DNA of 42,101 bases, from positions 1 to 42,101 of the forward strand of contig CAIKGD010000022.1 in NCBI GenBank assembly GCA_903826865.1, read 5' to 3'. This document shows positions 1 through 42,101 of the stretch, piece after piece (positions within the stretch are counted from its first letter, which is position 1; each line of letters starts with the position of its first letter). A model generated the notes under the pieces. The model had not been told where the DNA came from and did not search any database. It saw nothing but the letters and a program-made list of their open reading frames with translations. The stretch comes from an uncultured Verrucomicrobiota bacterium (GTDB lineage: Bacteria; Verrucomicrobiota; Kiritimatiellia; Kiritimatiellales; Tichowtungiaceae). The translations under genes were made by a program, and so were the position numbers.

Positions 1-43
1 AACAATCTGCAACGTGCTAACATCATAAATAGACTGGGGTTCA

Positions 44-90
44 CGTTTGTAATCAGCTGGTCGGGGGTTCAAATCCCTCCGCCGGCTCCA
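44..90 (+). tRNA. 3' fragment of tRNA-Thr(UGU); probable attachment-site remnant
   Basis: From the anticodon loop TTTGTAA (anticodon TGT) onward the sequence reads as a tRNA: 3' anticodon strand TCAGC, variable loop TGGTC, T-stem GGGGG, T-loop TTCAAAT, T-stem CCCTC, acceptor strand CGCCGGC, discriminator T and an encoded CCA. The first ~43 bases do not supply the matching 5' parts: GCCGGCG is absent where the acceptor should start (about 15) and TCACG cannot pair with TCAGC. So only the 3' half is present. This is what integration at an anticodon-loop crossover leaves behind. A tRNA split by an intron whose 5' exon lies left of the window is the alternative. Confidence 0.6.
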
Positions 91-510
91 CTAAAACCGG
101 CGCTTCCCCAAAGACGGGGGCAAGGACAGTTTCTTTAACCATACAACACAAGCACACGCTAACCAGTCCGTTGTTGGAGCAAAGAGCGGCAATTTCGCTG
201 TCGGACACTTCTTCACATGATTCCACCAGCTGGCAAACCTCCCGAAGCCAGCTTCTCGCCGGATCAGAAATGCGCAACAGGGTTCCAGTGTGCTCCGAGT
301 CAATGAGACCGGCCCTAGGTCTGGTTAATGCAGGCCCACGATCGATTTGGCGAGCCGGTGCCATCCCCGGCGAAGTCACGCCCGAACGCGTCTGCCTGTT
401 GAGCTCCCGTGTTATACCACTGCCGGATACCATAACCGCCGGATGGTTGATTGCAATCCGGCAATGATTCGCCGCCGCTTCCAATATGTGGAAAACAACG
501 ACGGTCTATT
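91..510. other. Gene-free stretch between tRNA fragment and gdhA terminator
   Basis: About 420 bases with no convincing gene. A minus-strand open frame runs across it and through the tRNA fragment, but it has no Shine-Dalgarno sequence and its C-terminus is only the antisense reading of the tRNA. A short palindromic motif TTCCAATATGTGGAAAA lies at 479-495 and resembles motifs elsewhere in the window. The stretch could hold decayed remains of an integrated element, but nothing recognisable is left. Confidence 0.4.
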
Positions 511-540
511 GCGCAAAAAAAGGGGGCCGAAGCCCCCTTT
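511..540 (-). terminator. Rho-independent terminator of gdhA
   Basis: AAAGGGGGC (519-527) pairs perfectly with GCCCCCTTT (532-540) around a CGAA loop. Read on the minus strand the hairpin is followed by a T run (complement of the A run ending at 521). It lies 24 bases past the gdhA stop. Confidence 0.85.
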
Positions 541-563
541 CGTTTAACACAATGCTGCGAGAC

Positions 564-1964
<1,401 letters not shown>

Positions 1965-2046
1965 TGCACCAACAACAACGCCATTTCATTGGAAAACCCT
2001 TTTTAGTCAACGGTTATTTTTTAAGCCGGAGTTGCATTAAAAAATC

Positions 2047-2068
2047 TATACGGCATTATTGCCGTATA
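2047..2068. promoter_or_regulatory. Palindromic operator 2, probable NrpR site
   Basis: TATACGGCA (2047-2055) and TGCCGTATA (2060-2068) are perfect reverse complements around TTAT: an 18-base dyad midway between gdhA and nrpR. It shares the TATACGGCATTAT half-site with operator 1. A dimeric winged-helix repressor encoded next door is the obvious candidate ligand, but this is inferred. Confidence 0.65.
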
Positions 2069-2132
2069 TATAAAGATACCTACCATTAAAGCCCCGTATT
2101 TCGGCGAAATGCCGACCGGCGCAATGTCAGGT

Positions 2133-2140
2133 TATACGGC
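2133..2140 (+). promoter_or_regulatory. Third operator half-site upstream of nrpR
   Basis: TATACGGC recurs 45 bases before the nrpR ATG without a good second arm. It could be a weak autoregulatory site. Confidence 0.35.
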
Positions 2141-2185
2141 GGGTTTTAGAACGCATTTTTTTCGGTCAAATGGAGGTAAAAAACG

Positions 2186-3199
2186 ATGAATGTCCGGAAC
2201 GACAAAGCACGCGCAGCGGTTTTGCGGGCGCTCAGCGAACTCGACGGACCGGCCGGCGCGGCGCGCATCGCCGAACGGCTGCCCGGCATGGGCATCAAGC
2301 TGCAGCCGCGCACCATCCGTTTATATCTGACTGAACTCGACCGCGACGGACTGACCGCCCTGAACAGCCGGCGGAAAGGTCGCGTTCTCACTGAACTGGG
2401 CCGTGCCGAACTGGAGCGCTCCGATGTCGTCGCCAAAGTCGGCTTTGTACGCGGACGGGTTGATACGCTCGGCTACCGGATGACTTTCCGATGCGACGCC
2501 GGAGCAGGCACGATCATTTCAAACTTTGCGATGGTTCCGTCGCGCGACCTGTCGCAGGTCTTCGCCGAAATCAAGCCGGTCTATGCGCGCCGGCTTGGAC
2601 TGGGCGACCGGCTCTGCCTGATCCGCGCCAATGAAATGCTCGCGGGGCACACCATTCCCGGAGGTTACGCCGCGCTGGGAACGGTATGCAGCGTCACCGT
2701 CAACGGCGTCCTGATGTCCGAAGGCATTCCGGTCACTTCGCGCTACGGCGGACTGATTGAAATGCGGCAGGGCCGTCCGGTGCGGTTTGTCGAACTGATG
2801 GAATACTCCGGCGTAACGGTGGATCCTCTCGAAACGTTCATTCGCGCCGGTATGACGGATGTGCGCGAAAGCGCGCGCAGCGGAAACGGCATCATCACAG
2901 CCAGTTTCCGCGAAATTCCTTCCGTCGCGCTCGACGATGCGCGGCGCGTATTCGATCAATTGCAGCGCGCCGGTATGGGCGGCATTCTGATGATCGGCCG
3001 CCCCGGCCAGCCGCTGCTGGATATTCCGGTGGCCGAGGGCCGCACCGGATTTATTGTTGTCGGCGGACTCAATCCGGTGGCGGCAGTGGTTGAGGCAGGG
3101 ATGTCCTGTGAGCTCAAATCGCTCTCCGGCCTCGAAGAATTCAGCCGCTTCAGCGGTTTCGACGAAACCTTCCGGCGATACATGGATGCCTTGCGGTAG
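2186..3199 (+). CDS. nrpR: NrpR-type transcriptional repressor of nitrogen genes (HTH + DUF128)
   Basis: NrpR is the 2-oxoglutarate-sensing repressor of nitrogen assimilation best known from methanogenic archaea. Residues ~1-75 form a winged helix (recognition region LQPRTIRLYLTELDRDGL) and residues ~85-325 form one NrpR regulatory (DUF128) domain, with FVRGRVDTLGYR, GGYAALGTVCS and VVGGLNPVAA as visible blocks. At 337 residues it has a single regulatory domain, unlike archaeal forms that carry two. GGAGG sits nine bases before the ATG. It is divergent from gdhA across an operator-rich gap and convergent with a NifA-like gene, so control of gdhA and itself is likely. Family assignment is strong; the regulon is inferred. 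Confidence 0.85.
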   Translation: MNVRNDKARAAVLRALSELDGPAGAARIAERLPGMGIKLQPRTIRLYLTELDRDGLTALNSRRKGRVLTELGRAELERSDVVAKVGFVRGRVDTLGYRMTFRCDAGAGTIISNFAMVPSRDLSQVFAEIKPVYARRLGLGDRLCLIRANEMLAGHTIPGGYAALGTVCSVTVNGVLMSEGIPVTSRYGGLIEMRQGRPVRFVELMEYSGVTVDPLETFIRAGMTDVRESARSGNGIITASFREIPSVALDDARRVFDQLQRAGMGGILMIGRPGQPLLDIPVAEGRTGFIVVGGLNPVAAVVEAGMSCELKSLSGLEEFSRFSGFDETFRRYMDALR

Positions 3200-3255
3200 C
3201 CTTGCAGCCGCATCACCTGCTCGTGGTGCAGACCATCACCGGGCGGCAAAAACGG

Positions 3256-4812
3256 CTATTTGTAATCGTCCGGATTAACACCCAGCTTCTGGATGCGATA
3301 GTTGATAATACGCTGCGTGGTGTTGAGGTAGCGGGCTGTCGCCGCCGCGTTGCCGCGGTGTTTTTTTAGCGCATCAATGATGATTTCTTTTTCGTAACTC
3401 TCGACCATGGTTTTGAGTTCGGCACCGTCTTTCGGGAAAATGGACGTATGGGTTTCTTCGCTGGTCTGAAGTGACGGCGGCAGGTTGTAGCCGTGTATCA
3501 CTTCGTCGGATGCTGTCAGCACAGCGCGCTCCAGACAGTTTTCCAATTCCCTCACATTTCCCGGCCAGTGATAGGCCATCATCATATTAATGGCCGAGGT
3601 GGAAATGCGTTTAATGCTCTTTCCGTACATTTCGCCGTATTTCTGCAGGAAATGGTCGGCCAGCAGCATGATATCGCTGCGGCGCTCGCGCAGCGGCGGC
3701 AGGATAATCGGGAAGACGTTGAGACGGTAGTAAAGATCCTCGCGGAATTTTTCACCGGCAATTTCTTTCTCGAGGTTGCGGCTGGTGGCGGCCAGCACCC
3801 GCACATTAACCGAAACACTTTCACTGCTGCCGACACGCTCAAAAGTTCTTTCCTGTAAAACCCGCAGGAGCCGTACCTGTACGGCCGGCGAAATATCGCC
3901 GATTTCGTCGAGAAAAATAGTGCCGCCGTTGGCCATTTCAAAACGGCCTTTGCGCTGCTGGGTGGCGCCGGTGAAGGCGCCCTTTTCATGGCCGAAAAGT
4001 TCGCTTTCAATCAGGTTTTCAGGCAATGCCGCGCAGTTAACACTGACGAAGGCGTTGTTGCGCCGCTCACTGCCGTAATGTATGGCGCGGGCCACCAGTT
4101 CTTTTCCGGTTCCGGACTCTCCTCGGATAAGAACGGTAGCCGTGCTGTTCGCCACCTGGACGATTTGTTCATAGACGGAGCGCATGGCGCTGCAGTTGCC
4201 GATAATGTTATGCATCCGGTAGCGGTCGCCGAGCTGCCGGCGCAACCGTTCGTTTTCGGAAATAAGCCCTTCGCGTTCTTCAAGCTCTTCACGAATGCTG
4301 GCGACAGCCTCGGCAAGAATGTTGGCCACCAGTTCAAGAAACCGCTGATAACGGCGAAGCGCTTCAACGTCCGTGGTGATAGAAAGGTCGATGCTCATGG
4401 TTCCGATCACGGCCTTCCGGTAAATAACCGGTACGCAGATAAAGGCCGTGGGATTACCGGTGCGCGATTTGGTGAGGTTCAGGAAACGAGGATCTTTGCT
4501 GATATCGGGAATAAGCGCCGACTGCCCGGTCTGCGCCACGCGGCCGGTGATTCCTTCGCCGAGTTTGTACTGCCCGCGTTTTTTCTCTTCGGCGGTCAGT
4601 CCGCGCGAGGCTTCGATCACAAATATTTCGGTATCGGGCTTGCGCAACGTAAAAGTTCCGCGCGATACGCTGAGCTCGGTTTCCATGATGTCCAGAACGT
4701 CTATCAACAGTTCTGAGACGGTGTGCGGATGGGTCGCGGCGGCCTGAGATATCTGATAAAGGATCGCCAGTTCCTTTTCGCTTTGCCCAGAATAGTCGGA
4801 TGATTTAGGCAT
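3256..4812 (-). CDS. NifA-like sigma-54-dependent activator (GAF-AAA+-Fis HTH)
   Basis: A 518-residue enhancer-binding protein. A GAF sensor covers ~25-170, a coiled linker ~170-195, and the AAA+ domain ~205-440, with Walker A GESGTGKE (231-238), the sigma-54 contact loop GAFTGA (278-283) and Walker B GTIFLDE. A Fis-type helix-turn-helix ends the protein (~475-515). The start chosen is the ATG at 4812, preceded by GGGAA; an upstream in-frame ATG would add 42 unlike residues. Overall order is that of NifA. It is divergent from gltB and adjacent to nrpR, so control of glutamate synthase or other nitrogen genes is likely. No nif structural gene and no clean -24/-12 promoter is seen here, so 'NifA-like' is safer than NifA. 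Confidence 0.85.
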
Positions 4813-5040
4813 AATTGGTTCCCAATTTGTATTATCAATATAATCTATGGACAATAATGTAATTGACTTCAAGATTATTTTTACTTTTTTACAGCTCTCC
4901 ACTTTATCGGCTGATTCAGACCAGATCGCCACCGCCATATTTTAAAGCCGCTTTATTGTCGATGAATTAAAATTTATATACAAAAAAGTAGTACATGGCA
5001 TTTTGATGACACAAGTGTATTTCGTGTCCGTTTAAATGGG

Positions 5041-5068
5041 TTGACTATTCGGTATAAAATCGTACTCT
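5041..5068 (+). promoter_or_regulatory. Candidate sigma-70-type promoter of gltB
   Basis: TTGACT (5041-5046) and TACTCT (5063-5068) are 16 bases apart, and the gltB ATG follows 31 bases later. The spacer contains GGTATAAAATCGTAC, loosely like the nearby operator half-sites. The -35 is good and the -10 poor. Confidence 0.4.
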
Positions 5069-5099
5069 TTTACCCCCTTGAGCCAATGAGGTTTTAGAA

Positions 5100-8000
5100 A
5101 TGAAAAAAGCAGAATTTCAAAAAAGTTTTCCGGCACCGCAGGGGTTATATAATCCGGAAAACGAGCATGATGCCTGCGGGGTAGGCTTTATTTGCAACCT
5201 GCACGGAACAAAATCGCATGACATCATTCATCACGCTCTTGAAATTCTGGTGCGCCTCACTCATCGCGGAGCTTGCGGCTGCGACCCTTTAACCGGTGAC
5301 GGAGCCGGCATTCTCCTCCAGATTCCCCATGCTTTTTATAAAAAGGAATGCATCAAGATCGGCATTACGCTTCCTGCCGAGCAGGAATACGGTACTGGAC
5401 TGGTTTTTATGCCGCAGGATGAAGACCAGCGGAAAGCCTGCATCGAAATGCTCGAACAGGCGATCAAAGAAGAAGGACAGAAACTGATCGGCTGGCGCAA
5501 GGTGCCGACCTGTAATCGTCTTATCGGCGAAACCGCCCGCGCTTCCGAGCCTTGTATTATGCAGGTGTTCATCGGACGCGGCAAAGGAGTCACCGACCCC
5601 CGCACCTTCGACCGCATGCTCTACATCATTCGCAAGGTCGCTGAAAACCGGATTTTTCACTCCGGCCTGAAAGACAAAAACGACTTTTATATCCCGACGC
5701 TCACCTGCCGTATTATTATCTATAAGGGACTGCTTCTTCCCGAGCAGATGGAATTCTACTATCCCGACCTGCTGGACGAGGATTTCACCAGCGCGCTCGC
5801 GCTGGTGCACCAGCGCTACAGCACCAACACTTTTCCGGCGTGGAAACTTGCCCAACCGTTCCATGTGCTTTGCCACAACGGCGAAATCAATACGCTGCGC
5901 GGAAACTTTAACTGGATGAATGCGCGGCAGGGGCTTTTGAAATCGAGACTCTTCGGCGAAAACATTGAACGGCTTTTCCCGATCATTCAACCGGGGCTTT
6001 CCGACTCCGCCTCGCTTGACCAGGCTGTTGAGCTGCTCTATCACGGCGGACGATCCCTGCCGCATATCATGAGTATGCTTATTCCCGAAGCATGGCAGAA
6101 TCACAAGACCATGAGCGCCGAGAAAAAAGCGTTCTACGAATATCACTCTTGTCTGATGGAGCCGTGGGACGGGCCGGCCTCTATTCCTTTCACCGACGGC
6201 ACCTGTCTTGGCGCCATCCTCGACCGCAACGGCCTGCGTCCCTCGCGTTACATCGTCACAAAAGACGGTTACGTCATCATGGGATCTGAAACCGGCATTA
6301 TGGATATTGACCCGGCCAACGTGGAGCGCAAAGGCCGCCTCGAACCGGGCCGTATGTTCCTCGTGGATATGGAAAAGGGCCGCATTGTGCCTGACGAAGA
6401 GATCAAACGCGAGATCGCCGCCGGGCAACCGTACGGCAAGTGGCTCAACGAAAATCTTATTCCGCTTTCCGGCCTGCCGCCGGAAGAGGCTTCCGGATGC
6501 GATCCGGAAACTCTGCTGCAGCGTGAGCGCATGTTCGGCTATACGATGGAAGACCTGAGCCAGATTCTCGCACCGATGGCCAAAGAAGGTGCGGAGCCGA
6601 GCGGTTCGATGGGCATTGACACCCCGCTGGCCGTGCTCGCCGAAAAACCTCAGTTGCTTTACAACTACTTCAAGCAGCTCTTTGCTCAGGTCACCAACCC
6701 GCCGCTCGATGCCATCCGCGAAGAACTGGTTACTTCGCTCATCACCAACATCGGTGCCGAACAGGATCTTTTCGCGGAAACTCCGAAGCATTGCAACCAG
6801 CTTAAACTTGATCAGCCGATTATCACCAACGACGAACTTGCCCGCATACGCAAACTCAACCGCGATAATCTGAAATCCATTACGCTGCCGATGCTTTACA
6901 AGGTTGCTGCGGGCGGCGAAGGACTGCAGGCCGCACTCGAAAAACTGTGTGCGGATGCTTCGCAGGCGATTGAGTCCGGCTACACTCTGCTGATTCTTTC
7001 CGACCGGCAGGCCGATCAGGAAAACGCGCCGATCCCGGCGCTGCTGGCAACCGCCGCCGTTCACCATCATTTGATCAGCAAACTTCAGCGCACCCGCTGC
7101 GGATTGATTGTCGAAAGCGGCGAGCCGCGCGAAGTGCACCACTTCGCCCTGCTGATCGGCTACGGCGCCGGCGCCGTCAATCCCTACATGGTTGGCCAGA
7201 TTCTGGATGATATGATCAAGCAGGATCTGCTTACCGGCATTGAATGGAAGCCTGCCGCCAAAAATTTTGTCAAAGCCATCAACAAGGGGCTGCTTAAAGT
7301 AATGTCCAAGATGGGCATCTCCACGCTGCACAGTTACCGCGGCGCGCAGATATTTGAAGCGGTCGGCCTGAACAACGAAGTCATTGATGCCTATTTCGCC
7401 GGCACCGCCTCGCGCATCGGCGGCATCGGCCTCGACGGTATCGCCCGCGAAATCAACGCGCGCCACCGGTCCGCCTTCCCGAAACGGCCGGCCGACAAAA
7501 ATCTGCCGCTCGACATCGGCGGTGCTTATAAATGGCGGCGCAACGGCGAAGAGCATCTGCTCAATCCGCTGGCCATCGCCAGACTGCAGGAAGCCGTCCG
7601 CACCGATAACGCCGACCGGTTCAAAGAATTCTCCGACCTGATTAATCACGACAACCGCGCCATCTACACGCTGCGCGGCCTCTTTGAATTCAAGAAAAAC
7701 CGCCGGCCCGTTCCGCTCAGCGAAGTCGAACCGTGGACCGCCATCGTTAAACGCTTCAAAACCGGAGCCATGTCCTACGGCTCGATCAGCCAGGAAGCGC
7801 ACGAAACGCTCGCCATCGCCATGAACCGTATCGGCGGCAAGAGCAACTGCGGCGAAGGCGGCGAAGACGAAGACCGTTTTCTGCCCGACGAAAACGGCGA
7901 CCTGCGCCGCTCGGCCATCAAACAGGTGGCTTCGGCGCGCTTCGGAGTCACGAGCAACTATCTGACCAACGCCGACGAGATTCAGATCAAGATGGCGCAG

Positions 8001-9638
8001 GGTGCCAAGCCCGGCGAAGGCGGACAGCTGCCCGGCCATAAAGTCAAACCGTGGATCGCCAAAACGCGCTATTCCACACCGTACGTGACGCTGATCTCGC
8101 CGCCGCCGCATCACGATATTTACTCCATCGAAGACCTTGCCCAGCTAATCTACGACTTGAAGAGCGCCAATCCGTCGGCACGCGTTACCGTGAAACTGGT
8201 TTCCGAAGTCGGCGTCGGCACCGTTGCAGCCGGCGTGGCCAAGGGGAAAGCCGATCTGGTGCTTATCAGCGGTTACGACGGCGGAACCGGCGCTTCGCCG
8301 CAATCCTCCATCAAGCACGCCGGTCTGCCGTGGGAGCTTGGTCTGGCCGAAGCCCAGCAAACGCTGGTGCTCAACAAACTGCGCAGCCGCATCCGCGTTG
8401 AATGCGACGGCAAACTGCTCACCGGCCGCGACGTTGCCGTCGCCGCCCTGCTGGGAGCCGAGGAATTCGGCTTCTCGACCGGGCCGCTGATCACGCTCGG
8501 CTGTATCATGATGCGCGTCTGCCACATGAACACCTGTCCTGTCGGTGTCGCTACGCAGGATCCCGAACTGCGCAAAAAATTCTGCGGCAAACCGGAATAC
8601 GTCATCAATTTCTTCCGCTTCGTTGCAGAGGAACTGCGCCAGATCATGGCTGACCTCGGATTCCGCACCATTGACGAAATGGTCGGACACGGCGAGCTGC
8701 TTGATGTCCGCGAGGCGGTGGAAAACTGGAAAGCCAAGGGGCTCGACTTCTCGAAAATCCTCTACCAGCCGCCGATGGACGACACGACCCCGCGGCGCTG
8801 CACGGAAAAACAAGCCGACGATCTGGCCGCCTCATTCGACCATGAGCTGATCCGGCAGGCGAAACCCGCGCTGGAGCGCGGCGAACGGGTGGTGATTCAT
8901 GCGCAGATTCGCAACATTCACCGTACCGTCGGGGCCATGCTCAGCCATGAAATTTCTAAACGCTACGGCGAGCGCGGCCTGCCCGATGACCGGATCACTA
9001 TTCATGCGACCGGATCGGCCGGACAAAGCTTCGGCGGATTCGGCGCGAAGGGCATCACCTTCCGCGTCACCGGCGATGCCAACGACTATTTCGGCAAAGG
9101 ACTCTCCGGCGCAAAGCTGATCATCCGGCCGCCGGAAGACGCCACTTTTATCGCGGAAGAGAACATTCTGATCGGCAACGTCGCCTTCTACGGTGCCACG
9201 CGCGGCGAAGCCTACATCCGCGGTCTGGCCGGCGAACGCTTCTGCGTACGCAACAGCGGAGTTCATGCCGTGGTGGAAGGCATCGGTGATCACGGCTGTG
9301 AATACATGACCGGCGGGAGCGTGATCGTCCTCGGTCCGACCGGCCGCAACTTCGCAGCCGGTATGAGCGGCGGTATCGCCTACGTGCTCGATGAAGCCGG
9401 CGACTTTATTGAAAACCGCTGCAATCCGGAGATGGTGGACTTCGATCCGCTCACCAACGAAGACGTCGCCACCCTGTGCGAACGTCTCGAAAAACATCTG
9501 GAATACACCGGCAGTACTGTGGCGCGGCGGCTTCTCCATAACTGGCAGAATGCCGTTAAAAAATTCGTCAAAGTCATCCCGGTGGACTACAAGCGCGCGC
9601 TCCAGCGCATCGCCGACGAGAAGAGGACGGGAGAGTAA
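5100..9638 (+). CDS. gltB: Glutamate synthase large (alpha) subunit
   Basis: Uses glutamine and 2-oxoglutarate to make two glutamates, with electrons from the GltD subunit. The 1512-residue length is normal for bacterial GltB. Cys26 in HDACGVGF is the expected Ntn amidotransferase nucleophile, exposed after removal of a 25-residue propeptide. The FMN-binding synthase domain shows [10 protein letters not shown], the 3Fe-4S ligands are Cys1135, Cys1141 and Cys1146 in the [12 protein letters not shown] block, and a glycine-rich beta-helix ends the protein. GAGG lies nine bases before the ATG. The partner gltD is 472 bases downstream, separated by an inserted small gene, so the two subunits are probably still on one transcript. 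Confidence 0.97.
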
Positions 9639-9644
9639 GGAGAA

Positions 9645-9667
9645 GGCCTGAGGCGTGAGGCTGGAGA
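9645..9667 (+). repeat. Left inverted-repeat arm of IVS-like element
   Basis: Begins six bases after the gltB stop and is built of quasi-tandem units such as GGCCTGAGGCGTGAGGC. It matches the reverse complement of 10060-10082 at 20 of 23 positions. Confidence 0.75.
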
Positions 9668-9684
9668 CTTGAGGAAGAAATAAC

Positions 9685-10032
9685 GTGAGAGATCCGCAAA
9701 AACTGAAAGCGTTTGAGCTGGCCGATAAACTGGCCGTGCAGGTTTACCAGGAAACGCGGTCTTTCCCGAAGGAAGAATTATTCGGACTGGTTTCACAAAT
9801 GCGGCGCGCGGCGGTTTCCGTCCCGTCGAATATTGCGGAAGGATGCGGAAGAACAACAGCAAAGGAATACTTGCAGTTTCTCTCAGTCGCCTACGGTTCA
9901 CTGAAAGAACTGGAATATCAGGTATCGCTCGCAGCAAAACTGAAGTTTTTAGCAAGCACATCTGAATTGGCCGCCAAGGCGGAGGAAACAGCACGAGTTT
10001 TAAATAGTTTGATTAATGCATTGAAAAAGTGA
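9685..10032 (+). CDS. Four-helix-bundle protein, 23S rRNA IVS-encoded (S23) family
   Basis: 115 residues, the usual size of the family. It starts at GTG with GAGGAAG about nine bases upstream; the first residues MRDPQKLKAFELADKL match the typical opening helix. The hallmark segment QMRRAAVSVPSNIAEGCGR (57-75) is followed by a third and fourth helix. Members are encoded in 23S rRNA intervening sequences and as stand-alone genes, and are related to the Avd protein of diversity-generating retroelements; the cellular role of the stand-alone forms is not established. No reverse transcriptase or variable repeat is nearby, so it is not part of a retroelement here. Its place between gltB and gltD is odd and points to insertion. 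Confidence 0.9.
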   Translation: MRDPQKLKAFELADKLAVQVYQETRSFPKEELFGLVSQMRRAAVSVPSNIAEGCGRTTAKEYLQFLSVAYGSLKELEYQVSLAAKLKFLASTSELAAKAEETARVLNSLINALKK

Positions 10033-10059
10033 GCAGGCGCAACCCGGTGCCGAAGAGGT

Positions 10060-10082
10060 TCTCAAGCCTCAGGCCTCAGGTC
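10060..10082 (+). repeat. Right inverted-repeat arm of IVS-like element
   Basis: Contains CTCAAGCCTCAGGCCTCAGG, made of repeated CTCAGG/CTCAAG units, and pairs with 9645-9667. A further CTCAAGCCT copy follows at 10082-10090. Confidence 0.75.
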
Positions 10083-10089
10083 TCAAGCC

Positions 10090-10106
10090 TGCCTCCTGCG
10101 GAGGCA
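10090..10106 (+). promoter_or_regulatory. Hairpin containing the gltD ribosome binding site
   Basis: TGCCTCC and GGAGGCA form a perfect 7-bp stem around TGC. The 3' arm holds the GGAGG Shine-Dalgarno sequence of gltD, whose ATG is at 10111. In free RNA the site would be covered unless ribosomes or the neighbouring stem change folding. Confidence 0.6.
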
Positions 10107-10110
10107 CAAA

Positions 10111-11577
10111 ATGGGAAAACCAACAGGTTTTAAAGAATTCGAACGCAAGACGCCGGCCGAGCGGCCGATTGTTGAACGCATCAAAGACTACAACGAAGTC
10201 TACCGTCCGTTCCCGGAAGACAAGCTTCAGGAACAGGCCGCGCGCTGCATGAACTGCGGAGTTCCCTTCTGCCATATCGGCTGTCCGCTCGGAAACATTA
10301 TCCCTGAGTGGAACGATCTGACCTACAAAGGCCACTGGAAAAAGGCCTGGGAAATTCTTTCCGCCACCAATAATTTTCCGGAATTCACCGGGCGGCTCTG
10401 TCCCGCGCCGTGCGAAGAAGCCTGCGTACTCGGCATCAACGAACCGCCGGTCACCATCGAAAATATCGAGAAGGAAATCATCGAACACGCCTTCCGTGAA
10501 GAATGGGTTTTTCCGGTGATACCCGAAACACGCACCGGCAAAACCGTCGCGGTCATCGGCTCCGGTCCGGCGGGACTGGCCGCCGCGCAGCAGCTCAACC
10601 GCGCCGGACACACCGTTACTGTTTTCGAGCGCGCTGACCGCGCCGGCGGGCTGCTTCGCTACGGCATTCCCGACTTCAAACTCGAAAAACGGGTTATTGA
10701 CCGCCGCTTGGATCTGCTGAAAGCCGAAGGCATCGTCTTTAAAACCAACGCCGCTGTTGGTACCGGTATTTCCGCCGAGGAGCTGAAACAGTTCGACGCC
10801 GTCGTGCTCGCCATCGGCTCCACCGTCGGGCGTGACATGCCGGTGCTGGGTCGCGACCTCAAAGGCATTCACTTCGCCATGGAATTTCTACCGCTGCAGA
10901 ATAAAACTTGCGCGGGTGATTATCCGGAGCCGCTCATCTCGGCTGAAGGAAAAAACGTCGTCGTCATCGGCGGCGGCGACACCGGCAGCGACTGCGTCGG
11001 CACCTCCATCCGTCACGGCGCGCGCAGTGTCGTTAACTTCGAACTTTTCCCGGAGCCGCCGGGCAGCCGTCCGGCGCACCAGCCATGGCCCTACTGGCCG
11101 ATGAAACTGCGCACCAGCTCCTCGCACCGCGAAGCGGGCGAAGATCCGCGCCGCTACTGCATGCTCACCAAAGAATTCAACGGGCAGAACGGACAGGTAA
11201 CCAGCGTGCGCACCGTCAACGTCGAATTCACCCGTGAGCGCCAGACCGGAAAATCCAATATGGAAGAGGTGCGCGGCTCGCAGAAAGACTGGCCCGCCGA
11301 CCTCGTTCTGCTGGCGCTCGGCTTCACCGGCCCGGAACGCGGCAACGCCGTCAAAGCGCTCGGTGTCGAACTCGACAAAGCGGGCAATATTAAAACCGGC
11401 AAGAACTATCAAACTTCCGTCCCGAAGGTCTTCGCCGCCGGGGACTGCCGCCGCGGACAGTCGCTCATCGTCTGGGCGATTTCCGAAGGCCGCGAAGCTG
11501 CGCGGTGCGTCGACGAGTTCCTGATGGGCGAAACCAGCCTGCCGACTCGCGGCCCGGCTGAACTGCCGCGCCGCTAA
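10111..11577 (+). CDS. gltD: Glutamate synthase small (beta) subunit
   Basis: Oxidises NADPH and passes electrons to GltB. 488 residues, normal for the subunit. The N-terminal half shows the iron-sulfur cysteines Cys46, Cys49, Cys54, Cys58 and Cys97, Cys101, Cys105. The FAD motif [14 protein letters not shown] and the NAD(P)H motif [13 protein letters not shown] follow, and the last FAD-binding segment is [17 protein letters not shown]. The start follows GGAGG within a hairpin. It lies downstream of gltB across the IVS-like insertion, so expression relative to gltB may be affected. Confidence 0.96.
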
Positions 11578-11620
11578 GCGGGGAGGAACAGCTTTAGACC
11601 GTAGACTTTGGGCTGTCCGG

Positions 11621-11636
11621 TTTCTAATATTTGGAA
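11621..11636. repeat. Short palindromic motif TTTCTAATATTTGGAA
   Basis: An imperfect dyad between gltD and the next gene. Near copies occur at 29474-29489 and 33456-33473. Confidence 0.5.
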
Positions 11637-11640
11637 CTTT

Positions 11641-11668
11641 TTGCCAGGTGCGTTGGCTGTTATAGAAT
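11641..11668 (+). promoter_or_regulatory. Promoter of the 11679 membrane-protein gene
   Basis: TTGCCA (11641-11646) and TAGAAT (11663-11668) each match consensus at five of six positions with a 16-base spacer. The ATG is only ten bases beyond the -10, so the transcript would be leaderless or nearly so. Confidence 0.65.
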
Positions 11669-11678
11669 CACTGCCCGT

Positions 11679-12551
11679 ATGAAAGAACTTTTCTTTGATG
11701 CTTTGGTCGACAGCGCCGGAATGATTCCGTTCCTGCTGGTTGTCTATTTTATCGTGGAATGGTTTGAGCGGAAGTTCGGCGGAACGATTGAACACCGGTT
11801 ACAAAAATCCGCCAAAGCCGGGCCGGTGCTGGGCGCGCTGTTCGGCTGTGTTCCGCAGTGCGGATTCTCCGTCGTAGCCGCTTCGTTCTACTCGCGCGGC
11901 CTGATTACCACCGGCACGCTGCTGGCCGTTATCCTCTCAACTTCCGACGAGGCCATTCCGGTAATGCTGGCGCAGCCGGGCCGGAGCGGAATTGTTATTA
12001 TGCTGCTGATCACCAAGCTGGTTATCGGCATAACCGCCGGATACCTGATTGATATTTTTTTGCGCCGCCGCAAGCTAAGCGCTCCGGAGCACACCGCTCC
12101 CGCCGAAGAAGTTCATGAGCTGGGCTGCTGCAACCATCAGCTTTCCGGCAAACCCAGCCGATGGCAACTGCTCAAACATCCGCTCATCCATACGGCGAAA
12201 ATTTTCCTCTTCATCTTTGTAGTGACGCTTGGCATTAACGGACTGATCGCTCTGGTCGGCGAAGAAAACATCGGACGCGTTCTGCTGCGCCATTCTTTGC
12301 TCCAACCGTTTCTGACGGCTCTGGTCGGGCTGATTCCAAACTGCGCCGCTTCAGTTGCCATCGCTACCCTGTTTCTGAAAGGCGGACTCAGCTATGGTTC
12401 CGCCGTCGCCGGACTGTGCTGCAGCGGCGGCCTCGGTCTGCTGGTTCTGCTGAGAGAAAACCGCGATTTCAAAGATACGCTGCGCGTCGTAGTACTGCTG
12501 GTCTTTATCAGCACCGTTGCCGGTCTCGCCATTCAGTTGCTGTACGGTTGA
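11679..12551 (+). CDS. ArsP_2-type putative heavy-metal/manganese exporter membrane protein
   Basis: 290 residues with about eight hydrophobic segments in two similar halves. The halves share a cysteine motif, FGCVPQCGFSVVAASFYSRG and the later GLIPNCAASVAIATLFLKGG, and are joined by a cytoplasmic or periplasmic stretch with LGCCNHQ. This is the layout of the PF11449 family, annotated as putative manganese transporter or arsenic efflux protein; the true substrate is unknown. The ATG at 11679 is preferred because the protein homology starts there and a strong promoter lies at 11641-11668; an upstream in-frame ATG would fall within the promoter. No Shine-Dalgarno sequence is visible, which fits leaderless translation. 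Confidence 0.75.
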   Translation: MKELFFDALVDSAGMIPFLLVVYFIVEWFERKFGGTIEHRLQKSAKAGPVLGALFGCVPQCGFSVVAASFYSRGLITTGTLLAVILSTSDEAIPVMLAQPGRSGIVIMLLITKLVIGITAGYLIDIFLRRRKLSAPEHTAPAEEVHELGCCNHQLSGKPSRWQLLKHPLIHTAKIFLFIFVVTLGINGLIALVGEENIGRVLLRHSLLQPFLTALVGLIPNCAASVAIATLFLKGGLSYGSAVAGLCCSGGLGLLVLLRENRDFKDTLRVVVLLVFISTVAGLAIQLLYG

Positions 12552-12637
12552 GGCTTATAATCTGTAGAAAATAACCGTTTGGAACGGCTTCGGAATTAAC
12601 GGCCGACCAAAGAGATCTCCGTTATATGAAAACCTGA

Positions 12638-12771
12638 ATGGAACTCTGGATCGCCGGACGAGTCTTTAAAGCAGCGAGCCGGCTGAAGAAAAAGGGGCGC
12701 TCTCCGCTAATCCACACGAAGTAAAACTTTCGCTGCCTTTGACCGAATGGGTGGTGCAGCACGATTCCTGA
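12638..12771 (+). pseudogene. Possible frameshifted gene remnant
   Basis: An ATG at 12638 opens a 28-codon frame (MELWIAGRVFKAASRLKKKG...) ending at 12724. A second frame, from 12673 to the TGA at 12769, reads AEEKGALSANPHEVKLSLPL and on to EWVVQHDS. Both have protein-like composition, as if one gene had been shifted by one base, but neither is recognised, and no ribosome binding site is seen. The rest of 12552-12788 shows only a small CCGTT/AACGG hairpin at 12575-12587. Confidence 0.25.
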
Positions 12772-12788
12772 ATCCGGAACCTGCCGGT

Positions 12789-14441
12789 TTATTCAACCGA
12801 CTGGTGCAGCATATCCTTGAAGCGGCCTTCGATCAAAAGCGATTCCTGCCAGGCGGAAGCCAGCCGCTGAGCGCGACTGCGGGTAAGACCGGCGACCAGT
12901 TCCTGCCGGAGAGCCGGCAGACCGGCGGCCTCATCGGTTGATTTACGTCCCGTTACGCAGGCTAGAAGCACACCGTCCTCGACCGGCGCGGGCTTGCAGA
13001 GCTTGCCCTGCTGCACGTTGAGGCAGATTGCAACCAAGGTATTGGCATATTTGTCCTTGAGTTCAGTCGTGATATCGAATTCCGGCGTGGTCTGCACTTT
13101 GAGTCCGAGCGGTTTGACCGCGTCTTTAAAACCGGTTCCGGCCGCCATCGCTTTCGCTATGGTTTTTTCTAATTCTATGGCGCGCTCGGCCAGTGCTTTG
13201 ACAATCGCCTGTTCGCGAGCCGCATCCATTACCTGTTTTTCAACAGCATCGAAGGCCGGCAGAAAAGAAGGCAGCTTTTGGTTCAGCGAAAGGACGTAGA
13301 CGGTGTCTTTGCCGATGACCGCATCACTGAAAGAGGTGTAGGTATCATTTTCCAAACTGAAGGCCGCCTGGCGGAACGGGGCAGTGTTATCAATTCCTTT
13401 GAGGTCGTCTTTCAGACCAAAGGCCGGCAGCGTTTTGATCTTCAACCCGGCGGCGGTGGCGGCTCCGGTGAAGTCGGGCTGGCCGCCTTCGGCTTTGGGC
13501 GCAACCTCAACCACAAACTCCGTGGCTTTTTCGGCGGCCAGTTTGCGGGCCGCTGTCTGCCGGAGTTGTTTGTTGATTTCGCCCTCCGCTTTTTCAAACG
13601 GCTTATATTCTACAACGGCATTGGCGTTGGTATTTTCAATGCGGTAATTCTCAATGTTACGGTTGTAGACCTGCAAAGCGGCGCCTTCCGGAACTTCGGC
13701 CTTCGCCAGAAAATTGCTGACCGGGAATTCAACATAAGAAACACGCACTTTTGCCGGCATACGGAACGCCTCGGGATTTTCCGCAAAAAGAGCCTGTGCC
13801 GCTTCTTTGGATGCGGTCACGGACTTTTCAACCTGTGCACGCGGCACTACGACATAATCGAGTACAAAGCGGTCGGTGTAGAGATGATAGGCGCGCGTCA
13901 GTTCATAAGGCGGGATCAGCGCGGCCTGCGCCGGACGGTACAGCAGCTTATAGATGACAATCTGTTCGCGGAAAAGTTCTTCAGCCTGCCGGGGCGTAAG
14001 GTCGAGCTGTTTTAAGACCGTTTTATAAATGGTGCCGTCAAAAGCACCGTTTTGCGCATGAAAAAGCGGCATCGCCTGCAGCTGCTGGATCACTTCCTTA
14101 TCGGCTACAAGAACTTTATCAGTCTGGGCTTTGCGCAGAATCGCCACTCGCAGCCAGGCTTCTTTGCGCAATGTGGCCGTCAGCTCATCCGTCATTTGAA
14201 CCATTCTGCCGGAGGAAAGGATGTACCAGATATAGGTGTTGTGATAGGCGCGTTTGTACTCATCCTGTAAAACTTTTTTGCCGAACAATTCACCGGCCGG
14301 CGGAATGTCGTGCGTCCGCGCTCCCGCGCGATTCGTCGGCATGAAAAATCCGACGAAGGAAACAACGATGATGCCCAGAATGATATACCAGAGCACCTTG
14401 GACTGAATCAGTTTATGAAAGCGCGTGATCAACATAGCCAT
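12789..14441 (-). CDS. PpiD/SurA-like membrane-anchored periplasmic chaperone
   Basis: 550 residues. A single N-terminal transmembrane anchor (~16-35, VLWYIILGIIVVSFVGFFMP) is followed by a SurA_N-type helical chaperone domain with the typical opening GELFGKKVLQDEYKRA. The middle and end carry two PpiD-like segments with the AAxxAGLK(V/I)xTxPxF pattern at ~315-345 and ~425-450. A clear parvulin isomerase domain is not obvious by eye, so chaperone function is safer than isomerase. The role would be folding of secreted and outer-membrane proteins at the inner-membrane surface. It stands alone on the minus strand, downstream of the rRNA methyltransferase gene but separated from it by a terminator. 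Confidence 0.75.
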   Translation of the reverse strand: MAMLITRFHKLIQSKVLWYIILGIIVVSFVGFFMPTNRAGARTHDIPPAGELFGKKVLQDEYKRAYHNTYIWYILSSGRMVQMTDELTATLRKEAWLRVAILRKAQTDKVLVADKEVIQQLQAMPLFHAQNGAFDGTIYKTVLKQLDLTPRQAEELFREQIVIYKLLYRPAQAALIPPYELTRAYHLYTDRFVLDYVVVPRAQVEKSVTASKEAAQALFAENPEAFRMPAKVRVSYVEFPVSNFLAKAEVPEGAALQVYNRNIENYRIENTNANAVVEYKPFEKAEGEINKQLRQTAARKLAAEKATEFVVEVAPKAEGGQPDFTGAATAAGLKIKTLPAFGLKDDLKGIDNTAPFRQAAFSLENDTYTSFSDAVIGKDTVYVLSLNQKLPSFLPAFDAVEKQVMDAAREQAIVKALAERAIELEKTIAKAMAAGTGFKDAVKPLGLKVQTTPEFDITTELKDKYANTLVAICLNVQQGKLCKPAPVEDGVLLACVTGRKSTDEAAGLPALRQELVAGLTRSRAQRLASAWQESLLIEGRFKDMLHQSVE

Positions 14442-14464
14442 AACAGACCCCTTGGTTTTGCAAT

Positions 14465-14497
14465 AAAAAACAGGGGTACAGCATAACCGTGCCCCTG
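14465..14497 (-). terminator. Terminator of the rRNA methyltransferase gene
   Basis: CAGGGGTAC (14471-14479) pairs with GTGCCCCTG (14489-14497) with one G-U pair and a nine-base loop. On the minus strand it is followed by TTTTTT (14470-14465). Confidence 0.75.
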
Positions 14498-14524
14498 CAC
14501 ATGGTCAACGGGAAAGCCAAGTCC

Positions 14525-15775
14525 TCAGCTTTTCCGCAGGCGGGCAATAAACATGCCGTCACCGGGACCTTCCCACGGCCAGACCTGCACGGCGCCGTTT
14601 ACCGGTTCGCCGGTCAAAGGATGGGCAAACGGTTCCAGCATAAAGCCCGGATGCTCGGGCAGAAACCGTTCAGTCACTTCAACCGTTTCTTCGCGGGTGA
14701 AGGTGCAGACGGAGTACACGAGCACGCCGCCGGACTTCACGCACTGCGCGGCGTTTTTGAGCATCCGCACCTGCAGGTTGCGTTTTTGGGCCGGGTCGCG
14801 CGGATCGCTGCGCCAGCGGGCGTCGGGATTGCGGCTCCAGGTGCCCCAGCCCGAACAGGGCGCATCTACCAAAACCCCGTCGAATTCTTTTTTGAACGGA
14901 GCGTCTTTAGCGAGGTCGTGCAGTTGCATCCGAACAATGGAAATACCGCCGGCATGCGCCCGTTTTTTACATTCGTGCAGCGCTTCGATCCGCAAGTCGG
15001 TCGCCAGCACCTTGCCGTCGCGGCCGATCAAGTCGGCCAGCTGCACCGCTTTGCCGCCCGCGCCGGCACAGGCGTCCCACCAGTCGGAGCCCGGTACCGG
15101 AGCGGCAATCTGTGTAACCGCCTGTGAAGCGATGTCCTGCACTTCGTACTGTCCGCCGTGGCCGAGCTTGCCGAGCGACGTTCCGGCTCCGACCGAAATT
15201 GCGCCGGACAGGTGCGGGTGTTCCTTGAAGGCAATTCCGGCTTCGGTAAGCGTCTGTTTGAATTCATCATTTCGCAGGCGCAGCCAGGTCGGCGGCCGCT
15301 GCTGGAGCGTTTCATAAAACAGATCCTCGCTGCCCGCCGGTAAATGCACCGACTTTCCGAGCAGCGGAAAAACAAGGTCTGCTTTATCCAGTGTTTGAAT
15401 CGCAGGAAACCAGCCGGTAAGCGCGGCGCGTTTTTCCTCAAGCGTTTTGCCGCCGAGCGGTGTCCAGCCGGGCTTTGCCGCCGCAACCAGCGCGGGATGC
15501 AGATCCGTCTGGTCCAAGAGCCAGCTGAGCGCGGCGGCTTCCAGCGGCGGAAGCTGCAGCGCCCGCGTCCAGCCGAGCCAGCGGAACCAGGAAAAGAAGC
15601 ATTCGGAGAGAAAACGGCGGTCGCGCGAACCGAGTTCATGGCGGTTTTTGAAGAAGCGCAGCAGAACACGGTCGGCCGGATGCCGGTGCTCCAGCACGTG
15701 CGGCGTGAGTGTTTCCAGGATTTCGGCGGCGAGCCGGGTTTGCTGGTTGATAATCTTTTCGTTTAAATTTTTCAC
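14525..15775 (-). CDS. RsmB/NOP2-family 16S rRNA m5C methyltransferase
   Basis: 416 residues from the GTG at 15775, which has AAGGAA seven bases upstream; longer in-frame starts would run through the divergent ndk promoter. An N-terminal NusB-like helical region with the RsmB flavour (RFFKNRHELGSRDRRFLSE) is followed by the SAM-binding fold with WWDACAGAGGKAVQLAD, the DAPCSGWGTWSRNPDARW motif IV cysteine and the catalytic SVCTFTREE motif VI cysteine. It methylates cytosine in rRNA; C967 is the target in E. coli RsmB, and the exact site here is not proven. The gene diverges from ndk. Confidence 0.85.
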   Translation of the reverse strand: MKNLNEKIINQQTRLAAEILETLTPHVLEHRHPADRVLLRFFKNRHELGSRDRRFLSECFFSWFRWLGWTRALQLPPLEAAALSWLLDQTDLHPALVAAAKPGWTPLGGKTLEEKRAALTGWFPAIQTLDKADLVFPLLGKSVHLPAGSEDLFYETLQQRPPTWLRLRNDEFKQTLTEAGIAFKEHPHLSGAISVGAGTSLGKLGHGGQYEVQDIASQAVTQIAAPVPGSDWWDACAGAGGKAVQLADLIGRDGKVLATDLRIEALHECKKRAHAGGISIVRMQLHDLAKDAPFKKEFDGVLVDAPCSGWGTWSRNPDARWRSDPRDPAQKRNLQVRMLKNAAQCVKSGGVLVYSVCTFTREETVEVTERFLPEHPGFMLEPFAHPLTGEPVNGAVQVWPWEGPGDGMFIARLRKS

Positions 15776-15794
15776 AGGGGTTCCTTGCAGATTT

Positions 15795-15825
15795 TTGTTT
15801 TTTTGTTTTAAAAGTTGGACATAAT
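15795..15825 (+). promoter_or_regulatory. Weak candidate promoter of ndk
   Basis: CATAAT (15820-15825) is a five-of-six -10 match; the best -35, TTGTTT (15795-15800), is 19 bases away. A leader of about 55 bases would result. Confidence 0.35.
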
Positions 15826-15884
15826 CCGTGCCCCAACCAGCCGAAGGAGAGATTGCAGGCAAAAGAGGACGAAAGGCAACTGTT

Positions 15885-17045
15885 ATGGCAAAAGAACTCG
15901 GATTCGTGATGATCACGCCACACTCGCTGCGCAAATCGCGCACCGGCGGCATTATCGGTCGCTTCAGCCGCATTGAAGGCCTTGAGTTTGTCGCCTCGCG
16001 TATGTTCGGTCCGAGTCAGAAACTGGTCAATCGCTACGCGGATCTGTTGCGCAATAACCCCGACATTAAACCTGATAAGCGCGATATTCTCGCGGACTAT
16101 GTTTTGCGCGCTTTCGGCCCCGAAACCGACACCGGCCGTCCGCACCGTGTGATGATGCTTCTTTTTGAAGGTGAAGATGCCATCAAGAGAATCTATGCCG
16201 CAGCCGGCGGCTTCGACGACACACAGGAATCTTCCGACACCGTACGCGGCACCTACGGCGACTGCATTCGCGACGCCGCCGGTAAAGTAATATATTTTGA
16301 ACCCTCCGTGCTGGTGGCACCCTCTGTACGTTCAGCTAAAAACACACTCGCGCTCTGGATGGAATATGCCGAAAGCGACGGCGGCATTGTTAAAAACGCC
16401 CTCAGTCTGCCGGACGCCGATGTAGAGCGAACGCTCGTCATCATCAAACCGGACAACTTCCGTTTCCCCAGTTCGCGTCCCGGCAACATCATCGACCTCT
16501 TTTCGCGTTCCGGTCTGCGCATTGTCGGCGCGCAGGTTCACCGCATCAGCATGGCGGAAGCCAAGGAATTCTACGGTCCGGTTCAGGCCGTTCTGCGCGA
16601 AAAACTCTGCGGACGCACCACCGAAAAAGCCTGTACCGTGCTCGAAAAGGAATTCGGATTTCAGATGCCCGCCGAAGTCAAAGACGCTCTTTGCAAAACG
16701 CTCGGCCCGTACTACGGCGACCAGCAGTTTTTCGAAATCATGAAATTCATGACCGGCCTGTGGCTGCCCGATGTGCCGGAAAAAGAGATGACGGCCGACG
16801 GCAAAGTGCGCTGTCTGGTGCTGATCTACGCCGGTAAAGATGCCGTAAATAAAATCCGCAACATTCTCGGCCCGACGGATCCGAGCAAGGCGCAGCCCGG
16901 TTCGGTGCGCAAAGAATACGGCAGCGACATCATGGTCAACGCCGCGCACGCTTCGGACTCGGCTGAAAACGCCATCCGCGAAATGGGCATCATTAAACCT
17001 GAACGCAATCTGCTCAAACCCTGGTTCGATAAATATTATAGATGA
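15885..17045 (+). CDS. ndk: Tandem two-domain nucleoside-diphosphate kinase
   Basis: 386 residues containing two NDK folds where most bacteria have one of ~140. Domain 1 (~5-165) opens VMITPHSLRKSRTGGIIGRF and has GTYGD, but the catalytic NxxHGSDS motif is replaced by VLVAPSVRSAKN, so the phosphohistidine is missing. Domain 2 (~180-372) opens RTLVIIKPDN, has RKEYGSD and keeps the histidine, H355, in NAAHASDS, with the usual glycine changed to alanine. Domain 2 also has a ~50-residue insertion around KACTVLEKEFGF. One active and one structural domain would make a pseudodimer. Start at 15885: AAAGG lies upstream. Function is transfer of the gamma phosphate between nucleotides. Confidence 0.85.
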   Translation: MAKELGFVMITPHSLRKSRTGGIIGRFSRIEGLEFVASRMFGPSQKLVNRYADLLRNNPDIKPDKRDILADYVLRAFGPETDTGRPHRVMMLLFEGEDAIKRIYAAAGGFDDTQESSDTVRGTYGDCIRDAAGKVIYFEPSVLVAPSVRSAKNTLALWMEYAESDGGIVKNALSLPDADVERTLVIIKPDNFRFPSSRPGNIIDLFSRSGLRIVGAQVHRISMAEAKEFYGPVQAVLREKLCGRTTEKACTVLEKEFGFQMPAEVKDALCKTLGPYYGDQQFFEIMKFMTGLWLPDVPEKEMTADGKVRCLVLIYAGKDAVNKIRNILGPTDPSKAQPGSVRKEYGSDIMVNAAHASDSAENAIREMGIIKPERNLLKPWFDKYYR

Positions 17046-17049
17046 AAAG

Positions 17050-17117
17050 TACTGCGTAGTCCGTATTGCGTATTAGAAAAGATAAGATATGTGATACTCA
17101 GTACGCGATACACAGTA
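17050..17117. repeat. Inverted repeat of quasi-tandem GTA(C/T)TGCGTA units
   Basis: The arm 17050-17075 matches the reverse complement of 17092-17117 at 19 of 26 positions and encloses 16 bases. It is built of degenerate ~10-base units and resembles in construction the arms of the IVS-like element in gltBD, but no gene lies inside. It sits just after ndk and before aspC. Confidence 0.65.
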
Positions 17118-17136
17118 AAAATCTGGAGAAACAGAC

Positions 17137-18315
17137 ATGTGGAAAAATGTAACCCCCGCCCCTGAAGACGCCATCCTCGGACTGACTGAGGCCTTCAAAA
17201 AAGATCTCCGCTTCGCCAAAATAAATCTTGGTGTCGGTGTCTATAAGGACGAAGAAGGCCATACGCCGATCCTCGATTCCGTCCGGGCGGCTGAAAAACA
17301 GATCTTCGAAAAAGAAACCACCAAAAACTACATGCCGATCGCCGGAGAAAAAATCTACGGTGACGAAGTGCAGAAAATGATCTTCGGGTCGCTTTGCGAC
17401 CGCTCCGCCACCATTCACACCCCCGGCGGCACCGGCGCGTTGCGCGTCGCCGCCGACCTGCTGGCTAAATTCAGCAGCAAAACCATCTGGATCAGCAATC
17501 CGACCTGGGCCAACCACAACAATATCTTCGAAGCCGCCGGCCTGACCGTCAAAACCTACCCCTACTACAACGCCGTCACCAAAGACCTTGATGCCGACGG
17601 TTTTTTTGCCGCGCTCGAAAAAATCCCCGCCGGCGACTGCGTCCTGCTGCACGCCTGCTGCCATAACCCGAGCGGCGTGGACCTCTCCGCCGGGCAGTGG
17701 AAACGGGTCGCAAAAATCGCGCAGAAAAACGGCTGGTCTGCGCTGGTTGACTTTGCGTATCAGGGACTGGGCGACGGCCTTGAAGCCGACCGCGCCGGCG
17801 TCGAAACCCTGCTGGCCAGCGGCATAGAGTTCTTTGTGGCCAGTTCCTTCTCCAAAAACTTCGGTCTCTACCGCGACCGCACCGGCGCGCTGACCGCTGT
17901 CGCCGCCACGCCCGCCGACGCGACAACCGCCATGAGCCACATGATGGCCACGGCCCGCGTGCTCTATTCAAACCCGCCCGCGCACGGCGGCATGATCGTC
18001 ACCACGATTCTGAAGGACAAAGAACTTTGCAAGCTCTGGAGAAACGAACTCGACGCCATGCGAACCCGCATCGCGCAAGCCCGCGCGGCGCTGGCGAGCG
18101 GACTCACCGAACGCGGCGTACCGATGGACTGCTCGTTCATGACGAAGCAGAAAGGCATGTTCTCTTTCAGCGGCTTGAACAAAGATCAGGTTAAATTCCT
18201 GCGCGAAGAACGGGCCGTCTACATCGTCGGCTCCGGCCGCATCAACGTCGCCGGACTCACCCCCGGCAATATGGGTTTCGTCTGCGACGTCGTCGCCGAA
18301 GCCATGAAGCGCTGA
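17137..18315 (+). CDS. aspC: Aspartate/aromatic aminotransferase, class I
   Basis: PLP enzyme exchanging the amino group between glutamate and aspartate (and possibly aromatic acids). 392 residues, typical of the family. The PLP lysine is K240 in SSFSKNFGLYRDR; HNPSG and the cofactor-binding TPGGTGALR (about 88-96) are intact, and the C-terminal substrate arginine lies in SGRINVAGL. GGAG lies nine bases before the ATG. AspC and TyrB cannot be separated from motifs alone. It runs downstream of ndk past an inverted repeat, and is convergent with a broken small gene. Confidence 0.9.
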   Translation: MWKNVTPAPEDAILGLTEAFKKDLRFAKINLGVGVYKDEEGHTPILDSVRAAEKQIFEKETTKNYMPIAGEKIYGDEVQKMIFGSLCDRSATIHTPGGTGALRVAADLLAKFSSKTIWISNPTWANHNNIFEAAGLTVKTYPYYNAVTKDLDADGFFAALEKIPAGDCVLLHACCHNPSGVDLSAGQWKRVAKIAQKNGWSALVDFAYQGLGDGLEADRAGVETLLASGIEFFVASSFSKNFGLYRDRTGALTAVAATPADATTAMSHMMATARVLYSNPPAHGGMIVTTILKDKELCKLWRNELDAMRTRIAQARAALASGLTERGVPMDCSFMTKQKGMFSFSGLNKDQVKFLREERAVYIVGSGRINVAGLTPGNMGFVCDVVAEAMKR

Positions 18316-18331
18316 CCTGCGGACGATTTTG

Positions 18332-18586
18332 TCATTTTGGCAGTTCGTAAAATCGGGCGTTATCTTTCTTCCGTTTTCGTCTCTGTCGAACCAGAGAGTA
18401 CAATGCCGCGCCAATTAAAAGCCCCGCACTGACGAGATAATAAACAACCGGATTTATTCCCCAGGACGCGACGAGATTGCACTCCCACTCGCGTCATTGC
18501 CGACCATAGACGATTCTTAATACCCATGATGCGGGAATTATAATGATCGCAACAAGGAGCATTATCTCAATCCAAGTTATCTTCAT
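18332..18586 (-). pseudogene. Two-TM small membrane protein broken by an in-frame TGA
   Basis: ATG at 18586 with AGAGGA just upstream opens a frame whose first 30 codons encode one membrane segment (WIEIMLLVAIIIIPASWVL). Codon 31 is TGA (18494-18496). The same frame continues for 53 codons with a second membrane segment (VVYYLVSAGLLIGAALYSLV) and a strongly basic tail RQRRKRKK, ending at 18332. The downstream half would not stay protein-like if it were chance. TGA in place of TGG (Trp) by one change, a sequencing error, or readthrough would all explain it. No homolog is recognised. It follows the HEAT/nuclease gene on the same strand by 117 bases. Confidence 0.6.
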
Positions 18587-18703
18587 TTGTCCTCTATCGT
18601 GATTGTGCGCATTCTAAATCATCCCTTGCCAACGCGGGCGATGCTATCAAAGGAAAAGGTTGCGCGGCAGAAGATTTTCGGGGTTTCGGCGGCGGGAGAA
18701 CTT

Positions 18704-19597
18704 TCACAATTTGATTCCGAAAAGACGGAGTTTGGATACCAAAAGGCTGTCCAGCGACGACAGATCTTTTGGATAGACAGAAACGAGCCGCTTGCCTTCC
18801 TGTTGATAGAGCGTCTGTTTTTTATACATGCTCATTTTATACTGCGGTGTGTCCATTCCCCAGTATTCAATATAGACATCCGCCTCCGGCAGATAAAAGT
18901 CGGGCCGGATTTGAAATTCGCCGATGATGCGGTATTTTGCGTCGTAGCGGTAGGCCAGTCCGTGTGCCGTCAACCATTCGGCGATACGCCGCTCGCCTTT
19001 GGATTGCACCAGCGTGCCATCCCGCGCTTCGATGGTTTTGTTGATCTCGACCTGCGTTTCAAAATTGCGCCGCTCCAGAAACACCTCGTCGAAGCAACGG
19101 TCGCAGAAGACGCGCTGAAAAACTTTATCAGCCCGTGCATATTCTTCGGCAGAAACCGCAACATTGCATCGTTTGCACCGGTGTTTCACCCCGGCGCCGG
19201 CATCCTGCGCGGCCAGCTCGATTGCATCGGCGGCAGTCTTGGCCGCAGCCCGCACATAGTTGGGATTGGCGGGGTTGCGGGCAGCGTCGCGCAGATCCGG
19301 CACATGCGCCTGAGTAGCAGCCCCGAATTTCTTGAGCGCGCGGATGGCATATTGCTGTGTTTGCGGATGGCGTCCGTATAACACCAGCGGAACCAGTGCC
19401 GCCACAGCGGTTTCGGCATCAGCACCGAAATCCGCCAGCTTACCGATGGCAGACGCCGACAGCCTTTGCACTTCATTCGAAGGGCGGCGCGACAATTCGA
19501 TCAGCTCAAGCAAGTCTGCCGGGTTTCCGCTTCGTCCCAGATGCAAGACCCGCTGCACAGCAATATGATGCTCCGATGGCAACATCGGGCTTTTCAT
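18704..19597 (-). CDS. HEAT-repeat / zinc-finger / PD-(D/E)XK nuclease-like fusion protein
   Basis: 297 residues in three parts. Residues ~14-130 are HEAT-like helical repeats (QRLSASAIGKLADFG, QQYAIRALKKFG). Residues 141-168 have paired CxxC motifs (Cys141/144, Cys165/168), likely binding zinc. Residues ~198-290 look like the PD-(D/E)XK-type domain also found at the end of some helicase and DUF2726-like proteins: E202 in SKGERRIAEWL, D233 in RPDFYLPEADVYIEYWG with E244, and K260 after it. DNA cleavage is inferred from motifs. GAGG lies six bases before the ATG. A role in DNA repair or defence is possible; the neighbours do not decide it. Confidence 0.65.
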   Translation of the reverse strand: MKSPMLPSEHHIAVQRVLHLGRSGNPADLLELIELSRRPSNEVQRLSASAIGKLADFGADAETAVAALVPLVLYGRHPQTQQYAIRALKKFGAATQAHVPDLRDAARNPANPNYVRAAAKTAADAIELAAQDAGAGVKHRCKRCNVAVSAEEYARADKVFQRVFCDRCFDEVFLERRNFETQVEINKTIEARDGTLVQSKGERRIAEWLTAHGLAYRYDAKYRIIGEFQIRPDFYLPEADVYIEYWGMDTPQYKMSMYKKQTLYQQEGKRLVSVYPKDLSSLDSLLVSKLRLFGIKL

Positions 19598-19616
19598 AGA
19601 AACCTCTTTGTTTCGA

Positions 19617-19659
19617 GGACTCGCTATCGCTTGTCACCTTGGCGAGCAGTAGCGAGTCC
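19617..19659. repeat. Long hairpin in the gap upstream of the HEAT/nuclease gene
   Basis: GGACTCGCTA (19617-19626) and TAGCGAGTCC (19650-19659) are perfect 10-base reverse complements, with an inner TCGC/GCGA pair. It lies between the RNase gene stop and the start of the HEAT/nuclease gene, so it could be a 5' leader structure of the latter. Confidence 0.5.
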
Positions 19660-19677
19660 GTGGTTTTCAGAAAAGAA

Positions 19678-19696
19678 TTTTCCAGAGTTTGGAAAA
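19678..19696 (-). terminator. Palindrome after the beta-CASP RNase gene
   Basis: TTTTCC and GGAAAA flank AGAGTTT four bases past the gene end. It may act as a weak terminator, though no good T run follows on the minus strand, or be another member of the TTCCAA/TTGGAA motif family. Confidence 0.35.
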
Positions 19697-19699
19697 AAT

Positions 19700-21106
19700 T
19701 CAATCCAAAACCATTTCCTGCCGATACTCCGGCACGGTGCAGTTCCAGCCGGTTTTTTCCGTCAGGAATTTTTGGAAGGCGCTAGCCGCGTCCGGTTCAC
19801 CGTGGGTGATGAAAACGCGGCGCGGCGCTTTTTTAAGAGAGGAAATCCATTGGACCAGTTCTTCGCGGTCGGCGTGGGCGGAGAAGCCGGAAAGTTTTTC
19901 GATCCGCGCGCGCAACGGCAGCATTTCGCCGAACAGGCGGATTTCGGCGGGCTGGTCCTGTATGACGCGGCCCAGCGTTCCGACGGCCTGATAGCCGACA
20001 AACAGGATGGTGCTTTCGGGACGGCTGATGTTGTTTTTGAGGTGGTGCTTGATGCGGCCACCGGTACACATGCCGGCTCCGGCAATGATGATGGCGGTGC
20101 CTTTGATATGGTTAATAGCTTTGGACTGGTCAACAGTGCGGGCCATGGTCAGCCCCGGCAGATCGCATGGATGGATGCCGCGCCGGAGCAGGTCGCGCGT
20201 TTCTTCGTCGAACAGGTCGGGATGTTTTTTGAAGATTTCCGTGACGCTGATGGCCATCGGGCTGTCCACGAAGGTGAAGAGGTGCGGAATGCGGTTTTCG
20301 CGCAGCAGCGCGCCGAGGTGGTAGAGCAGTTCCTGCGTGCGCTCGACAGCAAAGCTGGGAATGACGATGTTGCCGCCCGCTTTGGTTGTTTCGTTGATGA
20401 TGCGCGCCAGCTCGCCGGGAATATCTTTCACTTCGCCGTGCGTACGGTCGCCGTAGGTGGATTCGATCAGAACATAATCCGCCGCTTCAAACTGCGCCGG
20501 GTCGTTGATGATGGGCATATTCCGCCGTCCGACATCGCCGGAAAAGAGAATCGAACGCGATTCGCCGCCTTGCATCACAACCAGCCGGACCGATGCCGAG
20601 CCGAAAATATGGCCCGCTTCATGGAAAAAAGCGGTCATACCGGCAGCGACCGGAACAGGCGTTTTGTAACTGACCGCCGTGAGCAGCGGAACGGTTTTCT
20701 CAACATCGGCAACAGTATAAAGCGGTTCATAGGGGAACGGACTGGTTTTGCCCTGTTCTTCGTGGCGTTTCTTTTTGTGCTTAATGTCTTCTTCCTGCAG
20801 GAAGGCGGAATCTTTCATGATGACCTGCACGATGTCTGCTGTGGCCGGGGTGCAGAAGATTTTTCCGCGGAACCCGTCTTTTACCAGCTTCGGCAGGCGG
20901 CCGCAGTGGTCGAGGTGGGCATGCGTCAGCAAAACAGCGTCAATTGTTGCCGGCGGAACCGGAAAGGCGTCCCAGTTGCGCTGCTTGAGATCGCGTTCCT
21001 GATAGAGCCCGCAATCCACCAGAATCCGCGCGCCGCCAGCCTCCACCAGATAGCAGGAACCAGTAACGTTTTGCGCCGCGCCGAAAAAATTCAGTTTGAT
21101 ATTCAT
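19700..21106 (-). CDS. Metallo-beta-lactamase/beta-CASP RNase (CPSF73-like)
   Basis: 468 residues. The zinc motif HAHLDH (His62, His64, Asp66, His67) opens the metallo-beta-lactamase domain, with HEAGHIFGSASV and FSGDVGR later; the inserted beta-CASP domain (~200-370) has YVLIESTYGDR, PSFAVERTQELLYHL and AGAGMCTGGR, and the end has FSGFSAHADREEL and the final histidine in ITHGEPDAA. This is the bacterial YsiA/CPSF73-like group of RNA-processing exonucleases/endonucleases. The ATG at 21106 is chosen because GGAG is nine bases upstream; the ATG at 21115 overlaps that GGAG. Cytoplasmic RNA maturation or decay is the likely role. Confidence 0.88.
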   Translation of the reverse strand: MNIKLNFFGAAQNVTGSCYLVEAGGARILVDCGLYQERDLKQRNWDAFPVPPATIDAVLLTHAHLDHCGRLPKLVKDGFRGKIFCTPATADIVQVIMKDSAFLQEEDIKHKKKRHEEQGKTSPFPYEPLYTVADVEKTVPLLTAVSYKTPVPVAAGMTAFFHEAGHIFGSASVRLVVMQGGESRSILFSGDVGRRNMPIINDPAQFEAADYVLIESTYGDRTHGEVKDIPGELARIINETTKAGGNIVIPSFAVERTQELLYHLGALLRENRIPHLFTFVDSPMAISVTEIFKKHPDLFDEETRDLLRRGIHPCDLPGLTMARTVDQSKAINHIKGTAIIIAGAGMCTGGRIKHHLKNNISRPESTILFVGYQAVGTLGRVIQDQPAEIRLFGEMLPLRARIEKLSGFSAHADREELVQWISSLKKAPRRVFITHGEPDAASAFQKFLTEKTGWNCTVPEYRQEMVLD

Positions 21107-21215
21107 GCCGACCATCTCCTTTTTCTTGCGGGCGAGTGTAGCGGCTTATTTCCAAACAGACAATTAAACCCTTGTGCGCGGCCGTGTTTTTGTATTCTCT
21201 TATCAGGCTTTTGAC

Positions 21216-21297
21216 GGGCATGTGGTGAAATTGGTATACACGCAAGATTTAGGATCTTGTGCCTTACGGCGTGCGGGTTCGAGTCCCGCCTTGCCCA
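21216..21297 (+). tRNA. tRNA-Leu(UAG)
   Basis: A complete 82-base class II tRNA. Acceptor GGGCATG/CTTGCCC, D-arm with AAATTGGTATACA, anticodon stem CAAGA/TCTTG with loop TTTAGGA (anticodon TAG at 21250-21252), a variable arm, T-arm GCGGG TTCGAGT CCCGC, discriminator A, no encoded CCA. The sixth acceptor pair is a T-T mismatch. TATTCT at 21193-21198 is a possible -10. Confidence 0.93.
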
Positions 21298-21302
21298 TCG
21301 TT

Positions 21303-21350
21303 CCGGAGATTCAGACAACAGCCGAGAGGCTGAAAATTATTGTCTGCCGG
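21303..21350 (+). terminator. Hairpin downstream of tRNA-Leu
   Basis: CAGACAA (21312-21318) pairs with TTGTCTG (21340-21346), inside which CAGCC/GGCTG closes a GAGA tetraloop; CCGG arms extend it. It may define the 3' end of the tRNA transcript or of the convergent tat transcript. No T run follows. Confidence 0.45.
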
Positions 21351-21368
21351 ATGACCGTAATTTCAAAC

Positions 21369-21605
21369 TTACTTTTTCAGTCCAGTCTGGCCCGGTTCAT
21401 CCGGATCGGCGGGGTCAGCCTGTTTCTCGATTTTCTTTTCGGGCGAGCTTTCTGACTGGCCGCGTTTGAATTCGCCGATGCTTTTGCCAAGCGAACGGGC
21501 CAGTTCAGGGATTTTTTTTCCGCCGAACAGCAGCAGAACCGCCAAAAAAATCACCAACACTTCAGAAGCGCCGGACATGCCGGGGATCAGGGCCAGCGTA
21601 TTCAT
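21369..21605 (-). CDS. tatA: Sec-independent translocase protein TatA, second copy
   Basis: 78 residues: one N-terminal membrane helix ([14 protein letters not shown]), the [23 protein letters not shown] hinge and amphipathic helix, and a short charged tail. TatA oligomers form the pore for folded twin-arginine substrates. The start overlaps the stop of the first tatA by four bases (ATGA). From the start MNTLAL to the amphipathic helix it nearly repeats that gene at protein and DNA level, so it arose by tandem duplication. Last gene of the operon. Confidence 0.9.
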
Positions 21606-21871
21606 TCTTCAGCTCCTTTTTTTGTTTCACTTTCGGTCTTCGCAGCGGGTGTTGATTCCCGGCCGGCTTGCGGAGCAGACAGTTTTGCTTTTTCACTTTC
21701 TTTGACAGCCTGCTGGCCTTCGTTCTGGCCGCGCTTGAATTCGCCGATACTTTTACCGAGCGAGCGGGCCAGTTCAGGGATTTTTTTCCCGCCGAACAGC
21801 AGTAGAACCACCAAAAGAATCAGCAGAATTTCAGATGGCGCCTCTATGCCAAGCAGAGCAAGTGTATTCAT
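21602..21871 (-). CDS. tatA: Sec-independent translocase protein TatA, first copy
   Basis: 89 residues with the same plan as its neighbour: helix [14 protein letters not shown], then [24 protein letters not shown], then a longer Glu/Lys/Ala-rich tail. It overlaps tatC by four bases, indicating translational coupling. The two copies differ mainly in the tail and at the start of the membrane helix, so they may have divided TatA- and TatB-like tasks or simply raise dosage. Confidence 0.9.
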
Positions 21872-22665
21872 TCTCCGGATCCTTCCTTTTCTTTACGTAT
21901 GCCCCGTTCACGGAGGCGCAAGATCACGATGCACAATTCATACAATATGTAGAGCGGAATAGCCATTTGTAATTGTGAGAGCACATCAGGCGGAGTCAGT
22001 ATCATGGCGATAATCAGAATGACGACAACAACATGCCGGCGGTATTTACGCATCTGGGCTGTTGAAATAATACCCATACGGCCCAGCATCAGCAGAATCA
22101 GCGGCAGTTCAAAGGCCAGCCCGAACCCGATCAGCAACTGCATGACAAAGCCGAGGTAGGTATCAATTTTCCAATAGGCGGTCGTTCCCAGATAGTCATT
22201 GAAATAAAACATAACTTTTACAGCCACCGGCAGGGTAATCGTGTAGCAGAGCGCCACACCGGCGGCGAAAAGAACGGCCCCGGCCAGTCCGCCGTACACC
22301 AGCATTTTCTGTTCACTCTGCTTCAGTCCGGGGAATACAAACCGGGCAATAAAATAGATGATGAAGGGCAGACTCAGCAGCACGCCGGTGGCAAAAATCA
22401 CCTTCATCACCTGCATAAATCCTTCAACCGGCGATGTGGTGATCAGCGCAAAAGTATAATTATTCTGCGCCGCCACCCGCAGCAGCGGCGCCTGCAGCCA
22501 GTTCAGCAAAGGCTTTGCCAGCGGAATGCAAACCGCTGTGGAAATGGCGACGGTTACCAGACAACGGATCAGCATGGTTCGAAACTCTTCCAGATGCTCC
22601 AGAAAAGGCTGTTCCCGGTCGCGGGAGGCAAACTTCGGTTTCAGTTTTTTCAGCAGATTCTTCAT
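21868..22665 (-). CDS. tatC: Sec-independent translocase protein TatC
   Basis: 265 residues, six membrane helices. The N-terminal signature [18 protein letters not shown] contains the conserved glutamates that bind the twin-arginine signal, and [15 protein letters not shown] and LTPPDVLSQ are the expected later motifs. It recognises Tat signals in the inner membrane. The start overlaps the tatB-like stop by four bases. Confidence 0.95.
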
Positions 22666-22982
22666 GGTTCAGGTTTATCGGTCGGCGGCTTTTCCGGCGG
22701 AACTTCCTGTGTTTCTTCCGCCGGTTTTTTATCAACGACCTTTTCCTCGGCGTCGTACACCGCAGTATCTTTAGATTCTTCCGTCTGGTTCCAATGCTGA
22801 TCGCTATACATCAGCTTATAGCGGAAGTCGGCGGCGGCACGTTGCAGTTTATTCAGAACATTCTGGATATTGCGCAGAATACGCGGCGCATCCTTAGGGC
22901 CGAAAAGGAGGAGGAGCGCCAGCATAATCACAATCAGTTCGCCGCCGCCGGGCGCAATAAACGCTGTAACAGGGTGCAGCAT
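22662..22982 (-). CDS. TatA/B-family protein, likely TatB
   Basis: 106 residues from the ATG at 22982, with GGAG six bases upstream. A short N-terminal helix (GELIVIMLALLLLFGPKDAPRILRNI) has the TatA/B turn FGPKDAP in place of FGGKKIP, followed by an amphipathic helix and a Pro/Glu/Lys-rich tail. FGP and the position before tatC favour the TatB role of signal-peptide reception with TatC; assignment to TatB rather than a third TatA is inferred. Confidence 0.8.
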   Translation of the reverse strand: MLHPVTAFIAPGGGELIVIMLALLLLFGPKDAPRILRNIQNVLNKLQRAAADFRYKLMYSDQHWNQTEESKDTAVYDAEEKVVDKKPAEETQEVPPEKPPTDKPEP

Positions 22983-22993
22983 ACAAGGCTCCG

Positions 22994-23101
22994 TTAAATT
23001 CCCAGACTGATGATCGCGGCGGCCGGCGCCGGATGATCCGGGGCGATTCTCCGGAGCTCCTCGCACAGTTCTCCCGCCGTCCGTTTCAGTTTACCGCTCA
23101 T
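22994..23101 (-). CDS. 35-residue small ORF leading the tat operon
   Basis: ATG at 23101 with GGAG seven bases upstream. The product begins MSGKLKRTAGELCEELRRIA and ends with an Ala-rich segment PAPAAAIISLGI. The stop lies 11 bases before the tatB-like ATG and directly upstream of its ribosome binding site, so it is spaced as a real operon gene or a translated leader. No family is recognised. Confidence 0.45.
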   Translation of the reverse strand: MSGKLKRTAGELCEELRRIAPDHPAPAAAIISLGI

Positions 23102-23150
23102 CCGCAATCTCCATTCAGAAAGGAAGCATAAGCCATTTCCAAACATAGGG

Positions 23151-23175
23151 AAAACAAATCCCGAGTTTTCCGGGA
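23151..23175 (-). terminator. Terminator of the SGNH hydrolase gene
   Basis: On the minus strand TCCCG and CGGGA form a 5-bp stem with a seven-base loop followed by TTTGTTTT. It separates the SGNH gene from the tat operon on the same strand. Confidence 0.55.
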
Positions 23176-23211
23176 CTGGAAAAAATCTGCGACACGCAAA
23201 CAAATAAACTT

Positions 23212-24432
23212 TTACTGTTTAATCGGAGTGCCAACGATCAGAAACTGACCGGCGTAGAATGATTCCCCGGCGGGTAACTGTTTAACGGTATAGCAGACTT
23301 CATGCTCTCCGGGCGGTTGCGCGGGAAGGTACCAGAAGCGTGAAAGCTTGCGGTCCGGTTTTGTTTGCTTGCGTTCCATAGTAATCGGCGGTTTCCCGTC
23401 TATAACGGCTTCCACAACCATTGAATCCCCGCAGGGAATATCGCTGAAACCGACCGTGGTACCGTTCCATCTGACGGTGATGGTTTCTCCGGCGCGGCTG
23501 CACTTCACGGCTTCCCGCAGCATATTTTTGGTGCGGGTTGTCCCGTCAGTATAAACTGAGTCTGCCTGGGGATCCACAGGGATCCATCCGGCGCTGAGTT
23601 CTGTTTTAACGACAGGAAGCAGCGAAGCTGTTTCCCAGCAGTTTGGATTTAACGGGGATCCCAATGCATGCTCCATTACACTCGCTTTATTCTGCATTTT
23701 CAGCAGAGAACGGGCGGCGACCTCGCAGTATATCCGGTGGCCTTCATCGCCGGGATGGGTTCCGTCTTTGGAAAACACTATTTTGCCTTCTTCCGGTTCA
23801 GCGGCTTTGAAGATCAGCTTTCCTTCCTGCTCGAGTTTTGCAATCTCAACACCCAGATCAATGCTCGGAATTCCGTAATGATTGGCGATGGTTTCCATTA
23901 TTGTCCCAAACCCTGTCGGTCGTCCCGCCTGCATGTCTTTGAGCATCGGCTGCGAGATGGTGTAAATGAAGCAGATGTCCGTTTGCGGATTATTCCGCCA
24001 GATATGCCGCACAACGCCTTCAACCGATTCCTGCTCGAAGCCCCCGCCGCCGTTTACCCGGCACTCCAGAAAAACCAGATCCGGTTTCTTCACCAGCACA
24101 TCGTCTTGGAGACGGCAGGCGGAAAAATCAGATCCTGTTCCCGAAATAGCCGCATTAATCTCAATAAACCGGGCTTTTGGGAACTGCTGTTTGAACCAGG
24201 CCATGGTCTTGACCCTCCAGCCGCCGCTGGCTTCGGTGATGCTGCCTCCCAGATAAGCGATCCGGACTTCTTCCCCTGACTGGATTTTTTCAAAAAAGTT
24301 AGGGAGCCCGTCGCGCATTCTGAATTCTTCTGCCACGGTGCAATCATACGTATATGGAGCCGGAATCGCAGAAACGGCTGTGGTTGATAATAAAACCAGC
24401 GTGCTGGCCAACTTCGTCATTATTTTCATCAT
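23212..24432 (-). CDS. Exported SGNH/GDSL-type hydrolase
   Basis: 406 residues. A Sec-type signal peptide (about residues 1-22, LASTLVLLSTTAVSA) precedes the SGNH domain: block I is AYLGGSITEASGGWR, block III includes RVNGGGG, and the catalytic Asp/His are in SKDGTHPGDEGH. The last ~140 residues form a beta-rich domain. Such proteins deacylate carbohydrates or other esters outside the cytoplasm; the substrate is unknown. GGGGATT is near the start. It is divergent from the DUF3604 gene, and the sulfatases beyond suggest carbohydrate use. Confidence 0.8.
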   Translation of the reverse strand: MMKIMTKLASTLVLLSTTAVSAIPAPYTYDCTVAEEFRMRDGLPNFFEKIQSGEEVRIAYLGGSITEASGGWRVKTMAWFKQQFPKARFIEINAAISGTGSDFSACRLQDDVLVKKPDLVFLECRVNGGGGFEQESVEGVVRHIWRNNPQTDICFIYTISQPMLKDMQAGRPTGFGTIMETIANHYGIPSIDLGVEIAKLEQEGKLIFKAAEPEEGKIVFSKDGTHPGDEGHRIYCEVAARSLLKMQNKASVMEHALGSPLNPNCWETASLLPVVKTELSAGWIPVDPQADSVYTDGTTRTKNMLREAVKCSRAGETITVRWNGTTVGFSDIPCGDSMVVEAVIDGKPPITMERKQTKPDRKLSRFWYLPAQPPGEHEVCYTVKQLPAGESFYAGQFLIVGTPIKQ

Positions 24433-24473
24433 GGGAATCCCCTTGTTATAAAAAGCTTTAGAAACTAAATTAA

Positions 24474-24501
24474 TTGACCATTAATAGAGCGGTGAGGTCA
24501 A
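24474..24501. promoter_or_regulatory. Possible operator between divergent SGNH and DUF3604 genes
   Basis: TTGACC (24474-24479) and GGTCAA (24496-24501) are exact reverse complements 16 bases apart. Their central placement between divergent genes fits shared control; no regulator gene is adjacent. Confidence 0.3.
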
Positions 24502-24519
24502 TCGCAAAGGGAGGGTGCA

Positions 24520-26421
24520 ATGCGCAGATCCATGGTTATTTATCTCTTACTTATACTGACGGCTTTTCAACCGCTCAAAGCAGCCCCTTCTGTGGAAAAT
24601 TCCGGAAGCAAGGTTCCTGCCGACAATCAAATGCAAGCTGACGGCGCTGCAACCGCCGAAGATGTTGATAAAAAATACGGCACCATTGAATTTCCCGGCA
24701 ACAACAGCAATCCCGCAGGCGAAATTTCTCCATGCACTTTTGTCTATACTGCCGGAAGCGAAGGGGTGAAAACCGGCGAATCAATCTGCTTCAGGTGGGA
24801 TTACTGGAGAACAGCATCCACTTTTGCACCCGAACCAAAAATTGATGTTAAAACTCAAAACGGCGCGGTCTTAAGCGGTGCTGCCGAGCCGTATGTCAAT
24901 GCAACCTGGCCTAAGCCCAGATATACTCCGCTCGCTGTTTTGAAAGTAGATACCGGAGCAATCCGGCCCGGAGAAAAAATCAGTATTACATTTTCGATGC
25001 GGTTTCCCGAGGTGAATAATATAGAGGGTGGAATTTATGCCTTTGTACTGACGCCCGACGGTAAAGAAGTCCGGCTTAAAAACAGAATCAGCCTCTATGC
25101 ATGCAGTCGAGCGCCGGAGAAATTATTCTGTACCGCCGAAGCGCGCCCGGTCAAAGGGCAGAAAGGAAGAGTGACTATTGCGGTGACGGATAAATATAAC
25201 AATCCGGTTACAAACTTTTCCGGCACGGTTAAAATAACCAGCAGCACGAAAACCGATCTTCCTGCGTCTTATACGTTTAAAGCACCGGATCAAGGATTCA
25301 AACATTTCGAAACAATTGTTCAGTCGGATGCAGTCACGCGGATTACCGCCGCCTATAAATCAATAAAAAGTATAAGTAATCCGGTACTGCCCCGGGAGAA
25401 AACTGAACCGGGGATATTCTTCGGGGATCTTCATACTCATTGTGAGATTTCAACAGATGCCGTGGGCTCTCCGGATCATGCGTATGAGCATGCACGTAAC
25501 TTCTGCGGTCTGGACTTCGCCGCGTTGTCGGATCACTCGCCCCGGGGAGAAAAATATGCGGAGCTTATAGCCGCCGGCAACCGGCACAACGCACCTCTGC
25601 ATTTCGCCACTATTATCGGGTTCGAATGGAGCTCCGGACGCTATGGACACCGGAATGCTTATTATCCTGATGACAAAGGGCCGGAGCAGCCCAAAGGCGG
25701 CGACAATACAGCGCCTTGGTGGAAACTGTTTGATGAACACAATGTCCGGGCGCTGACAGTCCCTCATCATCCCAATATGCAGGGAGGGCTGAAACCGGAT
25801 GGGACGTATGTGTGGGGATCTATGGACTGGTCTAAAATTAATCACAAATACCAGCGAGTTGTTGAAATCGATCAACACAGAGGATCTTCAGAAGCGCCCG
25901 GCGGGGCGAATCCCGAACTTCGTATTTTAAGCGAGGATTTTGGATCAAGTGTGCAAACAGCTTTGACAAGGGGACATCGGCTGGGATTCATCGGCTCGAC
26001 AGATACACACTTCGGTCGACCCGGTATTGGAGAGGGCTTGGCAGCAATCCTCAGTCCCGAATTAGAACGGGCAGCCCTTTTTAACTCCTTGTATGACCGC
26101 CGTTGTTATGCCACCAGCGGAGAGCGTATCCTTGTATTTTTCACCGTAAACGGATTCCCGATGGGAAGCGAACTCAAGCTAAGTCCGAAAGATCAAAGAC
26201 AGGTTTCCTTCCGTGCAATCGGCACCGGCAGCATAAAAAAGGTTGAGCTTCTTCGAAATAATGAAGTAATAAAAACGTGGGATGGTGCGGGTGATGATAT
26301 GAGCGGAACGCTGTCTGTCACAGACGAGTCGGGGCGGGGAGAATGGTACTATATCCGGATAACACAGGCCGACACTCAGATGGCCTGGTCCAGTCCGGTC
26401 TGGGTGGATAAGAAAAATTAA
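24520..26421 (+). CDS. Exported DUF3604 (PHP-like) protein
   Basis: 633 residues with an N-terminal signal peptide (to about residue 22, cleaved near QPLKAAPS). An Ig-like N-terminal half is followed by a PHP-type metal-dependent domain: GDLHTHCEISTDAVGS (302-317; His305, His307), FAALSDHS, and GFIGSTDTHFGRPGIG. This is the DUF3604 family, common next to sulfatases in PVC and Bacteroidetes genomes; a hydrolase role is assumed but not shown. GGGAGG precedes the ATG. The gene is visibly less GC-rich than the core genes around it, fitting an accessory region. Confidence 0.85.
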   Translation: MRRSMVIYLLLILTAFQPLKAAPSVENSGSKVPADNQMQADGAATAEDVDKKYGTIEFPGNNSNPAGEISPCTFVYTAGSEGVKTGESICFRWDYWRTASTFAPEPKIDVKTQNGAVLSGAAEPYVNATWPKPRYTPLAVLKVDTGAIRPGEKISITFSMRFPEVNNIEGGIYAFVLTPDGKEVRLKNRISLYACSRAPEKLFCTAEARPVKGQKGRVTIAVTDKYNNPVTNFSGTVKITSSTKTDLPASYTFKAPDQGFKHFETIVQSDAVTRITAAYKSIKSISNPVLPREKTEPGIFFGDLHTHCEISTDAVGSPDHAYEHARNFCGLDFAALSDHSPRGEKYAELIAAGNRHNAPLHFATIIGFEWSSGRYGHRNAYYPDDKGPEQPKGGDNTAPWWKLFDEHNVRALTVPHHPNMQGGLKPDGTYVWGSMDWSKINHKYQRVVEIDQHRGSSEAPGGANPELRILSEDFGSSVQTALTRGHRLGFIGSTDTHFGRPGIGEGLAAILSPELERAALFNSLYDRRCYATSGERILVFFTVNGFPMGSELKLSPKDQRQVSFRAIGTGSIKKVELLRNNEVIKTWDGAGDDMSGTLSVTDESGRGEWYYIRITQADTQMAWSSPVWVDKKN

Positions 26422-26436
26422 TATTCCGGCAGTTAA

Positions 26437-27882
26437 TTACTGAAGAAGCCGCGTGGCGGATTGCGTGCGCAAACGCAAAAGCTCACTGCGTAAAAACGCC
26501 GCTTTTTCCGGGTTGGATTGGTAGAGGTCATTACTTTCCGTTATATCCTGCCGGATATAATAGAGTTGGGGTTTGTACTGATCTCCAAAGAGTTTGAGCG
26601 CAGCGGGCTTCATATCCGGCTTATGCGTACCTTCAATAAATTTCCAGCCTTCTGAAATAATTCCGGAATTACCGTAGGCGCATGTGACAAGCAGGCTCCG
26701 GCGCGAACGAACATCGGACTGACCGTAAAGTGCATAAGCAAAGCTTATGCTGTCAGGAGCTTCCCAATCCCCGGTCGAAAGCGGAACCTTTAACAATTCA
26801 GCCAGCGTAGCATATATGTCCACCAGACTGATGAGCGCATCAGACTGGGCTCCGGGGTTCACGACGCCGGGCCATTTAACAATGAACGGAACAAGCAAGC
26901 CACCTTGCCATATATTATGCTTTCCTCCTCGGAAGGGACCGCTGATTTTCAGTCCGGCTTTTAAGGCGATCGCTTCCGGGGTACCCACCATGTCCGGGCG
27001 GACAACGCCGCCGTTGTCACTGCTTAAGATAATGAGTGTATTATCAGACAGTCCCTGTTTTTCCAATGCATTGAGAATTTCACCTACACTGATGTCAAAC
27101 TCCCGGATCCAGTCGCCGTAGATTCCGGCCTTACTGGAACCTTTTGTAGCAGACGAAGGGGTGACCGGGCCGTGGACAGCCACAGGCGCAAAATAAAGAA
27201 AAAACGGATGGTTGCGGTCGCGCGCATTGATCCAGGTAACAGCTTCTCCGGTGAGCCGTTCCATCACATTTTCATCGATACGCCGAGGGGCATTGAGCGG
27301 CATAGCGGTCTGACCCTGAATTGGCGTATAGGGCAAGCTGGGTTCAGTCGGACTTGAGCGGTTTAAACCGAATATCCAGTGATCCTGGACATAAGCACCG
27401 GTCCGGTCGCCGTGATTAGCAGGGAGGTCGAAAAAGGTATCAAAACCGAGTTCAAGAGGGCCGGGGTTCAGCTCTTTAGTGAAGTCAACCGGGTCTGTGG
27501 TGCCGAAACCCAGATGCCATTTTCCGACAGCTGCAGTCTGATAGCCTTCTTTTTTTAAAAGTGAAGCAATGGTCGGACGATTGGTTTCAATCAACAGGGA
27601 GCCCGTGGTGTTCAGGACTCCTGTGTTAAGGCTGGTGCGCCAGCAATAGCGTCCGGTCAGCGCCGCGTAACGCGATGGGGTACAGACGCTGCACGGAGCA
27701 TATCCGTTCACAAAACGCAGGCCTTCCAGTGCCAGCCGGTCACAATTCGGAGTGCTTACCAAATCAGGATTTGCGCCATAGGCCCCGAGACTTCCATATC
27801 CGAGGTCATCAGCCAGAATAAAAACAATATTGGGCCGCAACTCAGCCGGAGCGGCATAGGCGGTAAATGCCGTTGCCGGCAA
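26437..27882 (-). CDS. Sulfatase (FGly type), downstream copy with shortened signal peptide
   Basis: 481 residues in the type I sulfatase fold. NIVFILADDLGYGS binds the metal, and C67 in the motif CSVCTPSRYAALTGR is the residue converted to formylglycine; GKWHLG and SSDNGG complete the active site. The only start before the fold is TTG at 27882, leaving just a stub of a signal peptide (LPATAFTAYAAP) whose frame closes at a TGA about 30 bases earlier. The gene start lies inside the end of the upstream sulfatase. Both facts fit a deletion that removed its 5' end, so export or expression may be impaired. Confidence 0.85.
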   Translation of the reverse strand: MPATAFTAYAAPAELRPNIVFILADDLGYGSLGAYGANPDLVSTPNCDRLALEGLRFVNGYAPCSVCTPSRYAALTGRYCWRTSLNTGVLNTTGSLLIETNRPTIASLLKKEGYQTAAVGKWHLGFGTTDPVDFTKELNPGPLELGFDTFFDLPANHGDRTGAYVQDHWIFGLNRSSPTEPSLPYTPIQGQTAMPLNAPRRIDENVMERLTGEAVTWINARDRNHPFFLYFAPVAVHGPVTPSSATKGSSKAGIYGDWIREFDISVGEILNALEKQGLSDNTLIILSSDNGGVVRPDMVGTPEAIALKAGLKISGPFRGGKHNIWQGGLLVPFIVKWPGVVNPGAQSDALISLVDIYATLAELLKVPLSTGDWEAPDSISFAYALYGQSDVRSRRSLLVTCAYGNSGIISEGWKFIEGTHKPDMKPAALKLFGDQYKPQLYYIRQDITESNDLYQSNPEKAAFLRSELLRLRTQSATRLLQ

Positions 27883-29050
27883 CCCTGCCTGTGCCGGGGA
27901 TCACCAGCTTGTAATTTCCCTGCCGGACAGCAAACGCGCCCTCGTGAAATTTGCGCAGGTAGATAGTGCTGTGAGGCGCCTGATCATCCTTTCCGGTGAG
28001 GCAGGGGATGAGGTTGACTCCGTCGAGCGGGCGGGCGGGGTCTGTCGGTGCGCCGGTGAGTGCGGCCATGGTTGCAAAAATATCCAGCGAGCTGACGGGG
28101 AGATCATATTTAATTCCCGAAGGAAGTCGTCCGGGCCACTGCACCGCGAACGGCACGCGGAAGCCGCCCTCCCATACGCTGGACTTTACGCCGCGCAAAG
28201 GAGCATTGTCCGATGCATTGTGTGCCGTAGGGCCGCCGTTGTCGGAAAGAAAGAAAATCAGCGTTTTTTCTTCCAGCCCAAGTTCGCGCACCGTACGGAG
28301 CACGCGGCCGACTCCGTCGTCCACGGCGCTGACCATGGCCGCATACGTCCGCCGGGCCGGATTTTTAATATTTGGAAAACGTGCAAGGTACTCTTCGGAA
28401 GCCTGTAGCGGCGTATGCGGCGCGTTATAGGCGAGATAGAGGAAAAACGGCTTGTCTTTGTTTTTTTCAACAAAACGAACCGCTTCATCGGAAAATTCGT
28501 CGGTCAAATACTTCGTCGTCGTGACCGGTTCATAACCGCGACGGGTTTTGGGCTGATCTTTCGGGAAATAACGGCTTCCGCCTCCCAGAAGGCCGAAGAA
28601 CTCATCAAAACCCCGGCGCATCGGATGCAGGCTCTCATGCGTACCCAGATGCCATTTGCCGACGATGCCGCAATGATAGCCGGCCTTGCCGAGTGAATCG
28701 GCCAGCGTTGTTTCGCTCAACGGGAGTCCGGCGGTTGGATTGCCCGGGTCTTCGGGAGGATTGCGTTCATGTCCGAACCGTTGCGGATAACGGCCTGTAA
28801 GCAGCCCCGCGCGGCTGGGTGAGCAGTAGGAGTAAGTGACGTATCCGCTGGTACACCGTATCCCGTTGGAAGCAATGGAATCAATGTATGGAGTCGGAAT
28901 GTCTTTGCATCCGTTGAAGCCCGTATCGGCATAGCCCATATCGTCGGTCAGAATAATAATCAGATTCGGAGTTTCTGACCGTGCACTCAGCGGATACAGA
29001 CTCAGGCCGAGCAGCGTCGCGGCCGGCAGGGTGAACGTATTCAGATGCAT
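27842..29050 (-). CDS. Sulfatase (FGly type), upstream copy with truncated C-terminus
   Basis: 402 residues. A Sec-type signal peptide (to about 24) is followed by NLIIILTDDMGYAD, the CSPSR motif with C76 as formylglycine precursor, GKWHLG, and FLSDNGG. The body is complete up to AVRQGNYKLVIPG near residue 385, where related sulfatases continue about 50-60 residues with LYDLxxDPxE. Here the frame ends after 14 unrelated residues that are an out-of-phase reading of the next sulfatase's signal sequence. GGGAG lies upstream of the ATG. It would cleave sulfate esters outside the cytoplasm if still functional. Confidence 0.85.
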   Translation of the reverse strand: MHLNTFTLPAATLLGLSLYPLSARSETPNLIIILTDDMGYADTGFNGCKDIPTPYIDSIASNGIRCTSGYVTYSYCSPSRAGLLTGRYPQRFGHERNPPEDPGNPTAGLPLSETTLADSLGKAGYHCGIVGKWHLGTHESLHPMRRGFDEFFGLLGGGSRYFPKDQPKTRRGYEPVTTTKYLTDEFSDEAVRFVEKNKDKPFFLYLAYNAPHTPLQASEEYLARFPNIKNPARRTYAAMVSAVDDGVGRVLRTVRELGLEEKTLIFFLSDNGGPTAHNASDNAPLRGVKSSVWEGGFRVPFAVQWPGRLPSGIKYDLPVSSLDIFATMAALTGAPTDPARPLDGVNLIPCLTGKDDQAPHSTIYLRKFHEGAFAVRQGNYKLVIPGTGRVAGNGIYRLCRSG

Positions 29051-29300
29051 TTAAACTCCCGGTTTGACTTCTATACTGTTCCTGTAGCCATCTCCATCGC
29101 TGCGGCCGAAAACTACAGCTTTAAAATATATGCGGCAATTATTTTTTTAATTTCTAAAAAAACAGCCGGAGTCTGAATTTTTCATTCGCTGCGCCTGCGA
29201 CCCCGCCGCCGTCGACCGGCCCGAAGGCGATCTAATCACCGCAAGTATTCAGGTGGAGCGGGCCGTCCCGGCACGCTTTTACGGTGGAACGCGACCGACT

Positions 29301-29390
29301 GTCCTGAGTTCATCGAAGGACCGGACGCGTTTTCCTCCTGCGGCGGACAAGTATAAGCGTGCTCGGACTTCGGCGAGCTCAGTCGAGCCG
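29301..29390. repeat. Two REP-like units in opposite orientation
   Basis: The minus-strand reading of 29301-29322 (CCTTCGATGAACTCAGGAC) resembles the plus-strand reading of 29361-29390 (ACTTCGGCGAGCTCAGTCGA). Each can fold into a small hairpin. The CTTCGRYGARCTCAG core is like extragenic repeats known from several phyla. Confidence 0.5.
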
Positions 29391-29473
29391 CGATCACGCG
29401 CCACCCAATGCAGGCGGGTTTGTCGTTTAGGAGGGTCGAGTTCCACCTCGCCCGGCCAAAAAACGAAGCGAGG

Positions 29474-29489
29474 TTTCTAAGATTTGGAA
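29474..29489. repeat. Short palindromic motif TTTCTAAGATTTGGAA
   Basis: One base different from the motif at 11621-11636. Lies in the repeat-bearing gap. Confidence 0.5.
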
Positions 29490-29559
29490 GCCGGATGCTT
29501 GAATGCGAGAACTCTGACAACGTAAATGCGAAGGGCAGGACGGGAATACTAAAAAAATA

Positions 29560-29570
29560 GGACTGACACC
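29560..29570 (+). repeat. Left flank 11-mer of the two-gene module
   Basis: GGACTGACACC, 40 bases before the module. Its reverse complement recurs with one change at 30954-30964. Confidence 0.4.
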
Positions 29571-29609
29571 TTATTGGTCGTTGATATGCTCCCGATGGTT
29601 TAACAGGCT

Positions 29610-30164
29610 CTAGTTGCCGGGAATTTGCTGGATTACGGGACAGGGCACTCCGTGCATCTTCGCTGCGCCGCTTTCGACACCACTTGTTCCAGGATTTCCG
29701 GCGACGACAACAAAGTCTCCCATGGCGTTTTTTAGAAACTTAATACGGGTCACCGAAGAAAACGCGATGATGAAGCAACTTAAGTTAGCCCCAAAAAAAG
29801 GTGTGAGAACCCACTTCATGATGGTCACGTTAATCTGGCTGTTTTTTAGCAGGTCTGTCGCCGGAACAACCTCTGTTTGGAAACAAACGTAGTAGATAAC
29901 GGCAAAGGTCAGAATAGAGAATAACGCAACGGGAACCCAATGACATATCATCCAGACTCGGTGCCAGAATCTTATTTTCCCTGCTTTTTCATTAGCTTTG
30001 CCTTTAGCTTCAATCCCTCGCTCGGCAACAATATCCACCTGGCTTTCTAGATCTTCCAATGTTCCGCTCAGAAACTTTTCATAATGGATACGCAATCCAG
30101 AAATGGAAGCAAGGGCGGCGCCAAAAACCGACAAGAGGAGCCCAATAAAGGAAAATATCTCCAT
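29610..30164 (-). CDS. Three-TM membrane protein, second gene of a two-gene module
   Basis: 184 residues, no recognised family. Hydrophobic segments lie at ~3-24 (IFSFIGLLLSVFGAALASISG), ~72-95 and ~115-140, with a charged, probably coiled segment between the first two (LEDLESQVDIVAERGIEAKGKANEKAGK). The C-terminal ~35 residues are polar. It starts six bases after the stop of the upstream gene with AAGGG as binding site, so the pair is translated together. Small membrane proteins paired with a soluble partner are common as toxin or defence effectors; that role is inference. Composition is more AT-rich than the core genes. Confidence 0.6.
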   Translation of the reverse strand: MEIFSFIGLLLSVFGAALASISGLRIHYEKFLSGTLEDLESQVDIVAERGIEAKGKANEKAGKIRFWHRVWMICHWVPVALFSILTFAVIYYVCFQTEVVPATDLLKNSQINVTIMKWVLTPFFGANLSCFIIAFSSVTRIKFLKNAMGDFVVVAGNPGTSGVESGAAKMHGVPCPVIQQIPGN

Positions 30165-30170
30165 AAGGTG

Positions 30171-30761
30171 CTACCCTTCTAAGGCTGGCAGGCAATTCCA
30201 TATGCCGTTAAAATGCGCTTGAGCCACCTTTGCGTGAACTGGGCTGTTCATATAAACTTTTGCTTTAATTTCCTCCGCAGGTGTAGTTTCTGTTAGTACC
30301 CCATGATACTCCTCATCACGGAGCATTTTCCCATCACATACGATGAGATGCGTCACTTTTGCGCCATCAACAGTTCTTCCTCGCTTGATCTCAACTGGCA
30401 ACCCAGCTTTTTTTAACTCAAGCAATATCGGCGGGACACTTTCGGCATCTACCAATATAAATCGTGCGGAGCCTTTGCCAACGTTTTTGATCCGCTGAAG
30501 CGCAGCAATAAAGGGATCTTTCAAGACACCAAGAAACTGCTCAACACATTTTCCTGTAAGAACCTCCATTGAGCGCAATGTCCGTTGCAACATAATGTCC
30601 GTTAAAAAAAGTGCATCAACATATGAATCGTTTCTCAACGGTTCATTGTTTTTATGCTCGGAATATCCAAGTAACGCCTGCCGCATTGCGGGGCCGTAGT
30701 ATTCATCGCCATGTTGGTTGTACGAATCAATGGCCTGTTTGATCGTAAGCTTGTCGCTCAT
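30171..30761 (-). CDS. Soluble protein with possible degenerate PLD-like fold, first gene of a two-gene module
   Basis: 196 residues without membrane segments. A helical N-terminus is followed by alternating strands and helices: MEVLTGKCVEQFLGVL, ARFILVDAESVPPILLEL, then VTHLIVCDGKMLRDEE (136-151) and KAKVYMNSPVHAKVAQAHFNGIW near the end. The H-x(4)-D core and terminal FxxxW pattern recall degenerate phospholipase-D-like sensor domains, but a full HxK motif is missing, so the fold is a guess. GGAGGGAG gives a strong binding site. Transcribed with the three-TM gene. Confidence 0.55.
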   Translation of the reverse strand: MSDKLTIKQAIDSYNQHGDEYYGPAMRQALLGYSEHKNNEPLRNDSYVDALFLTDIMLQRTLRSMEVLTGKCVEQFLGVLKDPFIAALQRIKNVGKGSARFILVDAESVPPILLELKKAGLPVEIKRGRTVDGAKVTHLIVCDGKMLRDEEYHGVLTETTPAEEIKAKVYMNSPVHAKVAQAHFNGIWNCLPALEG

Positions 30762-30953
30762 GCTCTCCCTCCTCGGATGCGCGCAAAAATTAACGCACCA
30801 CTCAATTTTTACCTATCAAATTCACATACGGAAATATTCTTATTTTTCTTATTACCAGAGTTCCTGTGTGGTTAAAGGTGTCCACTTATAGGGGTTTTTT
30901 CTCTTCTTTGGGAAGGAAATTCTAAAAGAGATTATATGTCGGAAAAAAGTGGG

Positions 30954-30964
30954 GGTATCAGTCC
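30954..30964 (-). repeat. Right flank 11-mer of the two-gene module
   Basis: Reverse complement GGACTGATACC differs by one base from the left flank at 29560-29570. The interval 30762-31012 around it is AT-rich and otherwise empty apart from likely promoter sequence of the module. Confidence 0.4.
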
Positions 30965-31012
30965 GAAAAAGAGTTTGTCCAATTATTTAGTATTTCGGGT
31001 TTATATTACTCG

Positions 31013-32269
31013 TTACTTCCGAATCTGCCCTGAGCCGGAGATGACGTATTTATAGGTGGTCAGTTCTTCGAGTCCCATGGGGCCGCGGGCGTGGAGCTTG
31101 TCGGTGCTGATTCCAATCTCTGCGCCCATGCCGAATTCGCCGCCGTCGGTGAAGCGGGTCGAGGCGTTGACATAAACGGTGGCGGAATCAACCTGCGACA
31201 AAAACCGTTTCGCGGCTTTTTCGTCGGTGGTGACGATGGCGTCGGAGTGCTGCGAGCCGTAGGTGTTGATGTGTTCAATCGCGGCCTGCACGCTGTCGAC
31301 GACGCGGACGGCGAGGATCATGTCGAGATATTCGGCGTACCAGTCTTCTTCGGTGGCGGGTTTTACTGCGGCGTCAAATTTCTGTACGGCTTCGTCGCCG
31401 CGCAGTTCCACGCCGAGCTGTTTGAAGCGGGCAATCATGCGGGGCAAGAAGGCGTCTGCAACGTCTTTGTGGACGAGCAGTGTTTCCATGGCGTTGCAGA
31501 CGCCGGGGCGCTGGCACTTGGCATTTTCGGCGATGGCGAGCGCCATATCAATGTCGGCTTTGGCATCCACGAACGTATGGCAGACGCCTTTGTAGTGCTT
31601 GATGACAGGCACCCACGCCATTTCGGTGACGGCTTTGATGAGGCTTTCGCCGCCGCGGGGCATAATCAGATCAATTTTGCCGACCATTTGCGCCAGTTCG
31701 CGCACGGCGTCACGGTCGGTGGTTTCGACCAGCTGAATGGCGTCGGCGGGCATTTTCTTTTTCTTGCCGCCGTCGCGCAGAGCTTTGGCGATGGCCGCGT
31801 TGGAATACATGGCTTCCTTGCCGCCGCGCAGGATGACAGCGTTGGCGGTTTTAAAGCAGAGCGATGCGGCCTCGGCGGTAACGTTGGGGCGCGATTCAAA
31901 AATGATGGCTATTACGCCGATCGGCACGCGCACTTTTTTGATGACCAGTCCGTTGGGGCGCTGGATGGTACTGAGCTTTTTGCTGACGGGATCTTTGAGG
32001 GCGGCGACTTCGCGCAGGCCTTTGATCATGCCGTCGATACGGGCATCGGTCAGCGTCAGGCGATCTAGCAGGGCGGCGGAGAGTCCTGCTTCGCGTCCGG
32101 CGGCGAGATCTTTGGCGTTGGCTTCCTGAATTAAGCCTTTCTGCAAACCGATTTCGTCGGCCATCGCTTCCAGGATGGCGTTTTTCTTTTTGGACGAAAG
32201 CCTCGCCAGTTCGCGCGACGCGTGAACGGCTTTTCCGCCCATCGAAATCATATCATCATGTAAGCTCAT
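31013..32269 (-). CDS. proA: Gamma-glutamyl phosphate reductase
   Basis: Second step of proline synthesis: reduces glutamyl-5-phosphate with NADPH. 418 residues, normal length. The aldehyde-dehydrogenase-like fold shows IGVIAIIFESRPNVT, the catalytic cysteine in CQRPGVCNAMETLLVH, and the C-terminal DGGEFGMGAEIGISTDKLHARGP. It follows proB by nine bases on the same strand with AGGAG before the ATG. Confidence 0.96.
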   Translation of the reverse strand: MSLHDDMISMGGKAVHASRELARLSSKKKNAILEAMADEIGLQKGLIQEANAKDLAAGREAGLSAALLDRLTLTDARIDGMIKGLREVAALKDPVSKKLSTIQRPNGLVIKKVRVPIGVIAIIFESRPNVTAEAASLCFKTANAVILRGGKEAMYSNAAIAKALRDGGKKKKMPADAIQLVETTDRDAVRELAQMVGKIDLIMPRGGESLIKAVTEMAWVPVIKHYKGVCHTFVDAKADIDMALAIAENAKCQRPGVCNAMETLLVHKDVADAFLPRMIARFKQLGVELRGDEAVQKFDAAVKPATEEDWYAEYLDMILAVRVVDSVQAAIEHINTYGSQHSDAIVTTDEKAAKRFLSQVDSATVYVNASTRFTDGGEFGMGAEIGISTDKLHARGPMGLEELTTYKYVISGSGQIRK

Positions 32270-32278
32270 GGTAGGCTC

Positions 32279-33058
32279 CTATCTCGACACAATTAAAGTG
32301 CCGGTATCGCCGCCGCTCAGGATAGTTTGAATAATGCCGTCGGTCCGGCCGTCGGCGATAACAACAGGGATGTTGGCGGCGGCGGCTTTTCCAGCAGACA
32401 TGAGTTTGGATTTCATTCCGCCGGTGGAGAGTTCGCCATTTTTGCCTTTATCGAGCGCGAGAATATCATCCGATACCTGTTCGACAAAAGGTACGCGCTG
32501 TCCGTCGTCGTCTTTGAGTCCGTCGGTGGTGGAAAGCAGAATCAGTGCATCGGCGCTGACGAGAATGGAAACCAGTGCGGCGAGCAGGTCGTTGTCGCCG
32601 AATTTAATTTCTTCGGTGGCGACGGTATCGTTTTCGTTGATGACGGGCACGATGCGGTGGGTAATCAGGTTCAGCAGCGTGTTCTGCGCGTTGGTGCGGC
32701 GCTCCCCGTTCTGAAAAATGTCATTGGTCAGCAGAATCTGGCCGACTTTGATATGTTTCAATCCGAAGAGATGGCTGTAGAGGCTCATCAGGCGGGTCTG
32801 TCCGACGGCGGCGGCCATCTGGAGGTCGGGCAGAGCGGTGGGGCGTTTGGCCATACCGAGCGCCTCAATGCCGGCGGCGATGGCGCCGGAAGAGACGAGG
32901 ATCATTTCGCATCCGGCGTCGTGCGACCGGGCGATATCGGAAACCAGCGCATGGATGCGTTCATGGTCGGGCTTGCCGGTGGAGTCCACCAGTACACGGC
33001 TGCCGACCTTGACGACGATCCGTTTGGCCTTCTTGAGTCTGTTGCGTGTCTCTTTCAT
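32279..33058 (-). CDS. proB: Glutamate 5-kinase without PUA domain
   Basis: First step of proline synthesis: phosphorylates glutamate. The amino-acid-kinase fold is complete (KRIVVKVGSRVLVD, SSGAIAAG, INENDTV, FGDNDLLAALV, GTGGM-like STGGMKSKLMSAGKA). At 259 residues it lacks the C-terminal PUA domain of the ~367-residue E. coli enzyme; short forms are known. The ATG at 33058 is preferred: it gives the usual opening MKETRNRLKKAKRIVVKVGS, whereas the ATG at 33073 overlaps the -10 element. No Shine-Dalgarno sequence precedes it. Forms an operon with proA. Confidence 0.92.
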   Translation of the reverse strand: MKETRNRLKKAKRIVVKVGSRVLVDSTGKPDHERIHALVSDIARSHDAGCEMILVSSGAIAAGIEALGMAKRPTALPDLQMAAAVGQTRLMSLYSHLFGLKHIKVGQILLTNDIFQNGERRTNAQNTLLNLITHRIVPVINENDTVATEEIKFGDNDLLAALVSILVSADALILLSTTDGLKDDDGQRVPFVEQVSDDILALDKGKNGELSTGGMKSKLMSAGKAAAANIPVVIADGRTDGIIQTILSGGDTGTLIVSR

Positions 33059-33071
33059 AAGTGAGAGGCGC

Positions 33072-33099
33072 ATTATGTACAGGAATCGCCCGCTGGAAA
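33072..33099 (-). promoter_or_regulatory. Promoter of proBA
   Basis: On the minus strand TTTCCA (33099-33094) and CATAAT (33077-33072) are 16 bases apart. The proB ATG at 33058 is 13 bases past the -10, leaving a leader of only a few bases. Confidence 0.5.
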
Positions 33100-33129
33100 C
33101 ACAAAAAAGCGGGCGGATTCCGGGTATTC

Positions 33130-33203
33130 GTTATTTGTTATTGGCTGTTTTGGGGGAGAAGAACCCGCCAGTCGCGAATATCCAATAACCAATAACAAAT
33201 AAC
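33130..33203. repeat. Inverted repeat of GTTATT units between proB and rsmD
   Basis: GTTATTTGTTATTGG (33130-33144) and CCAATAACAAATAAC (33189-33203) are perfect 15-base reverse complements around 44 bases; CCAATAACCAATAAC units continue inward on the right. It is the same construction as the repeats at 9645/10060 and 17050-17117: quasi-tandem short units in an inverted pair. Confidence 0.75.
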
Positions 33204-33241
33204 ATTTCTCAGGCAGAGCGGATGCGCTAGCCTGCAAAACG

Positions 33242-33781
33242 ATGCGGATAATCAGCGGAATTTTAAGAGGGCGGACATTCGATGTTCCGAAGGACGGGAT
33301 GCGTCCGACGATGGAGCGCGCGCGCGAAGCGGTTTTTTCGTCGCTGGCGGCGCGGGTGCCGGGTGCGCGGGTGCTTGATCTGTTCGCCGGTTCGGGCGGG
33401 CTGGGGCTGGAGGCGTGGAGCCGCGGCGCGGCAAGCGTTACCGCCGTAGAACAGGTTTCTAAATATTGGAAAATTCTGGAGGCGAATTTTCAAGCGCTGA
33501 CCGGCGACCCGGATCTCGGAAGCTGGCAGGCGGTTCAAGCGGATGTTTACGGCTTCCTGAAGCGCGGCGCGGGGCCGTTCGATCTGATTTTCGCCGATCC
33601 GCCCTACGATGAGGCCGATCTGCCGAAGTTGCTGGAGGCCGCCGGCGGTGCGCTGGCACCGGACGGGTTATTGGTATTTGAAATGCGTTCGCACGGGGCT
33701 GTTAAAGTTCCCGAACCGTGGAAACTGTTGAAGGAAAAGCAGTACGGCGGAACGCGCATGCTGTACTTAGGGTTGCAATAA
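33242..33781 (+). CDS. rsmD: 16S rRNA (guanine-966-N2)-methyltransferase
   Basis: 179 residues, standard for RsmD. Opening MRIISGILRGRTFDVPKDG and RPTMERAREAVFSSL are family hallmarks; SAM binding is at LDLFAGSGGLGLEAWSRGA and the catalytic motif is FADPPYDEADL. Methylates the small-subunit rRNA during assembly. No clear Shine-Dalgarno sequence is present. A palindromic TTTCTAA/TTGGAAAA motif is embedded in the frame at VSKYWKI. The end overlaps the convergent gene by 15 bases. coaD, its usual partner, is 1.7 kb away with two secreted-protein genes between. Confidence 0.93.
   Translation: MRIISGILRGRTFDVPKDGMRPTMERAREAVFSSLAARVPGARVLDLFAGSGGLGLEAWSRGAASVTAVEQVSKYWKILEANFQALTGDPDLGSWQAVQADVYGFLKRGAGPFDLIFADPPYDEADLPKLLEAAGGALAPDGLLVFEMRSHGAVKVPEPWKLLKEKQYGGTRMLYLGLQ
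33456..33473. repeat. TTTCTAA/TTGGAA motif inside rsmD
   Basis: TTTCTAAATATTGGAAAA, close to the motifs at 11621 and 29474 but within the coding frame. Confidence 0.4.
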
Positions 33782-34144
33782 GGATGTGTCGATCCAGACC
33801 GCATAAATGCGGTTATCGCGCAAATCCTGATCGTTCAGCTCGATGCGGGTGACCCGTCCGGTAAAAGAGCTTTTCATGCCTTTTTCGCGTCCGCTTTCTA
33901 TGCCTTGGAAATAGCAGAGATAGAGAGTGTTTGAGTCCTGCGACTTAAAGAGATAATGGGGCTGACCTTGCCGGTCGGTCTGGACGCCCTCATAGACGGC
34001 GGCTATTTCCACTGTCCGATTGATGACTGACTCGTCGGCGCGCAGTGCCGCAGTCATTTGCGTCCGGCTCATAACCGGCTCTTCCGCCGCCACTGCTGCC
34101 GCGAGTCCGCAGAACAGAATGAGGATATTAATTTTATTGTTCAT
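33767..34144 (-). CDS. Small secreted hypothetical protein
   Basis: 125 residues with a signal peptide (INILILFCGLAAAVAAEE, cleavage near residue 20). The mature part is beta-rich and ends SLLQP; the family is not recognised. Its start overlaps the M28 peptidase stop by 11 bases, so the two are co-transcribed, and its 3' end overlaps rsmD. A role tied to the peptidase is possible but unsupported. Confidence 0.7.
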   Translation of the reverse strand: MNNKINILILFCGLAAAVAAEEPVMSRTQMTAALRADESVINRTVEIAAVYEGVQTDRQGQPHYLFKSQDSNTLYLCYFQGIESGREKGMKSSFTGRVTRIELNDQDLRDNRIYAVWIDTSLLQP

Positions 34145-35369
34145 AGAGATGCTCCACCCGGTAAAAGCGCTGGCTGACTGTTCCGACCTGATCGGTGATG
34201 CTGAGAGTTGTCCAGCCGGAGAAATTGGTTATGAAACAAAGCGGGTGCCAGCCGTTGGTATCCCTTAGATTGCCGGTGTATTCAATCCGGTAAATGGAGC
34301 CGGACGGCGCGCCCCACGAAAAAACGGTTTCACCGCGGTCTGCGCGGACGTCCGGCAGCGTCAGCGTGGCGGGCAGAATGATGCCGGCCTGTTCGCAGCA
34401 GTAGGCGGCTACTCCGCGGGTCAGTTCGACGGCGTAATCGTAGTCGATATAACCGTCACTGTTAATGGAATCGCCGGTCTTGTGATAGAAGGGGTTGCTT
34501 CCATAGGAGTATTCGATCAGCAGACAGGCGTCCATGCCGCGTGAATAGAAGGGCTGATGATCACTTGCCGTAACGACACCGCTGTTGTAAGGACGGACGG
34601 ATGTGTAGTTTCTTAAAGCATCACTGAGTCCGATTCGAACGGGTGCTGCAGTTGAGGAACTGCCGCCGCGAATGCGTGCTTCGTTGTGATTGGAGTTTGT
34701 AGGGTTATAGGCAATCATGTCCAGGCTGATCATGCCGCGCACGGCGGAACGCTGGATGAGATTGGTCAGAACCGGATTGGTGGTGGTGCAGGTGTCGACA
34801 AAGTGCCATGAGCCTTGAAGTGTTTTTTCTTCAGCGTCGAAAGCGATGTACATGAGGTTGTCGCGGAAGGTGTAGCGGCTGAGTACGCGTGCCACTTCCA
34901 GCACACCCGCCGTACCGCTGGCGTTATCGTCCGCTCCGGGGCTTTGCTGCTCCTGCTGTCCTTCATCGACCGAATCATAATGCCCGCCGATGATATACCA
35001 GCCTGCATTGGTGGCGGCTCCGTACTGAATGGCGACTACGTTGTTGCAGTTGGTGTAGGTATAGGCAGGTGCACCATACGTTTTTGTGAACCAAAAGGGA
35101 TCCAGTGACGTGTGAAGTCCAAATTCCTCAAAACGGGTGCGGATATAATCCCGGGCGGCATCGTGCTGAAAAGCGGGAACGCGCAGTATGTTCGCATCGA
35201 GGTCGCCGGTGAAGCCGCGGTTCTGCCCGGCGCTGATAAACAGATTGGCATGGGTCTGCTGAAAATTCTGCCGGTTAATCTGTGCGACAACTTCTCCAAT
35301 GGTAAGACCGCAAACCGGCTGGGCCAGTAAAAGAAAAAATCCTGCCTGTAAAAACCATATTGTTCTCAC
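34134..35369 (-). CDS. Secreted M28-family zinc aminopeptidase
   Basis: 411 residues. A signal peptide (to about 21) is followed by an M28 domain with the zinc ligands in GGHYDSV, GADDNASGTAGVLE, AFDAEEKTLQGS, SLDMIAY and, at the end, EYSYGSNPFYHKTGD. The last ~65 residues form a beta-rich C-terminal module ending in QRFYRVEHL, a tail style often seen in secreted PVC proteins. It should release amino acids from peptides outside the inner membrane. First gene of a two-gene unit. Confidence 0.88.
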   Translation of the reverse strand: MRTIWFLQAGFFLLLAQPVCGLTIGEVVAQINRQNFQQTHANLFISAGQNRGFTGDLDANILRVPAFQHDAARDYIRTRFEEFGLHTSLDPFWFTKTYGAPAYTYTNCNNVVAIQYGAATNAGWYIIGGHYDSVDEGQQEQQSPGADDNASGTAGVLEVARVLSRYTFRDNLMYIAFDAEEKTLQGSWHFVDTCTTTNPVLTNLIQRSAVRGMISLDMIAYNPTNSNHNEARIRGGSSSTAAPVRIGLSDALRNYTSVRPYNSGVVTASDHQPFYSRGMDACLLIEYSYGSNPFYHKTGDSINSDGYIDYDYAVELTRGVAAYCCEQAGIILPATLTLPDVRADRGETVFSWGAPSGSIYRIEYTGNLRDTNGWHPLCFITNFSGWTTLSITDQVGTVSQRFYRVEHLYEQ

Positions 35370-35453
35370 GATCCATTAAGAATATCGGGATGAAACCGGA
35401 ATGCACAGCGTTTTTTAGACGGCCGGAGCAGGAATAAGGAAAAATTCAAAAGA

Positions 35454-35482
35454 TTGCCTTTGGAGACTGTTCGCACTACATT
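35454..35482 (+). promoter_or_regulatory. Promoter of coaD
   Basis: TTGCCT (35454-35459) and TACATT (35477-35482) are 17 bases apart, and the ATG is only seven bases later, so the mRNA would start at or next to the ATG. Confidence 0.5.
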
Positions 35483-35489
35483 CCGGCGC

Positions 35490-35972
35490 ATGAACAAAAA
35501 AGCGATTTATGCAGGTACGTTTGACCCTATGACGCTGGGTCACCTCGACGTGGTTGAGCGCGCAGCGCATATTTTTCCGAAACTGATTGTGGCGGTGGCC
35601 GCCGTAACCGGAAAAGGCACCCTTTTTTCCCAGAAACAGCGGGTCGAAATGGTCAAAAAGTCAGTGGCGGGACTGTCCAACGTGACGGTGACGTCGTTCG
35701 ACGGTCTGCTGGTGGAGTATGCCCGTGCGCAGGGCGTCGGCGTATTGATCCGCGGGCTGCGGGCCTTTTCGGATTTTGAATATGAGTTTCAGATGGCACT
35801 GACGAACCGCCGGCTGGCTCCCGACATTGAAACGCTTTTTCTGATGCCGAAGCAGGATTACAGCTTTCTGAGCTCAACCAATGTGAAGCAGGTCGCTTCG
35901 CTCGGCGGCGATGTGTCGGAGTTTGTGCCGAAGGCGGTCGCCGCCGCTTTAACGAAAAAGCTGAAACGATAA
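35490..35972 (+). CDS. coaD: Phosphopantetheine adenylyltransferase
   Basis: Fourth step of coenzyme A synthesis. 160 residues, normal size. The nucleotidyltransferase motif is AGTFDPMTLGHLDVVERA (T-x-G-H), with IRGLRAFSDFEYEFQM and the C-terminal FLSSTNVKQVASLGGDVSEFVP. The ATG at 35490 is chosen from homology; longer frames enter the promoter. No Shine-Dalgarno sequence is visible. CoA made here feeds the fatty acid genes that follow, including acpP, whose product carries phosphopantetheine. Confidence 0.95.
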   Translation: MNKKAIYAGTFDPMTLGHLDVVERAAHIFPKLIVAVAAVTGKGTLFSQKQRVEMVKKSVAGLSNVTVTSFDGLLVEYARAQGVGVLIRGLRAFSDFEYEFQMALTNRRLAPDIETLFLMPKQDYSFLSSTNVKQVASLGGDVSEFVPKAVAAALTKKLKR

Positions 35973-35994
35973 TTTATCCTGCATACTTCACGCC

Positions 35995-36456
35995 ATGATC
36001 ATCAATATAGCCAGTATTCCCGAACAGGGGATTAAATTCAAAGCCGAGGAACCGGGTGAAATTACCGGGCTGGGCGAAGCGGATGGGTTCCGCATCGCAG
36101 GGCCGGTGAGCTGCAATCTTTATGCGCAAGTGGTTGACGGCGTACTGGTTGTACGCGGGAAGCTGTCGGTTCCGGTTGAGGCGCGCTGCGCCAGATGCAC
36201 GCAATTCTTCTCGACAACAGTCACCGATTCCGGTTTCCTGCGCGACTTCCCGGGCGTTGAAGGCGTCGAGGAAGTGGATATCACAGAGGATATTCGCGAA
36301 GCACTGGTGTTGAGCCTGCCGCATTCGCCCCTTTGCGACGAAGGTTGCAAAGGGCTGTGCGTTCATTGCGGCAAAGACCTGAATGACGGGCCGTGCGGAT
36401 GCCGTCGCATGGAGGAGAGCGGGTCGTGGGGCGCGCTCAATAGTTTGAAATTGTAA
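35995..36456 (+). CDS. DUF177 (YceD-like) protein
   Basis: 153 residues. DUF177 proteins sit upstream of rpmF almost everywhere and affect large-subunit rRNA metabolism in E. coli and plants. Cysteines in ARCARC (~64-67) and near the end in CDEGCKGLCVHCGKDLNDGPCGC could bind zinc. It starts 22 bases after coaD and is followed 73 bases later by rpmF. Confidence 0.85.
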   Translation: MIINIASIPEQGIKFKAEEPGEITGLGEADGFRIAGPVSCNLYAQVVDGVLVVRGKLSVPVEARCARCTQFFSTTVTDSGFLRDFPGVEGVEEVDITEDIREALVLSLPHSPLCDEGCKGLCVHCGKDLNDGPCGCRRMEESGSWGALNSLKL

Positions 36457-36529
36457 TGGAAAAACGGAACGAGGCTGGGGTAGCATGTCCCGCCTTTTAT
36501 AAAACAGCAGTTTACAGGGAGATAGAGAA

Positions 36530-36715
36530 ATGGCCCTTCCAAAAAGAAAATCATCGAAAAGCAGAACCAGACGGACCAAAGCGGAAAACATGAAGCGTTC
36601 GCTTAATAAAGCCGGCTTTGACAAGGAAAGCGGAGCCCCCTCGCTGCCGCACCGCGTATGTCCGGCTACCGGCAAATACAAAGGCCGTCAGGTTATTACC
36701 GTTTCTGACGAGTAA
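36530..36715 (+). CDS. rpmF: 50S ribosomal protein L32
   Basis: 61 residues: MALPKRKSSKSRTRRTKAEN is the typical basic start, and HRVCPATGKYKGRQV the usual end. Only one cysteine remains, so this is a zinc-free form. AGGGAG precedes the ATG. Located in the conserved order DUF177-rpmF-plsX. Confidence 0.95.
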   Translation: MALPKRKSSKSRTRRTKAENMKRSLNKAGFDKESGAPSLPHRVCPATGKYKGRQVITVSDE

Positions 36716-36718
36716 GCC

Positions 36719-37735
36719 ATGCGTATCGCAATTGATGCCATGGGTGGCGATTTCGCCCCTCGTGAGATTGTTAAAGGCGCTGTCGAAGCAGCCCGCGGTC
36801 TTCCCGGTGTCGAGAAACTGTTTCTTGTCGGCAACGAAGCCGCCATCAAGGCCGAGCTTTCGTTGTACGGAGAAATTCCTGCCTGTATTGAAATCCGGCA
36901 CGCCTCTGAAGTAGTCGAGATGGGGGAATCACCCGCGCTGGCTTTGCGCCGCAAAAAAGATTCTTCCATTATGCGCGCCGTTGAGCTGGTCAAAAACGGC
37001 GAGGCCGAAGCGATTTATTCCGCCGGCAGCACCGGCGCGGCTGTCGGAGCCAGTATGCTCCGGCTGCGAACCATAGAAAATGTTGACCGCCCGGCTATCG
37101 CCACCGTGATGCCCTCGATCAAAGGTCCGTTTGTCCTGCTGGATGCCGGAGCGACCCCGGACTGCACCTCTAAAATGCTGGCCGAGTTCGCCATCATGGG
37201 CAGCATCTATGCCGAGCATATCCTTGATATAACCAATCCTCGCGTCGGCCTGATGAGCATCGGCGGCGAGGACGCCAAGGGGAATAAAAACACGAAAGAA
37301 GCGTTCCCGGTTCTGGAAGAATCGCACCTCAACTTCATCGGCAATGTGGAAAGCCACGACATGTTTGAAGGAAAAGTTGATGTGGTGGTTTGCGACGGTT
37401 TTGTCGGCAATGTGGTGCTGAAAACAAGCGAAGGCGCCGCGCACGCGATTATCCAGTGGATCAAAGAATCCTTCTCCGCATCGCCGGTGCGCAAGCTTGG
37501 CGCCGGTATTCTGAAAGCCTCGGGCGCATTCGCCGACCTGAAGAAAAAAACCGATTCAGAAGCCTATGGCGGCGCGCCGCTGCTGGGCGTTAAAGGCGTT
37601 TGCATTATTGGACATGGATCCTCTTCTTCGGTCGCTGTTTACAACGCCATTCGCGTGGCGGGTTCGGCGATCGAACAGAAGCTAAACCGCCTGATTGAAG
37701 AGAAAATCAACGAGGTTTTCAAAACAAGTGAGTAA
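36719..37735 (+). CDS. plsX: Phosphate acyltransferase PlsX
   Basis: Makes acyl-phosphate from acyl-ACP for phospholipid synthesis. 338 residues. Start MRIAIDAMGGDFAPREIVKGA, then YSAGSTGAAVG, GPFVLLDAGATPDC, VVCDGFVGNVVLKTSEG and GGAPLLGVKGVCIIGHGSS are the family blocks. Three bases separate it from rpmF; the stop overlaps the fabH start. Confidence 0.95.
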   Translation: MRIAIDAMGGDFAPREIVKGAVEAARGLPGVEKLFLVGNEAAIKAELSLYGEIPACIEIRHASEVVEMGESPALALRRKKDSSIMRAVELVKNGEAEAIYSAGSTGAAVGASMLRLRTIENVDRPAIATVMPSIKGPFVLLDAGATPDCTSKMLAEFAIMGSIYAEHILDITNPRVGLMSIGGEDAKGNKNTKEAFPVLEESHLNFIGNVESHDMFEGKVDVVVCDGFVGNVVLKTSEGAAHAIIQWIKESFSASPVRKLGAGILKASGAFADLKKKTDSEAYGGAPLLGVKGVCIIGHGSSSSVAVYNAIRVAGSAIEQKLNRLIEEKINEVFKTSE

Positions 37736-38732
37736 ATCATCCAACAGCCTGCGCACGGTTTCCATTATTGGAACCGGTGTCTATCTTCCGGAAGAAACGG
37801 TGACCAACCGCGATCTCGAAAAAATCGTGGATACCAGCGACGAATGGATCTATTCGCGCACCGGTATGCGCGAACGCCGTATTGCCCGCGCTGATCAGGC
37901 CACCTCCGACCTGGCCGCCGCCGCCGCGCAGGCGGCGCTTGCCGATGCGGGCATCGGGGTTGAAGAGGTCGACCTGCTGATCGTCTCCACGCTTTCGCCC
38001 GATATGTTTTTCCCCAGCACCGCCTGTTTTGTGCAGGCCAAAATCGGCGCTAAAAACGCCTATTGCTACGACCTCGGCGCGGCCTGCTCCGGCTCTCTTT
38101 ACGCTATCGAAACCGCCAAAAACCAGATCGCCTGCGGCGCGGTCAACACCGCGCTGGTCATCGGTGCAGAAAAAATGAGCACGTTTATAAACTGGAAAGA
38201 CCGCAACACCTGCGTGCTTTTCGGTGACGGTGCCGGTGCCGTGGTGCTGCGCGCCACCGGCGAAAAACGCGGCATTATGAAAGGCGTTTTCGGTTCCGAC
38301 GGCTCGCTGGCGCACCAGCTCTGGACACCCGGCGGCGGTTCGCGCAACCCGATGACGCACGAGATGCTGGATCAGAACCTGCAGTATCTCAAAATGGAAG
38401 GACGCGAAGTCTATAAACACGCGGTAACGCAGATGACACAGTCCGTGCTGGACGCGCTTGCTGCGAACGGCCTCAGTGCCGACGACATTAAATGCTTTAT
38501 CCCGCATCAGGCCAACGCCCGGATTATTGATGCGATCGGCAAACGCCTTGACGTGCAGGACCGGATGTTTCTGAATGTGGAAAAATACGCCAACACCTCG
38601 GCCGCCGCGCTTCCGATTGCTATTGATGAAGCGGTCAAATCCGGACAGGTTGCCAAAGGCGACCTGATGCTGCTGGTTGCTTTCGGCGGCGGCTTCACCT
38701 GGGGTGCCAATATTGTGGAGTGGACAAAATGA
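37728..38732 (+). CDS. fabH: 3-oxoacyl-ACP synthase III
   Basis: Starts fatty acid synthesis by condensing acetyl-CoA with malonyl-ACP. 334 residues from the GTG at 37728, which overlaps the plsX stop by eight bases with GAGG upstream. The catalytic triad is visible: Cys in DLGAACSGSLYA, His in FIPHQANARI and Asn in KYANTSAAALP. The end overlaps fabD by four bases. Confidence 0.94.
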   Translation: MSKSSNSLRTVSIIGTGVYLPEETVTNRDLEKIVDTSDEWIYSRTGMRERRIARADQATSDLAAAAAQAALADAGIGVEEVDLLIVSTLSPDMFFPSTACFVQAKIGAKNAYCYDLGAACSGSLYAIETAKNQIACGAVNTALVIGAEKMSTFINWKDRNTCVLFGDGAGAVVLRATGEKRGIMKGVFGSDGSLAHQLWTPGGGSRNPMTHEMLDQNLQYLKMEGREVYKHAVTQMTQSVLDALAANGLSADDIKCFIPHQANARIIDAIGKRLDVQDRMFLNVEKYANTSAAALPIAIDEAVKSGQVAKGDLMLLVAFGGGFTWGANIVEWTK

Positions 38733-39634
38733 AAAAAGCCATTCTTTTTCCCGGGCAGGGGTCACAGGCGGTCGGCATGGGCCGCGATTTCTATGATGCG
38801 ATTCCGGAGTGCAAGGCACTCTTTGACGAGGCCAACGCAGTGCTTGGCTATGATATCGCTACCATCTGCTTTGACGGCCCCGAAGAGGAATTGAAAAAGT
38901 CGCACAACACTCAACCGGCGATTTTCACCGTCAGCGCCGCTGCGTTTAAAGCGCTTCAACTGAAGAAGCCGGAATTACAATTTGATTATGCCGCCGGCCA
39001 CAGCCTCGGCGAATGGGGTGCGCTCTATGCCGCCGGAGTCATTTCCTTTGAAAACACTCTGCGCGTTCTCAAAGCACGCGGTGAATTTATTCAGGCCGCC
39101 TGCGTCGCCAATCCCGGCGCGATGCTGGCTGTCATCAACCTTGACCGCGCCGTGCTCGAAAAAATTGCCGCCGAAGCAGGTGTGATACTGGCCAATATAA
39201 ATTCGCCGGATCAGATCGTCCTTTCCGGAACAGCCGAAGGCATCGCAAAAGCCGAAACGCTTTGCAAAGCGGCCGGTGCCAAACGCGCGCTTCCTCTTCC
39301 GGTCGCCGGCGCTTTCCATTCTCCGCTGATGGCGCCTGCCGCTGAAAAGATGGCCGCCTTCCTGTCGAATATTCCTTTAGCCGCGCCGTGCATACCGGTT
39401 CTTTCCAATGTCACCGGCCAGCCGCACGCGAGCGTCGAAGCAATTCGCGCCAACATGGTCGCGCAGATCACCGGCTCGGTGCGCTGGGTCGAATCTATGC
39501 AGTGGCTTGCCGCTCAGGGTGTTACTGAGGTTGTGGAATGCGGTCCGGGCAAAGTTCTGGCCGGGCTGATGAAGCGTATTGACAAGACCGTTTCGGTCTC
39601 TAACATAGGCATGATTTCCGATCTGGAAGCCTGA
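38729..39634 (+). CDS. fabD: Malonyl-CoA:ACP transacylase
   Basis: Loads malonate on ACP. 301 residues from the ATG overlapping the fabH stop (ATGA). [10 protein letters not shown], the nucleophile motif GHSLGEWGA, and [10 protein letters not shown] with the catalytic histidine are present, followed by [18 protein letters not shown]. Confidence 0.95.
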
Positions 39635-39672
39635 ATTCGGAAGAAAAGCGAAACCGCGTAAAGGGGATTTTC

Positions 39673-40416
39673 ATGGGACAGTTTGATGGAAAAGTTGCAT
39701 TGGTAACGGGCGCAGCCCGCGGCATCGGTCAGGCGATTGCGCTGAAAATGGCCGCCGACGGAGCCGATCTCGCACTTTGCGACCTTAAAGCCGAATGGCT
39801 CGAAGAAACCGCCGGCAAAGTCAAAGCCCTCGGCCGCCGCGCGGAATGCTACAGCGTGGACGTCAGCAGCGCCGCCGGTGTGGATGTCACTGTAAAACAG
39901 ATTGAAAAGGATTTCGGCAAAATCGACATTCTGGTCAATAACGCGGGCATCACCAAAGACGGTCTCATTATGCGTATGAGCGAAGCCGACTGGGATGCCG
40001 TGCTGAACGTCAATCTCAAGGGCGTATTTCTTTTCACCAAGGCCGCGATGCGCGGCATGATGAAACAGCGCTCCGGCAGCATCGTCAATATCGCTTCGAT
40101 CATCGGCCTCATCGGCAACCCCGGCCAGGCCAACTATGCGGCTTCCAAGGGTGCGGTGATTGCGTTCACCAAGACCGTGGCCAAAGAACTTTCCAGCCGT
40201 AACGTCCGCTGCAATGCGGTCGCTCCCGGCTTTATCCGCACCAAGATGACGGATGCGCTTTCAGAAGAGGTGCAGCAGAAAATGCTCGCCAATATTCCGT
40301 TGGGCCGCTTTGGCGCCCCTGAAGATGTGGCCAATGTGGTCGCTTTTCTGGCGGGGGATGCCTCAGGTTATGTCACCGGACAGGTGATTTCGACTTGCGG
40401 CGGTATGGTCATGTAG
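39673..40416 (+). CDS. fabG: 3-oxoacyl-ACP reductase
   Basis: NADPH-dependent reduction step of elongation. 247 residues, short-chain dehydrogenase fold: [12 protein letters not shown] cofactor motif, NNAGIT, catalytic Ser in [15 protein letters not shown] with Tyr and Lys, and [15 protein letters not shown] lies upstream. Confidence 0.95.
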
Positions 40417-40463
40417 GTTAAAGAGACGCGAACGAACAGGAGCCGAAATAAGGAGAAAATACT

Positions 40464-40703
40464 ATGGCACTTGAAGATAAAGTAAAAGAAATCATTGTTG
40501 AACAGCTTGGCGTGAATGCCGATCAGGTCAATCCCGGCGCTTCGTTCATCGAAGACCTTGGTGCTGACTCGCTCGACACCGTTGAACTGGTTATGGCTTT
40601 TGAAGAGGAATTCGGTGCGGAAATTCCGGACGAAGACGCTGAAAAGCTCGTTTCCGTCGGTGCCGTCATCGACTATCTCAAGTCAAAAGGTCTTGGAGAG
40701 TAA
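40464..40703 (+). CDS. acpP: Acyl carrier protein
   Basis: 79 residues, acidic. S36 in [14 protein letters not shown] receives phosphopantetheine. AAGGAG gives a strong binding site. Followed by a strong terminator before fabF. Confidence 0.97.
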
Positions 40704-40724
40704 AGACCGCTTGTGATAGAAAAA

Positions 40725-40757
40725 CCGGGAACCTGTACACAGGTTCCCGGCTTTTTT
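40725..40757 (+). terminator. Terminator between acpP and fabF
   Basis: CCGGGAACCTG (40725-40735) and CAGGTTCCCGG (40740-40750) form a perfect 11-bp stem with loop TACA, followed by CTTTTTT. fabF begins 22 bases later with no room for a strong promoter, so fabF probably depends on read-through. Confidence 0.85.
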
Positions 40758-40778
40758 ATGTCAGTTGGAGGGGGAATT

Positions 40779-42023
40779 ATGAGTCGTCGTAAAGTGGTTA
40801 TCACAGGTATGGGTGCGGTCACCCCGATTGGCAACAACCTTGCCGAATTCTGGGACGGTCTCAAGGCCGGGAAATCCGGCGGCGGGCGCATTACCCAAAT
40901 TGAAAACCTCGAAAGCTTTACCACAACCATTGCTGCCGAAGTCAAAAACTTTAATGCTGAGCTGTACATCTCCAAAAAAGAAGTCCGCAAAATGGATCCG
41001 TTCACCCAGTACGGGCTGGCGGCTTCCATTATGGCTGCTCAGGACTCAGGTCTGGATTTTACCAAAGAAGACCTTGAGAAGATCGGCGTAATCGTCAGCA
41101 CCGGCATCGGCGGACTGCAAGTTATGGAAGCTTCGCAGGACATCTACCGTGAACGGGGAGCCGGACGTCTTTCGCCGTTCGTTATTCCGGTTATGATCAC
41201 CAACATCGTCTCCGGGCATGTTGCTATTCAATACGGCCTTAAAGGCCCTAACTTCTGTGTCACCAGCGCCTGTGCCTCCGGTACGCACTCGATTGGCGAA
41301 GCCCTGCGTATTATTCAGCACGGCGAGGCCGATGTGATGATCACCGGCGGAACTGAAGGCGCCATTACTCCGCTCGGCGTAGGCGGCTTCTGCGCACTGC
41401 GTGCGCTGACCACCCGCAATGATGATCCGGAACACGCCTCGCGCCCCTTCGACGCCGGCCGTGACGGCTTTCTCATCGGCGAAGGCGCCGGTGTTATTGT
41501 CATTGAAAGTGAAGAACACGCCAAAGCGCGCGGTGCCAGAATTTACTGTGAACTCGCCGGCTACGGCCGCACCTGTGACGGACACCACATTACCGCTCCG
41601 GATCCGGATGCCGTTCAGGCGGCTCGCGGCATGCGCCTTGCCTTCGAAGATGCAGGCCTGAAAGCGGAGGACATAGACTATATCAATGCCCACGGCACCA
41701 GCACTTCTCTCAACGATAAGGGCGAAACGCTGGCGATCAAGAAAGCGCTTGGCGAAACTCAGGCCCGCAAAGTGGCCATTAGTTCGACCAAATCCATGAC
41801 CGGGCACATGCTCGGTGCCGCCGGCGGTGTCGAAGCGATTGCCTGTGCCATGGCGATTTACGAAGGAGTTATTCCGCCGACCATCAACTACGAAACGCCC
41901 GACCCGGATTGTGACCTCGACTACGTTCCGAACGTCGCCCGCAAAACGGAAGTGCGCGCCGCGCTCAGCAACTCACTTGGCTTCGGCGGACACAACGCCA
42001 CGCTTTGCTTTAAAAAAGCGTAA
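40779..42023 (+). CDS. fabF: 3-oxoacyl-ACP synthase II
   Basis: Elongating condensing enzyme. 414 residues from the ATG at 40779 with GGAGGGGG upstream; an upstream frame would translate the terminator. The Cys-His-His triad lies in TSACASGTHSIG, NAHGTSTSLNDKGE and TGHMLGAAGGVEA. Final motif is NSLGFGGHNATL. Confidence 0.96.
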   Translation: MSRRKVVITGMGAVTPIGNNLAEFWDGLKAGKSGGGRITQIENLESFTTTIAAEVKNFNAELYISKKEVRKMDPFTQYGLAASIMAAQDSGLDFTKEDLEKIGVIVSTGIGGLQVMEASQDIYRERGAGRLSPFVIPVMITNIVSGHVAIQYGLKGPNFCVTSACASGTHSIGEALRIIQHGEADVMITGGTEGAITPLGVGGFCALRALTTRNDDPEHASRPFDAGRDGFLIGEGAGVIVIESEEHAKARGARIYCELAGYGRTCDGHHITAPDPDAVQAARGMRLAFEDAGLKAEDIDYINAHGTSTSLNDKGETLAIKKALGETQARKVAISSTKSMTGHMLGAAGGVEAIACAMAIYEGVIPPTINYETPDPDCDLDYVPNVARKTEVRAALSNSLGFGGHNATLCFKKA

Positions 42024-42048
42024 GTTATCCGGCACGGAAACGAAGAGG

Positions 42049-42074
42049 CCGCCCTGACTGGGCGGTTTTTTTTT
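42049..42074 (+). terminator. Terminator after fabF
   Basis: CCGCCC and GGGCGG flank TGACT, followed by nine T residues. It closes the fatty acid cluster. Confidence 0.85.
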
Positions 42075-42101
42075 GCCCGGGATTGAAACAGCTTGATTCC
42101 T

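Follow-up and report, generated by a model that had tools for sequence, protein, structure and literature searches.

The insert between gltB and gltD in the DNA described here probably represents a small mobile element in which, to judge from the sequence, a single gene of the 23S rRNA intervening-sequence family (IVP gene) lies inside two inverted heptamer arrays. The window, that is the whole stretch of 42,101 nucleotides that was analysed, comprises positions 1–42,101 of contig CAIKGD010000022.1 from an uncultured Verrucomicrobiota bacterium of the Tichowtungiaceae (assembly GCA_903826865.1). Its genome of 2.64 Mb is referred to as G000.

The upstream host gene, gltB (positions 5100–9638, + strand), codes for the large subunit of glutamate synthase and was identified by its open reading frame and the Pfam domains GATase_2, Glu_syn_central, Glu_synthase and GXGXG. 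The gene for the small subunit, gltD (10111–11577, +), follows downstream and was assigned by its ORF and Pfam domains. Between them, a gene with a GTG start (9685–10032, +) encodes a four-helix-bundle protein of 115 amino acids (PF05635, 4e-33; TIGR02436, 3.2e-34). A preliminary description of this DNA had named both the family of the gene and its location inside an mRNA operon, and both are borne out, all three genes being on the + strand. The Pfam matches of the ORF are limited to PF05635 and a weak one to bAvd, with no transposase domain, and no transposase, integrase or reverse transcriptase was found within the element. The nearest solved structure is that of XCC0516 from Xanthomonas campestris (2GSC, E = 4.8e-22), itself uncharacterised in function. 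An Rfam scan of the element region gave zero matches.

In both arms of the element a degenerate heptamer, AGGCYTG, is repeated head to tail, in opposite orientation on the two sides, and the arms register as period-7 tandem arrays. The 5' arm (9644–9674, +) contains four heptamers and reads AGGCCTG AGGCGTG AGGCTGG AGACTTG AGG. The 3' arm (10059–10090, −), inverted with respect to the 5' arm, also contains four and reads AGGCTTG AGACCTG AGGCCTG AGGCTTG AG on the other strand. Both were assigned by inverted-repeat score, predicted fold and comparison with congeners. The element placed at 9645–10082 in the preliminary description is real, but that span is slightly too narrow, and the tandem heptamer structure was missing from it. 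In the predicted RNA fold of positions 9636–10112 (minimum free energy −161 kcal/mol, z = −2.6) the arms form the closing stem and pair over ~25 bp with 2–3 interruptions. The local inverted-repeat score at the IVP gene is 33, above all 200 shuffles (mean 15.6, maximum 22), in agreement with the earlier proposal of a long stem formed by the arms around the gene.

The 5' arm is preceded by GGAGA (9639–9643, +), which may be the left copy of a 5-bp target duplication; the right partner would be GGAGG (10100–10104), which coincides with the Shine-Dalgarno sequence of gltD. We grade this candidate, read from the sequence, as weak because the flanks of the empty relatives have diverged. The motif AGGAGA is present on both sides of the element in congener G008, too. 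A small hairpin recognised by congener comparison and predicted fold, GCCTCC-TGC-GGAGGC (10091–10105, +), is located behind the 3' arm, and its 3' half is the gltD Shine-Dalgarno sequence.

Ten congeners, the genome of the window counted among them, have a readable gltB-gltD junction. Six carry the element. The empty junctions that the preliminary description had proposed to look for exist in G011 and G005, where they are clean and 19–20 bp long. A 97-bp leftover without the gene is found in G002, and G009 has unrelated sequence at this position. Placed on the gltBD tree, these presence and absence labels require at least three changes. All element-bearing congeners have an equivalent of the hairpin at 10091–10105, and so does G002, but both empty junctions are without one; across the element-bearing congeners its stems are altered yet still paired. 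A role in translational control of gltD is possible.

At the gltBD site, heptamer and IVP sequence change faster than gltB and gltD. The final base of the heptamer is the same in all units of both arms, being T in G001, G003, G004 and G008, G in G000 and C in G013. Among the closest four species, the synonymous divergence of the IVP gene (0.6–0.9, as a proportion) exceeds that of gltB and gltD (0.34–0.50). The uniform last base had led us to consider concerted evolution in place; replacement of the element at this site is an equally good explanation because the synonymous divergence of the IVP gene is higher than that of its host genes. The dN/dS ratio of the IVP is 0.05–0.16 where dS was measurable; the protein is under purifying selection.

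Genes matching PF05635 are numerous in G000 (18 at E ≤ 0.001, 16 of them above the curated cut-off), and 100 of 145 genomes of the phylum contain PF05635 proteins; the phage records queried gave zero matches. Since no pair of IVPs in G000 is more than 53% identical, there was no recent burst in this genome. In G010, two IVP genes at different sites (L055 and L064) are 85% identical in protein, with saturated synonymous sites (dS 2.3).

For a broader comparison we assembled a pool of 166 unique IVP genes together with their flanking DNA. They came from the genus, from the phylum at large, from viral contigs and from 80 named genomes that span many phyla and include ANME-1 archaea. The median arm score was 29.5, compared with 15 for shuffles, 14 for cross-paired arms and 15 for control genes. 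A score of at least 30 was reached by 50% of the IVP genes but by 0.07% of the shuffles, 0.6% of the cross-paired arms and 2.5% of the control genes. The arms lie beyond 100 shuffles in 70% of the 166 genes; in ~25–30% detectable arms are missing. Strong arms have a mean lag-7 self-match of 18.3 out of 28, compared with 11.6 in distant flanks, and a minority has a period of 8. On these sequences the combination of arms and gene is a general architecture across bacteria and ANME-1 archaea.

What is conserved from element to element is the complementarity of the arms and their period, while the heptamer itself varies. It is specific to the element, shared by its own two arms and rarely matching that of another: in 45 of the 71 elements whose arms are both periodic, the partner arm is the best match among 71 candidates. 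The other IVP copies of G000 mostly follow the same design with different heptamers (for example GTTCAGG, GATGAGT, GATTGGC, CGTAATA and AAATTCT), so that a terminal inverted repeat common to these copies could be ruled out, the arms matching within an element only. The search for further copies with identical arms, as suggested in the preliminary description, therefore fails, the arms being element-specific heptamer arrays. Any influence of the protein sequence on the heptamer is weak at best (Mantel r = 0.18 overall), and even protein pairs that are more than 80% identical differ in their heptamers.

Most elements with both neighbours called (49 of 69) are located between genes and are co-directional with them. 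In an Rfam scan, none of 60 IVP loci contained 23S rRNA, and the 23S genes of the congeners G001 and G003, each with eight IVP genes, are uninterrupted; the G000 assembly contains no 23S gene. Judged by these loci, rRNA is not the usual home of IVP genes.

Several other settings were seen. Three junctions of a nucleotide-sugar operon of G001 resembling gmd-fcl-rfbDBAC (L200:5893–11050) are occupied by IVP genes or what is left of them; two of these copies are 73% identical in DNA and one is frameshifted. At L002 and L200:6167–7183 a heptamer arm apparently supplies the start codon and the N-terminal codons of the fcl-like gene downstream (MNPQTPNTQPQALG... and MEIDPQTSNSKLQTDG...). In Planctomycetes (L107 and L114) several IVP genes are located between the tRNA genes of dense arrays, on the strand opposite to the tRNAs.

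The mobility conjectured in the preliminary description is supported by exact insertions in relatives, with 5-bp duplications, as well as by the empty junctions of the congeners. The insertions come from cyanobacterial plasmids, in which sites with and without the element are 92–97% identical. Site A is filled in Trichormus 0441 and Scytonema NIES-4073. It is empty in Aulosira NIES-50 and Tolypothrix PCC 7601 (inspected, ~97% identity) and, by BLAST coverage, in four further plasmids, and a decayed copy is found there in Nostoc C052. The empty sequence AAAAAGTAATTAACAAAT corresponds to AAAAAGTAAT, the element and GTAATTAACAAAT at the filled site, i.e. to an exact insertion with duplication of the 5 bp GTAAT. 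The insertion point is the stop codon of the upstream gene. Site E is filled in L301, L307 and L308 and empty in L300; here GGTTCTAGGTTATG becomes GGTTCTA, the element and TTCTAGTTATG, and the 5 bp TTCTA are duplicated. An exact deletion at short direct repeats would leave the identical empty sequence; the wide range of empty plasmids favours insertion over precise excision.

The unrelated sites A, E and F carry elements with AGTCAGA arms whose IVPs are 78–97% identical. A clean 5-bp duplication was observed only at sites A and E, which belong to a single cyanobacterial family. Flank divergence was too great for duplications to be called at B, C, D, F, G, H and I, and at site K the duplication is ambiguous at 4–5 bp. 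The empty junctions, together with the exact insertions and their duplications, speak against the case that by the preliminary description would have refuted its reading, namely a gene and arms fixed across distant relatives without mobility. Further plasmid elements (L286, L287, L297 and L282) are found at cas6/cas4 (type I-D), cas10/cmr2-cmr3 (type III-B) and nrdB/nrdA junctions.

Copies without the ORF exist as well. Site J holds such an element of 271 bp with arms of the AGTCAGA family, which is missing from two homologous plasmids; a second one with arms of this family (site K) is located within an IVP gene of Nostoc N6. The AGGCYTG unit of the gltB-gltD element recurs in ORF-less hairpins of G000, for example one inside a helicase-like gene (G000:C50 4820–4955) and one ahead of a dehydrogenase-like gene (G000:C48 109406–109435).

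In 380 kb of G000 we counted 22 period-7 arrays, 15 of them away from IVP genes; other periods from 4 to 13 yielded 0–5 arrays each. Other IVP-bearing genomes contain 17 period-7 arrays in 580 kb (15 loose), and genomes with one to three IVP genes one in 240 kb. IVP-free genomes of the phylum contain one in 564 kb, an A-rich stretch, and a further 160 kb of one IVP-free genome none. In this small sample, with kinship ignored, loose arrays are frequent where IVP genes are numerous and hardly occur where IVP genes are missing. One codon position of the essential gene alaS is a recurrent landing site: in-frame heptamer arrays occupy it in G000, G004, G010 and G011 and are not found there in six congeners. 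Their units (L324 = G000:C41:55802–56281, L325, L326 and L329) are of the CCTCAAG, CTCAGGC, CAATCGG and GAAATCT types, two being related and AGGC-like and two unrelated. Arrays of the GGTCAGA type were also seen in Mu-like-phage-looking coding frames of G000 (L205:14751–15460, C7), where they are translated as repetitive peptides.

The loose arrays bear on another reading, in which the heptamer arrays are primary and arise from replication slippage and template switching at hairpins. The IVP gene would then be a passenger, or its product a protein of the host that binds the hairpins or keeps them in check, and no active transposition would take place. The 15 of 22 arrays without an IVP gene nearby are in line with it, as are the missing transposase and the alaS codon position, where different units in four congeners look like local generation. 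We nevertheless consider it unlikely, given that arms and gene were inserted exactly and with 5-bp duplications at two sites, that closely related units of arms and gene occupy three unrelated plasmid sites, and that arrays are nearly absent from genomes without an IVP gene.

In a further reading, which is very improbable, the insertion is fixed and regulatory: its stem and the hairpin at the Shine-Dalgarno sequence would serve to process the gltBD mRNA and to regulate gltD, and the protein would tune this by binding to its own leader. This reading would have to accommodate two congeners that lack the element, the three or more changes on the gltBD tree, the same design at dozens of unrelated junctions and a turnover of heptamer and IVP faster than that of gltB and gltD. 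The counterparts of the 10091–10105 hairpin in all element-bearing congeners, the prevalence of co-directional elements between genes and the purifying selection on the IVP count in its favour. Finally, bAvd (20 bits, cut-off 40) and DivGenRetAVD (22 bits, cut-off 80) have weak similarity to the IVP, and the Avd proteins of diversity-generating retroelements are a distantly related four-helix-bundle family. A degenerate remnant of such a retroelement, mobilised by a reverse transcriptase, is nonetheless hardly credible: a profile search found no PF00078 reverse transcriptase in G000, and the domain is present in 2 of 14 congeners as opposed to IVP genes in 14 of 14.

For the mobile element favoured here we propose the following mechanism, which taken as a whole is tentative and rather doubtful. 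The transcript or a single strand would fold into the long stem, and an oligomer of the IVP would bind the folded nucleic acid and be required for spread. A nuclease or recombinase, perhaps that of the host, would then make the insertion with a 5-bp stagger. One arm may be copied from the other by fold-back template switching, which would keep the arms alike, and register slips would alter the number and order of the heptamers. In the mRNA of an operon, RNase III may cut the stem as it does in rRNA intervening sequences (IVSs), so that insertions behind a stop codon would be tolerated. The element of the window probably landed between the gltB stop codon and the ribosome-binding site of gltD.

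The closest known systems are the 23S rRNA IVSs with an IVP/S23p ORF (Coxiella burnetii, Leptospira), which share the protein family. RNase III cleaves their stems, and in the Coxiella IVS tandem GACAGAT heptamers are situated at the cleavage site upstream of the ORF (PMC4990558). Mobility of IVSs was suggested long ago, according to a citation in that paper. The gltB-gltD element resembles them as a 0.43-kb element with terminal inverted repeats that form a long stem round an ORF, and in its patchy presence among relatives (six filled and two clean empty junctions in ten congeners). However, it sits in a protein-coding operon and outside any 16S or 23S rRNA helix; by analogy it would work like an rRNA IVS and differ from one by its location.

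Dispersed heptanucleotide repeats (cyanobacterial STRRs, GGGAATC in Xanthomonas and Nostoc, TAACTGA in Beggiatoaceae) share the 7-nt period and, in the excerpts of PMC4692102 and PMC4679880, are mainly intergenic and sometimes form inverted pairs. These excerpts describe one or few units per genome and mention no IVP gene, whereas every IVP element is built from a unit of its own and has a gene between its arms. IVP proteins are found in both Nostoc and Xanthomonas. With REPIN/RAYT and MITE/IS systems the elements have in common protein-coding copies accompanied by many short, gene-less hairpin derivatives, but they lack a transposase domain and their terminal sequences rarely match between elements. 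For comparison with IS and MITE target duplications, the length is 5 bp at the two plasmid sites, that at gltBD being a candidate only. In the open-licence literature, to which our search was confined (subscription journals were outside its scope), we found no account of the heptamer design, its generality or the duplications, and the Coxiella heptamers were the only link between heptamers and IVP genes.

PF05635 proteins, annotated as 'four helix bundle' or 'S23 ribosomal', are common yet functionally unexplained, and heptanucleotide arrays likewise lacked an explanation. The chances appear evenly balanced that PF05635 is the central factor of an unrecognised class of bacterial and archaeal mobile elements, which have ends defined by a 7-nt design and a hairpin, insert with duplication of 5 bp and use no known transposase, and that this class is the source of the dispersed heptanucleotide repeats of IVP-bearing genomes and of the ORF-bearing rRNA IVSs. 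The latter seem to be a special case, in which a more widely distributed mobile family uses rRNA as one of its landing sites. The filled and empty pairs and the resident ORF-less copies provide material for testing mobility and finding the enzyme. The data tie PF05635 genes to heptanucleotide arrays and suggest a role for the family and an origin for the 7-base repeats.
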